Assembly (NCBI RefSeq): GCF_013393385.1
Contig: NZ_AP023239.1
Span: 2,728,001-2,792,000 of the forward strand
Direction of reading: 5' to 3'
Origin: Paenibacillus sp. URB8-2
Lineage (GTDB): Bacteria > Bacillota > Bacilli > Paenibacillales > Paenibacillaceae
Length of the DNA: 64,000 nucleotides
Below, in pieces: positions 1-64,000 of this stretch (position 1 is the first letter of the stretch; each line of letters starts with the position of its first letter). A program made the position numbers and the translations under genes. The notes under the pieces are model-generated. The model searched no databases. It worked only from the letters and a program-made list of their open reading frames with translations, and was not told the DNA's origin.

Positions 1-331
1 CAATCGCGATCGCCAGGTCGATATCGTCATTAACGATAAAGGGAACGCTGTGGGAGCGGCAGATCCCCTGAAGCTCCCTGGCGAGATTCAGCTTGGCTTC
101 GCCTGTTAGCGCGCCGGGGCCTTTTTCGCGGAATTGAAAGATCGTAACTCCTCCGGCAATCGCCTCCGCAAGCACCTCGGCAGCGGGACGGCGGCAGTTG
201 ACGCTGCCCATAATGAAATACACCCGAAGCAGGCTGCGCACGTGTTCGCTGTCCAGTCTGCCGCCGCTGCCGGTCAATGAATCATCCGCACCGGTCAAAG
301 GGGAGCTGAAGAGGGGGTTCCATTCGTTCAT
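1..331 (-). CDS. thiE: Thiamine-phosphate synthase (partial, C-terminal part outside window)
   Basis: ThiE joins HMP-pyrophosphate and thiazole phosphate to make thiamine monophosphate in the cytosol. About 110 N-terminal residues are visible. They contain the family's beta-strand segment with GVTIFQFREKG and the downstream VPFIVNDDIDLA, which carry the arginine/lysine and aspartate of the pyrophosphate/Mg site. The ATG at 329-331 overlaps the thiD stop (ATGA), implying translational coupling. The first 40 or so residues are less typical, and an internal ATG before GSVNCRR could be an alternative start. It is the last visible gene of the TPP-riboswitch operon. Confidence 0.9.
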   Translation of the reverse strand, partial: MNEWNPLFSSPLTGADDSLTGSGGRLDSEHVRSLLRVYFIMGSVNCRRPAAEVLAEAIAGGVTIFQFREKGPGALTGEAKLNLARELQGICRSHSVPFIVNDDIDLAIAI

Positions 332-1152
332 CTTGGGTCACTTCCTTCCGCGCGCAGCCTGCGGCCGTACGCAAAATGGTTGGTCGGTCCGTGTCCGCCC
401 CCGATCCCGAGGCCGTCTTCGATAGCCGCCCGGATAAACGCTTTGGCGGTCCGGACGGCTTCCGCCGCCGAACGACCCTTTGCCAGTTCCGCTGTCAAAG
501 CAGCCGAATAGGTACAGCCCGTTCCGTGCGTATGCCGGGTATCGATTCTGGGACTTTCCATGTACACAAACTTCCGTCCGTCATACAGCACATCCGTGAC
601 GACGCCATTTCCGCTTCCGTGACCGCCTTTAATAACGACGTAGCGCGAACCCATCTGCGCGATCCTTTTGGCTGCTTCCTCGCAGTCTTCGAGGCTTGCA
701 ATGCTCAGGTCAGCGATAATTTCCGCTTCCGGAATATTCGGTGTGGTTACCAGGGCGAGGGGGAGCAAATGCTGAATCAGGGACTGAACCGCTTCCCGCA
801 ACAGTAGCGATGACCCGCCTTTGGCTACCATCACCGGATCGATAACGAGATTGCTCCATCCGTACTGCCGGATCTTATCCGCTACAGTTCTTATGATCTC
901 TCCGCTGAACAGCATGCCGGTCTTAACCGCATCCGGGGCCAGATCCTCGCCGACGGAATCGAGCTGCCGCGCCACGGCCTCGGGTTCGAGCGGATACACG
1001 CCCTGAACCCCGAGCGTATTCTGCGCCGTCACCGCAGTCAGCGCGGACATGCCGTAGACGCCCAGTTCCTGGAACGTCTTGAGGTCGGCCTGGATTCCCG
1101 CGCCTCCGCCACTGTCGGAGCCGGCGATCGTTAACGCTTTGTATACGTTCAT
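328..1152 (-). CDS. thiD: Hydroxymethylpyrimidine/phosphomethylpyrimidine kinase
   Basis: ThiD phosphorylates HMP and then HMP-phosphate to give HMP-PP for thiamine synthesis. The 274-residue length is normal for this ribokinase-fold family. Visible motifs are [18 protein letters not shown] (residues 10-27, substrate site) and HGTGC (209-213), with Cys213 and the anion-hole glycines at the catalytic site. The ATG at 1152 follows an AAGGGAG box at good spacing. It lies between thiM and thiE, overlapping thiE by 4 bases. A paralogous pyridoxal-kinase role is possible in the family, but the thi operon context argues against it. Confidence 0.96.
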
Positions 1153-1182
1153 CTTTTCGTCTCCCTTGCTGAATAGTTCTGT

Positions 1183-1974
1183 TTACGCTTGACGGATTCT
1201 CGACAGCTTGCCGTATTCGTCCGGCGTAAGAAGCGCCAACTGGTTCAGAAATTCAATCTGGAAGCTGCCCGGACCGTGTGAAGCTGTCTTCTCCGCTGCG
1301 AGTTCGGCGGCGACGCCGTAGAAGGAGAGGGCTTCTGCCGCCGCTTCCAGAGGGGAGTCCCCCGCAACCGCCAGGAAAGCGGCGACGACGGAGCTGAGCA
1401 GGCAGCCGGTTCCGGTCACTTTGGTCAAAATAGGATGGCCATTGGCTGCGATATACGTTTTCTCTCCATCGGTGATAATGTCCTCTTTTCCGGTAACAAT
1501 GACGATGCATCCGAGCTTTTTCGCCGCTTTAATGGCCACGGCGGCATGATCGCCGTCGCCTGCTCCGGCGTCCACGCCTTTAATGGACCATTTCTCTCCG
1601 ATGACGTTGGCAACCTCGGCGACATTTCCCCGCAGCGCGGTAATCTTCATTTCCGAAACGAGACGATGCGTGACTTCCGTCCGGTACGCAGTCGCGCCGG
1701 CTCCCACTGGATCGAGAACGACCGGTACACCGTGCTTGTTGGCCGACTGTCCGGCGAGCAGCATGGCCTTGATGGCTTGCTCGTTAAGCGTGCCGATGTT
1801 GATCAGGACGGCGCCGGACATCGCAGCTACATCCGCCACTTCTTCATGCGAATCCGCCATAAACGGCGAAGCTCCCAGAGCGAGCAGACCGTTGGCGGTA
1901 AAGTTGGTGACGACGATGTTGGTGATGTTGTGGATGAGTGGATTGTTTTCCCGAAGCTTGGTTATGAAAGACAT
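1183..1974 (-). CDS. thiM: Hydroxyethylthiazole kinase
   Basis: ThiM phosphorylates salvaged hydroxyethylthiazole (THZ) with ATP. The protein has 263 residues, the usual length. Motifs include [19 protein letters not shown] near the N-terminus, LDPVGAGAT (87-95), and [10 protein letters not shown] (186-195) with the catalytic-loop cysteine at 191. A GGGGGG ribosome site precedes the ATG at 1974. With ThiD and ThiE it turns salvaged pyrimidine and thiazole into thiamine phosphate. No de novo genes (thiC, thiG, thiS) are visible here, so this operon is for salvage. Confidence 0.97.
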
Positions 1975-2002
1975 TTGAGTTCCCCCCTAAATTAGTATGA
2001 AC

Positions 2003-3055
2003 CTATAAATTCACAAAAGCGTCCCCGGCCGTAATACCCGCAGGCAGCAGTCCGTTGTCTCCAAGCCACTTCAGCACTTTGTCCCATGATTCCGGGTCCT
2101 GATACCCGAAGGGCTTATCGCCCGCGTCCATCAGCGGCAGCAGCACTTTAAGGCTCTGCGTTTCAATTTCCTTGTCCAGAGGAGCGGTCCCGTCCTCATG
2201 CGCCAGCAGGATAGACAGCGCTTCGTCAGGATGCTCTTTTACATACGCCTGACCTTCCCGCATCGCCGCCAGAAACTTGCTGTAATCGTCTTTATGCTGA
2301 CTGATTCCCTCGTCGCTGGCAACAAGCACTAGCTCGGAATAGTCGGGCACACCGTATTTCGCCGGGTCGATCGAGGTGACAGGGTGGCCTTCTTTTTGCA
2401 AAATAAGCTGCTCATGGTTGATGAACGCACCCATAATAGCGTCGGTCTGTCCGGTGGAAATAGCCGGGATCAAGTCGTAGCCCACATCCACAAAATTAAC
2501 CTTATCCGGATCACCGCCGTCGGCTTTGACCATCGTCTTGACCATCGCTTCATAGAGCGGGATGGAAGAATACCCCACATTTTTGCCGGCCAAATCCTTA
2601 GGCGTATGTACGGAACTGTCTGCAGGCACCATCAGGTGAGTCAGCGGGTGACGGACTATGGAAGCCAGCGCTTTTACAGGAATTTTCTCTCCCCGTGCCA
2701 TCAGCACCTGCGGCTGGTAGCTTAGCGCAAGATCCACTTTGCCTGCCGCGACGAGCTTCAGCGCATCATTCGTGTCCGCCGGCATTTGAATTTCCACATC
2801 GAGTCCCTGCTTGGTGAAATAACCCTGTTCCTGTGCGGCATACAAAAAAGAATGCACGGCGTTCGGATACCAGTCGAGCATAAGAGTCAGCTTGTGTGCA
2901 GATGCAACCGGGCTGCTCGATGCAATGGGGGCTTGCGAGGGTGAGGCAGAAGCCGCGGAATCGCCGGACGGCGAAGAGCCTCCGCAAGCGGTTGTCAAGA
3001 GAAGGAGCGATAAGACGGGCAGCAGTAAAGCTTTACTACGGGTAAAAATTTTCAT
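2003..3055 (-). CDS. thiY: Thiamine-precursor ABC transporter substrate-binding lipoprotein (ThiY-like)
   Basis: This is a 350-residue NMT1/THI5-like periplasmic-binding-fold protein. A lysine-containing hydrophobic leader ends in the lipobox LLTTACGG, followed by a Ser/Ala/Pro-rich linker. The mature part starts KLTLMLDWYPNAVHSFLYAA, typical of ThiY, which binds formylaminopyrimidine (HMP precursor). The stop of the permease gene and this ATG overlap as TGATG; an in-frame TTG lies directly before. Function is inferred from family plus position under the TPP riboswitch; riboflavin- or nitrate/taurine-type ligands are less likely. Confidence 0.9.
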   Translation of the reverse strand: MKIFTRSKALLLPVLSLLLLTTACGGSSPSGDSAASASPSQAPIASSSPVASAHKLTLMLDWYPNAVHSFLYAAQEQGYFTKQGLDVEIQMPADTNDALKLVAAGKVDLALSYQPQVLMARGEKIPVKALASIVRHPLTHLMVPADSSVHTPKDLAGKNVGYSSIPLYEAMVKTMVKADGGDPDKVNFVDVGYDLIPAISTGQTDAIMGAFINHEQLILQKEGHPVTSIDPAKYGVPDYSELVLVASDEGISQHKDDYSKFLAAMREGQAYVKEHPDEALSILLAHEDGTAPLDKEIETQSLKVLLPLMDAGDKPFGYQDPESWDKVLKWLGDNGLLPAGITAGDAFVNL

Positions 3056-3828
3056 CAATATGTACCTCTTTTCTTAAGAATTTGATGCTCCAGCAGCCGG
3101 ACAGCCAGGAATAGCGCGATACCGAGTGCTGAGAGCAGAACAATGGCGGCGAACATTTCGGCGCTGTGCAGGCTTCCCGCCATCCGGCGGCTGTAATAAC
3201 CAAGTCCGCGCGTGCCTCCGAGCCATTCCCCGATGGTCGCGCCGATCACGCAGTACACCACCGACAGCTTCAGTCCCGAGAAAAAGGAAGGAAGCGCCAG
3301 CGGAACTCCGATCTTGAACAGCAGTTGCGAACGGTTCGCGCCCATGGTCAGCAGCAGCTCTTTGTAGGCGCCGCCGCTTTTGCCGAGACCGTCGTAGACA
3401 CCCACGACGACCGGGAAGAACGCGGTCAGGAAGACGACGGCGACCTTGCTCCAAAGGGAATAGCCGAACCACATGATAAAAATGGGGGAGAGCGCGATCA
3501 GCGGAATCGTCTGGCTGATGATAATAAAAGGATAGAGTGCCTTTTCCAGCGTTCGGGACAGATGCATGCCGGTTCCAAGCAGGATGCCGCCCGCCACCGA
3601 CAGCAGGCATCCAATTGCCACTTCCTCCAAAGTGGCAGGCAAATGAGTGCCGAGCAGCAGTCCTGCGTTTAGGACGAGCGCGGTCCAGATCGAGGAGGGT
3701 GCGGGAAGGATAAAGGACGGAACGAGTCCCGAGCGCACAGCCGCTTCCCACACGGCGAGTATCAACAGCAGCAGGAGAAGAAAGGCGCCGTAACGGCGAA
3801 TTCCTTCCTTAAACGGCGCGCGTTTCAT
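3055..3828 (-). CDS. thiX: Thiamine-precursor ABC transporter permease (ThiX-like)
   Basis: Inner-membrane permease of about 257 residues in the SsuC/TauC/ThiX family. It has about six hydrophobic segments and an EAA-like loop (LLTMGANRSQLLFKIGVPLA) that contacts the ATPase. The start chosen is the ATG encoding MKRAPFKEG, because the reading frame upstream of it lies inside the ATPase gene; the two genes overlap by 20 bases. A longer 269-residue start is possible but has no better ribosome site. It should form a complex with ThiY and ThiZ for import of HMP precursors. Confidence 0.9.
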   Translation of the reverse strand: MKRAPFKEGIRRYGAFLLLLLLILAVWEAAVRSGLVPSFILPAPSSIWTALVLNAGLLLGTHLPATLEEVAIGCLLSVAGGILLGTGMHLSRTLEKALYPFIIISQTIPLIALSPIFIMWFGYSLWSKVAVVFLTAFFPVVVGVYDGLGKSGGAYKELLLTMGANRSQLLFKIGVPLALPSFFSGLKLSVVYCVIGATIGEWLGGTRGLGYYSRRMAGSLHSAEMFAAIVLLSALGIALFLAVRLLEHQILKKRGTY

Positions 3829-4579
3829 ACAGCCTCCGCTCCAGTTCGGCCCGCAAAGAGACAAAGCCGGGCTCGTAATTCATTTCCAGACGCCGGGGTC
3901 TCGGCAGCTCCATGTTCATCTCCTGAAGGGAGCCGCCGCTGGAGGACGGCATTAGAAAGATTCGGTCACTCAGCAGAATAGCTTCCTCCAGATCATGCGT
4001 AATGAACATAACGGTCCGCCCCAGCTCCCCCCATAGCTCCAGCAGCCAGCGGTGCATGTCCCGCTTGGTCATGGCGTCGAGCGCGCCGAACGGCTCATCG
4101 AGCAGCATGAGCTCGCCGCCGCTCATCAGCGTACGTAGAAAAGCGGCCCGCTGGCGCATCCCGCCGGACAGCTCATGCGGATAAGCAAGCTCATAACCGG
4201 CGAGTCCGAAACGCTTCAGCATGTCCTGTACCACAGACTTTTTGTCTTTACTGGCCCGGCCTTTGATCTCCAACGGCAGCAGGCAGTTGTCCAGCACCGT
4301 CCGCCAGGGCAGCAGGAGGTCCTGCTGAGGCATGTAGGCGGTAAGGCCGAGCCGGTTCCCCCCGGAGCCGCTGTCGGAGCCACGCAGCCCGATTTCTCCC
4401 GCCGTTTGCTCCAGCAGTCCGGCTATTACTTTGAACAGCGTGCTTTTGCCGCAGCCGCTGGCGCCGACGATGCTGACGAATTCGCCCTTGCGGAGCGTTA
4501 ACGACAGTTCCGAAAATACGGGCTTCTGCTGCGGAAACGAAAAAGAAAGGCGGCGGAGAGATAAAAGTTCTTCGATAAT
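3809..4579 (-). CDS. thiZ: Thiamine-precursor ABC transporter ATPase (ThiZ-like) with a non-AUG start
   Basis: ATPase subunit of about 256 residues. Walker A is GASGCGKST, Q-loop AYMPQQD, signature LSGGMRQR, Walker B LMLLDEP, with a following H-loop TFITHD-like segment. The first in-frame ATG (4333) lies after Walker A, so it cannot be the true start. No ATG, GTG or TTG exists between the in-frame TGA upstream and that point. An AGGAGG box sits 8 bases before an ATT codon at 4577-4579, with ATC next; one of these is the likely start. It is the first gene after the TPP riboswitch terminator. Confidence 0.85.
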   Translation of the reverse strand: MIEELLSLRRLSFSFPQQKPVFSELSLTLRKGEFVSIVGASGCGKSTLFKVIAGLLEQTAGEIGLRGSDSGSGGNRLGLTAYMPQQDLLLPWRTVLDNCLLPLEIKGRASKDKKSVVQDMLKRFGLAGYELAYPHELSGGMRQRAAFLRTLMSGGELMLLDEPFGALDAMTKRDMHRWLLELWGELGRTVMFITHDLEEAILLSDRIFLMPSSSGGSLQEMNMELPRPRRLEMNYEPGFVSLRAELERRLYETRAV

Positions 4580-4599
4580 CGGTCAGCCCTCCTTAAGAT

Positions 4600-4640
4600 G
4601 AATAAAGACCCGTCCATTTCCGTTAGAGAAATGGACGGGC
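4600..4640 (-). terminator. Rho-independent terminator of the TPP riboswitch
   Basis: A perfect 12-bp stem (4609-4620 with 4628-4639) with a 7-base loop is followed on the minus strand by the U-rich tract TCTTTATT. It lies between the TPP aptamer and thiZ, where the expression platform should be. The likely outcome is transcription termination when TPP is bound. Confidence 0.85.
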
Positions 4641-4699
4641 CTTCAAAATATCCGCCGTACAAGCGCTAGGTCTGTACGGCTTCGATTAAGTAAGCTCCA

Positions 4700-4793
4700 G
4701 GTTCCACTTCCCTACGCTGGTATGATCCAGATCAGGTTCCAAGGGTCCGAAGCTCGCGGCTCCGTCTCAGTCGGATGACGCCCCTAGTGAAAT
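4700..4793 (-). promoter_or_regulatory. TPP riboswitch aptamer (THI element)
   Basis: The minus strand carries the conserved THI-box pieces in order: ACTAGGGG, CTGAGA, GGACCCTTGGAACCTGATC, then GGATCATACCAGCGTAGGG. P1 can close between TTTCACT and AGTGGAA. It controls the thiZXYMDE operon. Confidence 0.97.
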
Positions 4794-4825
4794 TGCGGTC
4801 TTTTATTCGGTTTTCATTGTTTTTA

Positions 4826-4855
4826 ACTATACCATATCCCAGTCGGTTCCCTCAA
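4826..4855 (-). promoter_or_regulatory. Candidate sigma-A promoter of the thi operon
   Basis: On the minus strand TTGAGG (4850-4855) and TATAGT (4826-4831) are separated by 18 bases, about 35 bases before the TPP aptamer. Placement is right for the leader; assigned by eye only. Confidence 0.5.
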
Positions 4856-4878
4856 TGTACCATTTGGGCCTGATCGAC

Positions 4879-5547
4879 TCAAAACCGAGATGATCCTCCA
4901 TTATGCGATAAATTCTGGCTATCATTTTTAATCCAGTGATCAGGAATGCTTAAAGTAGGCGGCAGTTTGGTATGGATATCGCCCTTAGCCGAATTCACTT
5001 GCGCTTGAGTAAGAAAAATACTTCCTGTGAGATCGGCGCCGCTAAGGTTGGCATCCCTAAAGTCAGCGCCGATCAGATCAGTTACTCTCATGTCAGCATC
5101 TCTCAGGTCGCTTGCAATAAGCAGAGCGCCTCTTAAGTTAGCCCCTCTAAGATCGGCTCCTCTTAAATTTGCGCCTATAAAGTCGCTTCCCTTGCGTACT
5201 TTGGTTTTTGCTTTTTGGTTTTGATTATGCCGCGGTGTAGCTTTTGCACGCACCCGTTCACTTGTCTGCAGAAGCAGATCATTAACAATCGCCCGATGGG
5301 CAGGGACGTTAAGTTCCAAAATCGAGCTTGGATCAAGATTCGTGAGATACTCCGTTTGCTCCAGAACAGCCTGTAAATCTTTGTGAATCGGCTCAGCCTC
5401 TTCTAAACTCAGCGCTTCATTCAAGTAGTAAAGCATTTCATGAAGCTGCTGCATAATGGGAAACAGCTCAAACATCTCTTTTGCCAACGCCGGATTATCC
5501 CGCCAATCGTTTCCGGCATAGGTAATTTGGGATACCTTTTGACCTGA
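4879..5547 (-). pseudogene. Pentapeptide-repeat protein gene, 5'-truncated
   Basis: An alpha-helical region (LFPIMQQLHEMLYYLNEA) precedes about ten A(D/N)LxG-type pentapeptide repeats near residues 102-156 of the TTG-started 202-residue reading. Coding-like sequence (SGQKVSQITYAGNDWRDN) continues upstream of the only standard start (TTG at 5487), with no ATG, GTG or TTG before a stop at 5578. Relatives as I recall them have about 70 more N-terminal residues, including a Cys-rich CFGLCC segment, which is absent here. The upstream space is only about 100 bases to the next gene's end. This suggests a deletion of the 5' end; residual expression from TTG is possible. Confidence 0.65.
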
Positions 5548-5582
5548 ATGGATTATCGAAAGTGACGCGCATAGCCTTCACC

Positions 5583-5616
5583 AAAAAGAACGCCCCCACG
5601 CTAATTGCGGAGCGTC
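5583..5616 (-). terminator. Terminator after the O-antigen-ligase-like gene
   Basis: On the minus strand ACGCTCCGC, a 5-base loop and GCGTGGGGGCGT form a GC-rich stem followed by TCTTTTTGG, just after the gene ending at 5653. Confidence 0.75.
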
Positions 5617-5652
5617 CTTTGCATTGTATAACTCGCTTAGCCGGTCTTCAAG

Positions 5653-8445
5653 TTAAAGCTGCAAAGCCGCGATTTCATCAATCTTCGCCGCTTCCGCGGG
5701 ATCGGCTGCAATCAGCCGGTCATACAGAGACTGATCCTGGGCGATGTTATTCTTCTTCAGTACAGCCAGGTACCAACGAGCTGTTTCACGATTGGCTGCA
5801 TCTGTATAATCTTCGTTCAGGCCAAGCTGCAGCGTATCCGCGGCCGTTTGCAGCTGTCCGGACATAAATTGAATTTTGCCCGCATTCAGTCTTATAGCCG
5901 GAGGGACAGTAAGCGACCGTCCTTGCAGCTCTCCGGGAGACAGAGTCTTCAAATATTCCATATCCGCCAGAACCTGACTGTAGGCTTGAAACCCCATTTT
6001 GAACTTCTCTTGCATGTTTGCCTTCCTGTTAATATCATCTTTTTGTGCGTATGCCGCCTGACCCAGATCATAAGAACGGCTGATTATAGCACTGTACCAG
6101 TCCATCTCCCAGAGGTTTTCGCTATTTATTAGATCCGCATAATTTTCATTGAATCCAAGCTTCAAGGTAGCCTTGGCTGCCTCGCGTTCTCCTGACATAA
6201 GCTGCATTTTTCCTGCATTAAGCGCGATGGTCGGAGTAACGGAGAACGGACGTCCCTGCATTTGCTCCGGAGGGAGTGTCTTCAAGTGCTCAACACCGGC
6301 CACAACATTCGCGTATGCCTCCAGCCCTGACTTGAAATACTCCTGCTCCCGGGCGTTGTCTTTTTGGGTATGGGCCTGGGCTCCCATCATCACAGCACGG
6401 CTGATCAAGGCATCCGCCCATTCAATATCCCAGACGAACTTGTCGGCATTGTCACGGTACACCCCGAAATCAAGATCGCCTTGCCCTTTAAGGGCATAGT
6501 AAGCTGCCAACTGGGCCAGTAATTGCTTGTTGTATGGCTCGTTCTTGAGGGCGGGAGTCAGCACATGCAAGGACTCTTCGAGGTACTGCCCGTTTTGAGT
6601 CTGGCTAAACACCTGCTGATCCATAGAGGACAGATACATCGCCGCCTCCGGATGGCCCGGGCGCTTATCCAAAGCTTTCACCAGCGGCGCCTTCAGCTCT
6701 TCATAGGACTGGCTGACCGCAGTCAGATTCTTGGCTTTCACAGCGGCATTGCTCGATCCGATATAGCCGATCAAAATGAACAGCAGAAATACGGTGCCGA
6801 TTCCGAGCACAGTAAAATATCCAAGACGCAGCCCCGCCGTATTCCAGTTCCGGCGCAGCGGCTTGCTGTCCATGACCGCCGCCGTCCCGGCCAGACCGAT
6901 AAAGACCAGTATTCCCATGAAAGCATAGCTCATATTGAAGTCCAACAAGCTGTGGATCAGAATAGACAAGGCGATAATCAGATAAAAGAAACCGTTGCTG
7001 AAATCGTCCTTATCCCTCTTTGCATACCCGCGAATATATTTATAGAAAATATAAAAGATAAAACTCATGAACACGATAAATCCGAAAATCCCGACCTCAA
7101 TCAGGTACTGCAGGAAGAAGTTATGAACCTGACGGCTGCTATAAGGGTTGTTCTGGTAGTGCTCATACAGCGCGGCCCAGCCTCCTCCTCCGGCACCGAG
7201 GATCGGATGATCCTTAACCACTTTTAATGCATCCTTATAAAAAGTTATACGCTCCAGCACGCTGTGCTGTTTGAAGTTAATGTTCTCCAGACGTATCCCG
7301 ATGTTCGGAGGCAGCAGGTTTCGCACGCTTGTTCCGATAAACAGGAAAGCGATGATGCCGACCAGCACTATAGAGCCGAGTGGAATCCACAGTCCGCTCA
7401 GCTTGCGCGCCTCCAGCCCCCCGAGTTTCTTGTGCAGCCAAGGTTCCGCAAACCGCTGGATGACCCAGCCCAGCACGGCAACGATCAAAGAGCCCCCGAG
7501 CAAATACCCCCAGCCCTTGGAGGCGGCGGATGATGTGAATGCGGTATTCAGCTCGATACCTAAATTGGTTACGGGTGTTGTAATTAACAACGAGACGACT
7601 CCGGCAATTCCGAGGTGAACGATCCATAGGATTTGCTGCACAGGCTTTAGGAACAGAAGCAGCAGGATGAATGCAACGGGCAGCATAACCAGTCCGCCGC
7701 GCGACAGCGTGAGCAGAATGGATACAATAATCGGAACCAGCATGAACCCGTGCGTCAGCCGGCCATACCATTTCCGGGAGCGAACGAGCGCGAACAGGGC
7801 GACAAACAGAAAAGCCATCAGGAATGCAGCATATGTATTTGCATACTGAAAAATCGAGGTGAGCCGCAAGCCGTTGGAGTCGGTCATCACCGAACCCGAA
7901 TATTTACCCTCGCGCACGGTATCGGAGAACCAGCCTACCAGAGCGCCGGCGAATTTCCAGCTCCCCAGCCAATTCAACAGCCCGAAGGCTACGATGAAAT
8001 AGGCGATGGCGAGAATGGCGTTCTGAATGACAATATTGATTTGCCTCTGCTTCAGCAGATATAACGCAACAATGAATATTGTTGCATACATGCTCTGAAT
8101 GAACATCATATTCATTGCCATATAATGCGAGACGGCGACAAACATCGACAGGATATAAGTGACAGGAAGCAATGCCGCCATCACAGTCACCAAATCCCGC
8201 TGTTCGGTCAATTTGAACTTGGTTATATCAAGGCCAATCCATACCAGGAGCATCAAGCCGCTTAGCAAAGCGGATATATACAGAGGCTTCTCGTAATCCA
8301 TATTCAAACCATTAAATAATCCCACTTGAAACGGGGCCCAGCCCAAAAATAAAACAAACGCAAGGGCCAACATCCACACCGGACCTGAAATCTTTTCTAC
8401 ATTTCTCGACTGCACAGCATTTTTTCCGTATACGGGTTTCGACAC
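5653..8445 (-). CDS. O-antigen ligase/Wzy-type polytopic membrane protein with C-terminal TPR region
   Basis: A 930-residue protein. Roughly residues 20-560 hold a dozen or more membrane segments. A large extracellular loop contains HPILGAGGGGWAALY and the RQVHNFFLQYLIEVG segment, the usual Wzy_C (O-antigen ligase/polymerase) signature with a conserved histidine. The C-terminal 350 residues are soluble and TPR-like, with a tandem pair of about 100 residues each (682-789 and 790-887). Start is GTG at 8445 behind AAAGGAG. Such proteins join or polymerise surface glycans; substrate here is unknown. It stands alone, with its own terminator. Confidence 0.85.
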   Translation of the reverse strand: MSKPVYGKNAVQSRNVEKISGPVWMLALAFVLFLGWAPFQVGLFNGLNMDYEKPLYISALLSGLMLLVWIGLDITKFKLTEQRDLVTVMAALLPVTYILSMFVAVSHYMAMNMMFIQSMYATIFIVALYLLKQRQINIVIQNAILAIAYFIVAFGLLNWLGSWKFAGALVGWFSDTVREGKYSGSVMTDSNGLRLTSIFQYANTYAAFLMAFLFVALFALVRSRKWYGRLTHGFMLVPIIVSILLTLSRGGLVMLPVAFILLLLFLKPVQQILWIVHLGIAGVVSLLITTPVTNLGIELNTAFTSSAASKGWGYLLGGSLIVAVLGWVIQRFAEPWLHKKLGGLEARKLSGLWIPLGSIVLVGIIAFLFIGTSVRNLLPPNIGIRLENINFKQHSVLERITFYKDALKVVKDHPILGAGGGGWAALYEHYQNNPYSSRQVHNFFLQYLIEVGIFGFIVFMSFIFYIFYKYIRGYAKRDKDDFSNGFFYLIIALSILIHSLLDFNMSYAFMGILVFIGLAGTAAVMDSKPLRRNWNTAGLRLGYFTVLGIGTVFLLFILIGYIGSSNAAVKAKNLTAVSQSYEELKAPLVKALDKRPGHPEAAMYLSSMDQQVFSQTQNGQYLEESLHVLTPALKNEPYNKQLLAQLAAYYALKGQGDLDFGVYRDNADKFVWDIEWADALISRAVMMGAQAHTQKDNAREQEYFKSGLEAYANVVAGVEHLKTLPPEQMQGRPFSVTPTIALNAGKMQLMSGEREAAKATLKLGFNENYADLINSENLWEMDWYSAIISRSYDLGQAAYAQKDDINRKANMQEKFKMGFQAYSQVLADMEYLKTLSPGELQGRSLTVPPAIRLNAGKIQFMSGQLQTAADTLQLGLNEDYTDAANRETARWYLAVLKKNNIAQDQSLYDRLIAADPAEAAKIDEIAALQL

Positions 8446-8643
8446 GCTATGATCTCCTTTTCCTGTAGATATTTCAATATTTTAGCATACGGATATGTTA
8501 ATAGTCTTGTAATTATGTAAAATGATAGCGATCCTGGTAGTCGTTATTAAACACACTTGGCCCGTAACCTAGGTCCTCCATACAGGAACTCTAAGCTACA
8601 GGCCAAAAAATTTAACAGTTTCTATCATCCATCTCCATACGGG

Positions 8644-9306
8644 TTATCTATTCCCGTGGGCTTTCAGATATTCCAGTGCATTATACAGCATCACAGCTGC
8701 TTCAGCCCGTGTCAGCTTGCTCTCCGGATTGAACTTTCCGTCCTTGTCCAGGGCGGTGATTTTGTATACAAGGGACCGCTGGATGCCGCCCTGGTAAGAA
8801 GGGTCAATCTGATCCTCATCGGCGATCTTCGTCGGAGCAAGCTTGATAAGCGGCAGATTGCCGGCTTTCTCGAGGCCTTGAACGAGCAGGGCGGTGAACA
8901 GCTGTTTGGTCATCGGTTCCTTGGGATCAAGATCCGCCGGGACGTTGACACCGTTATAGTGCGCATTAATAAAAGCTTCGGCATACCATGCGTCATCGTT
9001 GACCTTGGTAAAAATATCGCTTGCCACGGGAGCCTTGATGAAATCAATAGCTGCCAGACTGAGCTGCAGGCCTCCCGATATAAGCTGGACGCCCTGAGCA
9101 GCGCTCAAGACGGAACCGGGCATGAACTGCGATCCGTTTACTCCTTTAACGAGCCCGCGGTCTTTCAGGCTTTCGATCTTCTCCTTGCCCTGGACGGAAC
9201 CGAGATCGGTGAATCCGCTGCCTGCGGCAAAGCCCGCGCCTCCTGCCGACAGCATCATTAATGCGCTGATTGAAAAGGCTGCCAACGCTTTCTTTGTCGA
9301 TATCAT
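8644..9306 (-). CDS. Secreted SLH-domain protein
   Basis: A 220-residue protein from the ATG at 9306, which is placed 8 bases after GGAGG; an upstream extension is not needed. A signal peptide (ISTKKALAAFSISALMMLSA) is followed by an S-layer-homology repeat (FTDLGSVQGKEKIESLKDRG, with VNGSQFMPGS) and a second one near the C-terminus (LDKDGKFNPESKLTRAEAA). SLH domains bind pyruvylated secondary wall polymer, so it is probably attached to the cell wall. The central part has no catalytic signature that I recognise. Confidence 0.85.
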   Translation of the reverse strand: MISTKKALAAFSISALMMLSAGGAGFAAGSGFTDLGSVQGKEKIESLKDRGLVKGVNGSQFMPGSVLSAAQGVQLISGGLQLSLAAIDFIKAPVASDIFTKVNDDAWYAEAFINAHYNGVNVPADLDPKEPMTKQLFTALLVQGLEKAGNLPLIKLAPTKIADEDQIDPSYQGGIQRSLVYKITALDKDGKFNPESKLTRAEAAVMLYNALEYLKAHGNR

Positions 9307-9404
9307 ATTGCTGCACCTCCTGCTGAGTACGGCATTGGAAGCCGTCATATTCCCTAAACGGAGGACAGGCCGGAAAGGTTGCGGGAGGCAGCCCGGAATG
9401 GTTA

Positions 9405-9977
9405 TTAATTCAACTCCCGGAACAAAAGATTACGGTAAGGATAGGGAGAGCTTTTGTATTTGAACAGCAAAGCGATCCCCGACTCTTCAATCTTCACTGA
9501 CCGCAGCCCGGGGCTGTGAACAAGCCCCCGTACCATAGCCGCGACCGCCTTGCAGTCATCCCGGCGGATGCCGCGGGCCAGAGCGGCGGCGAAATTCCGG
9601 TTAATGGCCAGCTCGCGGTACAGCGGCAGAACGGCGCGGGCAATCCGGCGGTGAACCTCCGTACTGAACGTAAACTGCACCAATCCCGGCGGGATGGTAG
9701 TGCCGTTCGTATACACCAGGGTGGGAAGCGGAAAATCAAAGTCTACAAAATACCCGATCGCGTTCGTGCCATATCCCTGCCGGGCGGCCTGAGGAGCCGC
9801 AAGCTTCAACAGCTTGCCCATAAGATCAAGGTCGGCGCCGACGACCGCGCGCGTCCAGGCGCTCGCATAGCTGCGGCCTCCGGCAATTGCCCGGTAGAAC
9901 GGCAGCATGCCCTTCGCCACTTTGACCAGTACATCTGCCGTAACGGCCGCGTCTTTCTTTTTCGTTGTTTTAAGCAT
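9405..9977 (-). CDS. Hypothetical protein with an internal duplication
   Basis: A 190-residue basic protein without signal peptide or membrane segment. ATG at 9977 is preceded by AGGAGG. Two segments resemble each other: VAKGMLPFYRAIAGGRSYAS near residue 19 and IARAVLPLYRELAINRNFAA near residue 118, each followed by a hydrophobic helix. The family is not one I can name; similar short proteins occur in Paenibacillus as far as I recall. It lies downstream of nothing obvious and upstream of the SLH gene on the same strand. Confidence 0.7.
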   Translation of the reverse strand: MLKTTKKKDAAVTADVLVKVAKGMLPFYRAIAGGRSYASAWTRAVVGADLDLMGKLLKLAAPQAARQGYGTNAIGYFVDFDFPLPTLVYTNGTTIPPGLVQFTFSTEVHRRIARAVLPLYRELAINRNFAAALARGIRRDDCKAVAAMVRGLVHSPGLRSVKIEESGIALLFKYKSSPYPYRNLLFRELN

Positions 9978-10052
9978 CCGTTAGTCCTCCTTTGCCGATA
10001 ACTGTCTGCTATAAGGTATGGACTTCAGGCATACATCCGTATGGGCTATTGA

Positions 10053-10922
10053 TTAAACAAGCGGAATATATATCTTGATTCTCATGTCTTCTGGAAAGGT
10101 GGATTTCCGCACATCCGTTACTTCATAATCAGGCCCTTCCCGGCGATCATAATTGGACTCTGGCAGCCATACGCCGTAAATGAAATCCCGTTTTTTCTGA
10201 ATATGCTCCGCGGGACCGTAGGCTTTGAATTGAGCGTATTTCCCTTCCGGCAGTTCGAATTTGACGTATTGGCTGTCCGGCACCTCCGCGAATTCTCCGG
10301 CTTCTTCCCCTACGATAAAAGAGAATCCACCATCGTCCTGAAAGCGGCACGAAACACCATAGGCCATATCGGGCGCCAGTCTGTGCGGGATATGCTGATA
10401 GCGGCCGTTTCTTCCGAATTCATCGTAAAAGCCGGGAATGTCCCGGTAATGCCGGCCTTCATCTAAATGTGTCTTATACTCACAGCCAATGATCCGTGTG
10501 CGGTTCAATTGCACAATTGCCGGTTTGCCCATCTCGAATTCTTCAATTCCCTTTGTCTGATAATCCAGAAAGCTGATTGGAGGCTGTCCGGTGAGTACTG
10601 CATTCTCCTTACGGAATTTCCCGGGCGTCATCCCTGCATAGCTCTCAAACGCGCGCGTAAAAGCCTCCTGCGAATGATACTGAAAAGCCACGGCAATCGG
10701 GAGAATGCCTTCATCCGAATCCAATAGAAGTTTGGACGCTTCGGTAAGCCTTCGTTTGCGGATATACTCTTGCACGGTAAAACCCGAAATGGCGAGAAAA
10801 AGACGCTGAAAATGAAACGGGGAGAAGGAAGCTGAAGATGCGATTTCCTGAATGCCAATCTCCTGCTGCAAATGACGTTCGATATAATCCACGGCTTTCT
10901 GAATTTGCAAATAGTATTGCAT
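10053..10922 (-). CDS. AraC-family regulator with GyrI-like effector-binding domain
   Basis: A 289-residue protein. Residues 1-105 hold two helix-turn-helix motifs of the AraC type (IQEIASSASFSPFHFQRLF and AVAFQYHSQEAFTRAFESYA) followed by GMTPGKFRK. Residues about 125-289 are a GyrI/BmrR-like small-molecule-binding domain ending in MRIKIYIPLV. This N-HTH/C-effector layout is that of Rob/SoxS-like multidrug-sensing regulators. It is transcribed divergently from the Fur-family gene; its target genes are not evident from the neighbourhood. Confidence 0.92.
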   Translation of the reverse strand: MQYYLQIQKAVDYIERHLQQEIGIQEIASSASFSPFHFQRLFLAISGFTVQEYIRKRRLTEASKLLLDSDEGILPIAVAFQYHSQEAFTRAFESYAGMTPGKFRKENAVLTGQPPISFLDYQTKGIEEFEMGKPAIVQLNRTRIIGCEYKTHLDEGRHYRDIPGFYDEFGRNGRYQHIPHRLAPDMAYGVSCRFQDDGGFSFIVGEEAGEFAEVPDSQYVKFELPEGKYAQFKAYGPAEHIQKKRDFIYGVWLPESNYDRREGPDYEVTDVRKSTFPEDMRIKIYIPLV

Positions 10923-11067
10923 GGCTGCATTCCTTTCTTCGGCTAAAGTCTAAAATCAAGATCATTATAACCGGAGTACTCACGGGATTATTGATTTGAA
11001 ATGCGCTCCTTTGCTGTTGTTCCGGCGGCTTGCCTCTTTCCTTTTTGCGGAGCATTTGGTATGCTTA

Positions 11068-11082
11068 TTATAATAATTCTTA
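11068..11082. promoter_or_regulatory. Candidate Fur/PerR box
   Basis: TTATAATAATTCTTA matches the PerR-box consensus TTATAATNATTATAA at 12 of the 14 specified positions and overlaps a perfect TTATTATAATAA palindrome. It lies about 100 bases upstream of the Fur-family gene, in the region shared with the divergent AraC gene, and would fit autoregulation. Confidence 0.45.
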
Positions 11083-11183
11083 TGTAGAAAATCTTACGAT
11101 TTAACATCCGGCAGCGTAACTTGATAAAGACATGCTTTCCACAATCGATAGCGTCTTTATCAACCGGGGAGGGAGGAATGATC

Positions 11184-11657
11184 ATGAATCCTATGGATAC
11201 AATCACCCAGCAATTTGCCGCCCATAATTACAAGCTAACCTCGCAGCGTGAAGCTATCGTCAAGGTTCTGCTTGACAATGAAAAGGACCATTTGAGCGTC
11301 GAAGAGGTGTATATGCTCGTCAAGGGGAGCTATCCGCAGCTCGGTTTAGCTACGGTATACCGTACGCTGGAGCTATTGTGCGAACTTCATATCGTCGAGA
11401 AAATGAACTTCGGCGACGGAGTCTCCCGTTACGACCTGCGCAGCGAAGGACATGATCATATGCATCATCATCTGATCTGCCAATCCTGCGGCAAAGTGGC
11501 CGAAATCAAGGATGATTGGCTTGAAGAGCTGGAGAGCAAACTGGAGAAGGAATACGGATTTGCGGTAACCGACCATCGTCTCGATTTCAAAGGGACTTAC
11601 CGGATTTGCACGGGCAGCGGCTGCAAGCGGGAAAAGAATGGCCAGGCGATATCGTAA
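11184..11657 (+). CDS. Fur-family metalloregulator
   Basis: About 157 residues from the ATG at 11184, chosen because GGAGGA is 7 bases away; the ATG six bases earlier is too close. The winged helix covers residues 1-85 (LTSQREAIVKVLL, LGLATVYRTLELL). The dimer/metal domain holds HDHMHHHLICQSCG (zinc Cys pair and regulatory histidines) and a C-terminal CTGSGC in place of the usual CxxC. DNA-contact TVYRTLELL and general length fit Fur rather than Zur; PerR is less likely. It is expected to repress iron-uptake genes with Fe(II). Confidence 0.88.
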   Translation: MNPMDTITQQFAAHNYKLTSQREAIVKVLLDNEKDHLSVEEVYMLVKGSYPQLGLATVYRTLELLCELHIVEKMNFGDGVSRYDLRSEGHDHMHHHLICQSCGKVAEIKDDWLEELESKLEKEYGFAVTDHRLDFKGTYRICTGSGCKREKNGQAIS

Positions 11658-11692
11658 TTAGGTATAATCCGATGCTATTACTATAAGAACAA

Positions 11693-11733
11693 GGGAGTGT
11701 TCCGCCGGAACGGCGGAGACGCTCTCTTTTTTA
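11693..11733 (+). terminator. Terminator of the Fur-family gene
   Basis: GGGAGTGTTCCGCCG and CGGCGGAGACGCTCTC form a stem around GAA and are followed by TTTTTT, 35 bases after the stop codon. Confidence 0.85.
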
Positions 11734-11784
11734 TCGAGTCCATAAGTTTCGCGTGGCTCATTATCCCCGAATGCTGCGCTTATG

Positions 11785-12468
11785 TCACTGGCTCCGGTTC
11801 GGAACGAACGAGCGGATCCAGCTCCCGAAGCTGCCGGGGTTGCGGCTCTGCACGAGGACGACGCCTTCTCCCCGGAACCGGCAGACGATTGCCTCGCCGC
11901 TGGTCAGGCTGGAGAGCCAGCCGGAAGCGGCTTTTTCAATCCGGTAGTCCATGTAATCCGGCCAGGCGACGAGATGACCGTTGTCGATAATCATCTCTTC
12001 GCCGGGTTCCAGATTAATTGCATGAATCGCCCCGAACGAAGAAAGGAAGACTGTGCCGCGCCCACTGATCTCCACAATGAAAAAGCCTTCGCCGGAGAAG
12101 AGGCCCCGGGCCAGATTTTGCATCTTCGTATTGACCTGAATGCCCTGGGTGCCGGCCAGAAATCCGTCTTTCTGCACGTACAGCTTGTACGACCCGTCAA
12201 GCTCAATCGCCTGGATATCCCCGATCGCCCCCGGCGAGAGCAGCACTTCGCTTTGTCCACGGACCGCCGTAAGCTCCTGGAAAAAGAATTTCTCGCCGCT
12301 CAGCATCCGGCCAAGCCCGCGCATCAATCCGCCGTCGACGGTGCCCCTTAGCTCGACATTCGGCGACATCGCAACCATCGCGCCCATCTCCGCTTTTACG
12401 CTTTCGCCGGGATTCAATTGCACCTTCAGCATCGCAAAAGCGCCTTCATATAAAATGTCATATTTCAT
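11785..12468 (-). CDS. AIM24/TIGR00266-family protein
   Basis: A 227-residue protein of the AIM24 (COG2013) double beta-helix family. It begins MKYDILYEGAFAMLKVQLNP and contains the conserved VKAEMGAMVAMSP, GLGRMLSGEKFF, LARGLFSGEGFFI and the glycine-rich GAIHAINLEPGE. The ATG at 12468 has GGAGG 8 bases upstream; a longer start is not supported. Molecular function of the bacterial family is not established. It is a single gene with no operon partner. Confidence 0.9.
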   Translation of the reverse strand: MKYDILYEGAFAMLKVQLNPGESVKAEMGAMVAMSPNVELRGTVDGGLMRGLGRMLSGEKFFFQELTAVRGQSEVLLSPGAIGDIQAIELDGSYKLYVQKDGFLAGTQGIQVNTKMQNLARGLFSGEGFFIVEISGRGTVFLSSFGAIHAINLEPGEEMIIDNGHLVAWPDYMDYRIEKAASGWLSSLTSGEAIVCRFRGEGVVLVQSRNPGSFGSWIRSFVPNRSQ

Positions 12469-12750
12469 GATGCATACCTCCAAAATTGTTCTGAAATGAT
12501 AGAATATGGCTCTTGCATAAGTATAGTACGAATCATCCTATCGTTCTATCAGCGCCGGCAACGGAATAGAGTAGATTATCCGCCAGCTGCACATGTCCGA
12601 AATCCGGGACTGCATCCAGATGAAATTATGGCCTGCGGCGGATTACAGGCGTTTGAAAGAAGGTCTTTCCGGTTATAAAAGTGATACATTGACCGGCTTT
12701 CACTGCTGCTAAAGTGTTACTACCTTTCCACGAAGCGAGGTGCAATGATA

Positions 12751-13152
12751 ATGAACAATAATCTGCCAAACAAACGAGTATTAACCGGATTCCGCATCTC
12801 CGTGCTGTTAATGGCAGCGGCGCTGCTGTTTGTCATATGGGGACAAGCCGTATCGGCGAAATCCGCGGCGTACCCGGCACCGGGCTATTATAAATCGGCT
12901 GCAAAAGGACTGACTGCGACCGTCCGAAAAGAAGCGATCGGCATTTATCAGGGACAGGCCGATCCTCATACCGTAGAGATTACGGTGTACGGCGAGCCGA
13001 TTGATCTTCAGTTCGGCGAAGCGCTGGAAGCTCGAGTAGAGAAGCTGGAAGAGGGGACGAAAGTCGTCTTTATCTATACCGAGCAAAAAGTGAAAGGGGA
13101 CAACGTTGTCAGATTCCGCAGATTGTTGTCCATTAAAGAAGTGGAAGAATGA
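12751..13152 (+). CDS. Small secreted hypothetical protein
   Basis: About 133 residues. An N-terminal hydrophobic stretch (ISVLLMAAALLFVIWGQAVSA) with a signal-peptidase-like AVSA end is followed by a short beta-rich domain, with charged segments KVVFIYTEQKVKGDNVVRF. ATG at 12751 has GAGGTG 8 bases before; an ATG at 12745 is too close. Family not recognised. It is monocistronic, ended by the terminator at 13173. Confidence 0.7.
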   Translation: MNNNLPNKRVLTGFRISVLLMAAALLFVIWGQAVSAKSAAYPAPGYYKSAAKGLTATVRKEAIGIYQGQADPHTVEITVYGEPIDLQFGEALEARVEKLEEGTKVVFIYTEQKVKGDNVVRFRRLLSIKEVEE

Positions 13153-13172
13153 ACTCCTTCCCGAACGAAGCG

Positions 13173-13203
13173 GATGCCGTCCTGAAGAGGACGGCATCTT
13201 TTG
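13173..13203 (+). terminator. Rho-independent terminator
   Basis: GATGCCGTCC, a 6-base loop and GGACGGCATC form a perfect stem followed by TTTTG, 20 bases after the small secreted protein gene. Confidence 0.85.
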
Positions 13204-13206
13204 TGC

Positions 13207-13306
13207 AAATATAAGAATGAATTAGCCGGGGGCTTAACATTTTGACTTATATTTCTACGAGAAACGTACTTGCGTCTTATAAAGACGCCGTCAGGCGTTT
13301 CATCTT
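13207..13306 (+). repeat. Structured intergenic repeat, copy A
   Basis: About 100 bp with two nested stem-loops. AAATATAAG (13207-13215) pairs with CTTATATTT (13246-13254). After the linker CTACGA, GAAACG (13261-13266) pairs with CGTTTC (13296-13301), enclosing the hairpin GCGTCTTATAAAGACGC. It is almost identical to copy C and shares its architecture with B and D. Confidence 0.8.
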
Positions 13307-13409
13307 GAAATATCAGAAAGTATAAGCTTCGCGCTTATCCTTAACCTGATATTTTTACGAGAAACGGATGCATTCCTCTTCCAGAGGACGGCGAAGCCGT
13401 TTCTTCTTA
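13307..13409 (+). repeat. Structured intergenic repeat, copy B
   Basis: Directly abuts copy A in the same orientation. GAAATATCAG pairs with CTGATATTTT around an inner hairpin ATAAGC/GCTTAT. After TTACGA, GAAACGG (13361-13367) pairs with CCGTTTC (13397-13403) around CCTCT/AGAGG. Stem sequences differ from copy A but pairing is kept. Nearly identical to copy D. Confidence 0.8.
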
Positions 13410-13435
13410 GCGATATTGTAAATTCTTGGAGTAAG

Positions 13436-14269
13436 TTATATAAGCGCTGGCGCATCCTTCTCCCTGCTGTGGGTACGGAACTGCTTCGGCGACATGCCGT
13501 AGCGTTTGCGGAATTGCCGGTGAAAGTAGGTGTAATTCACGAAACCGCAGGCTTCCGCGATATGTTCCAGCGGCATCGGACTATAGACGATCCGTTCACG
13601 GGCCATCTCCAGGCGAACTTCATTTACATATTTAACAATTGTGGTTCCGTACGCTTCCTTAAATAGATGAACGGCGCGCGAAACGGAAATGTCGACATGG
13701 GCGGCAACATCTTCAAGACGGAAGAGAAGCGCCGCATTTTCTTCCACAAACTGCTTCATCCGGTAAGCCAGATAGCCCCTCGGAGAAACGGAAGGACGGT
13801 CAATGGTGAGACGGTCGATTTCCATGCACAAAATCTGCAAGTAACAGCTTGAGATTTCCGGAGAAAAATCGGACAGCCGGCGCTGCTCCAACACAATCTG
13901 TCGAAAAAGTCCGATTAATGCGTCGTTAAGCGGAATATGAATCAGCGAACTCCGCTGACAGCTGTTCCACCACCAGTCGAGCCACTCTCCCCGGCAAAAA
14001 ATATGATAATCCCCGCTTTCGACGCGCGGTTCGCCCAGCGGATAATTTTGCTTGTCGATAATCAGGTTGTACGGAACGCCAGGAGCAATGAGCATCAAGC
14101 CACCGCTTTTTACATGCGTAATGGCACCGTCAATCAATGCGGCGCAGCAACCCTCGGTCTGAAGACGAATGAGATAATGGGGAAAGCCTTCCGCTTCCGA
14201 CATCTCGAACGGTTTACGGTGAAAGGAGAATCCGGCAGTTAATATGGTGCAAGGTGCGTCGCTTGGCAT
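13436..14269 (-). CDS. AraC-family transcriptional regulator
   Basis: A 277-residue protein with an N-terminal cupin-like sugar-binding domain (LIRLQTEGCCAALIDGA, SGGLMLIAPGVPYNLI) and a C-terminal pair of helix-turn-helix motifs (RLEDVAAHVDISVSRAVHLF and LEHIAEACGFVNYTYFHRQF) ending YGMSPKQFR. AGGAGG lies 4 bases before the ATG. It is divergent from the sugar isomerase/dehydrogenase operon starting at 14620, which is its most likely target. Confidence 0.92.
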   Translation of the reverse strand: MPSDAPCTILTAGFSFHRKPFEMSEAEGFPHYLIRLQTEGCCAALIDGAITHVKSGGLMLIAPGVPYNLIIDKQNYPLGEPRVESGDYHIFCRGEWLDWWWNSCQRSSLIHIPLNDALIGLFRQIVLEQRRLSDFSPEISSCYLQILCMEIDRLTIDRPSVSPRGYLAYRMKQFVEENAALLFRLEDVAAHVDISVSRAVHLFKEAYGTTIVKYVNEVRLEMARERIVYSPMPLEHIAEACGFVNYTYFHRQFRKRYGMSPKQFRTHSREKDAPALI

Positions 14270-14619
14270 ATGTCCTCCTGCTCATTTTAAAAGATAATCA
14301 GATTGTTCATGTTTTAATCATATTATTCATTTTATTATATTCGCTTTCAGATTACGATGATACTAGTTCTAGGGCATCGAAAATATAATACCAAGAACGA
14401 GCAATTCGTTAAGAATCCAGGGAGAGCCGATTGTCTAGGCGTCTAGTGCAGGAGTGTACCAAGACGTAGTAGCAGTATGCAAGAGCCCTTTTGTTCAGGT
14501 TCAATGTTTCAGATTTCCCGTCAGGGCGTCGGTCCGGGACTTTCCCGGGCGGTTCGTGGGATCGTTTGCACCATGATGTTGAAAAATGTGGATTCAATAA
14601 CATTCCCGGGAGTGATTAC
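14270..14619. other. Intergenic region between AraC regulator and sugar operon
   Basis: No gene seen. AT-rich near the regulator and GC-richer near the operon. TATAAT occurs at 14384-14389 (plus) and as its complement at 14334-14339 (minus), but no convincing -35 box accompanies either. It probably holds the divergent promoters and the regulator's operator. Confidence 0.4.
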
Positions 14620-15390
14620 ATGTTGAAGATCGGTTTGCAGCTCTACACGCTCAGAGAAGAACTGGAACGGGATTTCGAAGGCACGCTGCGGAAGGTGGCG
14701 GCACTTGGTTACAGCGGCGTCGAATTCTTCCATTATTTCGGCCGAAGCGCCGACGAGGTGAAATCGCTGCTTGAGGAGACCGGATTGACAGCCGTGGGAG
14801 CGCACCGCCCTTATGACGTTCTGCTGGAGAATGCCGATGCCGAGATTGACTACATACTAAAGATCGGCAGCCCCTATCTGATCGTGCCTTATCTCAGTGA
14901 GGAGCAGCGCTCCGATTGGAGCAAGGTTGCGGCCAATCTGCGGACTCTCGGAGAGAAGTGCAAGGAAAAAGGGGCCGTACTATTTTATCACAACCATGAT
15001 TTTGAGCTGCGGGAAAGCAGCGGGGGCCTGACCGCATTCGACTATCTCTATAGTGAAGTGCCGTCGGAGCTGCTCCAGGTCGAAATGGATACCTGCTGGG
15101 TGCAATACGGCGGATACGATCCCGTGCAGTATATCGGCAAGTATGCCGGTCGGCTTCCCCTGATTCATCTGAAGGATATGAAGCTGCGGGAAGACGGCTC
15201 GGCAGAGACGGTCGTGCTCGGCGAAGGCGAAGTCGATCTACCCGCCATTCTGGAGGCTGCAGAACAAGCTGGCGCCGAATGGGCGTTAGTTGAGCAGGAT
15301 TACTGCAGCCGGCCGCCGATCGAAAGCGTCGCGGCAAGCATGGAATGGCTTAATACAAACTATAAACAAGGAGGCAATATTTATGTCTAA
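14620..15390 (+). CDS. Sugar phosphate isomerase/epimerase (xylose-isomerase-like TIM barrel)
   Basis: A 256-residue AP-endonuclease-2/IolE-type TIM barrel. Metal-site residues are in VLFYHNHDFELR, EMDTCWVQYGG, LIHLKDMK and WALVEQDYC. The ATG at 14620 (MLKIGLQLYTLREEL) was chosen since family members begin there and a CGGGAG box precedes it. It overlaps the next gene by 8 bases. With the Gfo/Idh dehydrogenase and the second isomerase it likely oxidises and isomerises a sugar or inositol derivative; the actual substrate cannot be read from the sequence. Confidence 0.9.
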   Translation: MLKIGLQLYTLREELERDFEGTLRKVAALGYSGVEFFHYFGRSADEVKSLLEETGLTAVGAHRPYDVLLENADAEIDYILKIGSPYLIVPYLSEEQRSDWSKVAANLRTLGEKCKEKGAVLFYHNHDFELRESSGGLTAFDYLYSEVPSELLQVEMDTCWVQYGGYDPVQYIGKYAGRLPLIHLKDMKLREDGSAETVVLGEGEVDLPAILEAAEQAGAEWALVEQDYCSRPPIESVAASMEWLNTNYKQGGNIYV

Positions 15391-16516
15391 AACACTTAAA
15401 ATCGCAATTATCGGCTGCGGAGGTATCGCTAATGGCAAGCATTTGCCGAGCCTGTCGCGCCAAAAAACCGCTGAACTGGTCGCCTTCTGCGATATTATCG
15501 AAGAGCGGGCCCAGGAAGCCGCTGAGAAATACGGCGCGGAAGGCGCCAAGGTCTATACGGACTACCGCAAGCTGCTGAAGGACGGCGGCATCGACGTGGT
15601 GCATGTATGTACGCCGAACGACAGCCACTCGGCAATTTCGGTTGCGGCGCTCGAAGCCGACTGCCACGTGATGTGCGAGAAGCCGATGGCAAAGACGACG
15701 GCTCAGGCGCAGGAAATGCTGGACGCCGCCCGCCGGACCGGCAAGAAGCTGTCCATCGCTTACCAGAACCGTTTCCGCAACGACAGCCAATATTTGAAGG
15801 AAATGTGCGAGAACGGAGAGCTGGGCGAAGTTTACTACGCCAAGGCGATTGCGCTTCGCCGGCGCGCGGTGCCGACCTGGGGCGTCTTTCTGGATGAAGA
15901 GAAGCAGGGCGGCGGACCGCTGATCGATATCGGCACCCACGCGCTCGATCTGACGCTGTGGATGATGGACAATTACAAGCCGCGCAGCGTAACCGGTTCG
16001 GTCTTCCACAAGCTCGGACACCGGAAGAACGCCGCCAATGCGTTCGGTCCTTGGGATCCGGAGCAGTTCAAGGTCGAGGATTCCGCGTTCGGCTTCATCA
16101 CGATGGAGAACGGCGCGACAATCGCGCTGGAATCGAGCTGGGCACTTAATGTCGCCGAGTACGGCGAAGCGAAGACGCTGCTGTGCGGAACGGAAGCAGG
16201 CGCCGATATGACGAGCGGCCTCCGTATCAACGGGGAGAAGTCCGGCCGTCTGTACGAGACCAATATCGAGCTTACACCGGGCGGAGTCGCTTTTTATTCG
16301 GGCGGAGAAGAGAGCGAAGCGGACCGCGAAGCGCGCCTGTGGCTCGAAGCCGTAATCGAAGACAAAGAACCGCTTGTGAAGCCGGAGCAGGCGCTGGTGG
16401 TAACGCAAATTCTAGAGGCCATTTACGAATCTGCCCGTACCGGCAAGACGGTATATTTTGACGGAACCCGGGACATCGAAGCCCAAGATTCAGCTCAACC
16501 GGTACTGAATAAATAA
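15383..16516 (+). CDS. Gfo/Idh/MocA-family oxidoreductase
   Basis: A 377-residue NAD(P)-dependent dehydrogenase. The Rossmann motif is AIIGCGGIANGKHLPSL, the EKP motif is in HVMCEKPMAKTTAQ, and the catalytic-domain motif is GGGPLIDIGTHALDLTLWMM, with the conserved Asp and His. ATG at 15383 sits after AGGAGG. Relatives oxidise ring hydroxyls of sugars or inositols. It is the middle gene of the three-gene operon and overlaps the upstream isomerase, suggesting coupled translation. Confidence 0.93.
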   Translation: MSKTLKIAIIGCGGIANGKHLPSLSRQKTAELVAFCDIIEERAQEAAEKYGAEGAKVYTDYRKLLKDGGIDVVHVCTPNDSHSAISVAALEADCHVMCEKPMAKTTAQAQEMLDAARRTGKKLSIAYQNRFRNDSQYLKEMCENGELGEVYYAKAIALRRRAVPTWGVFLDEEKQGGGPLIDIGTHALDLTLWMMDNYKPRSVTGSVFHKLGHRKNAANAFGPWDPEQFKVEDSAFGFITMENGATIALESSWALNVAEYGEAKTLLCGTEAGADMTSGLRINGEKSGRLYETNIELTPGGVAFYSGGEESEADREARLWLEAVIEDKEPLVKPEQALVVTQILEAIYESARTGKTVYFDGTRDIEAQDSAQPVLNK

Positions 16517-16567
16517 ATCCACTACACAATCCTTAGTGAAGATTAACGGAGAGGGGAAACACATTCA

Positions 16568-17536
16568 ATGAAACTTGGCGTATTTTTGGTGCTGTTCGGA
16601 GGCCGGAAACTGGAAGACGCGCTGGATTATGTAGCGGAGAAAGGGGTTAAAGCGGTCGAAATCGGCACGGGAGGCAATCCGGGAAAAAGACACTGCGATC
16701 CGAAGCTGCTGCTTGAAGATGAGCGCGCGCTGAAGGAGTTCAAGCATGCGGTGGAATCTAGAGGACTGATCATCAGCGCGCTCAGCTGCCACGGCAACCC
16801 GCTGCATCCGCAAAAGGATCTGGCGCAAAAGGATCACGAGGATTTCCTGAATTCCGTATTATTGGCTGAGAAGCTGGGCGTTCCGGTTGTCAATACATTC
16901 TCCGGTTGCCCCGGTGACCATGAGGATGCGAAGTATCCGAACTGGCCGGTTGCCCCCTGGCCGAATGATTTTCAGGAAGTGCTGAAATGGCAGTGGGAAA
17001 ATAAAATCATTCCTTATTGGACGGAAACGGGAGCCTTTGCGGCTGACCACGGCATCAAGATCGGCCTTGAGCTTCACGGCGGCTTCTCGGTGCATACACC
17101 GGCAACGCTGCTCCGCCTGAGAGAAGCGGCGGGCGAAGTGATCGGCGCCAATCTGGACCCGAGCCATATGTGGTGGCAGGGCATCGACCCCGTACAAGCT
17201 ATTCATGTCCTGGGCCGCGCCGGGGCGATTCACCATTTCCATGCCAAGGATACGGTCATTGATCCGGTCAATGTGAACAAGTACGGTTTGACCGATATGC
17301 AGACCTATGACAACATGCTGGACCGCGCATGGCAGTTCCGTACCGTCGGCTACGGCCATGATTTGAAGACCTGGGCGGACATTGTCAGTGCACTTCGACT
17401 GGTTGGTTACGACTATGTCGTAAGCATCGAGCACGAGGATGGGCTGATGTCGATCAATGAAGGCTTCTCCAAAGCGGTCGATAATCTGAATCAGGTACTG
17501 ATCCAGGAGCAGCTCGGCGAAATGTGGTGGCTGTAA
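16568..17536 (+). CDS. Sugar phosphate isomerase/epimerase (second paralogue)
   Basis: A 322-residue TIM-barrel protein, longer than the first isomerase of the operon. Metal and substrate residues lie in IISALSCHGNPLHPQ, KIGLELHGGFSVHTP, GANLDPSHMWWQG, IHHFHAKDTVID and YVVSIEHEDGLMS. A GGAGAGG box precedes the ATG. Members of this subgroup often accompany Gfo/Idh dehydrogenases in inositol or keto-sugar pathways. The operon ends with the terminator at 17589. Confidence 0.92.
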   Translation: MKLGVFLVLFGGRKLEDALDYVAEKGVKAVEIGTGGNPGKRHCDPKLLLEDERALKEFKHAVESRGLIISALSCHGNPLHPQKDLAQKDHEDFLNSVLLAEKLGVPVVNTFSGCPGDHEDAKYPNWPVAPWPNDFQEVLKWQWENKIIPYWTETGAFAADHGIKIGLELHGGFSVHTPATLLRLREAAGEVIGANLDPSHMWWQGIDPVQAIHVLGRAGAIHHFHAKDTVIDPVNVNKYGLTDMQTYDNMLDRAWQFRTVGYGHDLKTWADIVSALRLVGYDYVVSIEHEDGLMSINEGFSKAVDNLNQVLIQEQLGEMWWL

Positions 17537-17588
17537 GGATTATGTCCTGACAGGACACAGGACGGCTTCAGACGGAGGCGTATTCGAG

Positions 17589-17627
17589 CACACCGGGGCC
17601 GAATTGAATCGGCGCCGGTGTGTTTTT
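17589..17627 (+). terminator. Terminator of the sugar dehydrogenase/isomerase operon
   Basis: CACACCGGGGCCG and CGGCGCCGGTGTG form a long stem around AATTGAAT, followed by TTTTT. Confidence 0.9.
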
Positions 17628-17629
17628 AA

Positions 17630-17729
17630 AAATATAAGCATGTATGAGCCGAAGGCTTAACATTTTGACTTATATTTCTACGAGAAACGTACTTGCGTCT
17701 TATAAAGACGCCGTCAGGCGTTTCTTCTT
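17630..17729 (+). repeat. Structured intergenic repeat, copy C
   Basis: Exactly 100 bp, nearly identical to copy A; the differences cluster in the first inner loop. Outer stem AAATATAAG/CTTATATTT, linker CTACGA, then GAAACG/CGTTTC enclosing GCGTCTTATAAAGACGC, ending TTCTT. It follows a terminator and precedes the glucosidase gene by 34 bases, so it could be in that gene's leader. Confidence 0.8.
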
Positions 17730-17763
17730 GATAGCGAGATTGTAGAAAGAAGGGCGGATACCA

Positions 17764-19386
17764 GTGCAAAATAATAAATGGTGGAAAGAGACGGTAGTAT
17801 ATCAAATTTATCCCCGCAGCTTCCAGGATACGAACGGAGACGGGATCGGGGATCTGAAAGGCATTATTTCCAGACTGGATTATTTGGCGGAGCTCGGAAT
17901 CGGAGCGATCTGGCTGTCCCCGGTATGCAAATCGCCCCAGGATGACAATGGCTACGATATATCCGACTATCAGGATATCGATCCGATGTTCGGTTCGTTG
18001 GATGACATGGAAGCGCTTGTTGACGAGTCCAAGAAGCGAAATATCCGAATTGTTATGGACTTGGTGTTGAACCATTCGTCCGATGAGCATCCGTGGTTTC
18101 TGGAGGCGAAGAAGAGCAAGGACAATCCGTATCATGATTACTATGTCTGGAGAGATGGCGTGGAAGGAACGCCGCCCAACGATTTGCGGGGATGCTTCGG
18201 CGGGTCCGCATGGGAGTGGGTGCCGGAGCTTGGACAATATTATTTCCATCAGTTTGCCGTGAAGCAGCCGGATCTCAACTGGGATAATCCCAAGGTCCGT
18301 CAGGAGATTTATGACATGATCAACTGGTGGATGGATAAGGGAGTAGGCGGGTTCCGGCTGGATGTGATCGACCTGATCGCCAAAGAGCCTGACCGGAAAA
18401 TCACCGGCAATGGTCCGAATCTTCACAAATATATTCAAGAGCTCAGCAGAGAAACCTTTCAAAAAGGAGATTTGCTGACGGTGGGTGAGACCTGGGGCGC
18501 CACTCCGGAAATCGCCAAGCTGTACAGCAATCCGGACGGCAGCGAGTTCTCTATGGTGTTCCAGTTTGAGCATATCGGCCTGGATGAGCAGGAGGGGAAA
18601 GGAAAGTGGGATCTTTCACCGCTGGACTTCCTGAAATTGAAGCGGGTGCTGTCCAAATGGCAGACCGAGCTGAAGGGCGAGGCCTGGAACAGCCTGTTCT
18701 GGAACAACCACGATCTGCCGCGCATTGTTTCCCGGTGGGGAAATGACGGAGAATACCGCGTAGAATCGGCCAAAATGCTGGCTACCCTCCTCCACGGGAT
18801 GCAGGGCACCCCTTACATTTATCAGGGTGAAGAGCTGGGCATGACGAATGTGCGCTATCCGATCGGGGACTACCGGGACATCGAGCTTCTCAACCTGTAC
18901 AATGAGCGTCTGGAAGGCGGATTTGCCCACGAAGCAATCATGGAATCCATTTACGCCAAAGGCCGTGATAATGCGCGTACGCCGATGCAGTGGGATGCTT
19001 CCGCGAATGCGGGATTTACAACAGGCCAGCCCTGGATTCGTGTCAATCCTAATTACACGGAGATTAATGCTGCGGTTGAATTGGAGAATCCGGACTCCAT
19101 ATTCCATTACTATCGCCAGCTGATCCGGCTTCGTAAGGAACATAACGTAATCGTTTACGGAGACTATAAGCTGCTGTTCCCCGAGGATAAGGATTTGTAC
19201 GCGTATACCCGCACCCTGGACGGAATAACGCTGCTCGTGCTGTGCAACTTCTACGGAAACGCTGTTTCGTTTGATCTGCCAGAAGAATTGGCCGGAGATA
19301 AGGAACTGCTGATTTCCAACTATAGCGATGAACCCTCCGGCGGATCGCTGCGTCCTTATGAGGCTAGAATGTATCTGCTGAAATAA
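17764..19386 (+). CDS. Oligo-1,6-glucosidase/alpha-glucosidase (GH13)
   Basis: A 540-residue cytosolic GH13 enzyme. It has no signal peptide. Conserved regions: DLVLNHSSDEHPWF, GFRLDVIDL with nucleophile Asp200, GETWGATPE with acid/base Glu242, and WNNHDLPR with Asp317. Val after the nucleophile is the residue associated with alpha-1,6 specificity (isomaltase type), whereas maltases tend to have Thr. Start is GTG at 17764, behind AGGGCGG. Length is normal for the GH13_31 group. It should hydrolyse isomalto-oligosaccharides taken up by the cell. Confidence 0.93.
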   Translation: MQNNKWWKETVVYQIYPRSFQDTNGDGIGDLKGIISRLDYLAELGIGAIWLSPVCKSPQDDNGYDISDYQDIDPMFGSLDDMEALVDESKKRNIRIVMDLVLNHSSDEHPWFLEAKKSKDNPYHDYYVWRDGVEGTPPNDLRGCFGGSAWEWVPELGQYYFHQFAVKQPDLNWDNPKVRQEIYDMINWWMDKGVGGFRLDVIDLIAKEPDRKITGNGPNLHKYIQELSRETFQKGDLLTVGETWGATPEIAKLYSNPDGSEFSMVFQFEHIGLDEQEGKGKWDLSPLDFLKLKRVLSKWQTELKGEAWNSLFWNNHDLPRIVSRWGNDGEYRVESAKMLATLLHGMQGTPYIYQGEELGMTNVRYPIGDYRDIELLNLYNERLEGGFAHEAIMESIYAKGRDNARTPMQWDASANAGFTTGQPWIRVNPNYTEINAAVELENPDSIFHYYRQLIRLRKEHNVIVYGDYKLLFPEDKDLYAYTRTLDGITLLVLCNFYGNAVSFDLPEELAGDKELLISNYSDEPSGGSLRPYEARMYLLK

Positions 19387-19399
19387 GTGTGAATAAGCA

Positions 19400-19443
19400 T
19401 ACCTCCCTGAATCGTATTATAGGTTCAGTGGAGGTTTTTTTTT
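19400..19443 (+). terminator. Terminator of the GH13 gene
   Basis: ACCTCCCTGAA pairs with TTCAGTGGAGGT over a loop of about 12 bases, followed by a run of nine T. Confidence 0.88.
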
Positions 19444-19495
19444 AAGCTTGGCGAATTCTACTTAAAGTAAATAAAAGGGAAATGGCGGTGGGGAT

Positions 19496-20464
19496 GTGCA
19501 CAGCGAGACGAAATCGAAATTGACTGAAGAAGAGCGGGGCAGGCTGGCTGAGGCGGCTTTTGGCATCGGTACGGTTGTCCTGAGAACGAGGGAACTAACG
19601 GGCGGATTCTTCAATACCGCATATGAGCTTGTTCTAGCGGGCGGGAGAGAGGCGATTCTGAAAGTCGCTCCACCGGACACGGCTGAAATGCTGAGCTTTG
19701 AACGGAACATTATGCGCGCCGAAGTGGAAGCGCTTCGATTTATTAAGGCGGCCGGTGTCGCGCCGGTTCCTGAGGTCTACGCCTATGACGACAGCCGTAC
19801 GGTGATCCCATATGAGTATTTTTTCATGGAAAAAGTCAAAGGTCGGCCATACAACGAAGTGAGGGAAGAGATGACCGACGGCGAGAGGGCAGAAATCGAA
19901 CGGGAGTTGGGCCGTTACAACAGGCAGATCAATGAAGTGCGCGGCGAACGGTTCGGATTATATAACCATGCGACCGCGATAGCGAAGGGAACATGGCGTG
20001 AAACGTTCGCCGGATTGATCGGCGATGTGCTGGACGACGCGGGGAGGCTGGACGCTCCGCTGCCGATTGACCGGGCAGAGCTGGAGCAGGGCATTGACAG
20101 GCTGCTGCCCGCGCTGGATGAAGTGACGGAGCCGAAGCTGGTGCATTGGGATTTGTGGGACGGTAATATTTTTGTGGCCGATGGCAAAATTACGTCGCTG
20201 ATCGATTGGGAACGGGCGCTGTGGGGGGATCCGTTGATGGAGCATTATTTTCGTTCTTTTATAGATTCGCAAGGCTACCGTAAGGGGTATGACACCAGTG
20301 TATTCGGCACTCCCGGCGTACAAGCACGCAAAGAGCTGTATGATCTGTATTTCAATTTGATCTCTGTCATCGAGTACTACTCCCGCAAGTATGATAACAG
20401 CGGGCATTTGAATTGGGCGCATACGAATTTGCTCGAAGGTTGGGAAAGGGTTGCGAAATTATAG
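19496..20464 (+). CDS. Aminoglycoside phosphotransferase/choline-kinase-fold protein
   Basis: A 322-residue APH-family kinase. The Brenner motif is LVHWDLWDGNIF, followed by SLIDWERALWGDP (DFG-like metal site). An N-lobe segment ELVLAGGREAILKVAPP supplies the ATP-contacting lysine. Start is GTG at 19496. Family members phosphorylate aminoglycosides, macrolides, choline or other hydroxyl compounds; nothing here fixes the substrate. It is monocistronic with a terminator at 20511. Confidence 0.85.
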   Translation: MHSETKSKLTEEERGRLAEAAFGIGTVVLRTRELTGGFFNTAYELVLAGGREAILKVAPPDTAEMLSFERNIMRAEVEALRFIKAAGVAPVPEVYAYDDSRTVIPYEYFFMEKVKGRPYNEVREEMTDGERAEIERELGRYNRQINEVRGERFGLYNHATAIAKGTWRETFAGLIGDVLDDAGRLDAPLPIDRAELEQGIDRLLPALDEVTEPKLVHWDLWDGNIFVADGKITSLIDWERALWGDPLMEHYFRSFIDSQGYRKGYDTSVFGTPGVQARKELYDLYFNLISVIEYYSRKYDNSGHLNWAHTNLLEGWERVAKL

Positions 20465-20510
20465 ACTTTAGCACCGGAGGGCAATTTCTAAGTATAATCT
20501 GCAAAATAGG

Positions 20511-20553
20511 GCAAGCGCCGGCTTCTTATGGGAGGCCCGGCGTTTGCTTGGTT
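20511..20553 (+). terminator. Terminator of the APH-family gene
   Basis: GCAAGCGCCGG pairs with CCGGCGTTTGC across a 16-base loop, followed by TTGGTTTATT. Confidence 0.75.
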
Positions 20554-20666
20554 TATTATGAAACGGCTGTTCCGAGAAAATAAAGTTCTAAACTAACAGC
20601 GGTGTTTCGCTAACGGGCACTTCATAACCGTGGCCTAGAATTGCCGAAATTCTGGAGACATCAATG

Positions 20667-21242
20667 CTACTTCGGGTAAACTTGATTCTTTTCAAATAAA
20701 TTCCTAACCTGATCGGCCATAAATTGTGTGGAATGCGGCATTTGATGACGTATCCACCATTCCACAATGCCAATAAAAGCAGAGGCCATGAATTGGGCTT
20801 TTAACTCATTGTCGATAACGGGCTCATTGTCCGGCCTTTCCATTTTATCCATAAGATTGACTGAGATAAAATTCAGCAATTGGTCCCGAAATAGAAAGGC
20901 TCTTTGATTGGAAAACATAGCAGAGAAAAACGGGAAATTGTCACGCAAATAATCAAAAACCGGTTTAGGCTCACGTACCATTCCTTGGCTAACCGGATTG
21001 GCCTCCCGTTTCTTGCACAACGAGATCAATTCGTTGATGTGATCTTCAATGCATTTGTCCAAAAGGTCGTATTTGTCACTGTAATGCAGATAAACGGTGC
21101 CGCGGTTAACATTGGCACGCTCCGCTATCTCGTTAATAGTGATTTGTTCAAAATCTTTTTCCAAAAAAAGCTCCAGAAACGACTTCGTTATGGACTGCTT
21201 GGTTCGGAGAATGCGTCGGTCGGTTTTAACAGCATTTTCCAT
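20667..21242 (-). CDS. TetR/AcrR-family transcriptional regulator
   Basis: A 191-residue protein with an N-terminal TetR helix-turn-helix (ITINEIAERANVNRGTVYLH, about residues 35-54) and a helical ligand domain of the TetR_C_7-like type (GIVEWWIRHQMPHS). It is divergent from the SDR gene, which it probably represses through the AACGGCCGTT palindrome in the shared region. Ligand unknown. Confidence 0.93.
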   Translation of the reverse strand: MENAVKTDRRILRTKQSITKSFLELFLEKDFEQITINEIAERANVNRGTVYLHYSDKYDLLDKCIEDHINELISLCKKREANPVSQGMVREPKPVFDYLRDNFPFFSAMFSNQRAFLFRDQLLNFISVNLMDKMERPDNEPVIDNELKAQFMASAFIGIVEWWIRHQMPHSTQFMADQVRNLFEKNQVYPK

Positions 21243-21321
21243 TTCTTTCGTTACCTCCTTCAGCTAATCAACAATTCTGAGGGTGTTGTTGTATATAAAA
21301 CAAATACATATCCATTAACCA

Positions 21322-21366
21322 TTGAGTAATCGGGGCTTCTGTCTATAATATTAATCAACGGCCGTT
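21322..21366 (+). promoter_or_regulatory. Promoter of the SDR gene with candidate TetR operator
   Basis: TTGAGT (21322-21327) and TATAAT (21344-21349) are spaced by 16 bases. Directly downstream is the perfect palindrome AACGGCCGTT (21357-21366), extended by flanking AT symmetry, placed where a repressor would block the SDR promoter. Confidence 0.55.
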
Positions 21367-21419
21367 AAATATTCAACACACGTTTTAAAGAAAAATTTTA
21401 GGTCAAGGAGCATTTAACA

Positions 21420-22160
21420 ATGGAAAATATACGAAATAAAGTGGTGATTATAACGGGAGCCTCCAGCGGAATAGGAGAAGCTACAGCGAAGTTGCTGGCC
21501 CAAAATGGCGCAAAGGTGGTATTGGCAGCCAGAAGAGAGGAACGTCTGCATGCGATTGCTAATGAAATTAAACAGGGTGGCGGCGAGGCCGTTTCTGTAA
21601 AAGCAGACGTCGTTTCTGCCGAAGATATGCAGAATTTGGCCAAGTTTACCTTAAGTGTGTATGGCCGAATTGATGTATTGGTGAACAATGCAGGGGTCAT
21701 GCCGAGTTCCAGGCTGAATGAATTAAGAGTAGAAGAGTGGGATCAAATGATCGATGTGAACATTAAAGGCGTTTTATACGGTATTGCAGCGGTATTGCCT
21801 ACCATGCGGCAGCAGCAGTCCGGTCATATCATCAACCTATCCTCTACCGCCGGTTATCATGTGTCCCCTACAAATGCCGTATACGCGGCCACCAAGTTCG
21901 CAGTTAGAGCCATCTCGGAAGGACTCCGCTTGGAAGAGTCTTCGACTTCGCGTATTAGATCTACCGTGATTGCTCCAGGTCTGACGAAGACCGAACTTTT
22001 TGACAGAATTACCAGCCCGGAAGTGCAGACGATCGCCAATCAAATAAGCGGCATAGGGATTTCTCCTTACAGTATTGCCAGAGCCATTGCGTTTGCCATT
22101 AATGAACCTGATGATACGCTAGTCAGCGAAATTATGGTTAGGCCGACCGCGTTGTCTTGA
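21420..22160 (+). CDS. SDR-family NAD(P)-dependent oxidoreductase
   Basis: A 246-residue classical short-chain dehydrogenase. TGASSGIG (12-19) binds the cofactor, NNAG is at 89-92, and the catalytic set is Ser141/142, Tyr155 and Lys159 in YAATK. The basic residues after beta-2 (AARREER) favour NADP(H). ATG at 21420 is behind an AAGGAG box. It is divergent from a TetR regulator, the arrangement of a substrate-induced detoxification enzyme. Confidence 0.93.
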   Translation: MENIRNKVVIITGASSGIGEATAKLLAQNGAKVVLAARREERLHAIANEIKQGGGEAVSVKADVVSAEDMQNLAKFTLSVYGRIDVLVNNAGVMPSSRLNELRVEEWDQMIDVNIKGVLYGIAAVLPTMRQQQSGHIINLSSTAGYHVSPTNAVYAATKFAVRAISEGLRLEESSTSRIRSTVIAPGLTKTELFDRITSPEVQTIANQISGIGISPYSIARAIAFAINEPDDTLVSEIMVRPTALS

Positions 22161-22191
22161 ATTAACGGAACACGATAGTTCAACAAAACGA

Positions 22192-22231
22192 GCGACAGTC
22201 TAGGACTTTTTTTTCTATCCTAGACTGTCGC
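22192..22231. terminator. Bidirectional terminator between SDR and glnS
   Basis: GCGACAGTCTAGGA and TCCTAGACTGTCGC form a perfect 14-bp stem with a T-rich 12-base loop between the convergent SDR and glnS genes. The T-run is in the loop rather than after the stem, so its efficiency as a terminator is uncertain. Confidence 0.6.
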
Positions 22232-22273
22232 CAATGCAGCTCTATCATGTTGATGAATGTTCCGTTTAGAGTG

Positions 22274-24022
22274 TTATTTTTTCCAGCCGTCCTTCAAGGG
22301 CACGATTCGGTTGAATACTAGTTTGCCATCTGCCGGCCTGCTGACAGAATCTAAAATAAAGTAACCGTTTCGGATGAACTGGAATCTGCTGCCCGGCTTT
22401 GCCTGCCGCACCCCAGGCTCAATCAGAGCATTCTCTACAACTTGTAATGAATCTGGATTCAAACATGCCTCCCAGCCATCCTCGGATGCTCCAATTTCTG
22501 CGTCAGGAAGCAGCAACGAATCGTAAAGACGGAGCTCGCACTTTTCAACATGTCGGGCGGATACCCAATGGATAGTTCCCTTAACCTTGCGTTCTGTGAA
22601 GCCGCTACCGCTTTTCGTCTTGGGATCATAGGTACAGCGAATCTCGGTGATGGTACCGTCAATTTCCCTGATAATCTCCACACAGCGGATGAAGTAGGCC
22701 CCCTTAAGCCGCACCTCAGCGCCCGGCGACAGCCTGTGAAAGCCTTTGACCGGGGACTCCATGAAGTCTTCTCGCTCGATGAACAGTTCTCGAGAGAATG
22801 GTACCTTTCGCTTGCCCATTTTTTCATTTGCCGGATTGTTTTCGATTGTCAGCACTTCCTCATCATCTTCCGGAAAGTTGACGATAACAACCTTTAGTGG
22901 ATCGATGACCGTCATGACTGCTGGAACGCTCTCCTTCAGATCCTGCCGAAGCTTGTGCTCCAGTAGGGAGAGGTCTACTATGGTTTGTTGCCGCGCCAGT
23001 CCAATACTGCTGATAAAACTGCGGATACTCTCCGGTGTGAAGCCACGTCGGCGCATTCCGGAAATCGTCGGTAGTCGGGGATCATCCCAGCCATCTACCA
23101 ACCCTGCACCTACTAGTTGGCGCAGATAACGTTTGCTGGTTACTGCTCCGGCGATGTTAACCCGCCCGAATTCCCATTGCCGTGGAGGCTCCGAAATCTC
23201 CAATTCATTTAAAACCCATTCGTATAGTGGACGATGGTCCTTGAATTCAATGGAGCACAGAGAATGAGTAATACCTTCAATGGCATCCTGGATTGGATGG
23301 GCAAAATCATACATCGGAAATATACACCAGGCATCTCCCGTACGGTAGTGCGGTGTGTGAATAATTCGATACAGTACCGGATCGCGCAAATTGATATTCG
23401 GAGAAGCCATATCGATTTTTGCTCTCAAGACGCGAGAGGCGTCAGGATACTTACCATTTCGCATCTCGGCGAATAACCGCAGATTCTCCTCCGGTGTCCG
23501 ATTTCGAAAGGGGCTATCTGTGCCGGGCTCGGTCAGGGTTCCCCGGCTCGCTGCCAATTCAGCAGATGAAAGGTCGCAAACGTATGCCCTCCCTCGCTCA
23601 ATTAACCTGATGGCCGCATCAAAGATCTGTTCCGAATAATCCGAACCATAATAGACATGCCCTTTAGGGCTGTAGCCCAGCCACTCAATATCCTTCAGAA
23701 TGGACTCTACATACGCGATGTCCTCCTTCAGCGGATTGGTATCGTCGAATCTAAGATGGAATACACCACCGAATGCATGGGCGGCAGTGTAGCTCGTGTG
23801 AATCGCATAAGCACTGCCGATATGCAGATAGCCGTTAGGCTCCGGCGGAAACCGAGTGCAAATTGGACGGGTAAACCGTCCGCTTTGGAGATCTTCGCGG
23901 ATTAGAACTTCCAGGTAACTTCCAGCTGCGGAAGAGTCGGCTAGGGTATCGCCCTCTTCAGATTGTTTGCCGTCAATCGTCGAACTGTCCGAGGGGTACG
24001 GCGTTGGGGTATTTTCTTTCAT
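22274..24022 (-). CDS. glnS: Glutaminyl-tRNA synthetase
   Basis: A 582-residue class I synthetase. TRFPPEPNGYLHIGSAYAIH contains the HIGH motif, GVFHLRFDDTNP the tRNA/ATP site, and GAVTSKRYL the KMSKS equivalent. The C-terminal anticodon-binding beta-barrels are present (FIRCVEIIREIDGTITEIRC). The start MKENTPTP at 24022 follows GGAGG; an upstream reading frame runs into the T-box leader and is rejected. The N-terminus carries a 35-residue low-complexity extension. It charges tRNA-Gln directly; most Firmicutes instead use GluRS plus GatCAB, so this is probably an acquired gene. Confidence 0.95.
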   Translation of the reverse strand: MKENTPTPYPSDSSTIDGKQSEEGDTLADSSAAGSYLEVLIREDLQSGRFTRPICTRFPPEPNGYLHIGSAYAIHTSYTAAHAFGGVFHLRFDDTNPLKEDIAYVESILKDIEWLGYSPKGHVYYGSDYSEQIFDAAIRLIERGRAYVCDLSSAELAASRGTLTEPGTDSPFRNRTPEENLRLFAEMRNGKYPDASRVLRAKIDMASPNINLRDPVLYRIIHTPHYRTGDAWCIFPMYDFAHPIQDAIEGITHSLCSIEFKDHRPLYEWVLNELEISEPPRQWEFGRVNIAGAVTSKRYLRQLVGAGLVDGWDDPRLPTISGMRRRGFTPESIRSFISSIGLARQQTIVDLSLLEHKLRQDLKESVPAVMTVIDPLKVVIVNFPEDDEEVLTIENNPANEKMGKRKVPFSRELFIEREDFMESPVKGFHRLSPGAEVRLKGAYFIRCVEIIREIDGTITEIRCTYDPKTKSGSGFTERKVKGTIHWVSARHVEKCELRLYDSLLLPDAEIGASEDGWEACLNPDSLQVVENALIEPGVRQAKPGSRFQFIRNGYFILDSVSRPADGKLVFNRIVPLKDGWKK

Positions 24023-24074
24023 TGTATTTTTTCCTCCCTTATTGATGGCATTCAGCATGCCTATTGGCCACATG

Positions 24075-24367
24075 CAACAAAAAAAGAACTTCACCTCCAA
24101 GACGTTTAGTCTTGGGGACGAAATTCTTCGTGGTGCCACCCCGGGTTTGCCGATATGTCGCCATACCGGCCTCATTGGGTACGGCGCTGCTCGACTGGCA
24201 GACAACGGTTATACCCTAGCTCTGTATCGGGAGCTCCCGTCCCGCCATCCCTCTGGCTATTTGCCCAGTTCCGGCGGGCCGCTCGAAGGCTTGATTCAAC
24301 GTCGCTATCTTTACCCATTCTCAGCACCCGGGCTCTCTGTTCAAAGATAATCAACGTCTACTCTTCT
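24075..24367 (-). promoter_or_regulatory. T-box leader of glnS
   Basis: The minus strand starts AGTAGACGTTGATTATC with GGTGCTGAGAATGGG (stem I), and ends with the T-box core GGGTGGCACCACG at about 24130-24145. A terminator hairpin CCAAGAC/GTCTTGG with GTTCTTTTTTT lies before the gene. In the presumed specifier loop, GAATCAAGC places CAA (Gln) at 24291-24293. Uncharged tRNA-Gln should promote antitermination of glnS. Confidence 0.88.
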
Positions 24368-24589
24368 CGTCATCGCGTTGTATATTGGCCTTATCTTAGC
24401 AAAATTATTTTTCGACAGCAAGGGCATAGGCGATATCAGAACTTTAATGTTCGCAATCCTTGGATGCTCTTCTGAGTAAGAAAAAAAGTCATTTTTATTT
24501 TCGTAAATTAGAAGTACAATAGTTTTCCTCATCAAGTGATCCATGACTAAAAACTCTAATAAGATTCAAATATGAATGGAGTGTAATTC

Positions 24590-25138
24590 ATGATTATCAA
24601 CCGACAAGATTTCAATGTTAAAGAATTAAACTACACGATTAGATCTGCTGTTGAAAGTGACGCAAAAAATTTGTCTGAATTAAGATTTCAGATTGATGGA
24701 GAAACCGAAAATATGGACAGAGAAAAAGGAGAGGCGTTTATAGACCAAGCGGGATTTGAAAAAATTATTGAAACAGATACTAACCATCCTAGAAACTTAT
24801 TTTTAGTTGCAGAAATGGATGGGAGGATAATAGGTTATTCAAGATGTGAAGGTTATGAATTGAAAAGATTCTCACATAAAGTGGAATTTGGATTAGGTGT
24901 ATTAAAAGATTTCTGGGGATATGGGATTGGGAAAAATCTCATGAAAGAAACAATTTCTTGGGCTGACGCCAATGGCATTAAAAAAATTGTGTTAAATGGT
25001 GTTTTGGAAACGAATGAAAAAGCGATTGAACTGTATAAAAGACTCGGTTTTGAAATCGAAGGTCTAATGAAAAAAGATAGAATCCTTTCAGACGGAAAAT
25101 ACTATAACACTTATATGATGGGAAGATTTAAAGAATAA
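24590..25138 (+). CDS. GNAT-family N-acetyltransferase
   Basis: A 182-residue acetyltransferase. The acetyl-CoA loop is in VLKDFWGYGIGKNLMKETI, and the C-terminal AIELYKRLGFEIEG is the usual GNAT end. ATG at 24590 has GGAG 9 bases upstream. The gene is clearly AT-richer than the thi, sugar or glnS regions, suggesting recent acquisition. Substrate unknown. It is followed directly by the remnant of an effector-binding-domain gene and the TnpB element. Confidence 0.88.
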   Translation: MIINRQDFNVKELNYTIRSAVESDAKNLSELRFQIDGETENMDREKGEAFIDQAGFEKIIETDTNHPRNLFLVAEMDGRIIGYSRCEGYELKRFSHKVEFGLGVLKDFWGYGIGKNLMKETISWADANGIKKIVLNGVLETNEKAIELYKRLGFEIEGLMKKDRILSDGKYYNTYMMGRFKE

Positions 25139-25219
25139 TTCCTAATCCAACTCTCTGATTCATCAATTTGTCATTCATATAAGTTATTAGAGATGCCAAC
25201 ATCAATTGAATTGAACACT

Positions 25220-25247
25220 CCCCCACTTAGCTAACACTTGGTGGGGG
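25220..25247 (+). repeat. Left-end hairpin of the TnpB element
   Basis: CCCCCAC and GTGGGGG form a perfect 7-bp stem three bases inside the left boundary. IS200/IS605 ends are recognised as such subterminal hairpins. Confidence 0.75.
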
Positions 25248-25441
25248 ATTCTTGGGTAATCCCTTCAACTGAGTGGAATTCATATCGATTTTTTCTCACG
25301 AAAAATCGTATACCAAGCGATCCCTGCGGTTCCCGCAGTTTTCCATCCAACAGCGAAGGTGGGGGTTAGACACGTCTGCTTAACAAACATATGTTCTTGT
25401 GTTATGCTAGATCCATCAAACTTGCGATGGAGGTGTATCTC

Positions 25442-26794
25442 ATGAAGGTGGTCAAAACACTCAAATATACGATTACGTCTCACCACCGCATGCTAGATGC
25501 GACTCTCCTTGCGTATCAAGAGGCGTTATCGTTCTTGATTACGGTCATTCAAGAGCAGTTTATGGCCTTGGAACCGTTATCCGCCCAAGCGGTTGTGACG
25601 GCGGTAGAAAGGCTGACTCACCGTACCAGGCATAATCCGAATCCGCTCTACACCGAGTTTGATCAACGCTTCTATAAGTTTCCTTCGTACTTCCGCAGAA
25701 GTGCCATTGCAGAAGCATTTGGCATGGTGAAAAGTCATCATTCCCGTTTTCAGCTTTGGCAAGCCGAGCGGCAACACGCCCAGCAAGAGGGGAAACGCTT
25801 TTCGAAGAAACCGCCGACACTCCAAGCTCAGCATCAGGCATTCCCTTGCTTGTACAAAGGCAATATGTTCATTCGAACCTCCGATAGGGCAGCCAACATT
25901 AAGATATTTCATCAAGGCGATTGGGTCTGGCTCCCCATTACCTTTAAAGGCCAAGACCTATTCAAACGTAACGTGTGGAGCATGAAAGAATGCAGCCCCA
26001 CATTAGTCCGAAAAGGAAAACGCTATGCCCTTCATATCGCCTATGAAGGGGATGTGAAGTTGACTCAGGCGGAAATTTCCAAGCAGCGGGTGTGTGCCGT
26101 TGATTTAGGCTTAACGAATTCCGCAGTCTGTTCCGTGATGGACGTAAGCGGCACTGTCTTGGCGAGGACATTTATCAACCAAGCCAAAGAAAAAGATCGA
26201 TTGCGCCAAATCACAGGCAAACTGAAACAAGCCCAGCGACAATCCGGTATAGGGGCAAAACCGAATTTCTGGCGGCGGATGAACGGCTTACAGACGCATA
26301 TCGTCCACGATACCGCGCATCGAATCATCGCCTTTGCCCAAAAGCACAGCGCAGATGTCATTGTCATGGAGTATTTAGGCAAGATGCGTCTGCCTAAAGG
26401 AACGTGGGGAGCCAAGCGACTTCGTGCCAAACTCCAGTTTTGGGCGAAACGGCGCATCCAAACAAAAGTGACCGAAATGGCGCATTTCTTGGGAATGCGG
26501 GTTTCCATGGTCAACCCTGCGAATACAAGCGCGCTTGCTTTTGATGGCAGTGGATTTGTAAAACGAAACCCGAAGCGTGATGTTGCTGTATTCGCAACAG
26601 GCAAAACGTATCACGCGGACCTTAATGCCTCGTATAACATCGGCGCACGATACGTGTTGCGCAGTATACACAAAGCCACATCTGAAAAGATGTGGTTGTC
26701 CTTGGAGGCCAAAGACCCTTCATTGGCAAAACGAACGTATTGGACGTTGGCTTCCCTCATTCGGGTGCAACAGGCGTTGAGCCTTCAATCATGA
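25442..26794 (+). CDS. tnpB: TnpB-family RNA-guided endonuclease without zinc-finger cysteines
   Basis: A 450-residue TnpB. ATG at 25442 follows GGAGGTG. The RuvC catalytic set is Asp221 (CAVDLGLTNSAV), Glu310 (VIVMEYLGKM) and Asp393 (HADLNASYNIGAR). Between Glu310 and Asp393, where typical TnpB has two CxxC pairs, this protein reads NTSALAFDGSGFVKR and VAVFATGKTY with no cysteine. That is a known divergent subgroup as far as I recall, and the intact RuvC triad suggests activity. TnpB uses a right-end-derived omega RNA to cut donor sites and keep the element. Confidence 0.93.
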   Translation: MKVVKTLKYTITSHHRMLDATLLAYQEALSFLITVIQEQFMALEPLSAQAVVTAVERLTHRTRHNPNPLYTEFDQRFYKFPSYFRRSAIAEAFGMVKSHHSRFQLWQAERQHAQQEGKRFSKKPPTLQAQHQAFPCLYKGNMFIRTSDRAANIKIFHQGDWVWLPITFKGQDLFKRNVWSMKECSPTLVRKGKRYALHIAYEGDVKLTQAEISKQRVCAVDLGLTNSAVCSVMDVSGTVLARTFINQAKEKDRLRQITGKLKQAQRQSGIGAKPNFWRRMNGLQTHIVHDTAHRIIAFAQKHSADVIVMEYLGKMRLPKGTWGAKRLRAKLQFWAKRRIQTKVTEMAHFLGMRVSMVNPANTSALAFDGSGFVKRNPKRDVAVFATGKTYHADLNASYNIGARYVLRSIHKATSEKMWLSLEAKDPSLAKRTYWTLASLIRVQQALSLQS

Positions 26795-26874
26795 AGCTCG
26801 CAAGCGTGTGCAACCCTGTATCGATGCCAACAGAAGCCCCCACTTCATGCGTAAGCTAAGTGGGGAGAGTTCAC
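26795..26874 (+). ncRNA. Probable omega RNA (reRNA) 3' part and right end
   Basis: The segment from the tnpB stop to the right boundary contains the terminal hairpin 26837-26865 and GAGAGTTCA. In this family the guide RNA scaffold comes from the 3' end of tnpB plus the right end, with the guide read from the flank beginning about 26874. The 5' end of the RNA inside tnpB is not determined. Confidence 0.55.
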
Positions 26875-27028
26875 CGTATACCAATGGGGTGGAAAAAACT
26901 TGCAAGCTGGGTAAACAGCAAAGGCTATAAAACATCATGCGAATAAGAAAGATATTGGCTTGAAGAGGTACTGGAAATTGACGGTTTAGTATTTATGGAT
27001 ATTTATTTTCCGATTGGATAAGTTCCAT

Positions 27029-27062
27029 GAACCCCGTAACCAAAATTGGTTAGGGGGTTCTT
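27029..27062 (+). terminator. Terminator of the split gene
   Basis: GAACCCCGTAACC and GGTTAGGGGGTTC form a near-perfect stem with loop AAAATT, followed by TTTC, eight bases after the remnant's stop codon. Confidence 0.75.
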
Positions 27063-27277
27063 TCACTACATACAAATAGTCCCTACACAGTGAGATTAAG
27101 CTTACGGAAAACGATAGTTGAAAAAAGACACGAAAGCAGCGGTAGATCGGCTGCCTTTGTTCACGGGCAGGTTAACTCAACCAAACGGGTTAAAACTATA
27201 TACGTATCATCGTAATATATCTAAACACAAAGTGCATTTTGACCACAAAATTTACATCGGTTTATAAAGACCAAGAG

Positions 27278-27310
27278 CCACTCCTGCTACAATGGAGTGG
27301 TTCCTTTATA
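27278..27310 (-). terminator. Terminator-like hairpin downstream of the small membrane protein
   Basis: CCACTCC/GGAGTGG around a 9-base loop. It lies beyond the 3' end of the minus-strand gene at 27374. T-rich sequence on the plus side (TTCCTTTAT) means it could also serve plus-strand transcripts. Confidence 0.5.
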
Positions 27311-27373
27311 GAACTTTTCTTTTATCTAACTGTAGAATCCCGATAGTTAAGTTTAGGACTTGTTTTCAAGTGC

Positions 27374-27550
27374 TCATAACTTATTAGTCCACCACTTGTA
27401 GAGTCTATCGATAAAATGCATTAAAACATGTACAATTGTAATAAGAGATGCCATTTGTAAAGCCTTTATAAAACTAACCCCTACAAAATAGTAACTAAGA
27501 AGTAAAATAGCTAAAAAATAAATTCCTACACTTAGAATTGGTTTAAACAT
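27374..27550 (-). CDS. Small membrane protein, unknown
   Basis: 58 residues with two predicted membrane helices (ILSVGIYFLAILLLSYYFVG and ALQMASLITIVHVLMHFI) and a basic C-terminal tail. ATG at 27550 follows GGGAGGG at 7-8 bases; the TTG upstream lies within that ribosome site. AT-rich like the surrounding accessory DNA. Family unknown. Confidence 0.6.
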   Translation of the reverse strand: MFKPILSVGIYFLAILLLSYYFVGVSFIKALQMASLITIVHVLMHFIDRLYKWWTNKL

Positions 27551-27703
27551 ATCTATAAGCCCTCCCAACCTTCAGTTTAACATTTATTCCACCTCTTTAT
27601 TGAACTTAACTTCCCATTAGTTGAGTAAAATCCTGTTTTTATTACATATCGTCACGCGAATACGAATTCAGCAAGCAAACTCGATAGACTGCAGGATAAT
27701 TTA

Positions 27704-27723
27704 CGGTGAACCGTACCACAAGT
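27704..27723. repeat. 20-bp direct repeat, copy 1
   Basis: Matches 28433-28452 at 19 of 20 positions (CGGTGAACCGTACCA, then one mismatch, then AAGT), on either side of the collagen-like gene. The second copy lies in the end of the decayed serine recombinase gene. Confidence 0.6.
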
Positions 27724-27801
27724 TTATGGGCATTCGCCCAAGCGCCCTTTCCGCGAATGCATATGATGATTATGCCTACTCATTGAAAGGAGCGATCACA
27801 T

Positions 27802-28197
27802 ATGGGATTTTTTCCAACGCCGGGAACCGGCGGATTTCCAGGGTCCCCGGGCGGACCTGGCGTGCCGGGAGGACCGGGGGTTCCAGGTGGATTTCCCGGA
27901 CAATTTCCGGGGACACCGGGACTTCCGGGGGGTGCACCGGGAGGCGTTCAAGCGCCGACGGTTCCTCCACCGCAATTCGTACCGCAAATGTCGGCCACCA
28001 CATTTGCCGTCGACCCCGGCGGGATCAGACGCTGCCTGTTCCGCAACACATACATTTGGCTGAACAACGGCGAGCAATTCTGGTTCTTCCCGGTATTCGT
28101 CGGGCGTAATTCTATTGCAGGGTTCAGATGGTTCGGTTTCTTCTGGGCGTACTTCGGCATTGATTTGAATCGGATTCGCTCGTTCACCTGCTTCTAA
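27802..28197 (+). CDS. Collagen-like glycine/proline-rich protein
   Basis: 131 residues. Residues 7-50 are Gly-x-x-type repeats rich in Pro and Gly (GSPGGPGVPGGPGVPGG). A compact hydrophobic C-terminal domain of about 70 residues follows, with aromatic residues and two cysteines (RRCLFRNTYIWL, GFFWAYFGIDLN). AAAGGAG precedes the ATG. No signal peptide. Short collagen-like proteins in Bacillales often belong to spore coat or exosporium; that role is an inference only. A terminator follows. Confidence 0.8.
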   Translation: MGFFPTPGTGGFPGSPGGPGVPGGPGVPGGFPGQFPGTPGLPGGAPGGVQAPTVPPPQFVPQMSATTFAVDPGGIRRCLFRNTYIWLNNGEQFWFFPVFVGRNSIAGFRWFGFFWAYFGIDLNRIRSFTCF

Positions 28198-28208
28198 GGC
28201 AGACAGCG

Positions 28209-28240
28209 AAAGAGAACAGCCTGCGGGCTGTTCTCTTTGT
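28209..28240 (+). terminator. Terminator of the collagen-like gene
   Basis: AAAGAGAACAGCC and GGCTGTTCTCTTT form a perfect 13-bp stem with a 4-base loop, 10 bases after the stop codon. Confidence 0.88.
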
Positions 28241-28407
28241 TGTGCGACTTTTCGTGTATACCGCTATCATCCAAGAGTCAATGGTTCGGGCTTGCAGTGG
28301 GTTGGCTCGCGAGAAAATCCGGGGGTTGTGAATCCTGCAAAAGACACCGGGAAAAGATAATTAAACAAAGCGAGATCAAAGAAAGGACTGCCCCGCAAAG
28401 GATGGCC

Positions 28408-28668
28408 TTATAACTTGCCGTTACAGACAGCGCGGTGAACCGTACCATAAGTAAGCACAAAGTCATCGTTAATTGAAGCGTCAAAGAACAATTCAATGTC
28501 CTTGACGCTTCTCTAGTCGGGATTGTTTCCAACATTTACAGTGATCTTGTTTATTATAGAGTGAAGCAAGTCTTTTTGTTTCATTGGTTCAACCTTCGTT
28601 ATTACCGTTGAGAAGCCTGTTAAGACTTGGTGAACCTGCTCGAAAGAAACCACTTTTATAGTTGGTCT
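28408..28668 (-). pseudogene. Large serine recombinase, C-terminal remnant
   Basis: One minus-strand frame reads VVSFEQVHQVLTGFSTVITK, then KQKDLLHSIINKITVNVGNN, an in-frame TAG, then RSVKDIELFFDASINDDFVL. This is the helical region and C-terminal strand pattern of large serine recombinases of integrative elements. The rest of the protein is missing. It is the probable relic of an integrated element that once brought neighbouring genes. Confidence 0.6.
28433..28452. repeat. 20-bp direct repeat, copy 2
   Basis: Partner of 27704-27723; here it falls in the codons LTYGTVHR near the end of the recombinase remnant. Confidence 0.6.
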
Positions 28669-28675
28669 GTTGACT

Positions 28676-28837
28676 TCATACTCCGTACACTCTCAAACAT
28701 AGCCGATCGATGACTTCCATTGGATTCTGGTTACTTCGCTTCATGGCTTTCTGAACGGTTTTGGTAGGGGGAAGCTGAAACTTCATGTAGCATTGAACCA
28801 TGCCATACAAGGCAGTGTACTCGTTCTCATGAGGGGG
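28676..28837 (-). pseudogene. Unidentified gene remnant next to the recombinase remnant
   Basis: An open 53-codon minus-strand frame containing ENEYTALYGMVQCYMKFQ and TVQKAMKRSNQNPMEVIDRL with no start or ribosome site. Its composition looks protein-like rather than random. It may be another piece of the same decayed element. No family recognised. Confidence 0.35.
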
Positions 28838-29198
28838 TTAGGGGTGGGGGATGGTTTACACCTTTTTTATGTTTGTCGTTGTCAGATATGACCGTAGGCG
28901 CATCCATCGACCGACTATGAGTAAATTTTAAAGTGATACGACAACTGTGATTTATGGTACAATATGGATTAAACTAACTGGCAGGATAGTGAAATAACAG
29001 GAATCAAGCGAAGAGCATGGCGGAGCTTCGCAAGGCTTCAGCCTAAACGGGACGGCGCAGGTTGTAGTTAAATTACGATTGTGATAAACTGTACGTAATT
29101 TTGATGACGGGAGTTGAACGAATACATGTAGAACTTTCTTGCTGTGAGATCACGAAAAGAACGGACTCAGCTATTGGCTGTGGTTGGTTTATTTCGTC
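28838..29198. other. Intergenic stretch upstream of the ABC-F leader
   Basis: No gene supported. It contains a G-rich patch (GGGGGTTAGGGGTGGGGGAT), a -10-like TACAAT near 28957 and the start of the ABC-F leader transcript. Candidate short leader frames start at ATG 29104 and GTG 29144, without a clear ribosome site. Confidence 0.4.
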
Positions 29199-29199
29199 T

Positions 29200-29328
29200 C
29201 TGCAAGAAAGGTCTGCATTTCGTTTGCGCTCCCTATCCGGACAGTCATCCGGCCCCTTGGAATGGGGCCGGATTTCCTCGTATGGATCAGAGCCGCAAGA
29301 AAGCACCTTTCTTGCGGCTCTTTTTATT
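29200..29328 (+). promoter_or_regulatory. Transcription attenuator of the ABC-F gene
   Basis: A strong terminator (AGCCGCAAGAAAG at 29291-29303 with CTTTCTTGCGGCT at 29307-29319, then CTTTTTATTT) lies just before the start codon. GCAAGAAAGG at 29202-29211 repeats the 5' arm and can pair with CCTTTCTTGC at 29306-29315 as an antiterminator. A further GC-rich hairpin occupies 29247-29273. This is the layout of ribosome-stalling-induced antibiotic-resistance leaders. Confidence 0.75.
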
Positions 29329-29350
29329 TCCATATGAAAGGATGATCGCC

Positions 29351-30838
29351 ATGCCCGCGATACAGGTATCCAATCTTACTTTTGCCTATCCAGGTAGCTA
29401 TGACCTTATATTCGAAAATGTTCATTTTCAAATCGATACAGACTGGAAGCTAGGGTTTACAGGGCGAAACGGTCGGGGGAAAACGACGTTCTTTAACCTG
29501 CTGCAGGGGAAATACGAATACAGCGGCACGATCTCCGCACCGGTCGCTTTTGATTATTTTCCGTTTCCCGTCGAACATCCGGAATATTTGACCGTCGACG
29601 TCATCGAAGAGATCGTCCCAGGCTATGAGCGCTGGAAGTTGATGCGCGAACTGAACCTGCTTAAGGTTTCGGAAGACGTGTTGTACCGGCCATTCGAATC
29701 GTTGTCCCAAGGCGAGCAGACGAAGGTACTGCTGGCCGTGCTGTTCATCCAGGACAATCGATTTCTGCTCATCGATGAACCGACCAATCATCTCGATTTT
29801 CACGCACGAAAGCTTGTTGGCGATTATCTGAATACGAAACGCGGTTTTATTCTTGTTTCACACGATCGGGCATTTCTCGACCGCTGCGTCGATCACATTC
29901 TATCGATCAACAAAATGAATATCGAAATCCAAAAAGGCAGCTTCTCAAGCTGGTGGACGAACAAAACTCGCCAGGACAAGTTCGAATTGGCACAAAACGA
30001 AAAGTTGTACAAAGACGTACAGCGTTTATCGACTTCTGTCAAACGCACGAGCGGCTGGTCTCACGAGATCGAAAAATCGAAAAACGGTACACGAAACTCC
30101 GGCTCCAAGCTGGACAAGGGATACGTCGGTCACAAAGCAGCAAAAATGATGAAACGCGCGAAATCCATCGAGCAGCGGCAAACCGCCGCTGTAGAGGAGA
30201 AGTCGAAACTGCTCCGAAATATCGAACAGTCAGAAAGCCTTGTGATCTCTCAGCTCGCATATCCCAAATCCGAACTGGTCGTGCTGGATCACGTCACGAT
30301 TTACTACGGGGTAAGACCGGTTTGCGAGAACGTTCGTTTGACGATCGAACAAGGGGATCGGATCGCAATTTCAGGTCCAAACGGTTCGGGCAAGTCTAGC
30401 TTGCTCCGCCTGCTCAACGGCGAGGCGCTTCACTATACAGGCACGTTTCGGCCGGAGCCGCAGCTTCGCGTTTCCTATGTATCCCAGAGTACCTCTCATC
30501 TGCGAGGATCACTTTCCGATTATGCAGTAGAGCACGGAATCGACGAAAGCTTATTTAAGACCCTGTTGCGTAAGCTTGATTTCGCCCGCATCCAGTTTGA
30601 GAAGGATATGTCGGCGTTTAGCGGCGGGCAGAAGAAGAAGGTTCTGATCGCGAGAAGCCTATGCGAAGAGGCTCATCTGCATATTTGGGACGAACCGCTC
30701 AACTTTGTCGACGTGATTTCCCGGATGCAGATTGAAGAGCTGCTGCTTGAGTACGCGCCGACCATTGTGTTCGTGGAGCATGATCGGGAATTTCACGACC
30801 GTGTCGCCACGAAAACGATTGAACTCGGTGGGGGTTAG
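29351..30838 (+). CDS. Lsa-type ABC-F ribosomal protection protein
   Basis: A 495-residue soluble protein with two ABC domains and no membrane part. Domain 1: GRNGRGKTT (38-46), signature LSQGEQTKV, Walker B FLLIDEPTNHLD. The inter-domain linker (GWSHEIEKSKNGTRNSGSK, VGHKAAKMMKRAKS) matches the Lsa/Vga antibiotic-resistance group. Domain 2: GPNGSGKSS, FSGGQKKKV, WDEPLNFVD. Such proteins displace lincosamides, pleuromutilins and streptogramin A from the ribosome. ATG at 29351 has AAAGGAT 7 bases upstream. The attenuator leader suggests drug-induced expression. Confidence 0.9.
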   Translation: MPAIQVSNLTFAYPGSYDLIFENVHFQIDTDWKLGFTGRNGRGKTTFFNLLQGKYEYSGTISAPVAFDYFPFPVEHPEYLTVDVIEEIVPGYERWKLMRELNLLKVSEDVLYRPFESLSQGEQTKVLLAVLFIQDNRFLLIDEPTNHLDFHARKLVGDYLNTKRGFILVSHDRAFLDRCVDHILSINKMNIEIQKGSFSSWWTNKTRQDKFELAQNEKLYKDVQRLSTSVKRTSGWSHEIEKSKNGTRNSGSKLDKGYVGHKAAKMMKRAKSIEQRQTAAVEEKSKLLRNIEQSESLVISQLAYPKSELVVLDHVTIYYGVRPVCENVRLTIEQGDRIAISGPNGSGKSSLLRLLNGEALHYTGTFRPEPQLRVSYVSQSTSHLRGSLSDYAVEHGIDESLFKTLLRKLDFARIQFEKDMSAFSGGQKKKVLIARSLCEEAHLHIWDEPLNFVDVISRMQIEELLLEYAPTIVFVEHDREFHDRVATKTIELGGG

Positions 30839-30853
30839 ATTTATGCAAAGTGA

Positions 30854-30988
30854 CTAGGAGTTAAACATGATTTCAACGGCAGAAAGCTTTACAAACAACT
30901 TTTTGAAAAGGGGGAGATTAAACTCCCTCAATATGATTTAGTTTTCTCATTCAGGCTCATGAATTCGCAGGATTTCACCTTTAGCTAA
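30854..30988 (+). pseudogene. C-terminal fragment of an unidentified gene
   Basis: An open frame after a stop reads FNGRKLYKQLFEKGEIKLPQ, YDLVFSFRLMNSQDFTFS and then TAA. It looks like a genuine protein end but has no start or ribosome site. Origin unknown; consistent with the patchwork nature of this region. Confidence 0.35.
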
Positions 30989-31093
30989 GTGTCAGATAAG
31001 AAGGGAACAGAGGAGGCGGTGGATATATTCGATACATAGGTAACATCGTTGTCTAATGAAAATCCTATTAATAACAAATGGAGGAGTATGGTG

Positions 31094-31849
31094 ATGGACA
31101 TAAAGCAATCATTTTCAAACAGAGTTAAAGATTATGTGAAATATCGTCCAACATATCCTAGTGACGCGATAGATTATTTATATGATATTGTCAAACTTGA
31201 TGAGAATTCGACCGTGGCTGATATTGGGGCAGGAACAGGAAAATTATCTGAATTACTAGTTGAAAGAGGTACTAATGTTATTGCAGTAGAACCAGATCAG
31301 GAAATGCGAAAAGCTTCTGAACAAATACTTGGACATGAATCCAACTTTCGTGCTGTGGCAGGTTCAGCAGAATCAACATGTTTACGTGACAATTCCGTAG
31401 ACTTTATAGTTTGTGCACAAGTGTTCCACTGGTTCGATCGTACGGTTACAAAAATGGAATTTAAACGAATTCTAAAAGAACGTGGTAAGGTTATTTTAGT
31501 TTGGAATACACGTCAAACAAAAGGAACCCCTTTTTTAGAAGGGATAGAACATTTATTGCTTAACTATGGTATTGATTACTCCGAAGTGAATCACAAAAAC
31601 ATTTCGGAAGATGAATTGCAATTATTCTTTAAAGAAAATACTATGGAGAAGTCCGTTTTTAAAATACAACAATTATTTGATTTTGAGGGTCTAAGTGGAA
31701 GAGTAATGTCTTCCTCCTATACTCCTATGCCTGAACATCCTAACTACGGACCTATGATGGACGAATTAATAAAGTTATTTAATCGATATGAGAAAAACGG
31801 TAAAGTACCTTATATATATGAAACAGAGTTATATTGGGGAGAGATTTAA
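31094..31849 (+). CDS. Class I SAM-dependent methyltransferase
   Basis: A 251-residue methyltransferase-11-type protein. Motif I is VADIGAGTGKLSELLVERG, followed by the acidic VIAVEPDQEM and a VDFIVCAQVFHWF motif-IV segment. The ATG at 31094 is best placed 8 bases after GGAGGA; nearby ATG and GTG codons at 31088 and 31091 are closer than ideal. AT-rich codon use, like the GNAT gene. Substrate unknown. Confidence 0.88.
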   Translation: MDIKQSFSNRVKDYVKYRPTYPSDAIDYLYDIVKLDENSTVADIGAGTGKLSELLVERGTNVIAVEPDQEMRKASEQILGHESNFRAVAGSAESTCLRDNSVDFIVCAQVFHWFDRTVTKMEFKRILKERGKVILVWNTRQTKGTPFLEGIEHLLLNYGIDYSEVNHKNISEDELQLFFKENTMEKSVFKIQQLFDFEGLSGRVMSSSYTPMPEHPNYGPMMDELIKLFNRYEKNGKVPYIYETELYWGEI

Positions 31850-31923
31850 TATCACTTAGGGAGCATGAGTTGAAGAATCGATATGACGGATTACGATTGT
31901 GCAATAAAAGAGAAGTTCTATCT

Positions 31924-32025
31924 AAGAAGAAACGGCTGCGCCGTCCTCTGGAAGAGGAAGGTATCCGTTTCTCGTAAAAATATCAGGTTAAGGATAAGCG
32001 CGAAGCTTATACTTTCTGATATTTC
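31924..32025 (-). repeat. Structured intergenic repeat, copy D
   Basis: Near-perfect reverse complement of copy B, with only about four base differences over about 102 bp, all in loops or unpaired parts. It lies in the low-GC region between the methyltransferase and VOC genes. Confidence 0.8.
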
Positions 32026-32033
32026 AAAGAAAA

Positions 32034-32062
32034 CCACTCCATTGTCGGAGTGGCTTCTTCTT
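32034..32062. terminator. Terminator between methyltransferase and VOC genes
   Basis: CCACTCC/GGAGTGG around ATTGTC, followed on the plus strand by CTTCTTCTTTAT and preceded by AAAGAAAA, so it could act in both directions. Confidence 0.7.
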
Positions 32063-32095
32063 TATATACTGATGTAAATTTATTTTTCTGAAAAC

Positions 32096-32560
32096 TTAAT
32101 TCACATGGGCTTTGGTAGACATATCAAAATCAACATCTTCAATAAATTCGATAACTTCTCCGTTGGGACTGTGAATGACAGCGTTCTTTACTACCAGAGG
32201 AGGTTCCCCAAGAGAAAGGTAATCCGGTTCTATAAAAGCCTTTGCTCCATGAGAAAGGGCTTTTTGGTACATTTCATCTACATTATCTACATAGAAGGCT
32301 AAATGTAATAACGCTCCGTGAGCTATATCTTCTTCGGACGATGCTTTCTTCCCTTGAGCTGGGATGACAGCGTCGTTATCAAAGATCTCAATGCAGGTTC
32401 TTTGGTCGGGTGAAATCAGCATTGAAGCTTCTTTGATTTGAAATAGTGGTAGACTCCAATGATGCCCTAACTTGAACCCTAGAACTTCAATATAGAATGT
32501 AATGGTTGCTTTATAATCTCTGGCTTGGATCGCTACATGTGAAAGGCCTTTTAAGCTCAT
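32096..32560 (-). CDS. VOC-family protein (glyoxalase/dioxygenase superfamily)
   Basis: A 154-residue single VOC module pair. It begins LSHVAIQARDYKATITFYIE and ends PNGEVIEFIEDVDFD, the two halves contributing His, His and Glu metal ligands (SHVAI, LLHLAFYVD, EVIEFIE). The ATG at 32560 follows GGGAGCG. Might be a glyoxalase, fosfomycin-type or dioxygenase-like enzyme; the small size and absent partners do not decide. Confidence 0.85.
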   Translation of the reverse strand: MSLKGLSHVAIQARDYKATITFYIEVLGFKLGHHWSLPLFQIKEASMLISPDQRTCIEIFDNDAVIPAQGKKASSEEDIAHGALLHLAFYVDNVDEMYQKALSHGAKAFIEPDYLSLGEPPLVVKNAVIHSPNGEVIEFIEDVDFDMSTKAHVN

Positions 32561-32718
32561 CTATAATCGCTCCCTTATATTATATATATTTATTATAGTT
32601 ACATTAAAATGTGAGATACATACAAAAGATAAGTGTTTTATAGTAATATGGTTATTGAATATATGGTATTTCAGTTGAATAGGTTTATTTTATTAAATAG
32701 GTTCAGGGGGTTCTTGAT

Positions 32719-33153
32719 TTGGAACATCTTATGGATGACATTGATAAAAAGATCATGGCATTACTTCAGTACAATGCGCGAATGTCCATTTCTCAAATCA
32801 GCAAAGAGGTTGCGATGTCGCAACCATCCGTTAAAGAAAGAATGATCAAGTTGGAAGAAAAAAACATCATTTCTGGGTATAACACAGTTTTTAGTTTACG
32901 GGAACTGAATCGAGGCACGACCACTTTTATTCTATTAAAAACAGAACATTGCCAAGAGATCACTGATTTTTGTAAGAATGCTATGGAAGTAACTGATTTC
33001 TTTCGCATTAGTGGTGAATACAATTATCTCATTAAGGTACAAACCGCATCTATTGAGGAACTTGCCGAATTTCAAGATTGCCTTATAAAGTTCGGACCTT
33101 CAAAGTCTCATATCAGTTTGAAAAATATATTGGAGAACAGGGTTTTGCTCTAA
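32719..33153 (+). CDS. Lrp/AsnC-family transcriptional regulator
   Basis: A 144-residue protein with an N-terminal helix-turn-helix (ISQISKEVAMSQPSVKERMI, about residues 24-43) and a RAM/AsnC ligand domain (VTDFFRISGEYNYLIKVQTA). Start TTG at 32719 lies after GGGGG; an in-frame ATG at 32731 is the alternative. Amino-acid-responsive regulator. Convergent with the carbamoyltransferase gene. Confidence 0.9.
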   Translation: MEHLMDDIDKKIMALLQYNARMSISQISKEVAMSQPSVKERMIKLEEKNIISGYNTVFSLRELNRGTTTFILLKTEHCQEITDFCKNAMEVTDFFRISGEYNYLIKVQTASIEELAEFQDCLIKFGPSKSHISLKNILENRVLL

Positions 33154-33165
33154 ATGGATGGAAAG

Positions 33166-34044
33166 CTATTTTTCCATGACAACTGCACGCTCCGAGTGAT
33201 AAAGGCAGTACAGCATAATGGCCTGCTGGACATACAGTAGACATTTTTTGAATTCATATCCGACAAAATAATCCGAGTCGATGGCATCCGCAGAGACTTC
33301 TTCCCCTCTGAAGAAAGGCGGACACGGATTGAGCATCGCGCCGGGCTTGGTCATCCGCATCCGCTGCAAATTTAGCTGGTATTTCCCTATGTATTCGGCC
33401 GTCCGGTATTCCTCCGGCAAAGAATCGGTCAGAAGGATGTCGCTGTCAGGCAATATCCCGTCCAGACTGATATGAAACTTATAATTGGCGGTTTCCGGCC
33501 CAAGCGCATTGCCCTCTGAGCAGACATGGTGGAAGTTCAGATTCATCATCTTCGCCATGCTCATCCATGTTCGGCTGATGTTACCCGCCGAACCCACAAA
33601 GGTATAGACCAGGTCCTTGTAATCCGGCCTCCGTCTGCTGATGGCATAAAGGTCGGACATGATTTCGCACGGATGGTTCTCCGAAGTCATGGCATTGATG
33701 ACAGGAATCGAAGCACACCTCGACAGTTCCCGAAGTTTATGGAGATCCGAATGCCGGACTACGGCCGCGTCGGCCCAGTTCGCCATATAGGCTATGACAT
33801 CGGCGAGCTGTTCTCTCTTATTCAGAGCTTCCGGCGGCATGCAAATACACTCACCCCGCAGATCGCGGATGCCTTTTTCAAAGCTTACTCTCGTGCGAAG
33901 ACTCGATTCGGGAAAAAATAAAATGAACGTTTTTCCTAGAAGCAGGGGCTGTTCCCGGTTCTGACAAAGCCGGTCGGTCAGGCCAAAAATGTCTTGGATC
34001 TGTTCCGGCTTCCAATCCTCAATATCCAGAAAATGCAGTGTCAT
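33166..34044 (-). CDS. Divergent aspartate/ornithine carbamoyltransferase-family protein
   Basis: A 292-residue protein of the carbamoyltransferase fold. SSLRTRVSFEKG (about 48-59) is the carbamoyl-phosphate-binding STRTR equivalent, and HPCEIMSDL (about 125-133) replaces the HPCQ motif. The ornithine-specific DxxxSMG loop is replaced by LTDSLPEEYR, and the HCLP motif by NPCPPFFRGEE. The amino-acid substrate is therefore unclear. It is a lone gene, not in an arg operon. ATG at 34044 was preferred to GTG at 34047 on ribosome-site spacing. Confidence 0.8.
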   Translation of the reverse strand: MTLHFLDIEDWKPEQIQDIFGLTDRLCQNREQPLLLGKTFILFFPESSLRTRVSFEKGIRDLRGECICMPPEALNKREQLADVIAYMANWADAAVVRHSDLHKLRELSRCASIPVINAMTSENHPCEIMSDLYAISRRRPDYKDLVYTFVGSAGNISRTWMSMAKMMNLNFHHVCSEGNALGPETANYKFHISLDGILPDSDILLTDSLPEEYRTAEYIGKYQLNLQRMRMTKPGAMLNPCPPFFRGEEVSADAIDSDYFVGYEFKKCLLYVQQAIMLYCLYHSERAVVMEK

Positions 34045-34137
34045 CACGTCCTTATATATAAGTTGGGCGAGTCAGAATAGTGAAATAATATACAAATATA
34101 TGCATTAGTATACACTATTTTCAGCCTGTTCTCCGAA

Positions 34138-35751
34138 TTAAATCGGAGGGGCCGATGCCGGTTCTTTCCGGTTTTTCCGGTATTCAATCGGACTGCATCC
34201 GGCCTCTTGTTTGAACAGCTTGGAAAAATGCGAATAATTAGCATACCCAACCTTGCTTGCGATCGTATATACCGACTGATGAGTCGTTTCAAGCAGATGC
34301 TTGGCCGCAGCAATCCGGGTTTGGATGATATAATTGCCGAGCGAAATACCCGTTTCCTTTTTGAAGAGCCTTGCCAAATAGTCCGGATTGAGGTAGACGG
34401 TCTCTGCCAGACTCATCCTGGACAAATCATCGCCGCAATGGGTATGGATGTAGTGCTTGATTTCCTGGGCGACGGATTTGGGCTCTTCGGCAAAATGTCG
34501 GTATTCCGCGGCGGTGCTCACCAAATAGCCAATATATTTCTGCATATCTTCAATGGAGTTCAATGACTGCATGAACAATTGATCGCCGGTTCGCCCCGTA
34601 TACAATTTATGAGCCTCAATTTCTTTGTCTTTCAAATGGGCATAGACAAGCTGGGCAATATCGAGCCGAAGCAGGCTAAGGACCGACGTGTTCAGGACTT
34701 GGCCTTGATTGAGTTTGTGCAAATAATCCCCCGTTTCTTTCAAAAAGGCGTCATAGTCATTTTCATTCAGCAATTGTTCCAGCAGACTCAGGTTCGGTGG
34801 TGTATAGACCGCTTCCTGGCGGTGATAGTGTTCCAGCCAAAATATCCGGTTGCGGTGCTTGATCATCTCCTCGTTTAAATGCAGGAGGTCTTTGATCGCT
34901 TTACGGATGTGTTCAAGCGTTCGGGATACGGCGATATTGCAGCAGGCGTCGCATTTGAGATACTTGTTGGCATGCCCGATAAAAGAAGAGCAGATGCTTT
35001 CAATCATCCGGGGATCAGGCGCATGATTCCATTTCAGAATAACCATCCAGTTATATTCCTTGAATTCCGTAATCGTCTCAACCGAGAAGCCGGGGTTCTG
35101 AAACAGCTCATACATCACATTCAGCAGCGCGTAATCGAACAGGCTTTTATCGTCATCGCCCAAGCTTTTATCATACGGGAAAAGATTGACCAGAACGGGG
35201 AGAAAGAGATCTTCCGCCTCGTAGGGAAGATTTTGCTCCTCCATGAAAGCGGCGAAAGAGGAAGGACTTGACGGGAAATCTTTCCCCAGGATCAATCTGC
35301 GCCAGAAATCCTCCAGCAGGGTCATCCGATTTTTCTGCCATAAATGCCCTTCGTGTATTGCTTTTTCATTGCTTTGCTGCTCGTTCGCTTTAGCGACGGC
35401 TTTTTGAATAATGAGCGTTAACTTGTCGAACTCGATCGGCTTCAGGAAATAATCGAAGCTTTGCAGCTCGATCGCTTTTTGGGCATAGTTGAAGTCCGCG
35501 TAATTGGTCAGAATGATCGCCTGTACGCTGTACTGCTCCTCCCGAATCCATGCGAGCAGATCAAGCCCGCTTCCCTGGGGCATTTCAATATCGCATATGA
35601 CAATTTGCACCGGATGCCGAAGCAGAATCTCGCGCGCTTGCGCAACATTGTAAGCGGTATAAATATTTTCAATGGATAACGCTTTCCAGGCTATTTTTTT
35701 CTCCAATGCCGTAATTACATAATAGTCATCATCAACCAGCAAAATGTTCAT
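34138..35751 (-). CDS. Response regulator with AraC output domain (YesN-type)
   Basis: A 537-residue protein. The receiver domain begins MNILLVDDDYY and has its phospho-acceptor Asp in IVICDIEMPQGSGLDLL. A long helical middle region follows. The C-terminal AraC domain holds SLAETVYLNPDYLARLFKKE and IASKVGYANYSHFSKLFKQE, ending GCSPIEYRKNRK. The ATG at 35751 lies after AGAGGTG, four bases past the kinase stop. It probably activates the divergent ABC importer genes. Confidence 0.95.
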   Translation of the reverse strand: MNILLVDDDYYVITALEKKIAWKALSIENIYTAYNVAQAREILLRHPVQIVICDIEMPQGSGLDLLAWIREEQYSVQAIILTNYADFNYAQKAIELQSFDYFLKPIEFDKLTLIIQKAVAKANEQQSNEKAIHEGHLWQKNRMTLLEDFWRRLILGKDFPSSPSSFAAFMEEQNLPYEAEDLFLPVLVNLFPYDKSLGDDDKSLFDYALLNVMYELFQNPGFSVETITEFKEYNWMVILKWNHAPDPRMIESICSSFIGHANKYLKCDACCNIAVSRTLEHIRKAIKDLLHLNEEMIKHRNRIFWLEHYHRQEAVYTPPNLSLLEQLLNENDYDAFLKETGDYLHKLNQGQVLNTSVLSLLRLDIAQLVYAHLKDKEIEAHKLYTGRTGDQLFMQSLNSIEDMQKYIGYLVSTAAEYRHFAEEPKSVAQEIKHYIHTHCGDDLSRMSLAETVYLNPDYLARLFKKETGISLGNYIIQTRIAAAKHLLETTHQSVYTIASKVGYANYSHFSKLFKQEAGCSPIEYRKNRKEPASAPPI

Positions 35752-35755
35752 TGGA

Positions 35756-37498
35756 TTACACCTCTTTTGGCTGTTCATCAGTCCGTGTTAATGGAGGAAG
35801 GGCTATGGTCACGCAGGCGCCGCCGTCTTCACCATTGGTAAAACCGACGTTCGCCTTTTGGCGGTAAAGAAGGTTCAATCGCTGCAGGACATTCATAATG
35901 CCGATCCGCCTGCCGCCGGTTTGCATGAATGGCTCGCCATTCGCCAACTTTTCAAGGATATCCGGCGGAAATCCCGGGCCGGTATCGGCAATTCGGATTA
36001 CGGTCATTTCCTCTTCTGCGGCCCGTATTCGCTTGAACACCGTCAGCGTAATTTGCAGCTCGTGGTCTCTCGAAACGGCGTATTTAACCGAGTTCTCGAT
36101 AAAGGTCTGAAGCATAAGCGGCGGCACCAGGGTGCCGATTGTATCTTCCGACTGCTCGATGCGGTAGGAGAAGGCGCCCTGGTAGCGCGATTTTTGAATA
36201 TTAAGATAAGTGCGGACATGCTCGATTTCATCCTCCAGACGGACAAAGTTCTCGCCGCTCTGAAAAATATACCGGAAATACTTGGAGGTCGACATCGCCA
36301 TGTTCTCGATTTCCTCATACATTTGAATTTGCGCCATACTGTAAATGCTCGTCAGGCAGTTCAGGAAAAAATGGGGTTTGATCTGAAGCTTCATATAGTC
36401 CAGCCGAATTCTTTGTTTCTCCAGTTCCTGTTCGTACATGGCGATTTTAAATGTTTTGATTTGCTCAACCAGATCTTTAAACTGCGCGTTCGCCTGCTCC
36501 AGCTCGATAATTTTGCCGCTTTTGATATCCGCCGGCGCTTCGCCTTCGTTAATGCGCGCAAGATTCCGCGAGAAGCTTCGTATAGGGCCAAGCACCCTTT
36601 TTCTAAATAACAGCATTACGGCGCTTAAGACAAACACTACGATAAAGAACAGCAGCATTATGAGCAGTTGGGCAATCATGATCTTCTCAAACGCCCCGAA
36701 TTTGATGACCATTTTGACGCTGAACGTTGCGTTGGAGAACTCGTTACTGACCATCCTTCCTGAACGAAGGAAATCCAGAACAGAGTAGGCCTTATCTTTT
36801 TGCGATGATATTTGGCTTTCGGATAACGGAGTGGATAAGTTTCTTCCCTGTATATCCACCAGCGACGCATAGCCTGCCTCTCCAAGATTGATCTGACGAA
36901 GGGGCCGGATCAGGTCATCCGCGGATATGAGGGCGACTAAATAACGATTGTAGTAAGGCAGAATGTTGATAATATAGTACTTGCCGCCCACAAGGACAGG
37001 CGTCCATTTCGAATAAAATTTCTCGAACAGGTTCTTATCCTCTATGTAGGAAACAATCTGATCTTTCAGTTTTCGGTAATCCGTATAGGAAATGCTGATC
37101 GGCGCGCAATTCAGAAAAAAGGACTGGTTCTTCAAATAGAAAAAGAAGTTATATTCCTGCCCGTAATTTTTTTGCAGCTCGGTAAAACGTTTATACAGAT
37201 TGTCGTTGGCTTTTAAGAACGGAGTGCTGTTAAGCCCGTAAGCATTCATCATGTTCAGGCTATCATCGTTCGCTAGCGTCCAGCCCATATAGTGATTGAT
37301 GTAAGCAAAATCATGATTGATCCGATTAATATACAAGTCGGCCGTGTCCTGCAAATACCGTGTGGATTGCTGCTTGACGATGATAATGGAAGCGAAGCTG
37401 ATGACAAAGTCCAAAACAAGCACTGTGAAAGAAATGATAATCATGATTTTTACATAATGCTTGATGGGATAAGGTTTGTTTCTTGTTTTTTTTGCCAT
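35756..37498 (-). CDS. Sensor histidine kinase (YesM-type)
   Basis: A 580-residue membrane kinase with two transmembrane segments (about residues 15-40 and 280-305) around an extracytoplasmic sensing domain. A HAMP domain (RKRVLGPIRSFSRNL), the His_kinase segment QIKPHFFLNCLTSIYSM with the phospho-acceptor His, and an HATPase domain (FIENSVKYAV, GTGPG-like DTGPGFP, GRRIGIMNVLQRL) follow. It phosphorylates the adjacent YesN-type regulator. It is divergent from the LplB/LplC importer, whose substrate it likely senses. Confidence 0.95.
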   Translation of the reverse strand: MAKKTRNKPYPIKHYVKIMIIISFTVLVLDFVISFASIIIVKQQSTRYLQDTADLYINRINHDFAYINHYMGWTLANDDSLNMMNAYGLNSTPFLKANDNLYKRFTELQKNYGQEYNFFFYLKNQSFFLNCAPISISYTDYRKLKDQIVSYIEDKNLFEKFYSKWTPVLVGGKYYIINILPYYNRYLVALISADDLIRPLRQINLGEAGYASLVDIQGRNLSTPLSESQISSQKDKAYSVLDFLRSGRMVSNEFSNATFSVKMVIKFGAFEKIMIAQLLIMLLFFIVVFVLSAVMLLFRKRVLGPIRSFSRNLARINEGEAPADIKSGKIIELEQANAQFKDLVEQIKTFKIAMYEQELEKQRIRLDYMKLQIKPHFFLNCLTSIYSMAQIQMYEEIENMAMSTSKYFRYIFQSGENFVRLEDEIEHVRTYLNIQKSRYQGAFSYRIEQSEDTIGTLVPPLMLQTFIENSVKYAVSRDHELQITLTVFKRIRAAEEEMTVIRIADTGPGFPPDILEKLANGEPFMQTGGRRIGIMNVLQRLNLLYRQKANVGFTNGEDGGACVTIALPPLTRTDEQPKEV

Positions 37499-37846
37499 AG
37501 GCCTTCAGAGCCGCGTCCTTTCCTGCGCGTTTCATTTAATGAATGCGTTTTATTTTATAGTAACAAAAATATTATAAAACCTTTGTGAGAAAAAAACATA
37601 AGAATCCGGCACCGTTTCGCCTCAAAGTCCGGAAAGCGCATACAAAAGTCTGTATAACGTCAACTTTTCCTGCCCGAAGGGAAGCCGGCTCTCCAAGCTG
37701 TAGGGAAACGGACCGGAAAGGTCCGAATTACCGTCTCATGATGTCCAGTAAACGGGAATTCGGGAAGGTATACTAAAGATGTTCAAAAGGCCGGCATCAA
37801 ATTGAAAGCGATTTAAACAGACTAAAGAGGTTAAGGAGGGGATATC
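37499..37846. other. Regulatory region between two-component genes and ABC importer
   Basis: No gene supported in 350 bases. It must contain the divergent promoters. The only site I can name is the cre-like sequence at 37803-37816. Confidence 0.5.
37803..37816. promoter_or_regulatory. Candidate cre site (CcpA)
   Basis: TGAAAGCGATTTAA fits the consensus TGWAANCGNTNWCA with one mismatch. It lies 30 bases before the LplB-like start, where CcpA would repress. Confidence 0.4.
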
Positions 37847-38770
37847 ATGAGATCCGGTCAATTTGCTCCAGGGCGAACATTCGGACAGATCAGACGAAAT
37901 TGGGGACTGTATGTTTTGCTTCTTCCCGCCGTGGTGCTTACGTTATTGTTCGCGTACAAACCGATGTACGGGGTGATCATTGCATTCAAGGATTACAGCC
38001 CGGCATCAGGAATTACCGGCAGCCCTTGGGCGGGATTCAAGTACTTCGAGAAGTTCTTTCATTCCTATCAATTTTCGGCAACCATCAAGAATACGCTTGT
38101 CATCAGTGTTTACAGTCTGGTTACCTTTCCAATTCCAATAATACTGGCGCTGATGGTCAACCAGATGCGAGCGAACCGGTTTAGACGTTTTTTTCAGACG
38201 GTATCGTATATGCCGCATTTCATCTCGACGGTTGTTATGGTAGGTTTGATGATGATTTTGTTTTCCCCAAGCACCGGCTTGGTTGGCAGCCTGTATCATC
38301 TGTTCGGGGGAGAGGCTCCCGATCTGATGGGCTCCGCGGGATTATTCAGCAGCGTGTATGTGTGGTCGGATGTGTGGCAGCATGTCGGCTGGGACAGCAT
38401 TATTTATATCGCCGCGCTTTCCGCGGTCGATCCGAGCCTGTACGAGGCGGCAACCGTGGATGGAGCGAGCCGGTGGCACAAAGTCCGCTATATCGATATT
38501 CCGATGCTTATGCCGACGGCGATTACGCTGCTTATTTTGCGGGTCGGCGGGCTGCTCGGGGTCGGTTTTGAAAAAGTGTATCTGATGCAGAATGACCTGA
38601 ATATCACCTCAAGCGAAATTCTTTCCACCTATGTGTACAAAATCGGGCTGCTCAGCAGCCAGTACAGCTTTTCCGCGGCCATCAACTTGTTCAATACCGT
38701 CATTAACTTTGTTCTATTGATTATGGTCAATCAGATTTCCAAAAAATTCAGCGAAAACAGTTTGTGGTAG
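37847..38770 (+). CDS. Sugar ABC transporter permease, LplB type
   Basis: A 307-residue inner-membrane permease with six hydrophobic segments and the EAA loop YEAATVDGASRWHKVRYIDI. N-terminal WGLYVLLLPAVVLTLLFAYK is typical of LplB/YtePQ permeases for oligosaccharides such as pectin-derived sugars. It is the first gene of a three-gene importer that, as usual for this family, lacks its own ATPase; a shared MsmX-like ATPase elsewhere is assumed. Confidence 0.93.
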   Translation: MRSGQFAPGRTFGQIRRNWGLYVLLLPAVVLTLLFAYKPMYGVIIAFKDYSPASGITGSPWAGFKYFEKFFHSYQFSATIKNTLVISVYSLVTFPIPIILALMVNQMRANRFRRFFQTVSYMPHFISTVVMVGLMMILFSPSTGLVGSLYHLFGGEAPDLMGSAGLFSSVYVWSDVWQHVGWDSIIYIAALSAVDPSLYEAATVDGASRWHKVRYIDIPMLMPTAITLLILRVGGLLGVGFEKVYLMQNDLNITSSEILSTYVYKIGLLSSQYSFSAAINLFNTVINFVLLIMVNQISKKFSENSLW

Positions 38771-38786
38771 AGAGGAGGGGGACGAT

Positions 38787-39710
38787 ATGGGGGTATTGGA
38801 AGCCGTGGTGAACAAGAATACGGGAAAAGTAAAGAACAACCGTTCATCCGACAAAGTTATGGAAATTGTGATGTATGTGTTTGCGGTTATGTTTCTGGTA
38901 GTCCTGATTTACCCGCTCTATTTTATCATCATTGCGTCGTTCAGCGATCCGTCCGCGGTGGCGAATGGACAGGTATGGATGTTTCCGAAAGGGTTTACAC
39001 TGGACGGTTACCAAGAACTGCTGCGCCATGAGAACATTTGGATCGGGTATCGAAATACCATCCTGTACACGGCAGTGGGGACCGCCATCGGCCTGATTGT
39101 CAATATTTCGGCGGCCTACGCGCTATCGAGAAAGGACCTTGTTGGTCGAAAGTTTCTTTCGTTATTCTTCATCTTCACGATGTTTTTCAGCGGCGGGCTG
39201 ATTCCCACCTTCCTGACGGTCCGGGATTTTCATCTGTACGATACATTCCTGGTCATGGTCCTGCCTTTCTCCGTTATCGTATACGATATTATCGTTGCCC
39301 GGACGTTCTTCCAGTCGAGCATCCCCGGAGATTTATGGGAGGCGGCGCAGATCGACGGGTGCGGGAACCTCCGGTATTTTGTTCAGGTGGTGCTGCCATT
39401 GTCGAAAGCGATTATCGCGGTTCTGGGCTTGTGGATCGCGGTCGGCTACTGGAATTCGTATTTTAACGCCTTGATTTACTTGAAAAATCCCAATTTATAT
39501 CCCTTGCAGCTCATCTTGCGCAATATTCTGATCACCAATCAGATGCAGTCCGGTATGGGAACAGGGGAAGCCGCACAGATCGCGCTGCGCCTGGCCAACT
39601 TGATGCGGTATTCCGTCATTATCGTTGCGACCGTTCCTATCCTGTGCTTGTATCCGTTTGTACAAAAATACTTCAACCAAGGGGTGATGATCGGAGCCGT
39701 GAAGGAGTAA
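38787..39710 (+). CDS. Carbohydrate ABC transporter permease, LplC/YtcP type
   Basis: A 307-residue permease with six membrane segments and the EAA loop WEAAQIDGCGNLRYFVQVVL. It begins 16 bases after LplB with GAGGGGG as ribosome site. It ends KYFNQGVMIGAVKE, the standard LplC ending. It pairs with the LplB-like permease. Confidence 0.93.
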   Translation: MGVLEAVVNKNTGKVKNNRSSDKVMEIVMYVFAVMFLVVLIYPLYFIIIASFSDPSAVANGQVWMFPKGFTLDGYQELLRHENIWIGYRNTILYTAVGTAIGLIVNISAAYALSRKDLVGRKFLSLFFIFTMFFSGGLIPTFLTVRDFHLYDTFLVMVLPFSVIVYDIIVARTFFQSSIPGDLWEAAQIDGCGNLRYFVQVVLPLSKAIIAVLGLWIAVGYWNSYFNALIYLKNPNLYPLQLILRNILITNQMQSGMGTGEAAQIALRLANLMRYSVIIVATVPILCLYPFVQKYFNQGVMIGAVKE

Positions 39711-39748
39711 TAGCGTTGATCCTAAAATTGAATCAGGGGGAATCACGA

Positions 39749-41359
39749 ATGGTCAAAAACGCAAAGAACAGATGGGTGAAAATGATCACCGCAATGGTTC
39801 TTGTTCCTATCCTGCTTACAGGCATGGTTGGCTGCAGCGGCAGCAAGGGAGAGAACTCCGGCTCAGTCGCTAGCGGCGATTTTAACCAAGAAGGCCTTCC
39901 AATTGTCAACAAGCCGGTGACCTTGAAAGTCCTGACCGTCCGTTGGGGAAGTATGGGGGACACCTTCACGCAGAATCAATGGCTTAAGGACCTTGAAAAG
40001 AATACAAACGTCAAAATCGAATGGCAGGTGATGTCCTCCAACGACTGGGCCGAACAAAAGTCTATTATGCTGGCCAGCGGCACACTTCCGGAAGTTATTC
40101 TGGGCGACCAATCCTTCTCCGATTCCGACATCGTAAATAATTTAAGCTATTTCCGCCCGCTGGATGATTATATCGACAAGTATATGCCCAATCTGAAAGC
40201 GGCCATGCAGGAAACGCCTGAGATGAAACAGATCAGCACCTTTCCCGACGGTAAGATCTACTCTCTGCCGGCCAGATTGCCATCGCGTCCGATCACTGCC
40301 CAACAGCCCGTTATCAACAAGGCTTGGCTGGATAAACTGGGGTTGAAAGCCCCGGAGACGATTGACGATCTGTATAACGTACTAAAAGCCTTTAAAGAGC
40401 AGGACCCGAACGGAAACGGCAAAAAAGACGAGATTCCTTACAGCGAGGTCGGACTGTCCATGGATTTTCTGAATCCCTTCGGCATCACCGACTTGAATGC
40501 CACAAGCATGATGATTAAAGACGGCCAGCCGGTATATTTCCCGACCAGCGAAGAATACAAAGCCGGACTGGAGTGGGTGCATAAGCTCTATTCCGAAGGT
40601 TTAATCGATAAAGAGCTGTTCACCCAGGACAGCACGATGGCATCCGCCAAGCATCAAAATCCGGACGCTCCGATCATCGGCTTTTCGAACCAGTGGACAC
40701 CCGATGCGGTATTCGGAAAATGGAGCGATCAATATGAGACCATTCCTGCAATCGCCGGACCGGATGGTAAGCAGTATTCGACTGGAGATCCGAGCGGACT
40801 CAGCTACAGACGGAATGAACTGCTCATTACGAAATTTTGCAAAAATCCGGAGGTTGCCGCCCGCTGGGCCGACCAGTTCTATACGAATGAAGCCAGTATC
40901 CAGAATTTCTGGGGAGCGATCGGCACGGTCATCAAGAAGAACGACGACGGCACGTATTCGCTGATGGACCCGCCGGCCGGCACCAGCGCGGATGCCTGGT
41001 ACTGGGAACAGTCGCTCCGGGATTTCGGCCCGAAATATGCCAGCCCCTCTTTTGAGAAGAATTTTGCTCTCAGTCCAAAGACCGGAGACGGCCTGAAGCT
41101 GCAGCTCGACAAGCTGGGGAATGAATATGTGGCAACGCCTTTTCCTAACGTTATGTATACCTCGGACGAATTTCAGGAGCTGCCGACGCTGACCACGGAC
41201 ATTGACACCTATGTGAATACCATGCGCGCTCAATTCATCACCAAAGGCGGAATCAATGAAGGCTGGGACACCTATGTCAAAAAGCTGAACGACATGGGAC
41301 TGGATAAGCTGCTGAAGATTCGCACGGACGCTTATAACCGCTATACCAGCGTTAAATAA
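39749..41359 (+). CDS. Extracellular sugar-binding lipoprotein, LplA type
   Basis: A 536-residue family-1-like solute-binding protein. The leader ends LLTGMVGCSGS (lipobox, Cys about residue 28). Mature features include LKVLTVRWGSMGDTFTQNQ, YSLPARLPSRPITAQQPV and FKEQDPNGNGKKDEIPYS, a calcium-binding-like loop common in LplA proteins. ATG at 39749 is preceded by AGGGGG; the longer reading overlapping the permease is rejected. Terminator at 41381. Confidence 0.92.
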   Translation: MVKNAKNRWVKMITAMVLVPILLTGMVGCSGSKGENSGSVASGDFNQEGLPIVNKPVTLKVLTVRWGSMGDTFTQNQWLKDLEKNTNVKIEWQVMSSNDWAEQKSIMLASGTLPEVILGDQSFSDSDIVNNLSYFRPLDDYIDKYMPNLKAAMQETPEMKQISTFPDGKIYSLPARLPSRPITAQQPVINKAWLDKLGLKAPETIDDLYNVLKAFKEQDPNGNGKKDEIPYSEVGLSMDFLNPFGITDLNATSMMIKDGQPVYFPTSEEYKAGLEWVHKLYSEGLIDKELFTQDSTMASAKHQNPDAPIIGFSNQWTPDAVFGKWSDQYETIPAIAGPDGKQYSTGDPSGLSYRRNELLITKFCKNPEVAARWADQFYTNEASIQNFWGAIGTVIKKNDDGTYSLMDPPAGTSADAWYWEQSLRDFGPKYASPSFEKNFALSPKTGDGLKLQLDKLGNEYVATPFPNVMYTSDEFQELPTLTTDIDTYVNTMRAQFITKGGINEGWDTYVKKLNDMGLDKLLKIRTDAYNRYTSVK

Positions 41360-41380
41360 CCTTTCGGCCTTCTGGTGAAT

Positions 41381-41418
41381 GCCGCCCCGCAAACATGCTG
41401 CGGGGCGGCATTTTTTTG
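41381..41418 (+). terminator. Terminator of the LplB/C/A-type importer operon
   Basis: GCCGCCCCGCA and TGCGGGGCGGC form a perfect stem followed by ATTTTTTT. Confidence 0.93.
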
Positions 41419-41607
41419 CCGAACTATCCATTAATGTAATAAAACATAACAAATTTTGCTACTTGACTCGCGTTTTCACTCTGTTTAATTAAAAATTTAA
41501 TTAAAGAGTGTCATTTATATTGACATCCGTTTATTCCCGATAGTATTATTATCGCAAATAACAGCTGCAAAGCAGATGAAAGATTCAGAAAGGCTATTTA
41601 CATTTTC

Positions 41608-41623
41608 GGGAAAAGGTTTACCT
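41608..41623. promoter_or_regulatory. LacI-type operator candidate 1
   Basis: GGGAAAAGGTTTACCT, an imperfect palindrome that recurs at 41694-41709 with 14 of 16 identical bases. Confidence 0.5.
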
Positions 41624-41693
41624 GCTTAGGATGACCAAGCCTGCCGCATGTTGGATGAAGTCATTCAGGTAGTTCTCTCTTTTTTTGAGAAAC

Positions 41694-41709
41694 AGGAAAA
41701 GGTTTTCCT
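41694..41709. promoter_or_regulatory. LacI-type operator candidate 2
   Basis: AGGAAAAGGTTTTCCT, an almost symmetrical site 23 bases before the LacI start; pairs with the copy 86 bases upstream. Confidence 0.5.
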
Positions 41710-41732
41710 ATTAAGGTCAAGGGGGTGAAAGC

Positions 41733-42743
41733 ATGTCTTATACGATCAAGGATGTCGCCAGACTGGCCGATGTGTCCATTGCTACGGTGTCGCGGGTGCT
41801 GAATCGGAGCAAGCCGGTAAGTCCCAAAATACGGGAGAAAGTTATGAAAGTGGTGGACGAGCTTGGCTACAATCCGAATCCCGTGGCCCGGACGCTGATC
41901 ATGAAGGAAAGTATGCTAATTGGCGTATTGATTCCGGATGTCGCCAATACCTTTATTTCAATGTTTGTTGGCGGGATTGAAAAAGAACTCATTCAGCATG
42001 GCTACACGACTCTGCTCTGCAATACGAACGGGGATACGGAGGTCGAACTTCGTTATTTGAATCTGCTGAGTGAAAAGTATGTGGATGGTGTTATCCTTCT
42101 GACCTCAGCTCCGAAGCCGGAGCAAATCGAGTTCTTCAATAAACATGATGTACCCGTCATCTTCTCCAGCCATACGGACAAAGACGGCCGATTCTCTTGC
42201 ATCAACATCGATGATTACCAGGCCACCTATGATGCAACAAAATATCTGATCAGTCTGGGTCACCGCAGCATCGCTTTTTTCAGCGGTCCGATGGAGTATT
42301 ACCAGACGGTTCGGCGGTATGACGGGTATTTGCAGGCGCTGGCCGATCACGGCATTGAATACCAAGAAGGATGGCTCTTTGACAAGGATTACAACCTTGA
42401 GTCGGGTTACAAGAGCGGGATGGAACTGTTCGCGCGGGACGATCGTCCGACGGCTGTCTGCTGTGTCAGCGATATGGTCGCCATAGGGGCGATCCGGGCG
42501 GCGGAGGACAGTGGCTTGCGGGTCCCTGAGGATGTATCGATTATGGGATTTGACGATATTCCGATCGCGGGAGCGTACCGTCCGAAAATTACGACCGTAC
42601 GCCAGCCGGTGTACGAGCTGGGCTCCGGGTCCGCGCAAATGCTGCTTACACAAATACGGGAAAAAGGAACCGGAAGCTGCGAATCCAAGGTGCTTCCCCA
42701 TGAAATTATCGTAAGAGAAAGCTGCCGGGCGCTGACTGACTAA
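41733..42743 (+). CDS. LacI-family transcriptional regulator
   Basis: A 336-residue regulator. The N-terminal LacI helix-turn-helix reads TIKDVARLADVSIATVSRVL, with the hinge NPVARTL and a periplasmic-binding-like sugar domain (GVLIPDVANTFISMFVGGIE; SIMGFDDIPIAGAYRPKITT). GGGGGTG precedes the ATG. It lies immediately upstream of a maltose-type ABC importer and a GH31 glucosidase, and probably represses both these and itself through the palindromes before it. Confidence 0.95.
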   Translation: MSYTIKDVARLADVSIATVSRVLNRSKPVSPKIREKVMKVVDELGYNPNPVARTLIMKESMLIGVLIPDVANTFISMFVGGIEKELIQHGYTTLLCNTNGDTEVELRYLNLLSEKYVDGVILLTSAPKPEQIEFFNKHDVPVIFSSHTDKDGRFSCINIDDYQATYDATKYLISLGHRSIAFFSGPMEYYQTVRRYDGYLQALADHGIEYQEGWLFDKDYNLESGYKSGMELFARDDRPTAVCCVSDMVAIGAIRAAEDSGLRVPEDVSIMGFDDIPIAGAYRPKITTVRQPVYELGSGSAQMLLTQIREKGTGSCESKVLPHEIIVRESCRALTD

Positions 42744-42784
42744 AGTCTTTCTTATTCATTTACAAACTAAAGGAGAGATTTGAA

Positions 42785-44074
42785 ATGACAAAGAAATTGG
42801 TTGTTCTCGCACTTTGTATGATGTTGATATTGGCACTGTCGGCCTGTGGCGGCAAACCGGGTTCCGGGGCAGAGAATTCGGGCAATACCGCCACCAATTC
42901 CGGCGGGGAATCGGCAGCTGAGGGAACAGAGGAATTAACACCTGAACCGGGAGCGCAGCTGACTTTCTGGACGATCAAGGATGACTTTACCGACTATGCG
43001 GCCGCGGAGTTCGAGAAGAAATACGGCATCAAGGTGACGGTTGAAGATGTTGCCTACTGGGACAGCGTGGCCCGTTTGACAACGGACGGACCGGCTGGTA
43101 CGGGAGCGGACGTGGTGGGAATTAACAACGACGGTCTGGGAGGCGCAGTCAAAGCGGGCGTCGTTCTGCCGAACGACTATTTTGAAGAAGATACGAGAAG
43201 CATCAACCGGAAAATGGCTGTGGATGCCTCTACAATTGACGGCATTCTGTACGGATATCCGCGCAATGTTTATACGTACTCGCTGTATGTCAACAAAGAT
43301 CTCGTGAAAGACGCCAAGCTGGAAACCTGGGAAGATATTATCGCGTTCTCCAAGAAATTCAACGACATTTCCAATAATAAATATGGGTTTATGTTCGAAG
43401 GAAGCAATGCCTTCTATGACGTTGCGTTTATGACCGGCTACGGCGGCTATGTGTTCGGCAGCGAAGAAACCGATCCGCATGATATCGGCGTCAACAATGA
43501 AGGCTCGATCAAAGGAATGAAGTTCTTCCAATCGCTTAGAGAGATTATGCCGCTCAAATTGTCCGATGCTACCCGGGACGTGAAGACGGGACTGTGGGAA
43601 AGCGGCAAGCTCGCAATTAATATGGACGGCAGCTGGAATATCGGCAATTTTGGCAAGCTTCCGTTTGAAGTCGAGGTTATCCCACTGCCGGCCATGCCTG
43701 ACGGTAAAGAGCCTGTCGTACTTGCGGGCAACACTTCCTACTATGTAAGCTCGTACTCCAAATATCCGAACGCGGCCAAGATATTCGCCAATTTCATCAC
43801 ATCCAAAGAGATGCAGATCAAAGACAACCAAATGACTGGTATCATTCCCGCGGCTGAGGGCATCGACAATGATCCGAGCATCCGCAAGGATGCCATCATG
43901 CAGGGCTTCTTCGAACAGATGAAAAATAGCCGGATGATGTCCAACCTGACTGAAATGGAATTTTTCTGGAATTACATGGGGCCAGCGTTTGACGACATCT
44001 GGAACGGCGCCGACGTCAAGACGACGCTGGATAAAGCTGCGGAAGGCATGAAGTCAAGCATTGAGGCAAAATAA
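42785..44074 (+). CDS. Maltose/maltodextrin-type sugar-binding lipoprotein
   Basis: A 429-residue solute-binding protein. The leader ends LALSACGGK (lipobox), followed by a Gly/Ser/Asn-rich linker. The mature part begins AQLTFWTIKDDFTDYAAAEF, resembling MalE-family proteins (SBP_bac_8), and includes ADVVGINNDGLGGAVKAGV. AGGAGAG precedes the ATG at 42785. It is followed by its two permeases. Confidence 0.92.
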   Translation: MTKKLVVLALCMMLILALSACGGKPGSGAENSGNTATNSGGESAAEGTEELTPEPGAQLTFWTIKDDFTDYAAAEFEKKYGIKVTVEDVAYWDSVARLTTDGPAGTGADVVGINNDGLGGAVKAGVVLPNDYFEEDTRSINRKMAVDASTIDGILYGYPRNVYTYSLYVNKDLVKDAKLETWEDIIAFSKKFNDISNNKYGFMFEGSNAFYDVAFMTGYGGYVFGSEETDPHDIGVNNEGSIKGMKFFQSLREIMPLKLSDATRDVKTGLWESGKLAINMDGSWNIGNFGKLPFEVEVIPLPAMPDGKEPVVLAGNTSYYVSSYSKYPNAAKIFANFITSKEMQIKDNQMTGIIPAAEGIDNDPSIRKDAIMQGFFEQMKNSRMMSNLTEMEFFWNYMGPAFDDIWNGADVKTTLDKAAEGMKSSIEAK

Positions 44075-44148
44075 GCGTCTAAATGAAAAAGAGGCGATCA
44101 TCCGGTGTTTGCCGGGTGATCCGTCCTCTGGATGGGAGTTGAAAGGAG

Positions 44149-45495
44149 ATGCAGCAGCTGGCGATTAAGCGTGAGTATCCCGAACATTCCAGAAAGTTCA
44201 GAAAAAAGGCAGCCCTGTTATCGGCGCTCGCCATGGGACTGGGCCAGATTTATAACCGGCAGTATACCAAAGGAATTCTCATGTTCGCTGTGTATGTATA
44301 TGGCATATTTACAGCCGTAACGAGTCTGCCCCATGCGCTTTGGGCGCTCGCCACGCTTGGCGAAACGGAAACCCATCTGCAGAAAGTCGGAAGGTTGTAC
44401 AAGCAAGTCATGGGCGACCATTCGATTTTCCTGATGATCGAAGGCTTGATCACGGTATTCATCATGCTTGTGCTGGTTTGGCTGTATATAGCCGGCATTA
44501 AGGACGCCTATCGCACCGGAAAGCTGCGGGAAGAAGGCATCCAGCCCAATACGTTCAAGCAAACACTCCGCTTTGTGGCGGCGTACCGCTTCCCGCATAT
44601 CGTACTGGCAATTCCGATGCTCGGCATCGTGTTTTTTACAGTAATGCCGATTATTTTTATGATCCTCGTAGCTTTTACCAACTTTACCCGTGACACCATG
44701 CCGCCGGCCCATCTAATCAACTGGGAAGGATTACAGGCGTTCAAGGAGATTCTGCGCATTAAGGCGTGGAGCCATACTTTTTACAGTGTGACATTATGGA
44801 CATTCATCTGGGCGTTTTTTGCGACCATCACAGGATATTTCGGTGGTTTTGCCGCGGCGCTGCTCGTTCAGCAGAAGGGAATCCGGTTCAGATCGTTCTG
44901 GCGGACGGCCTTCATTCTGCCCTTTGCCATCCCGATGTTCGTATCCACCCTGATCCTACGCAACATATTTAACGGCCAATTCGGACCCGTCAATCAATAT
45001 TTGGGAATGCTCGGGATTGCCAAGGCTCCCTGGCTGTCCGACCCCCTTTGGGCAAAAATCACGCTGATTCTGGCCAACTTCTGGCTGAGCTTCCCGGTTT
45101 CCATGCTGATGATAATCGGCATTCTGTCCACCATACCGAAAGATATGTATGAAGCGGCGGATATCGATGGTGCCAGCGGCTTCCAGAAGACGCGGCTGAT
45201 TACTTTTCCGATGGTCATGTTCTCGATGGCGCCGCTGATTATCATGCAGTTTGTCGGCAACATCAACAACTTCAATATTGTATATTTGCTGACGAACGGC
45301 AAGCCGCTTAACGGAGACTTCCAGTTTGCCGGTCATACCGATATCTTGATCACCTGGCTGTTCAAGCTGTCCATGGAGCAGGGCAAATACAACTACGCTT
45401 CAGTAATCGGAATCTTCATCTTTATCGTGCTCTCCGCATTCGCTATCTGGAATGTCCGGCGTACGAAAGCGTTCAAGGAGGAGGAGGCGTCATGA
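44149..45495 (+). CDS. Maltose-type ABC transporter permease (MalF-like)
   Basis: A 448-residue permease. It has an N-terminal region with extra membrane helices (ALAMGLGQIYNRQYTKGILM) before the core six-helix domain, as in MalF. The EAA loop is YEAADIDGASGFQKTRLITF. An AAGGAG box abuts the ATG directly, so the ribosome site that acts is more likely GGGAG 11 bases upstream. Its stop overlaps the next permease start by 4 bases. Confidence 0.93.
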   Translation: MQQLAIKREYPEHSRKFRKKAALLSALAMGLGQIYNRQYTKGILMFAVYVYGIFTAVTSLPHALWALATLGETETHLQKVGRLYKQVMGDHSIFLMIEGLITVFIMLVLVWLYIAGIKDAYRTGKLREEGIQPNTFKQTLRFVAAYRFPHIVLAIPMLGIVFFTVMPIIFMILVAFTNFTRDTMPPAHLINWEGLQAFKEILRIKAWSHTFYSVTLWTFIWAFFATITGYFGGFAAALLVQQKGIRFRSFWRTAFILPFAIPMFVSTLILRNIFNGQFGPVNQYLGMLGIAKAPWLSDPLWAKITLILANFWLSFPVSMLMIIGILSTIPKDMYEAADIDGASGFQKTRLITFPMVMFSMAPLIIMQFVGNINNFNIVYLLTNGKPLNGDFQFAGHTDILITWLFKLSMEQGKYNYASVIGIFIFIVLSAFAIWNVRRTKAFKEEEAS

Positions 45496-46331
45496 TCACC
45501 GGCAAAAAAGCGAAAACGTCCGTCCGTCTGTCCTTCAGTTATGTTGCGCTTGTTCTCCTTACGGTCTTCTGCGCCTATCCGGCCCTTTGGGTGCTGATGT
45601 CGTCTTTCCGTACGGGAGATGCGCTGTTCAGCGATACGATCCTTCCGGCATCTTACACATTCAGCCATTATATCGGGCTGTTCGATAAGCATCCCTTTGG
45701 CGTCTGGTATTGGAACACGTTGAAGATTTCCGTCTCCAGCATGATTCTCGGGACGATTCTGACGCTGCTGACCGGGTACGCATTCTCGGTATTCCGTTTC
45801 ACCGGGCGAAAGAATCTAATGAGTATGCTGCTGGTGCTCGGGTTGTTTCCCGGCTTCATGAGCATGATTGCGATCTATATTTTGCTCAATCAAATGAATC
45901 TGCTGAATACGCACACCGCTGTAGTCATCGTGTATGCGGCGGGAGCGCCGCTGTATTTTCTGTTCGCCAAAAGCTATTTCGACACGATTCCGAAAAGTCT
46001 GGTCGAGGCCGCGCGGATTGACGGAGCCGGGCATATGCCGATATTCTTCCGGATTGTACTTCCGCTGTCTACGCCGCTCATCGTGTTCACATCGCTGATG
46101 ACGTTCACCGGGGCGTTCACCGACTTTATCTTCGCGAAGCTGGTGCTGCGCTCACCCGATAAGAAGACCCTTGCAGTCGGCCTGTTCGATATGATCGGCG
46201 ACCGCTTTTCAAACGAATTTACGATGTTTGCCGCCGGCTGCGTATTGGCCGCCGTTCCGGTCACCGTCTTGTTTATTTTGATGCAGCGCTTCCTTGTGGA
46301 GGGATTGACGGCAGGAGCCGATAAAGGTTAA
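45492..46331 (+). CDS. Maltose-type ABC transporter permease (MalG-like)
   Basis: A 279-residue permease of the MalG type, with the EAA loop VEAARIDGAGHMPIFFRIVL and the ending MQRFLVEGLTAGADKG found in many MalG proteins. It starts in an ATGA overlap with MalF, with GGAGGAGG upstream. Together with MalF and the lipoprotein it forms the importer; no ATPase gene is linked. Confidence 0.95.
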   Translation: MITGKKAKTSVRLSFSYVALVLLTVFCAYPALWVLMSSFRTGDALFSDTILPASYTFSHYIGLFDKHPFGVWYWNTLKISVSSMILGTILTLLTGYAFSVFRFTGRKNLMSMLLVLGLFPGFMSMIAIYILLNQMNLLNTHTAVVIVYAAGAPLYFLFAKSYFDTIPKSLVEAARIDGAGHMPIFFRIVLPLSTPLIVFTSLMTFTGAFTDFIFAKLVLRSPDKKTLAVGLFDMIGDRFSNEFTMFAAGCVLAAVPVTVLFILMQRFLVEGLTAGADKG

Positions 46332-46382
46332 CGAACATTTCGAAGACATATACGCCAAACGAACGTGCAGGAGGAACAAGTC

Positions 46383-48848
46383 ATGCTTACAAGCGAACAA
46401 ATCAGTCCGGGTAAGCTGCATACCGATTACGCAGCCTCATTCACCCTGACGTTGGGATGCGTTAATCATATGGAACAGGAAGCCGGTCTGGTGATCTTCA
46501 CCTGCGACAAAGGCAAGCTTGCCGTAAGCAAGTCTCATGCGGGCGTGATCCGGGTAAGGTTATTTGCCGGTGCCCCGCCTGATGAAATGGTGAGCATGAA
46601 GACGACCCCGGCGATTGTGGAGCGGAAATCCGCATCTAGCGCCGCAGAAACGGAGCTGCTGGTTGCGGACACCGGGTCCGCTTACCTGATTGAAACGGAT
46701 GAAATGATGGTGGAGGTCGTCAAATTGGACGGCAGCCTCAAGTTTACGGACAAGTCCGGCCGGATATGGGCACGTAATCCGATGATGGCCTGGAATGAGC
46801 ATAAGTCTGCCATCGCCTTGTTCCGCGCAAGCGAGAATGTCCATTACTACGGGCTGGGCGAGAAGACTGGCTACCTGGACAAGCGGGGCGAGCGCTATGA
46901 AATGTGGAACTCCGACAATTTCTCTCCGCATGTACCGGAAATCGAAGCGCTGTACCAGTCGATTCCTTTTCTGATCGTCAATGAGCCGGAGTGCTCCTAC
47001 GGGATCTTTCTGGATAATCCGGGGAGATCGGTGTTCGATATGCGCACGTCGGGCGAAGCGTTTACGATTCAAGCGGATACTGGCGGCTTGGATTATTATG
47101 TTATTCCGGGTCCTCAACTGAAGGATGTCGTCAAAAAATACACTGCCCTCACCGGACGCATCCAGCTTCCGCCCCAGTGGTCCATCGGATACCATCAGTC
47201 TCGCTACAGCTACATGGATCAGGAAGAGGTCATGGAAATGGCCCGTACTTTTCGCGAAAAAGAAATTCCGTGCGATGTCATTCACCTGGACATTCATTAC
47301 ATGAACGAGTACCGCGTCTTTACGTTCGATCCGGCCCGGTTCCCCGATCCAAAAGCGATGATTGAGGAACTCAAAACGATGGGTATCCGAATCGTCCCGA
47401 TCGTTGACCCGGGCGTGAAGCTTGATCCGGATTACGGCGTTTATCAAGAGGGAACGGCTTCGGAACTCTTTTGTATGAAACCGGACGGCTCGCCGTTTGT
47501 CGGTCCGGTGTGGCCGGGGCCGAGCGTATTCCCTGATTTCTCGGACGCCAAAGCCAGAGAATGGTGGGGAGACCTTCACCGGTTCTTTACGGATATGGGG
47601 ATTGAGGGCATTTGGAACGATATGAACGAACCCTCAGTATTCAACGAGAACAAGACAATCGACCCGGACACGCTGCACCGGTACGACGGCAATCCCGCTA
47701 CGCATCGCGAGATTCATAATCTGTACGGGATGCTGATGTCCAAAGCGACCGCGGAGGGAATGACCCGGCATCTGGACGGCCGCCGCCCGTTCGTGCTTTC
47801 GCGCGCCGGCTACGCCGGGATTCAGCGCTACGCGGCGGTCTGGACGGGCGACAACCGCAGCTACTGGGAGCATATGGCGCTTGCGATGCCGATGGTGCTT
47901 AACCTCGGGCTGTCGGGCGTCTCCTTCTCGGGTCCCGATATCGGCGGATTCGGGCATCATACTACGGGAGAACTGCTGGCCCGGTGGACACAGATGGGCG
48001 CGTTGTTCCCGTTCTGCCGGAACCACAGCATGCTGGAAACCGTCCGCCAGGAGCCCTGGTCTTTCGGGCCTGAGGTGGAGGATATTTGCAGGGAGTATAT
48101 CCGCCTGCGCTATTCTTTGATGCCGCTGCTGTATTCGGTATTCCGGGAAGCCGCGGAAACGGGGATGCCGATCATCCGGCCGCTGCTTCTGGAATATCCG
48201 GAAGATCCGAATGTCGCGAATCTTTGTGACCAATTCCTGCTGGGTGATCAACTGCTGGTTGCTCCCGTCTACCGTCCCGATACGTTCCACCGTGTCGTCT
48301 ATCTGCCCGAAGGGAACTGGTTCGACTTCCGGACCGGCGAGAAATGGGAAGGCGGACGGCATATTATGGCTCACGCCCCGCTCGATACACTGCCGCTGTA
48401 TGTCAAAGAGGGAGCGATTATTCCCCGCACCGCACCGGCTGAATCCACCGTATTTGAACGGTCTACGGAGTTGTTCCTGGATATATATACACCGGAGAAC
48501 GGCGAAGGCGTGTTTGACCTGTATGATGACGATGGCACGACTTTTGCCTACGAGGACAAGGAGTATAATCTGTACCGCTTGAGAGTTGAAGGGACGGAGG
48601 GAACCGTCAAATTCACCGTTCATCCTGAATGGACAGGCTATATTGAAGGGTGGAAGCGATGGACGCTCACCTTCAAGCATCTGCGGCTTGCGGGGTGCTG
48701 TCTGGATTACGGGAAAGAGGCGGCGAACCGGGAAGAACTGGAGGCGCTCACGGAGGGATGGCATTTCGACAGCGACGCTGGAGAACTGACGGTTGTTCTG
48801 AATCAGCCATTGGAGGACGTGGAGCTGGTCGTTAAAGCCCGGGTATAG
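46383..48848 (+). CDS. Alpha-glucosidase (GH31)
   Basis: An 821-residue GH31 enzyme without signal peptide, so cytosolic. The catalytic nucleophile is Asp413 in GIWNDMNEPSVF; the acid/base Asp is in WTGDNRSYWEHM. Upstream IPCDVIHLDIHYMNEYRVF is the conserved active-site loop, and the C-terminal DUF5110-like domain is complete. GGAGGA precedes the ATG at 46383; a GTG 18 bases earlier is rejected because it overlaps that site. It cleaves alpha-linked glucose from sugars brought in by the adjacent importer. Confidence 0.95.
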   Translation: MLTSEQISPGKLHTDYAASFTLTLGCVNHMEQEAGLVIFTCDKGKLAVSKSHAGVIRVRLFAGAPPDEMVSMKTTPAIVERKSASSAAETELLVADTGSAYLIETDEMMVEVVKLDGSLKFTDKSGRIWARNPMMAWNEHKSAIALFRASENVHYYGLGEKTGYLDKRGERYEMWNSDNFSPHVPEIEALYQSIPFLIVNEPECSYGIFLDNPGRSVFDMRTSGEAFTIQADTGGLDYYVIPGPQLKDVVKKYTALTGRIQLPPQWSIGYHQSRYSYMDQEEVMEMARTFREKEIPCDVIHLDIHYMNEYRVFTFDPARFPDPKAMIEELKTMGIRIVPIVDPGVKLDPDYGVYQEGTASELFCMKPDGSPFVGPVWPGPSVFPDFSDAKAREWWGDLHRFFTDMGIEGIWNDMNEPSVFNENKTIDPDTLHRYDGNPATHREIHNLYGMLMSKATAEGMTRHLDGRRPFVLSRAGYAGIQRYAAVWTGDNRSYWEHMALAMPMVLNLGLSGVSFSGPDIGGFGHHTTGELLARWTQMGALFPFCRNHSMLETVRQEPWSFGPEVEDICREYIRLRYSLMPLLYSVFREAAETGMPIIRPLLLEYPEDPNVANLCDQFLLGDQLLVAPVYRPDTFHRVVYLPEGNWFDFRTGEKWEGGRHIMAHAPLDTLPLYVKEGAIIPRTAPAESTVFERSTELFLDIYTPENGEGVFDLYDDDGTTFAYEDKEYNLYRLRVEGTEGTVKFTVHPEWTGYIEGWKRWTLTFKHLRLAGCCLDYGKEAANREELEALTEGWHFDSDAGELTVVLNQPLEDVELVVKARV

Positions 48849-49093
48849 ACCATATGAAGCGAAAAGCCGTGTGTACGGCAATGCCGTATTCTGCTCACCG
48901 AGAGTGAATAAATATAACATAATGATGGTAATTAACCATTTTTTCGTCGAAAAGTTTATTAGCTGATTACAAAAACATACCAATAATTTGTGCAATGTAA
49001 CATAAATCATATCAAGTGATTGACGCTAATCTGACATGCGATTATCTTGTGTAAAAGGCAGTCAAGCCCAACTAAATGATGAGGTGATCGCAG

Positions 49094-50179
49094 TTGAAAA
49101 AATGGTTATTATGGAGTGTCGCGTTACTTTTGATTCTGATGCCTTTGCAGGTTCAAGCGGCGGGGGCCAAAGAAGTCCGTCCAATTGCTGTACAAGGCGC
49201 GATGGACATGGAAGTCGCCTATTTTCTGAAGCAGATGGGCGAGTACAAGACGGAGACCTTCGGATCGTATAATTTTTACTCCGGCACCATTGAGGGAGTT
49301 CCGATTGTTGTTTCCAAGACGAATATCGGCATGGTTAACGCCGCATCTTCGACGACGCTCTTAATCGAGAAATATCATCCAAAAGCGATCATCAACCAGG
49401 GAACCGCGGGCGGTCACGACCCGGCGCTCCATCAGTTTGATATTGTGGTTGGCGCTAAAGCGATCAATTACAGCTGGATTGAATCCCCACATAGAGATGC
49501 GGGAGCAGGAATCGACACCGGCAGCTGGAAGGTCATGCCCAAACCCATCGAGCCGGACCCTGAGCTGTACAAAACGGCAATGAGCGTGGCGGACCGGTAT
49601 CAGCACGGCAAAGTCGTCTCCGGCGTCATCGGCACCTCGGATGCGTGGAATAAGGAAATCGACCGCATTAACCAGCTGCACAATACGTTAGGCACAAGTG
49701 CGGAAGAAATGGAGACCGCATCGGTTGCTGAGGTAGCCAAAACGTTTAAAGTTCCATTCCTGGGCATCCGGGTATTGTCCAATTCCGAATTGTACGGAGA
49801 GGATTTCGCTCCGGTCTCAAGCGATTACTGCTCTGAATTTGTCATTGAAGTCATCAAAAAAATCGAGAGCGGCGTCACTTTCTCGGACAAGCTTCAGGTG
49901 TACGCGGACGGTAAAGAAGTGGTTGGTCTTCTTGGAGAATACAAAAGCGGGAAAGTTATGCTTCCGCTGAGAGGCGTTATGGAAAGCCTGTGTTCGAAAG
50001 TGACTTGGGACAGCGCCAAGAAGCAGATCACTGTCGTTTCCGGAGGAAAACCGATTGCAGTCAAAGCGGGCGAGACCATGGTCAATCAGGGTACGGCGTG
50101 GATCGATATGGACGTGCTGGAAGACAAATTCCAGCTGGAAACCGACTTCCTCGGTTCCGGAGTTTACATTTATCAATGA
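49094..50179 (+). CDS. Secreted MTA/SAH-nucleosidase-like protein with copper-amine-oxidase N-like domain
   Basis: A 361-residue protein. A signal peptide (KKWLLWSVALLLILMPLQVQA) precedes an MTAN/PNP-fold domain (residues 30-260) with GAMDMEVAYF, NQGTAGGHDP and SAEEMETASVAEVAK (Met/Glu ribose contacts). Where MTAN has its catalytic Asp (ISD), this reads VLSNSEL, so Asp may be Asn. Residues about 280-360 form a copper-amine-oxidase N-terminal domain (VMLPLRGVMESL, VTWDSAKKQITVV). Start is TTG at 49094 behind GAGGTG. An exported enzyme of this type is unusual. Confidence 0.85.
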   Translation: MKKWLLWSVALLLILMPLQVQAAGAKEVRPIAVQGAMDMEVAYFLKQMGEYKTETFGSYNFYSGTIEGVPIVVSKTNIGMVNAASSTTLLIEKYHPKAIINQGTAGGHDPALHQFDIVVGAKAINYSWIESPHRDAGAGIDTGSWKVMPKPIEPDPELYKTAMSVADRYQHGKVVSGVIGTSDAWNKEIDRINQLHNTLGTSAEEMETASVAEVAKTFKVPFLGIRVLSNSELYGEDFAPVSSDYCSEFVIEVIKKIESGVTFSDKLQVYADGKEVVGLLGEYKSGKVMLPLRGVMESLCSKVTWDSAKKQITVVSGGKPIAVKAGETMVNQGTAWIDMDVLEDKFQLETDFLGSGVYIYQ

Positions 50180-50220
50180 AAACGGCCGTTTAACACGGGT
50201 TCAGCCGTTCGTTTAGAGTT

Positions 50221-50260
50221 AGAGCTCTCCCCATCAGGGGAGGGCTCTATTGCCTTTTTC
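50221..50260. terminator. Terminator between convergent nucleosidase-like and alkD-like genes
   Basis: AGAGCTCTCCCC and GGGGAGGGCTCT pair around ATCA and are followed by ATTGCCTTTTT. The 3' arm reaches into the end of the minus-strand gene. Confidence 0.8.
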
Positions 50261-50918
50261 CGGGCCGATTCAGCCATTTCATACCTTCCCTCCGGCTCAG
50301 CGGCTTCAGTTCCTCTTGCCCGATAAATGCCTCGACCGACGCCGGGTTCGTCTTGGAATATTCTCTTAATGCCCAGCCGACCGCTTTCTGGATGAAAATT
50401 TCATTGGATGACGCATGCTCACGGATATAGCGGTACAGCAGCGCTTCGTCCGTCGCTTCCTTATAGTGGAGCTGGAACAGGATGGCCGTGCGATTCAGCC
50501 ACATATTGTCGGAACGCAGCCATTTCTCGCCATACTCTGCCTGCAATTGCGGATATTTACGCAGCAGAAACCCGGCGGCGTTGGAGGCAAGCAGATCGAC
50601 GGTATCCCACCACGAACGCGAGACGATGCACTCTTCGATCATGGGGAGGTCGGAGGGTTCCAGCTTCTTACGCAGAGACAGCGCGATGTCCACCCCGCAG
50701 TATTGATACTCTCTTTCGGGCTTTTCCCACATTAGGGGAATCCATTCCTTAACCGGGGGATGCTCATTAAGAAAGACCTTCAAGAGTTGTCTTCTTACGG
50801 GTGTCCGCACGCCCAAAAAAGGGAATTGATCCCGCATATACGCGCTCATGGCCGCCGCCGCTTCCGGGTCCCGCGCATCCTCCAGTTTCCGGACCAGCTG
50901 TTTCAGTGGTTCATTCAT
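50247..50918 (-). CDS. DNA alkylation repair protein (AlkD-like)
   Basis: A 223-residue all-helical HEAT-repeat protein of the AlkD family, which removes positively charged alkylated bases such as 3-methyladenine and 7-methylguanine. Family segments seen: FPFLGVRTPVRRQLLK, SRSWWDTVDLLAS (with the Trp-Asp of the active site), MWLNRTAILFQLHYK and FIQKAVGWALREYSK. It starts in an ATGA overlap with the MFS gene. Confidence 0.92.
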   Translation of the reverse strand: MNEPLKQLVRKLEDARDPEAAAAMSAYMRDQFPFLGVRTPVRRQLLKVFLNEHPPVKEWIPLMWEKPEREYQYCGVDIALSLRKKLEPSDLPMIEECIVSRSWWDTVDLLASNAAGFLLRKYPQLQAEYGEKWLRSDNMWLNRTAILFQLHYKEATDEALLYRYIREHASSNEIFIQKAVGWALREYSKTNPASVEAFIGQEELKPLSRREGMKWLNRPGKRQ

Positions 50919-52063
50919 AAGTTTCGCTCCTTTCGAGACAGGCGATATAATATAATGCCGAATACGAAGCCGGCAAACGATAGGCCCGAGATGGAAAAAT
51001 ACAGCGCCTTCCCGCCGAAGGCGTTATACAGCGCGCCCCCCGCATAAGAAGCGACAATTCCCGATATCCCGAAGAACAGCAGAGCCAGCACGGTTTGTCC
51101 TGTAGCCCTCCATTCCACCGGCACGATGCTGTACAAGTATTGGATCGCGGCCGAGTAGAATACCGGAAAGGTAAGCAGCTGCAGAATTTGCAGGAAGACA
51201 AGCTGCTGCGGATCGGTAATCCAGACAGACAGAAAGAAGCGCATGAAATAGAAAAAGCCGGAAATCGAAATGATCATCAGCTCTTTGCCTTTGCGCAGCC
51301 ACCGGAAACTTAGGGCGAACACAACGATTTCGCTGCCTGCAGCGAGGAACCAGGCCTGTCCGAGAAGCTCGGGCTTGCCTCCCAGTTCGGAGATATAGAC
51401 GCCGAGGAACGTATCGTTCATCCGCGCGGGAATCGAGCTGATCAGAACGAGAACGAGGAACAGAACCGTTTCCTTGTTTCTCAAAAAAGCTTTCAGACTG
51501 CCAAGAGTGACCGGCTTGCCCGATACCGGCGCGTCCGGCATAACCCAGGTGTTCGCCAGGCTAAGCAGCACGATTCCCGCGAAGAGCGGCGCGAGGCTGT
51601 GGCCGCCGAAATACGACATGACGTATCCGGCCAGCAGCGACATCACCGCATAACCGAGTGCGCCGTAGGTGCGTATGGACCCATAGCTTACTCCGTGAGC
51701 CTCGGCAACCCGGAAATTCAGGCTCTCTGTCAGCGGATCGATGGGCATTAGGAAGAAGTAGAGCAGCATGGCGAACGAAATAAGCGGAATATAGCTGTCT
51801 GAAGCGTAGAGTGAATACCCGAGAACGGCTGAAAAAAGCAGAAGCAGCAGGAGGACCTTGCGAATCGTCCTGGTCCTGTCGCTGATCATCCCCCAGAACG
51901 GCTGGGAAATAATCGTCACAAAGCCGCCGGTGCCTACGATTAATCCGATTTGCCCGGGATTCAGGCCCTGTTCGGCCAGGTAGACCGGAAGAAACGGGAT
52001 GAAAATGGCCAGCAGGGCAAAATACAAAAAGTTAAAAGCTCTTAATAGTCGCGGTGCGTTCAT
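50915..52063 (-). CDS. MFS transporter (MFS_1-like family)
   Basis: A 382-residue membrane protein with about 12 helices. The MFS loop is QPFWGMISDRTRTIRKV. The family resembles the PPP/LacY-like group (3-phenylpropionate transporter type), with the N-terminus FNFLYFALLAIFIPFLPVYL. ATG at 52063 follows GAGGT. Shares an operon with the AlkD-like gene; substrate not known. Confidence 0.88.
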   Translation of the reverse strand: MNAPRLLRAFNFLYFALLAIFIPFLPVYLAEQGLNPGQIGLIVGTGGFVTIISQPFWGMISDRTRTIRKVLLLLLLFSAVLGYSLYASDSYIPLISFAMLLYFFLMPIDPLTESLNFRVAEAHGVSYGSIRTYGALGYAVMSLLAGYVMSYFGGHSLAPLFAGIVLLSLANTWVMPDAPVSGKPVTLGSLKAFLRNKETVLFLVLVLISSIPARMNDTFLGVYISELGGKPELLGQAWFLAAGSEIVVFALSFRWLRKGKELMIISISGFFYFMRFFLSVWITDPQQLVFLQILQLLTFPVFYSAAIQYLYSIVPVEWRATGQTVLALLFFGISGIVASYAGGALYNAFGGKALYFSISGLSFAGFVFGIILYRLSRKERNL

Positions 52064-52350
52064 GAATGTCTTTTACCTCGCAAGTCCAATATGTATGGAT
52101 ATTCGTTTAAAAAGTCCGGTCCATCAAGTCATTCTATCATGAGCAGGTTTAAATAGTAAGAAACGGATAGGATAAGAGGTCTCCTTCCGAACCGCAGACA
52201 TTGAAAGATACGGCGGCAAACTGCTATTCTTATAAGAAGAATATACATATCGACCCTCCGGCCGGAGGATAGGAATACCCGGGTTGTATCAGGAATTTCG
52301 GCAGTCATCTTATTATAATCAAGGAACATCAGCGAGGAGAATAAGGGAGA

Positions 52351-53121
52351 ATGAAGTTAGTATCGTGGAACGTCAACGGGCTGAGAGCCTGTGTGAACAA
52401 AGGATTTAACGAGTATTTCGCGGATTGCGACGCGGATATCTTCTGCGTGCAGGAAACGAAGCTCCAGGAAGGGCAAATCACGCTCGACCACGGTGATAAA
52501 TACCGGCAGTATTGGAATTACGCTGTCAAGAAGGGGTATTCCGGAACCGCGGTGTTTACCAAAAAAGAGCCTTTGTCCGTCACCCTAGGGCTGGAAGGTG
52601 AAGAGGAGACGGAAGGAAGAGTCATCACGCTGGAATTCGGTGATTTCTATCTGGTCAACGCCTACAGTCCCAATGCCCGGCGCGACCTGTCGCGGCTGGA
52701 GTACCGACTGGCATGGGAGGAGCGTTTCCGAGCGCATTTGCAGCGTCTGGACAAGCATAAGCCGGTCGTGATATGCGGCGATTTGAACGTGGCTCATCAG
52801 GAGATCGATTTGAAAAATCCGAAATCCAACAACGGCAATTCCGGCTTCACGCCCGAGGAGCGGCAAAAGATGACCGAGCTGCTGGAAGCGGGGTTTATCG
52901 ATACGTTCCGCCATCTTCATCCCGATGTGAAGGACGCATATTCCTGGTGGTCCTATATGCCGAAGGTCCGGGAACGGAATGTGGGCTGGCGTATTGACTA
53001 TTTTCTCGTGTCCGCAAGGCTGGCTCCGGCTGTTGAGGATGCGCGGATCGAGTGCGCGGTCATGGGCAGCGATCATTGTCCGGTCGTGCTGGAGCTGAAC
53101 ACGTCCACGGTTCCATTGTGA
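52351..53121 (+). CDS. exoA: Exodeoxyribonuclease III/AP endonuclease
   Basis: A 256-residue EEP-family nuclease. MKLVSWNVNGLRACV, QETKLQEGQ (metal Glu), YSPNARRDLSRLEYRL, GDLNVAHQEIDL, YFLVSARLAP and GSDHCPVVLEL (catalytic Asp-His) are all present. It acts in base-excision repair, cutting abasic sites. Weak -10 box TATAAT at 52314-52319; a -35 box is not clear. Confidence 0.96.
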   Translation: MKLVSWNVNGLRACVNKGFNEYFADCDADIFCVQETKLQEGQITLDHGDKYRQYWNYAVKKGYSGTAVFTKKEPLSVTLGLEGEEETEGRVITLEFGDFYLVNAYSPNARRDLSRLEYRLAWEERFRAHLQRLDKHKPVVICGDLNVAHQEIDLKNPKSNNGNSGFTPEERQKMTELLEAGFIDTFRHLHPDVKDAYSWWSYMPKVRERNVGWRIDYFLVSARLAPAVEDARIECAVMGSDHCPVVLELNTSTVPL

Positions 53122-53172
53122 TACACTAGTAAGATGCGGTTCAACAAATGAACAAACGGAGGATGAGCAGAC

Positions 53173-54405
53173 ATGGCTTTTTTTGAACAAATGCTGGAAA
53201 AATATGCGGACTTGGTCGTCAAGGTGGGGGTGAATATCCAGCCCGGGCAGGTGCTGATGGTTCACGCGCCGCTGGAGACCGCCGAGCTGACCCGGCTGAT
53301 TGTGGCCAAAGCCTATGAGGCGGGCGCCAAATACGTCATGATGGATTGGGACGATGAGGCCATAACCCGTATCCGTTACGAGAAAGCGCCGGATGATTCC
53401 TTCGGCTATTACCCGCAGTGGCATGCGGATATGCTGGAGAAATTCGCAGAGGAAGGGGGAGCCATTCTGCATATCAAAGTGCCCGATCCGGAACTGCTGC
53501 GCGGCATCGATTCCGCCAAAGTATCGGCTGCGGTAAAAGCGGCGGCGGTCGCCCGCCAGAAGTACCAGGTGTACACCCGCAACAGCCGGATCAGCTGGTC
53601 GCTGGTCAAAGCGCCCACCCGGGCCTGGGCGGATAAGGTATTCGCCGACCTGCCGGAAGAAGAGCGGATTGACGCCATGTGGGAGGCCATCTTTCAGATG
53701 AACCGCGTGGAAGCGGACGGCGATCCCGTCGCAGCCTGGCGGGAGCATATTGTTCGTCTGAAAGAAAGACAGGACAAGCTGAACGCCAAGCGTTACCGCA
53801 GTCTGCACTACCGCGCCCCGGGCACCGATCTGCGCGTTGAACTGCCTGAAGGGCATCTGTGGCGGGCCGCGGGAGGCGAGAATGAGCGGGGCGTCTATTT
53901 TGTCGCCAATATGCCGACGGAGGAAGTATACTCCATGCCTCACCGTACAGGCGTGAACGGAACGGTAAGCAGCACGCTGCCGCTTAATCTGAACGGTCGG
54001 CTTGTGGACGGCATAAAGTTGACCTTCAAGGATGGCAAGGTGACGGAATTTGACGCTTCGACAGGCCGCGAGCATCTGGCTTCGCTGCTGGAGACGGACG
54101 AAGGCGCGTCCTACTTGGGCGAGGTGGCGCTGGTGCCGCATGATTCGCCGATTTCCCGGCTGAACCGGATCTTTTACAATACCGGCATTGACGAGAATGC
54201 TTCCTGCCACTTCGCGCTTGGCAGCGCGTACCCTGTCAACATCGAGGGCGGGACAAAGCTGAGCCGGGACGAACTGCTGGCCAGAGGCGTTAACGTCAGC
54301 CTGACCCATGTGGATTTTATGATTGGGTCCCCGGAGTTGGATATTGACGGCGAACTGCCGGACGGAACGATTGAACCGGTGTTCATAAAAGGAAACTGGG
54401 CGTAA
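53173..54405 (+). CDS. ampS: Aminopeptidase (M29 family)
   Basis: A 410-residue M29 metallopeptidase of the AmpS/aminopeptidase T group. Metal ligands lie in GENERGVYFVANMPTEEVY, MPHRTGVNGTV, EVALVPHDSPISRL and FYNTGIDENASCHFALGSAY, with the C-terminal HVDFMIGSPELDIDG. GGAGGATG precedes the ATG. Cytosolic; releases N-terminal residues from peptides. Confidence 0.95.
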   Translation: MAFFEQMLEKYADLVVKVGVNIQPGQVLMVHAPLETAELTRLIVAKAYEAGAKYVMMDWDDEAITRIRYEKAPDDSFGYYPQWHADMLEKFAEEGGAILHIKVPDPELLRGIDSAKVSAAVKAAAVARQKYQVYTRNSRISWSLVKAPTRAWADKVFADLPEEERIDAMWEAIFQMNRVEADGDPVAAWREHIVRLKERQDKLNAKRYRSLHYRAPGTDLRVELPEGHLWRAAGGENERGVYFVANMPTEEVYSMPHRTGVNGTVSSTLPLNLNGRLVDGIKLTFKDGKVTEFDASTGREHLASLLETDEGASYLGEVALVPHDSPISRLNRIFYNTGIDENASCHFALGSAYPVNIEGGTKLSRDELLARGVNVSLTHVDFMIGSPELDIDGELPDGTIEPVFIKGNWA

Positions 54406-54993
54406 ATAATGCTGATCTGCTGATGGATGCCATCCGGGGATACGACTCCGAGGTTGACAGCAAAGCAGTGTGATGATGCTGAGCTTCAAATAAGGCGGAA
54501 TTTCTCCCTCTTATTTTCGTGAAACTGGGGATTCCGGTAGACTGAGCGGGAAAATCTCCCTTCTAATCTGGCCTTTTGGCCGAATTTGAATAGGAATGGG
54601 TAAATAAACCGGAGATTTTCCCGCTTAATGACTGTTTCGTCCCTTTTTTGCGAAATAACAGTGAGGTTTTCCCTTTCATCACCCACGCATATTGATCCCA
54701 TTTAACACGGATACCTATATAATCTACTGATCTCAAAATCACCCGTTCCACCAGAAACCGCACATGCCTGCAGATATCCCAGACAACCCATGCATCCCAA
54801 ACAACCATATATCAGCACAGCTCTCAATCCTCACATCCTACATATCCTCATACCCACACATCAGCATAGTTTTATTGGATATAATCAGAATGGGAGGATT
54901 ATGAAGTTTTTTGGCGAATGTTGTATAATCCTTAATTGAATTTGCTTGGTCACCTATTGATTACTAAACTTGAAGTCAAAGTAATTGAGGGCA
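54406..54993. other. Intergenic region with an inverted-repeat element
   Basis: Nearly 600 bases without a gene. The first half carries the inverted repeat at 54488-54690; the second half is AC-rich and shows no structure I can name. Confidence 0.6.
54488..54690. repeat. Large imperfect inverted repeat
   Basis: GCGGGAAAATCTCC at 54546-54559 is the reverse complement of 54611-54624. The flanks keep partial complementarity outward, for example TTATTTTCG in the left arm against CGAAATAA in the right. Such two-armed palindromes resemble miniature elements or intergenic repeats. Confidence 0.5.
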
Positions 54994-56206
54994 CTAGTAC
55001 CTTGACCTATTTTTATTCTAGTTTTATGCTCTTTCTATAAGAAAAATATGGGAGGGCAAGCAAATGAACAAAAAATACGAGGTTCGGCTTGAGCCGAAAG
55101 AACGTGAAAGAATTGAACAACTTCTTCATGCCGAAACGACATCTCCCGGCATTCGCCGCCGCTGTCTCGTGCTGCTTCTTTCGGATGAAAATCAAGGTGC
55201 TATTCCCAAGCAGACTGAAATTGCCAGTCGTTCAGGAGTCAGTAATGCAACCGTTTTTACACCGTTAGAGACTACTGTACCCACGGACTGGAGCAAACGC
55301 TCTGTTACCGCCGCCGTGCTGAACCGGCACGCCCTTCACCGATCACCGGTGAGGTGGAAGCCCGAATTATTGCATTAGCCTGCTCTGAGCCTCCAAAAGG
55401 GTATGCGCGCTGGACGATTCGTTTGCTAACGCGCCGAGTCATTGAGCTGAATATTTTAGAATCGGTCGGACGAGAAACCATTCGGACGACTTTAAAAACG
55501 AAACTTAAGCCTCACCTGAAAAACAATGGTGCATTCCCGCCAAATCGAGCAGTGAATTCGTCGCTCGGATGGAAGACGTCTTAGAGACCTATGCCCTGCC
55601 TTATGACCCTGAAATCCCGCTCATTTGTATGGATGAACAGCCGATCCAGCTGCTCGATCATTCGCGCCCACCGCAACCTATGAAGCCAGGACAGGTTCTG
55701 CGAGAAGACTACGAGTATGTTCGCAAAGGCAGCTGCAGCCTGTTTCTGTTCACGGAGCCGCTCGCCGGGTGGCGTCACGTGCAGGCTTCGGAAAGACGCA
55801 CAAAATCCGATTGGGCTCTGCAGATCCAAGAACTGCTGGAGGTCCACTACCCAGAGGCGAAACGGGTTCGGCTCGTGATGGATAACTTGAATACCCATAC
55901 GATCTCGTCCTTGTATGAAACCTTTCCGCCTGAACAGGCGTTGGCTTTGGCAAAACGGCTAGAGATCCATTATACCCCTAAGCATGGAAGTTGGTTAAAC
56001 ATTGCTGAGATAGAACTCAGTGTAATGACGATCCAATGCCTGAACCGCCGAATCACCTCTATTGAAGAATTGCAGGGCGAGGTGTCCGCTTGGGAAACCG
56101 AACGCAACCGAATTCAGAAATCTGTCGATTGGCAATTTACCACGGAGCAGGCACGAGGCAAGTTAAAGCATTTGTATCCTGAAATTTGATCTGGTCAAGG
56201 CACTAG
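54994..56206 (+). mobile_element. IS630-family insertion sequence (degenerate)
   Basis: About 1.2 kb. Terminal inverted repeats CTAGTACCTTGACC (54994-55007) and GGTCAAGGCACTAG (56193-56206) match at 13 of 14 positions and contain TA, the IS630 target dinucleotide. The transposase is disrupted by two frameshifts, so the element is inactive unless helped in trans. It sits directly upstream of the HerA/OLD genes. Confidence 0.8.
55064..56189 (+). pseudogene. IS630-family transposase, two frameshifts
   Basis: Three frames together give a full IS630 transposase. N-terminal helix-turn-helix (LEPKERERIEQLLHAETTSP; IASRSGVSNATVF) runs to about 55257, where a one-base shift is needed. GEVEARIIALACSEPPKGYA and the second HTH continue to about 55520, where a base appears lost from an A-run. 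The DDE domain follows: ICMDEQPIQLL, VRLVMDNLNTH and YTPKHGSWLNIAEIELSVM, containing the D, D and E. Confidence 0.88.
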
Positions 56207-56242
56207 GGATAGAATATTGAGTAACGAGGGAGTGCAAGTCAT

Positions 56243-58057
56243 ATGGATATTTTAATGAAGGATCATCCATTTGGACAAATTGTTTCGATTACTGGCATGA
56301 GCGTGACCATAGAAATTTATCAAGATATCTTAGCAAATAACTTGGAACAAGAAAAAGTATTAGAAGCAGGAAAAAATATCAAGCTCAATGTAGGAACTGT
56401 TGGAGATATTTTTCTAGTTGGTGGGCCTTCAACTCATAATATAATGCATTTTGGTATTTTCGAGGAAATCAAGCTGGTTTCATCATTTGAACAAGATCCA
56501 TATGGGCTCCATAGAAGCACTGAACCAAAAAATAAGGCTATTGCAGTTGCAAAAGTAATTGGTTATCAAGATTTAAAAGTAAAGAACGAACTAAAGTTTA
56601 TGCGCGGAGCGGGGCATTATCCAAAATTTAATGCGAAATGTCATTTATTATCTCCCGAGGAGAAGAAACAGCTTTTTGCCTTAAATGAAGGCGCTGGGAT
56701 AACAATTGGAAAAGCATCTGGTGTTCAGGAAGAGGATATTTCCATTCATATAGACAAGTTTCTTGGAAAACATTCTGTGATTTTGGGTTCAACAGGATCA
56801 GGGAAATCATGTACTGTGGCCAGTATCATGCAAAATGTCCTGAAAAGTCATCCTTACAGCCATGTTGTATTTTTTGATCCGCATGATGAGTATGATAATG
56901 CTTTTCCAAATAAAAGGGGCAGCTATAAAGTAAATAAGATTGATTCTGTAGATCTTCACACTCCGTATTGGCTATTAAATTTTGATGAATTTCAGTCTGT
57001 TTTTCTTGGTGAAGTGGACCTTTACAAGAATAGCAACGGTATCCGTATTCTGAAAGAAACCATAGTATCGTTAAAAGAACGTGAACAAGAGAAAATAAAA
57101 GCAACTGTTGGGGAGATTGCCAAGGTAAATATTAACGCTCCGCTCTATTTCTCATTTGCAGATGAATTATTACCTACTTTAATTAGATTAAATAAAAGGA
57201 CAATCTGGAGTTCTGATAACGAACCTGCTATCGACTTAAGTACAGGTGATTTTTTGCCCAGTTCTGGCAATACCAACATTCCTAGAGACGGTAAGATGGA
57301 CAAAGTTCATCAAGATAAAAATTATTATGGAGAACTCGACCAAGTAATTGAAAAACTACAAAGTATATATTCAGATCGACGATACCAATTTTTGTTTCCT
57401 AATAACTTTGATGTCTCGACTTCATTCTATAGATTTATGGAAAGTTTATTGTCCGTTCCATCTGGTGGCAAAACAACTCAACTGACTATATTTGATTTAT
57501 CTACACTGCCTTCAGAAGTTATGCCAATCATCATCGGGGTCATATCTCGTATATGCTTTGAGTATAAATTATGGGATCCTAGCCCAAAAAAACTACCACT
57601 ATATCTTGTTTTTGAAGAAGCTCATAATTACATACCTAAAGAGTCGAATTCTATAACACGACTGCCTAAAAAGTATTTAGGTAGAATTGCAAAAGAAGGG
57701 CGTAAGTACGGAATTAACCAGCTAATCATTAGTCAAAGACCATCCGATCTATGTGAAACGATTGTATCCCAGTGTTCCAATTTTTTTGTTCTTCGGGTGA
57801 CTAATCCCAATGATCAAGCTTTTATAAATCAAGTGCTTCCAGATCATTTAAATACATTATCGAGCATGATTCCCTTTTTTCAAAATGGAGAGTGCTTGGT
57901 TGCGGGAGAATGTGTCACTATACCTACTAAGGTTATTATCACTCCACCTTCTCCTGAACCAAACTCGAGTGATGTTGGATTTAGTTCGATCTGGAAGAGA
58001 AGGCTTAATAATTATAATGTGAGAGACACAATTCATCGTTGGTGGGATGTCGAATAA
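56243..58057 (+). CDS. HerA/FtsK-type P-loop ATPase (DUF87), candidate defence translocase
   Basis: A 604-residue protein. A HAS-barrel-like N-terminus (GQIVSITGMSVTIEIYQ) precedes the HerA ATPase: Walker A GSTGSGKS (182-189), VVFFDPHDEYDNAF, Walker B PLYLVFEEAHNYIPKES and GRIAKEGRKYGINQLIISQR with sensor/arginine residues. HerA rings pump DNA and usually team with nucleases (NurA) or defence effectors (SIR2, DUF4297). Here the next gene overlaps as TAATG and encodes an AAA+TOPRIM nuclease. AT-rich composition compared with the 34-54 kb region suggests horizontal transfer. Confidence 0.92.
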   Translation: MDILMKDHPFGQIVSITGMSVTIEIYQDILANNLEQEKVLEAGKNIKLNVGTVGDIFLVGGPSTHNIMHFGIFEEIKLVSSFEQDPYGLHRSTEPKNKAIAVAKVIGYQDLKVKNELKFMRGAGHYPKFNAKCHLLSPEEKKQLFALNEGAGITIGKASGVQEEDISIHIDKFLGKHSVILGSTGSGKSCTVASIMQNVLKSHPYSHVVFFDPHDEYDNAFPNKRGSYKVNKIDSVDLHTPYWLLNFDEFQSVFLGEVDLYKNSNGIRILKETIVSLKEREQEKIKATVGEIAKVNINAPLYFSFADELLPTLIRLNKRTIWSSDNEPAIDLSTGDFLPSSGNTNIPRDGKMDKVHQDKNYYGELDQVIEKLQSIYSDRRYQFLFPNNFDVSTSFYRFMESLLSVPSGGKTTQLTIFDLSTLPSEVMPIIIGVISRICFEYKLWDPSPKKLPLYLVFEEAHNYIPKESNSITRLPKKYLGRIAKEGRKYGINQLIISQRPSDLCETIVSQCSNFFVLRVTNPNDQAFINQVLPDHLNTLSSMIPFFQNGECLVAGECVTIPTKVIITPPSPEPNSSDVGFSSIWKRRLNNYNVRDTIHRWWDVE

Positions 58058-59988
58058 TGTCGTATTTTATAAAGCAAATTTCCATTGAGCATTATAGAGG
58101 AGTAAAGAATAAACAAGTCCTTTTGCTATCAAAAAGAAACCATGCAACATTTATTGTCGGACCGAATAACTCTGGAAAATCGTTATTGGCTAGGCTCGTT
58201 CGGATATTTCAATACAATTTGGATGGACAAGTCAAAAATACGATGAAGTTTGCCGCGGAGAAGATAACAGATAACGATTTTTACAACTTAGATACGAGCA
58301 ACCCCATTGTCATGGATTTTACTATTGATAATTCTAATCTCGTACATTATCAAGATCCGAATTTAAATAAATTGGTGAAGTTTGATGAAACGGAGATGGT
58401 CATTCAAATTCATAAATGCGGCAAGCAATATTTAGGGAATATCTGTATAGGTATAGATGGAGTCCGTTCACATATAGCTACAAATAAAAACCAATCTCTT
58501 GAAATAGCATTTAATACGGAGTTTTTAAATAGCGTTGGAATTAACGACGAAGAAGTTGTGAAGATATGCAATGCTTTATATAGCATATTTCAAGGAAGTA
58601 TACTGGTATTCGACCCAATTCGAGCTTTTGACCGTGCAGGTGAAGACAGTATAACCGTAAGTGGGTACGAGCTTGTGAATTGGTTGAATGAAACGGAGCA
58701 CCTTTCTGAGAAAAGAACCGCAAAAGATAAAGTGAAGCAGTATATTGAAAAGCAACTTCATCTGGATTCACCTGTTGCGGTCTCATCAAATGTTAATCAG
58801 AAAGAACTGAGGTTCACCTTTAGCGGTAATATGGAGTTGTCGTCGAGAGAAGTCGGAACAGGGTATACGATGTTGTATATTTTGTTAATGGAACTTGTTC
58901 GTAATAAAAAAATGTTAATAATTATAGACGAAATTGAAAGTCATCTGCAGCCAGGCATTGTTAGAGAAGTAATGAAAGTTATAAAACAAATTGGAAGCGC
59001 TCAGTTTATTATTTCTACCCACTCACCTATTGCAATAGAGACAGCGACAGAAGAAGATTATTTATATCGTTCTCAAAAAATTGAAGGAGCATGTTCATTT
59101 AGTGGTTTTTTCAAACATGTCGGGTCAGATCCTTCGGGTTCTAGAATTTCTAGAGAGATTTGCAATGAATTAGGTGTGCTCCCGGGCGATGTTTTATTGA
59201 GTAATAGTGTTATCTGGGTTGAGGGCCCATCTGAAGTTTTTTGGCTTCGAACCTGGATCAAAACCTATTGTGAATATCTAATTAGTCAAGGCAAGCTGAA
59301 CACTTATTTATTGGAGGGGCTGCATTACTCACTACTTATGACAGGCGGTAGTACAATCTCCCATTATTCTTTCGAGGAAGCTGTAATTTCGCTTGATGAT
59401 ATTGAAGAAGATACGTTATTAAAAGTGCTTAAAGTAAACCCAAATCCTTTCGTAGTAATCGATTCTGATCGTACAACCAAGGACTCTCAAAAATACAAGC
59501 GATTCATAAGGATTGCAAAAGAATTAAACAGACAGAATCGGACGCATTACCTATTAAATGACTGTGTTATTGATAATGAAGATAATATCGAAAGTCAAAC
59601 TGATCAAATTCCAAATCTTTGGATTTTGTCCGGAAGAGAACTAGAAAACTATACTCATCCTGAACTCCTAAAAAAATTCTATTCTCAAAGGGAGCAGCAT
59701 CCTTCATCCCAAATTAGCGGATCTTTGTCAGTATCTGATTGGGATGTATTTTCCTCCTCCGAAGGGGCGGGTCGCATATTAGAAAGCAGAGGGCTTACTG
59801 GAGTGGCTGCAAAAAGCGGTACTATTAAGCACAAAGATGAACTTGCTAGGTACATATATAACAACTTTGAAGTTAAGCATTTATTAAAGCAAAGCATTAT
59901 TCCACAGCCCAATGCTGCAATGATTGATGATCTTATTAAAGGTTTGGATAAAATCATTGCGTATATAAAAAAGGTTAATTACTTGTGA
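58057..59988 (+). CDS. OLD-family AAA ATPase + TOPRIM nuclease
   Basis: A 643-residue protein. The N-terminal SMC/Rad50-like ATPase has Walker A GPNNSGKS (35-42), signature LSSREVGTGYTML, Walker B MLIIIDEIESHLQPG and H-loop FIISTHSPIAIE. The C-terminal TOPRIM domain has Glu in VIWVEGPSEVFWL (about residue 390) and DxD in VVIDSDRTTKD (about 469). That architecture is shared by OLD nucleases and GajA of Gabija. ATG overlaps the HerA stop, so the two are almost certainly translated together. No UvrD-like gajB follows, so it is not standard Gabija. Confidence 0.92.
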   Translation: MSYFIKQISIEHYRGVKNKQVLLLSKRNHATFIVGPNNSGKSLLARLVRIFQYNLDGQVKNTMKFAAEKITDNDFYNLDTSNPIVMDFTIDNSNLVHYQDPNLNKLVKFDETEMVIQIHKCGKQYLGNICIGIDGVRSHIATNKNQSLEIAFNTEFLNSVGINDEEVVKICNALYSIFQGSILVFDPIRAFDRAGEDSITVSGYELVNWLNETEHLSEKRTAKDKVKQYIEKQLHLDSPVAVSSNVNQKELRFTFSGNMELSSREVGTGYTMLYILLMELVRNKKMLIIIDEIESHLQPGIVREVMKVIKQIGSAQFIISTHSPIAIETATEEDYLYRSQKIEGACSFSGFFKHVGSDPSGSRISREICNELGVLPGDVLLSNSVIWVEGPSEVFWLRTWIKTYCEYLISQGKLNTYLLEGLHYSLLMTGGSTISHYSFEEAVISLDDIEEDTLLKVLKVNPNPFVVIDSDRTTKDSQKYKRFIRIAKELNRQNRTHYLLNDCVIDNEDNIESQTDQIPNLWILSGRELENYTHPELLKKFYSQREQHPSSQISGSLSVSDWDVFSSSEGAGRILESRGLTGVAAKSGTIKHKDELARYIYNNFEVKHLLKQSIIPQPNAAMIDDLIKGLDKIIAYIKKVNYL

Positions 59989-60309
59989 AACCTCTAAATC
60001 TTGTCCCCCCTTCCTACTGTATTAAGATAGCCGATTAAGATGAGGGGATACTCGGCTACACAATGTTAGAAATAAATCAAACGAGGCAAAATAATTGTAG
60101 GATCGAGCGCTACTTATCTTAGTAAATGAAGTTCCCACTTGGTTAGCGTTTCTCATACACTGGGACAACACAGCAAATGTGCTACCATTTCGTACCCACA
60201 AAACTTAAGAATAACCTTGTACAGATGAAGGTATTTCTTCACATTAGTCAAAATCACTATAGATAAACGTGGAAACTGCACAAATATCTATAACGAGGAG
60301 GTCGTATTT
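59989..60309. other. Intergenic region inside the defence island
   Basis: No gene. A hairpin TAGCCGA/TCGGCTA lies near 60032-60060 without a T-run. The 320-base gap suggests a separate promoter for the next gene; none is convincing by eye. Confidence 0.5.
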
Positions 60310-63300
60310 TTGAGCGCTAAAGATAACATCATTTCAACAATACAACAAATGATTCATTTAGAACCAATGATTTTATTTTTGGGTGACGGTTTTGATATGC
60401 GTCGGCATGCTGATCTATATGGAATCAGTTGGAGTTGCGTTTTCACAACTCAAATGGACACGCAAATTACTAATTTATTCTCAAGCGATACTCGAAAAGT
60501 GAAACCAGTCTATTCTGCTTGGGACTTAGAGGATCTTCCTTGGAGCAAGACGCAAATGCCGCTCGTTTGGCTCTTTGGCGATTCAGAATATAACGTGGAG
60601 CGCCGAGCTTCTGAAATAGAAACGGAAGCCGAGAACATGTTTAACGTCATCAAAAGCAGACTCAAAGAGTTTGGTCGGATGGTTTGTGTCGGATTTAACC
60701 CAGACCATGAGGTCATTGATGCCAAAAGCGCTAAATAATTTAGCCTATAGCGTCAAGCGGAAGCCTCTGATTTATTTCTTAGAAGCCAATGAAATTATTA
60801 CGGAAAATCGGCGCTGCAAAGAGGCGATTGAAGACGGTTACGCAGTTACTTCTATGGAATCAATCACGGATCTTTATTGGCAACTAGACGAAGATTTGTT
60901 CGATACAATTGATTTTTTAGGAGACGATGATTTTTCAACACAAAATTCCAATCGAGACAAGCGACTCTTCATTAACGGGACACCATATTCATTGAGTTCC
61001 GCTTCAGAAAAAGAAACCCTATTTTACGTCAGCCGGTTTGCCACATTGCTGGATTATGACACGGTGAATACGAGTGTTGTGTTTCCACGTGAGCTCCGTA
61101 CAAACTACTTTAAAACTTTTTTAAAGAATAGTGCGGAAGGAGAACCACTATGGTATGGTTTCCACGAAGAGCAAAACTTCCATATTAACCGTTATTTCGA
61201 GAATGATCTATATATAGAAACGAATGCTATCTTGAAAGACGCCAATACAAGAGACCGCAAAGCCAAGCCCATTATGTTGTGCGGCCAAGCCTGTAGTGGC
61301 AAATCGAATGCTTTAGCCGCGCTTGCTGTTCGCATTTTTAGCGATAAAACATATCCTGTCATTTATATTAAAGATCCTGGCATCAGCTTTTCTTACGATT
61401 ACTCTGATGAAATTGGCTGGCAAGCGAATAGTCTATTCGGCCATCTGGAAGACTTAATCAAAATACTTGAAGAAAAAACAGATTCCGCGGTACCTGTTCT
61501 GATCATATGGGATTTGGCAGCATATTCGCCGGAGTCTCGCAAGAAAGCGATTAAGCTATTGAATGCTTTAAGGAGCTTAGGTAGAAAAGTTCAAATCGTT
61601 TGCTCTTCTTATGAGTTCATTAATCAGCATGATGACGAGTATTTTAAAGTCATCAATGTAGACGTCAAGCTACGAGAAGGAGAACTGGATAAAGTTAAAG
61701 ACTGTCTACATAAAAATGGTGGTTACAGTAGGACTGATGTCGATCTGTTGATCGACCGCTACGGCGGGAACGAAAACTTCCTTGCTTCCATGTACATCAT
61801 TGACGAAATCCGTTCCACGCTCAGCCAAAAGATTACGCAGGAAGTCGACAAAGGGACAAGTCAACTTGTTGATCATGTCATTGATATATCCGAGCAGCAT
61901 CACATAGACTTCTTTGAAAATACGTTTGCTAATGCACTCAAGAAGGCCTATGATGATGCGGGTAAAAAGTTCGTATGGTTCGTCTCAGAATACGATGGGA
62001 CAGAAGAAGCGAGCCGCAAGGAGTTAGATGAGAAGTTCCGAATGATCATCACTTCTGTTGCCATTTGCACTTGGTACGGCCAAAAGGTGCCCTATGTTTT
62101 TGCCCTCCGTATGATGGGGGGATTCGGCACAGGTAACCAAGCGTTGCGAGGTGCCATTTCTTCAGCGACGTTTCTTGCCTTCGAAAAAAATGAAGATGAC
62201 AGTTGGGATAGTACGGTCAGCATTCGAACCGAATTGGAATCGAGGTTATTATTAGAGGGATTTGGGATAAGTCCATTCCAAAGAGACGGAAAGATCAAAA
62301 TCCTAAACTATATCATTACCATTTTGTTAAAGCATGTTAATTGTCGGAATAGAGATGAATATGAGCTAATTCGCAATGTTATTCAATTGGTTGGTCCTAA
62401 TAATCATACATTCAAGCAGAAGAAACTATGGGATGAAGCTTATAATTCATTCGATGAACTAATTGGTGCACTTAATGATTATAGAGAAAAGGAGAAGGAC
62501 AATAGTCTAGTTTTGCAAGAAATTACACTTCGGAGAGAATATTGTTTAATGCCTAAGTGTCCGCTAACTGACAAAGAGAAGTTGGACGCTTATAAGGAAG
62601 CACTCGAAATTGCCGAGAAGCAAATTCGGGAGCGGGAACAAATCATCTCTCATTCCGGAAATAATCATCGAAAAATGGATTTGACTCTTGCACAATTAAA
62701 AATAGAGAAGGCGAATCTGAACAATCGGATTTTCCAGCTGCCCAAAATGGACGAAGCTTATCGAGGCATGTTGTTCGACGATGTTTACGATTCGCTGCAA
62801 GACGTTTTGGTTGCTTATCCAACAAACGGCTATGCGTATTCGCCAATCCTCAATGCAGGATTAAATCAACTAAGGCATGCAAAAAAAGAAGAATTACAAT
62901 ATATTTCACATACGTTGCGGCAAATGTACTCGGTGCTTGACTTTTTTCAAGCTTCTGAAGACAGTTTCACCATTGAAAGTCGAGATGAATTAAACAGACT
63001 TCGAGGTGAAATCGGTATGAGAATGGACGAATTATTAGATAGCGATGACTACTTCATTAAGTCCGTTGAACGTAAAGAACCGACAGGGATTTACTTAAAA
63101 GCCTGCAATATTATCAGGGAACTGGAAAAGAAAGTGCAAGGTAAGTTCAATTATAATGAACCTTTGTTTAAAAAGAGCCATATAAATACATGTGAAAAAA
63201 TTATTCAGCTTTTCAATCATTATGCAGAAATCTCTCACCATGATCCCGCCAGCTTATTTATGCTCATTAATATAAAATGGTTATATCATAATCGATTCCC

Positions 63301-63811
63301 ACTATTTGGAGAAAAAGAATGTCAGCCAACGCGCTTGAACCAAACAGAGTGGAAAGAGCTACTTTATTTGTGTGAACATTATTTTCAATGCAGTCGATTC
63401 ATTAGGGACCGAATCCGTTACTTGGCGGCGCTTTGCAGCGCACAACTTGGGGACTATTATTCTACACAAGAATACCTAAAACCCTTCAGAGATTCGAGAG
63501 AGTATGAGAAGCGAGCGTTACATTTAATTTGCGATAAGAATGGGGTTCCGCAAACTTTTACCGCTAAGTTTAAATACGATTATGACACAGCCAATCGTCG
63601 AGGATACATGGTCATTTACGATAATGCAGATAAAAAGCAGCACCGACCGCTTCTGGATCGTGTCATATACCGACTTGAAAATATTCACCACCGTGACGAG
63701 GTTCGACGAGGCGGTATCATTGAAAATGTACAACTCTCCCTCTCCTATACTGGTTTTCAGGCACATCGTCGACGCAAAAATTATAAAGAATTGGAGAGGG
63801 GTGATGCATGA
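60310..63811 (+). CDS. SIR2-like/STAND P-loop NTPase, split by one frameshift
   Basis: Two frames make one protein of about 1,166 residues. Residues 1-140 resemble a degenerate SIR2 domain: FLGDGFD in place of the GAGxS loop, LVWLFGD where SIR2 has LHG (catalytic His lost), and VCVGFNPDHEV like the GxSxSDPD motif. The reading then shifts +1 in GATGCCAAAAGCG near 60725-60733, and the following frame carries Walker A CGQACSGKSNAL, Walker B VPVLIIWDLAAYSP and a long helical C-terminus, a STAND-like layout. Start is TTG at 60310 behind GAGGAGG. A single extra A in the A-run would explain the shift. Confidence 0.8.
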
Positions 63812-64000
63812 TGAAAGACAGCATTCTCTTTTCTCATGCACAGATAGACAGAATGAATGCGCTGGCGAAAAGTATACATCCCAACCTACTTGTTTCATAT
63901 TATTACAACCCAAAATTGTTTTGTGAACATAGCAGTGATAAAGAACGTTTTTGGACTGCATTGACCAACTTATATAGCTTGTTTTTTGATTGCAGCCCTT
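63808..64000 (+). CDS. Unknown partner gene, cut by window end
   Basis: At least 64 residues (SILFSHAQIDRMNALAKSIH; ERFWTALTNLYSLFFDCSP) open to the window end. The ATG at 63808 overlaps the STAND gene's TGA, with GGAGAGGGG upstream, so it is probably co-translated with it. No family recognised from the visible part. Confidence 0.75.
   Translation, partial: MMKDSILFSHAQIDRMNALAKSIHPNLLVSYYYNPKLFCEHSSDKERFWTALTNLYSLFFDCSP

Follow-up and report, generated by a model that had tools for sequence, protein, structure and literature searches.

The end of the window, i.e., of the whole 64,000-nucleotide stretch of Paenibacillus sp. URB8-2 DNA that was analysed, holds a HerA-type gene and an OLD-type gene, preceded by the relic of a transposase and followed by a second coupled unit:

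55064..56189, forward strand: relic of an IS630-type transposase (ORFs 55064-55378 and 55569-56189, with DDE_3 in the second)
56243..58057, forward strand: HerA-type hexameric ATPase of 604 aa (Pfam and PADLOC profile matches)
58057..59988, forward strand: OLD-type ABC ATPase with TOPRIM nuclease, termed OLD-I, of 643 aa (profiles, motifs, Foldseek)
60310..60738, forward strand: 5' piece of a SIR2-like/STAND gene, encoding a SIR2-like N-terminal domain and ended by a frameshift
60671..63811, forward strand: 3' piece of the same gene, encoding an nSTAND NTPase and helical repeats, its frame open for 1046 aa
63808..64000, forward strand: start of the partner gene of the SIR2-like/STAND gene, whose ORF reaches L009:6407

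The initial annotation had described an AT-rich stretch flanked by an IS630 relic, and this was borne out: herA and the OLD-type gene are both 36% GC, versus 50% for positions 1-55000 of the window, and the 206-aa ORF of the relic matched DDE_3 of Pfam at 1.1e-27. Approximately 207 bases at the end of the relic (56000-56207) have four further copies in the genome (97-100%). The predicted one-base overlap between herA and the AAA+TOPRIM gene was confirmed, the stop codon TAA and the start codon ATG sharing a single base (TAATG).

HerA and its OLD-type partner

The assignment of the first protein to HerA is supported by a Pfam match to DUF87 (1.3e-28) and by a PADLOC HerA profile, PDLC04105, which aligned to residues 6-601 at 432 bits. 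Matches to the NCBIfam equivalogs for anti-phage HerA, NF042944 and NF042943, lay below their cut-offs (317 bits for 850, and 174 for 800). Among PDB sequences, the top four matches scored 215-249 bits and are named HerA or ATP-binding protein, and HERA of 4d2i scored 94; by sequence, the protein groups with HerAs from systems of the SIR2 and DUF4297 types. Its Walker A motif (GSTGSGKS), together with FEEAH and SQR, which we take to be HerA motor motifs, is kept in six of six aligned sequences. The best other chromosomal match began to align at residue 118, and the next 13 at residues 54-166; the plasmid HerAs and the PADLOC profile aligned already from residues 6-10. The N-terminal domain appears to be the most diverged part of the protein relative to HerAs with other partners, and it is not unique to it, as other HerAs do align there at low identity.

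The PADLOC profiles, to which the initial annotation had pointed as a check, covered HerA and left this OLD uncovered, the best match of a GajA profile to it being partial (57 bits). In Pfam, the OLD-type protein matched AAA_21/AAA_15 above cut-off and OLD-like_TOPRIM only weakly (14.1 bits, E 0.07, cut-off 23.2). For its relatives we used a set of 61 clusters (the OLD-I set), drawn from the best 120 of 238 matches and leaving out P0062, which is 38% identical over half of the query, and P0063-P0120, with 30% identity or less. With an E-value limit of 0.1, OLD-like_TOPRIM matched 30 of these 61, the first member not above cut-off. On the ATPase side, which has the Walker A motif GPNNSGKS, residues G35, N38, G40, K41, D291, E292 and H322 occur in every member (61/61), and on the TOPRIM side the same is true of E389, D469, E528, E530 and K593, with D471 in 60 and E393 in 58. 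This two-metal residue set is also present in the three type II OLD proteins (see below) that were aligned, and it follows the order of the catalytic residues of BpOLD (E400, E404, D455/D457, E508 and K562), an equivalence drawn from order and spacing rather than from superposed structures. In the Foldseek comparison that the initial annotation had proposed, the best seven matches of the predicted model were GajA proteins of Gabija (E 3e-15) and the eighth was the OLD of T. scotoductus, with TM-scores of only ~0.30. The model is also poor at residues 373-380 and 432-461 of the TOPRIM part; given this and the low scores, it is the motifs and the weak Pfam match that carry the TOPRIM assignment. 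Judged by these residues, the partner of HerA retains the catalytic apparatus of an OLD nuclease.

Recurrence of the pair and the partners of HerA

The same two genes were found together in other genomes, as the initial annotation had suggested looking for: HerA lies directly upstream at six of the seven distinct OLD-I loci read (the window included), with an overlap of one base in four of the paired loci and of eight bases in two. The surroundings of the paired loci differ, and there were no constant neighbours among the loci read; the seventh, L023, has no adjoining HerA. In the Paenibacillaceae, the HerA of this kind (HerA-I, 382 genomes searched) and OLD-I (394 genomes, an overlapping but not identical sample) were found in the same five genomes. 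HerA-I comprises 53 full-length and three partial clusters from the best 120 of 6279 matches; 31 of these 56 match one of the 61 OLD-I clusters in the size of the longest contig, and among the matches listed, none of 64 lower-scoring HerA clusters does. The same-genome co-occurrence and the contig matching led us to reject a chance pairing. The dN/dS of the two genes (0.08-0.10 against L010 and against L011, the latter a locus of Paenibacillus abyssi) indicates that the pair is under purifying selection, and we conclude that HerA and the OLD-like protein are a genuine pair, intact and found repeatedly. A general linkage between OLD and HerA was rejected: eight plasmid records carried distant OLD homologues, and at all five of the loci read HerA was lacking, so that the pairing belongs to particular clades.

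HerA itself keeps several kinds of company. At 17 of 20 other HerA loci read, a DUF4297 or SIR2 gene lies upstream (profile-confirmed in 14 of the 17), and at the remaining three (L073-L075) a second type of OLD, approximately 25% identical to OLD-I, lies downstream. A fourth locus of the second type, L087, stands outside the 20, as does a plasmid HerA locus with SIR2 upstream; the type II OLD loci were all reached through HerA, so they give no measure of how often this OLD occurs without it. On a tree of 26 HerAs, partner type changes three times, which is the minimum possible and was equalled in none of 200 shuffles, and by this analysis the HerA clades sort by partner. The recurrent pair, the second OLD type, the partner-sorted tree and the conserved TOPRIM residues together argue for the OLD nuclease being a third class of HerA partner. 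Within what was searched, the pair matched no catalogued system exactly, and its genes are neighbours in genomes other than this one. No HerA-OLD system was found in the searched literature, although Iyer 2004 and Krishnan 2020 (ABC-ATPase classification) may mention the pairing.

The broken neighbouring unit

ORFs 60310-60738 and 60671-63811 proved to be pieces of one gene, being 67% and 70% identical to a single 1164-aa protein, P0122. Besides the window's own there are four such proteins, all single-chain and 1115-1164 aa long, for which reason two separate genes were rejected; in the assembly, a frameshift within 60671-60738 splits the gene. An intact copy of the module is found in Cohnella (L028). 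The partner gene begins at 63808, overlaps the SIR2-like/STAND gene by four bases and extends beyond the window, where an IS630-type element (~L009:6470-7547) splits its ORF from the likely continuation. The initial annotation had seen here a second coupled unit; a SIR2-like/STAND gene does follow, and a working unit, given the frameshift and the insertion in the assembly, is not supported. An R-x4-6-H motif in an all-helical domain is the signature of HEPN RNases. The partner has an R-x4-H motif aligned in three of three loci, and on that basis appears HEPN-like; its pieces from the window had no Pfam match. The SIR2-like/STAND protein reached 28.7 bits with PF25199 (cut-off 34), and the model of an intact homologue gave fold matches to SAMD9/Avs5 at low confidence (pLDDT 56). 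The unit is a separate module, broken in this genome as assembled, and apparently a defensive one.

Proposed function and relation to known systems

Our main reading, to which we give a probability of roughly 70%, is that HerA and the OLD-type protein make up an immune module of two genes, with OLD joining SIR2 and DUF4297 as a third class of HerA partner; its role is probably defence against invading DNA. The sequences show that the two genes are adjacent and tightly coupled, occur together, keep their active sites and are under purifying selection. Beyond this we infer defence, complex formation, a docking site, a DNA target and nucleotide gating, as follows. HerA would assemble as a hexameric ring on the double-stranded DNA ends of the invader, or on its replication or packaging intermediates, and pump the DNA; OLD dimers would dock on the ring, perhaps via the N-terminal domain of HerA; their ABC ATPase heads may act as a nucleotide- or DNA-gated clamp, and the TOPRIM site would nick or degrade the DNA by two-metal catalysis. 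A precedent is found in DUF4297-HerA, where the nuclease is stacked on the HerA hexamer; SIR2-HerA is another system of this sort.

Other explanations have to be weighed. It is highly improbable that two independent genes are merely travelling together: the solo OLD-I locus is what favours this, and it is set against the coupled ORFs, the co-occurrence, the pairing of a second OLD type and the partner-sorted clades. Quite unlikely, too, is a DNA-end repair or resection machine for the cell's own chromosome, like HerA-NurA with Mre11-Rad50, in which HerA would pump and the OLD, with its Rad50-like head and nuclease, would resect. The pair is rare and patchy for such a role, OLD-I being present in five of 394 genomes of the family, three of 398 of the class (the window's own among them) and one of 398 in the phylum sample, namely the window's own; in addition, it has low GC and no constant neighbours, and its HerA is nearer to those of SIR2- and DUF4297-type systems than to 4d2i.

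The remaining two explanations concern the target. That the module acts against plasmids or conjugation, with HerA, a relative of conjugation and packaging pumps, intercepting the transferring DNA and OLD cutting it, seems doubtful, even though a 'HerA/FtsK capture' of in-transit DNA has been proposed for related systems (PMC10853773 and PMC12839542). A search of 72,556 plasmids and 50,697 phages found no place covering 80% of the OLD-I query, which would suit such a module but may reflect rarity alone, and the evidence does not separate phage from plasmid targets. It is possible, if on the whole unlikely, that the pair is abortive, i.e., that OLD cleaves nucleic acid of the host, be it tRNA or the chromosome, and HerA serves as a trigger rather than as a DNA pump. 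It has been reported that the PARIS TOPRIM nuclease cleaves tRNA (PMC12409363), that Retron-Eco8, with its OLD effector, causes abortive infection and cleaves dsDNA (PMC12887533), and that DUF4297-HerA acts abortively. Against this, E389, D469/D471, E528/E530 and K593 are the set of DNA-cleaving OLDs and the motor motifs of HerA are fully conserved, both of which are still compatible with host DNA as the target.

The immune-module reading can be extended, at what we consider even odds, to an uncatalogued system of at least two anciently diverged types and a new OLD context class, in which the partner is a hexameric DNA pump that feeds a nucleotide-gated TOPRIM nuclease and forms with it the third partner class of HerA; the broken neighbour would come from another module not yet described, in which a SIR2-STAND sensor resembling SAMD9/Avs5 was partnered by a HEPN-like RNase. 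OLD nucleases are otherwise known from partnerships with helicases (Gabija), as parts of retrons and on their own. Their joining to HerA, if true, would point to HerA as a platform of general use with swappable, unrelated effectors. One motor with three partner classes and partner-sorted clades is a natural experiment for mapping the part of HerA that chooses its effector, and an OLD nuclease that may be supplied with DNA by a processive pump would be useful for testing OLD gating.

Of the known systems, Gabija (GajA, a class 2 OLD, with GajB, a UvrD-like helicase) resembles the pair in having an OLD ATPase-TOPRIM protein beside the gene of a DNA-dependent motor, and the TOPRIM glutamate, DxD and lysine of GajA and BpOLD are kept; here, the place of the SF1 helicase is taken by a pump of the HerA type. 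Retron type I-B (class 3 OLD) and PARIS (class 4) share the OLD/TOPRIM effector, but PARIS has separate genes, ariA and ariB, for what is here a single chain. The scan of adjacent genes, where the immediate neighbours are HerA and the SIR2-like/STAND gene, gave neither a UvrD match in Pfam for a GajB-like helicase nor a reverse transcriptase, and Gabija and retron identities were rejected on this basis. The second unit differs from Avs5 (SIR2-STAND) and SAMD9 in its two-gene layout with a HEPN-like partner, in being very rare, and in being broken here. DUF4297-HerA and SIR2-HerA (Nezha) have in common with the pair the HerA group (PDLC04105), the tight two-gene coupling and the conserved HerA motor; in the window the N-terminal domain of HerA has diverged most from theirs, and the partner is an OLD ABC-ATPase/TOPRIM protein encoded downstream of herA, whereas theirs is encoded upstream.

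HerA-OLD locus and its surroundings

The window, bases 2,728,001-2,792,000 of a 5.58 Mb genome in a single contig, contains a pair of intact genes followed by a module that is broken as assembled:

56243-58057, + strand: HerA gene, intact, 604 aa
58057-59988, + strand: OLD-type ATPase-TOPRIM gene, intact, 643 aa
60310-64000, together with L009:5808-7903 in a stretch that reaches past the window end: broken two-gene module, SIR2-STAND gene and partner

The initial annotation had described a one-base overlap between HerA and the ATPase/TOPRIM gene, an AT-rich composition and a flanking IS630 relic, and all three were borne out: the HerA stop codon and the next ATG have one base in common, GC is 36% in each gene versus 50% in window positions 1-55000, and an IS630-type relic, whose end sequence has four other copies in the genome (97-100% identity), sits 5' of the pair. 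The SIR2-like/STAND protein and partner proposed as a second unit are present as genes, but both are disrupted in the assembly, the SIR2-STAND gene, possibly SAMD9/Avs5-like, by a frameshift and its partner, which has an R-x4-H motif, by an IS630-type insertion that splits it; intact versions of the module occur in a Cohnella locus (L028) and, more distantly, in L029.

Elsewhere in the window are a TPP riboswitch (4692-4795, - strand) and ORFs that by eye resemble a TnpB (IS200/IS605-type) protein (25391-26794, 467 aa), an ABC-F type protein (29144-30838, which has two ABC ATPase domains) and a glutaminyl-tRNA synthetase (22274-24382), the last with a T-box leader (Rfam RF00230) at its 5' end, a combination that may merit attention.

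The two proteins

As judged from its sequence, the second gene of the pair encodes an OLD-type protein, in which an ABC ATPase is followed C-terminally by a TOPRIM domain. The ATPase part has clear Pfam matches (AAA_21, AAA_15) and the TOPRIM part a weak one (14 bits versus a cut-off of 23.2), and a TOPRIM match at E up to 0.1 was obtained for 30 of 61 members of its subfamily, OLD-I. In these 61 full-length homologues (at least 34% identity, among the best 120 of 238 matches), Walker A residues G35, N38, G40 and K41, together with D291-E292 and H322, are unchanged throughout, as are TOPRIM residues E389, D469, E528, E530 and K593, while D471 is kept in 60 and E393 in 58. The TOPRIM set matches in order, and roughly in spacing, the two-metal residues studied in Burkholderia OLD (E400, E404, D455, D457, E508, K562; PMC6755086); GajA cleavage requires E379, D511 and K541 (PMC8136825). 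When an AlphaFold2 model (mean pLDDT 82; TOPRIM residues 373-380 and 432-461 poorly predicted) was compared by Foldseek, the seven top-ranking matches were Gabija GajA, followed in eighth place by T. scotoductus OLD (TM ~0.30, E 3e-15 to 5e-12).

HerA matches Pfam DUF87 (1.3e-28) and, over almost its full length, PADLOC HerA profile PDLC04105 (432 bits); NCBIfam anti-phage HerA scored 317 bits, under its cut-off of 850. In the PDB, its top sequence relatives are four distinct sequences labelled HerA, helicase HerA domain protein or ATP-binding protein, which score 215-249 bits; 4d2i reached only 94. The best Paenibacillaceae HerA outside its own subfamily, HerA-I, is 33% identical, aligned from residue 118 onward, and because alignments of the 13 next-best HerAs begin at residues 54-166, divergence is greatest in the N-terminal domain; plasmid HerAs do align to it, at 25-28% identity. 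A UniRef source calls the Paenibacillus abyssi homologue (P0127) 'Sea9'.

Recurrence of the pair and other HerA loci

The same gene pair recurs in other genomes: HerA lies directly 5' of OLD-I in six of seven distinct loci (the window, L010, L011 and L020-L023), the two genes overlapping by 1 base at four of these and by 8 bases at the other two, and gene surroundings vary between loci. The exception, L023, has OLD-I without HerA, and the genes on its two sides look by eye like uvrB and uvrA. A ~400-aa protein 3' of one pair (L020:5237-6439) is by eye like a 396-aa ORF near the HerA-DUF4297 pair of L072, and is possibly a shared defence gene.

OLD-I is present in 5 of 394 Paenibacillaceae genomes, and any HerA (E up to 1e-20) in 39 of 382 from an overlapping draw; a HerA at least 60% identical to the window's occurs in only five of the 382, the same five that bear OLD-I. 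In wider samples, too, the module is rare (3/398 class genomes, including the window's own; 1/398 phylum genomes, the window's own; 1/24 genomes in the family of G905, G905 itself), and no place covering 80% of OLD-I occurred on 72,556 plasmids or 50,697 phages. In a set of 5.8 billion proteins, 31 of 56 HerA-I clusters have a longest contig equal in length to that of one of 61 OLD-I clusters, a lower bound because clusters were merged at 90% identity; among lower-ranking HerA clusters, likewise from the best 120 of 6279 matches, the count was 0/64. Between the window and L010 or L011, dN is 0.07-0.08 and dS 0.8-1.0, HerA and OLD genes alike (dS is saturated for L020), so both genes are under purifying selection.

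As controls, the best-scoring HerA locus was read from 20 of 34 other HerA-bearing genomes. A DUF4297-type gene lies 5' of HerA in ten (all nine scanned match PADLOC DUF4297; L071 was called by likeness to L068), and SIR2 lies 5' in seven (all five scanned match; L062 and L078, with split ORFs, were judged by eye). In the other three (L073, L074, L075; gaps of 5, -4 and 3 bases) an OLD gene lies 3' of HerA, of a second type, OLD-II, which shares 24-27% identity with the window's OLD; the TOPRIM residues E389, D469, D471, E528, E530 and K593 are conserved in all three. PDLC04105 scores a type II HerA about equally (437 bits). A fourth, complete type II pair (L087:3250-6870, gap of 78 bases) lies separately in G904, the genome with the solo OLD-I (L023:8480-10465), and its HerA might serve both OLD proteins; how often OLD-II is solo cannot be inferred from these loci, since they were found via HerA.

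On a maximum-likelihood tree of 26 HerAs, partner class changes three times, the minimum, which none of 200 shuffles reached; OLD-I, OLD-II and DUF4297 HerAs each fall into a single supported group, those with SIR2 into two, the deep joins being unsure because long branches were flagged. HerA was beside none of five distant plasmid OLD homologues read (of eight records matched), and the single plasmid HerA locus read has SIR2 5' of HerA.

Proposed mechanism and known systems

DUF4297-HerA is described as a ~1 MDa complex in which the nuclease is stacked on a HerA hexamer and assembly activates both (PMC11291478), GajA as a nuclease kept inhibited by nucleotides via its ATPase domain (PMC8136825), and the proposed Gabija target is linear DNA without RecBCD (PMC12407980). 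By analogy, HerA would be loaded at exposed ends of dsDNA and then pump, and OLD would dock on the HerA ring and cut upon opening of its ATPase gate; the leading candidate for the site of partner contact would be HerA's diverged N-terminal domain.

When the pair was checked against catalogued systems, PADLOC profiles hit HerA and none matched OLD well, the best being AriA (59 bits, residues 5-325). A review classes OLD proteins by context as alone, with a UvrD-type helicase, in retrons or in PARIS, and a text search of it did not return the word HerA (PMC10568477); passages on 'HerA/FtsK capture' systems give partners other than OLD (PMC10853773, PMC12839542). The HerA-OLD pairing is therefore read as a variant of the known HerA systems, possibly one not yet described.
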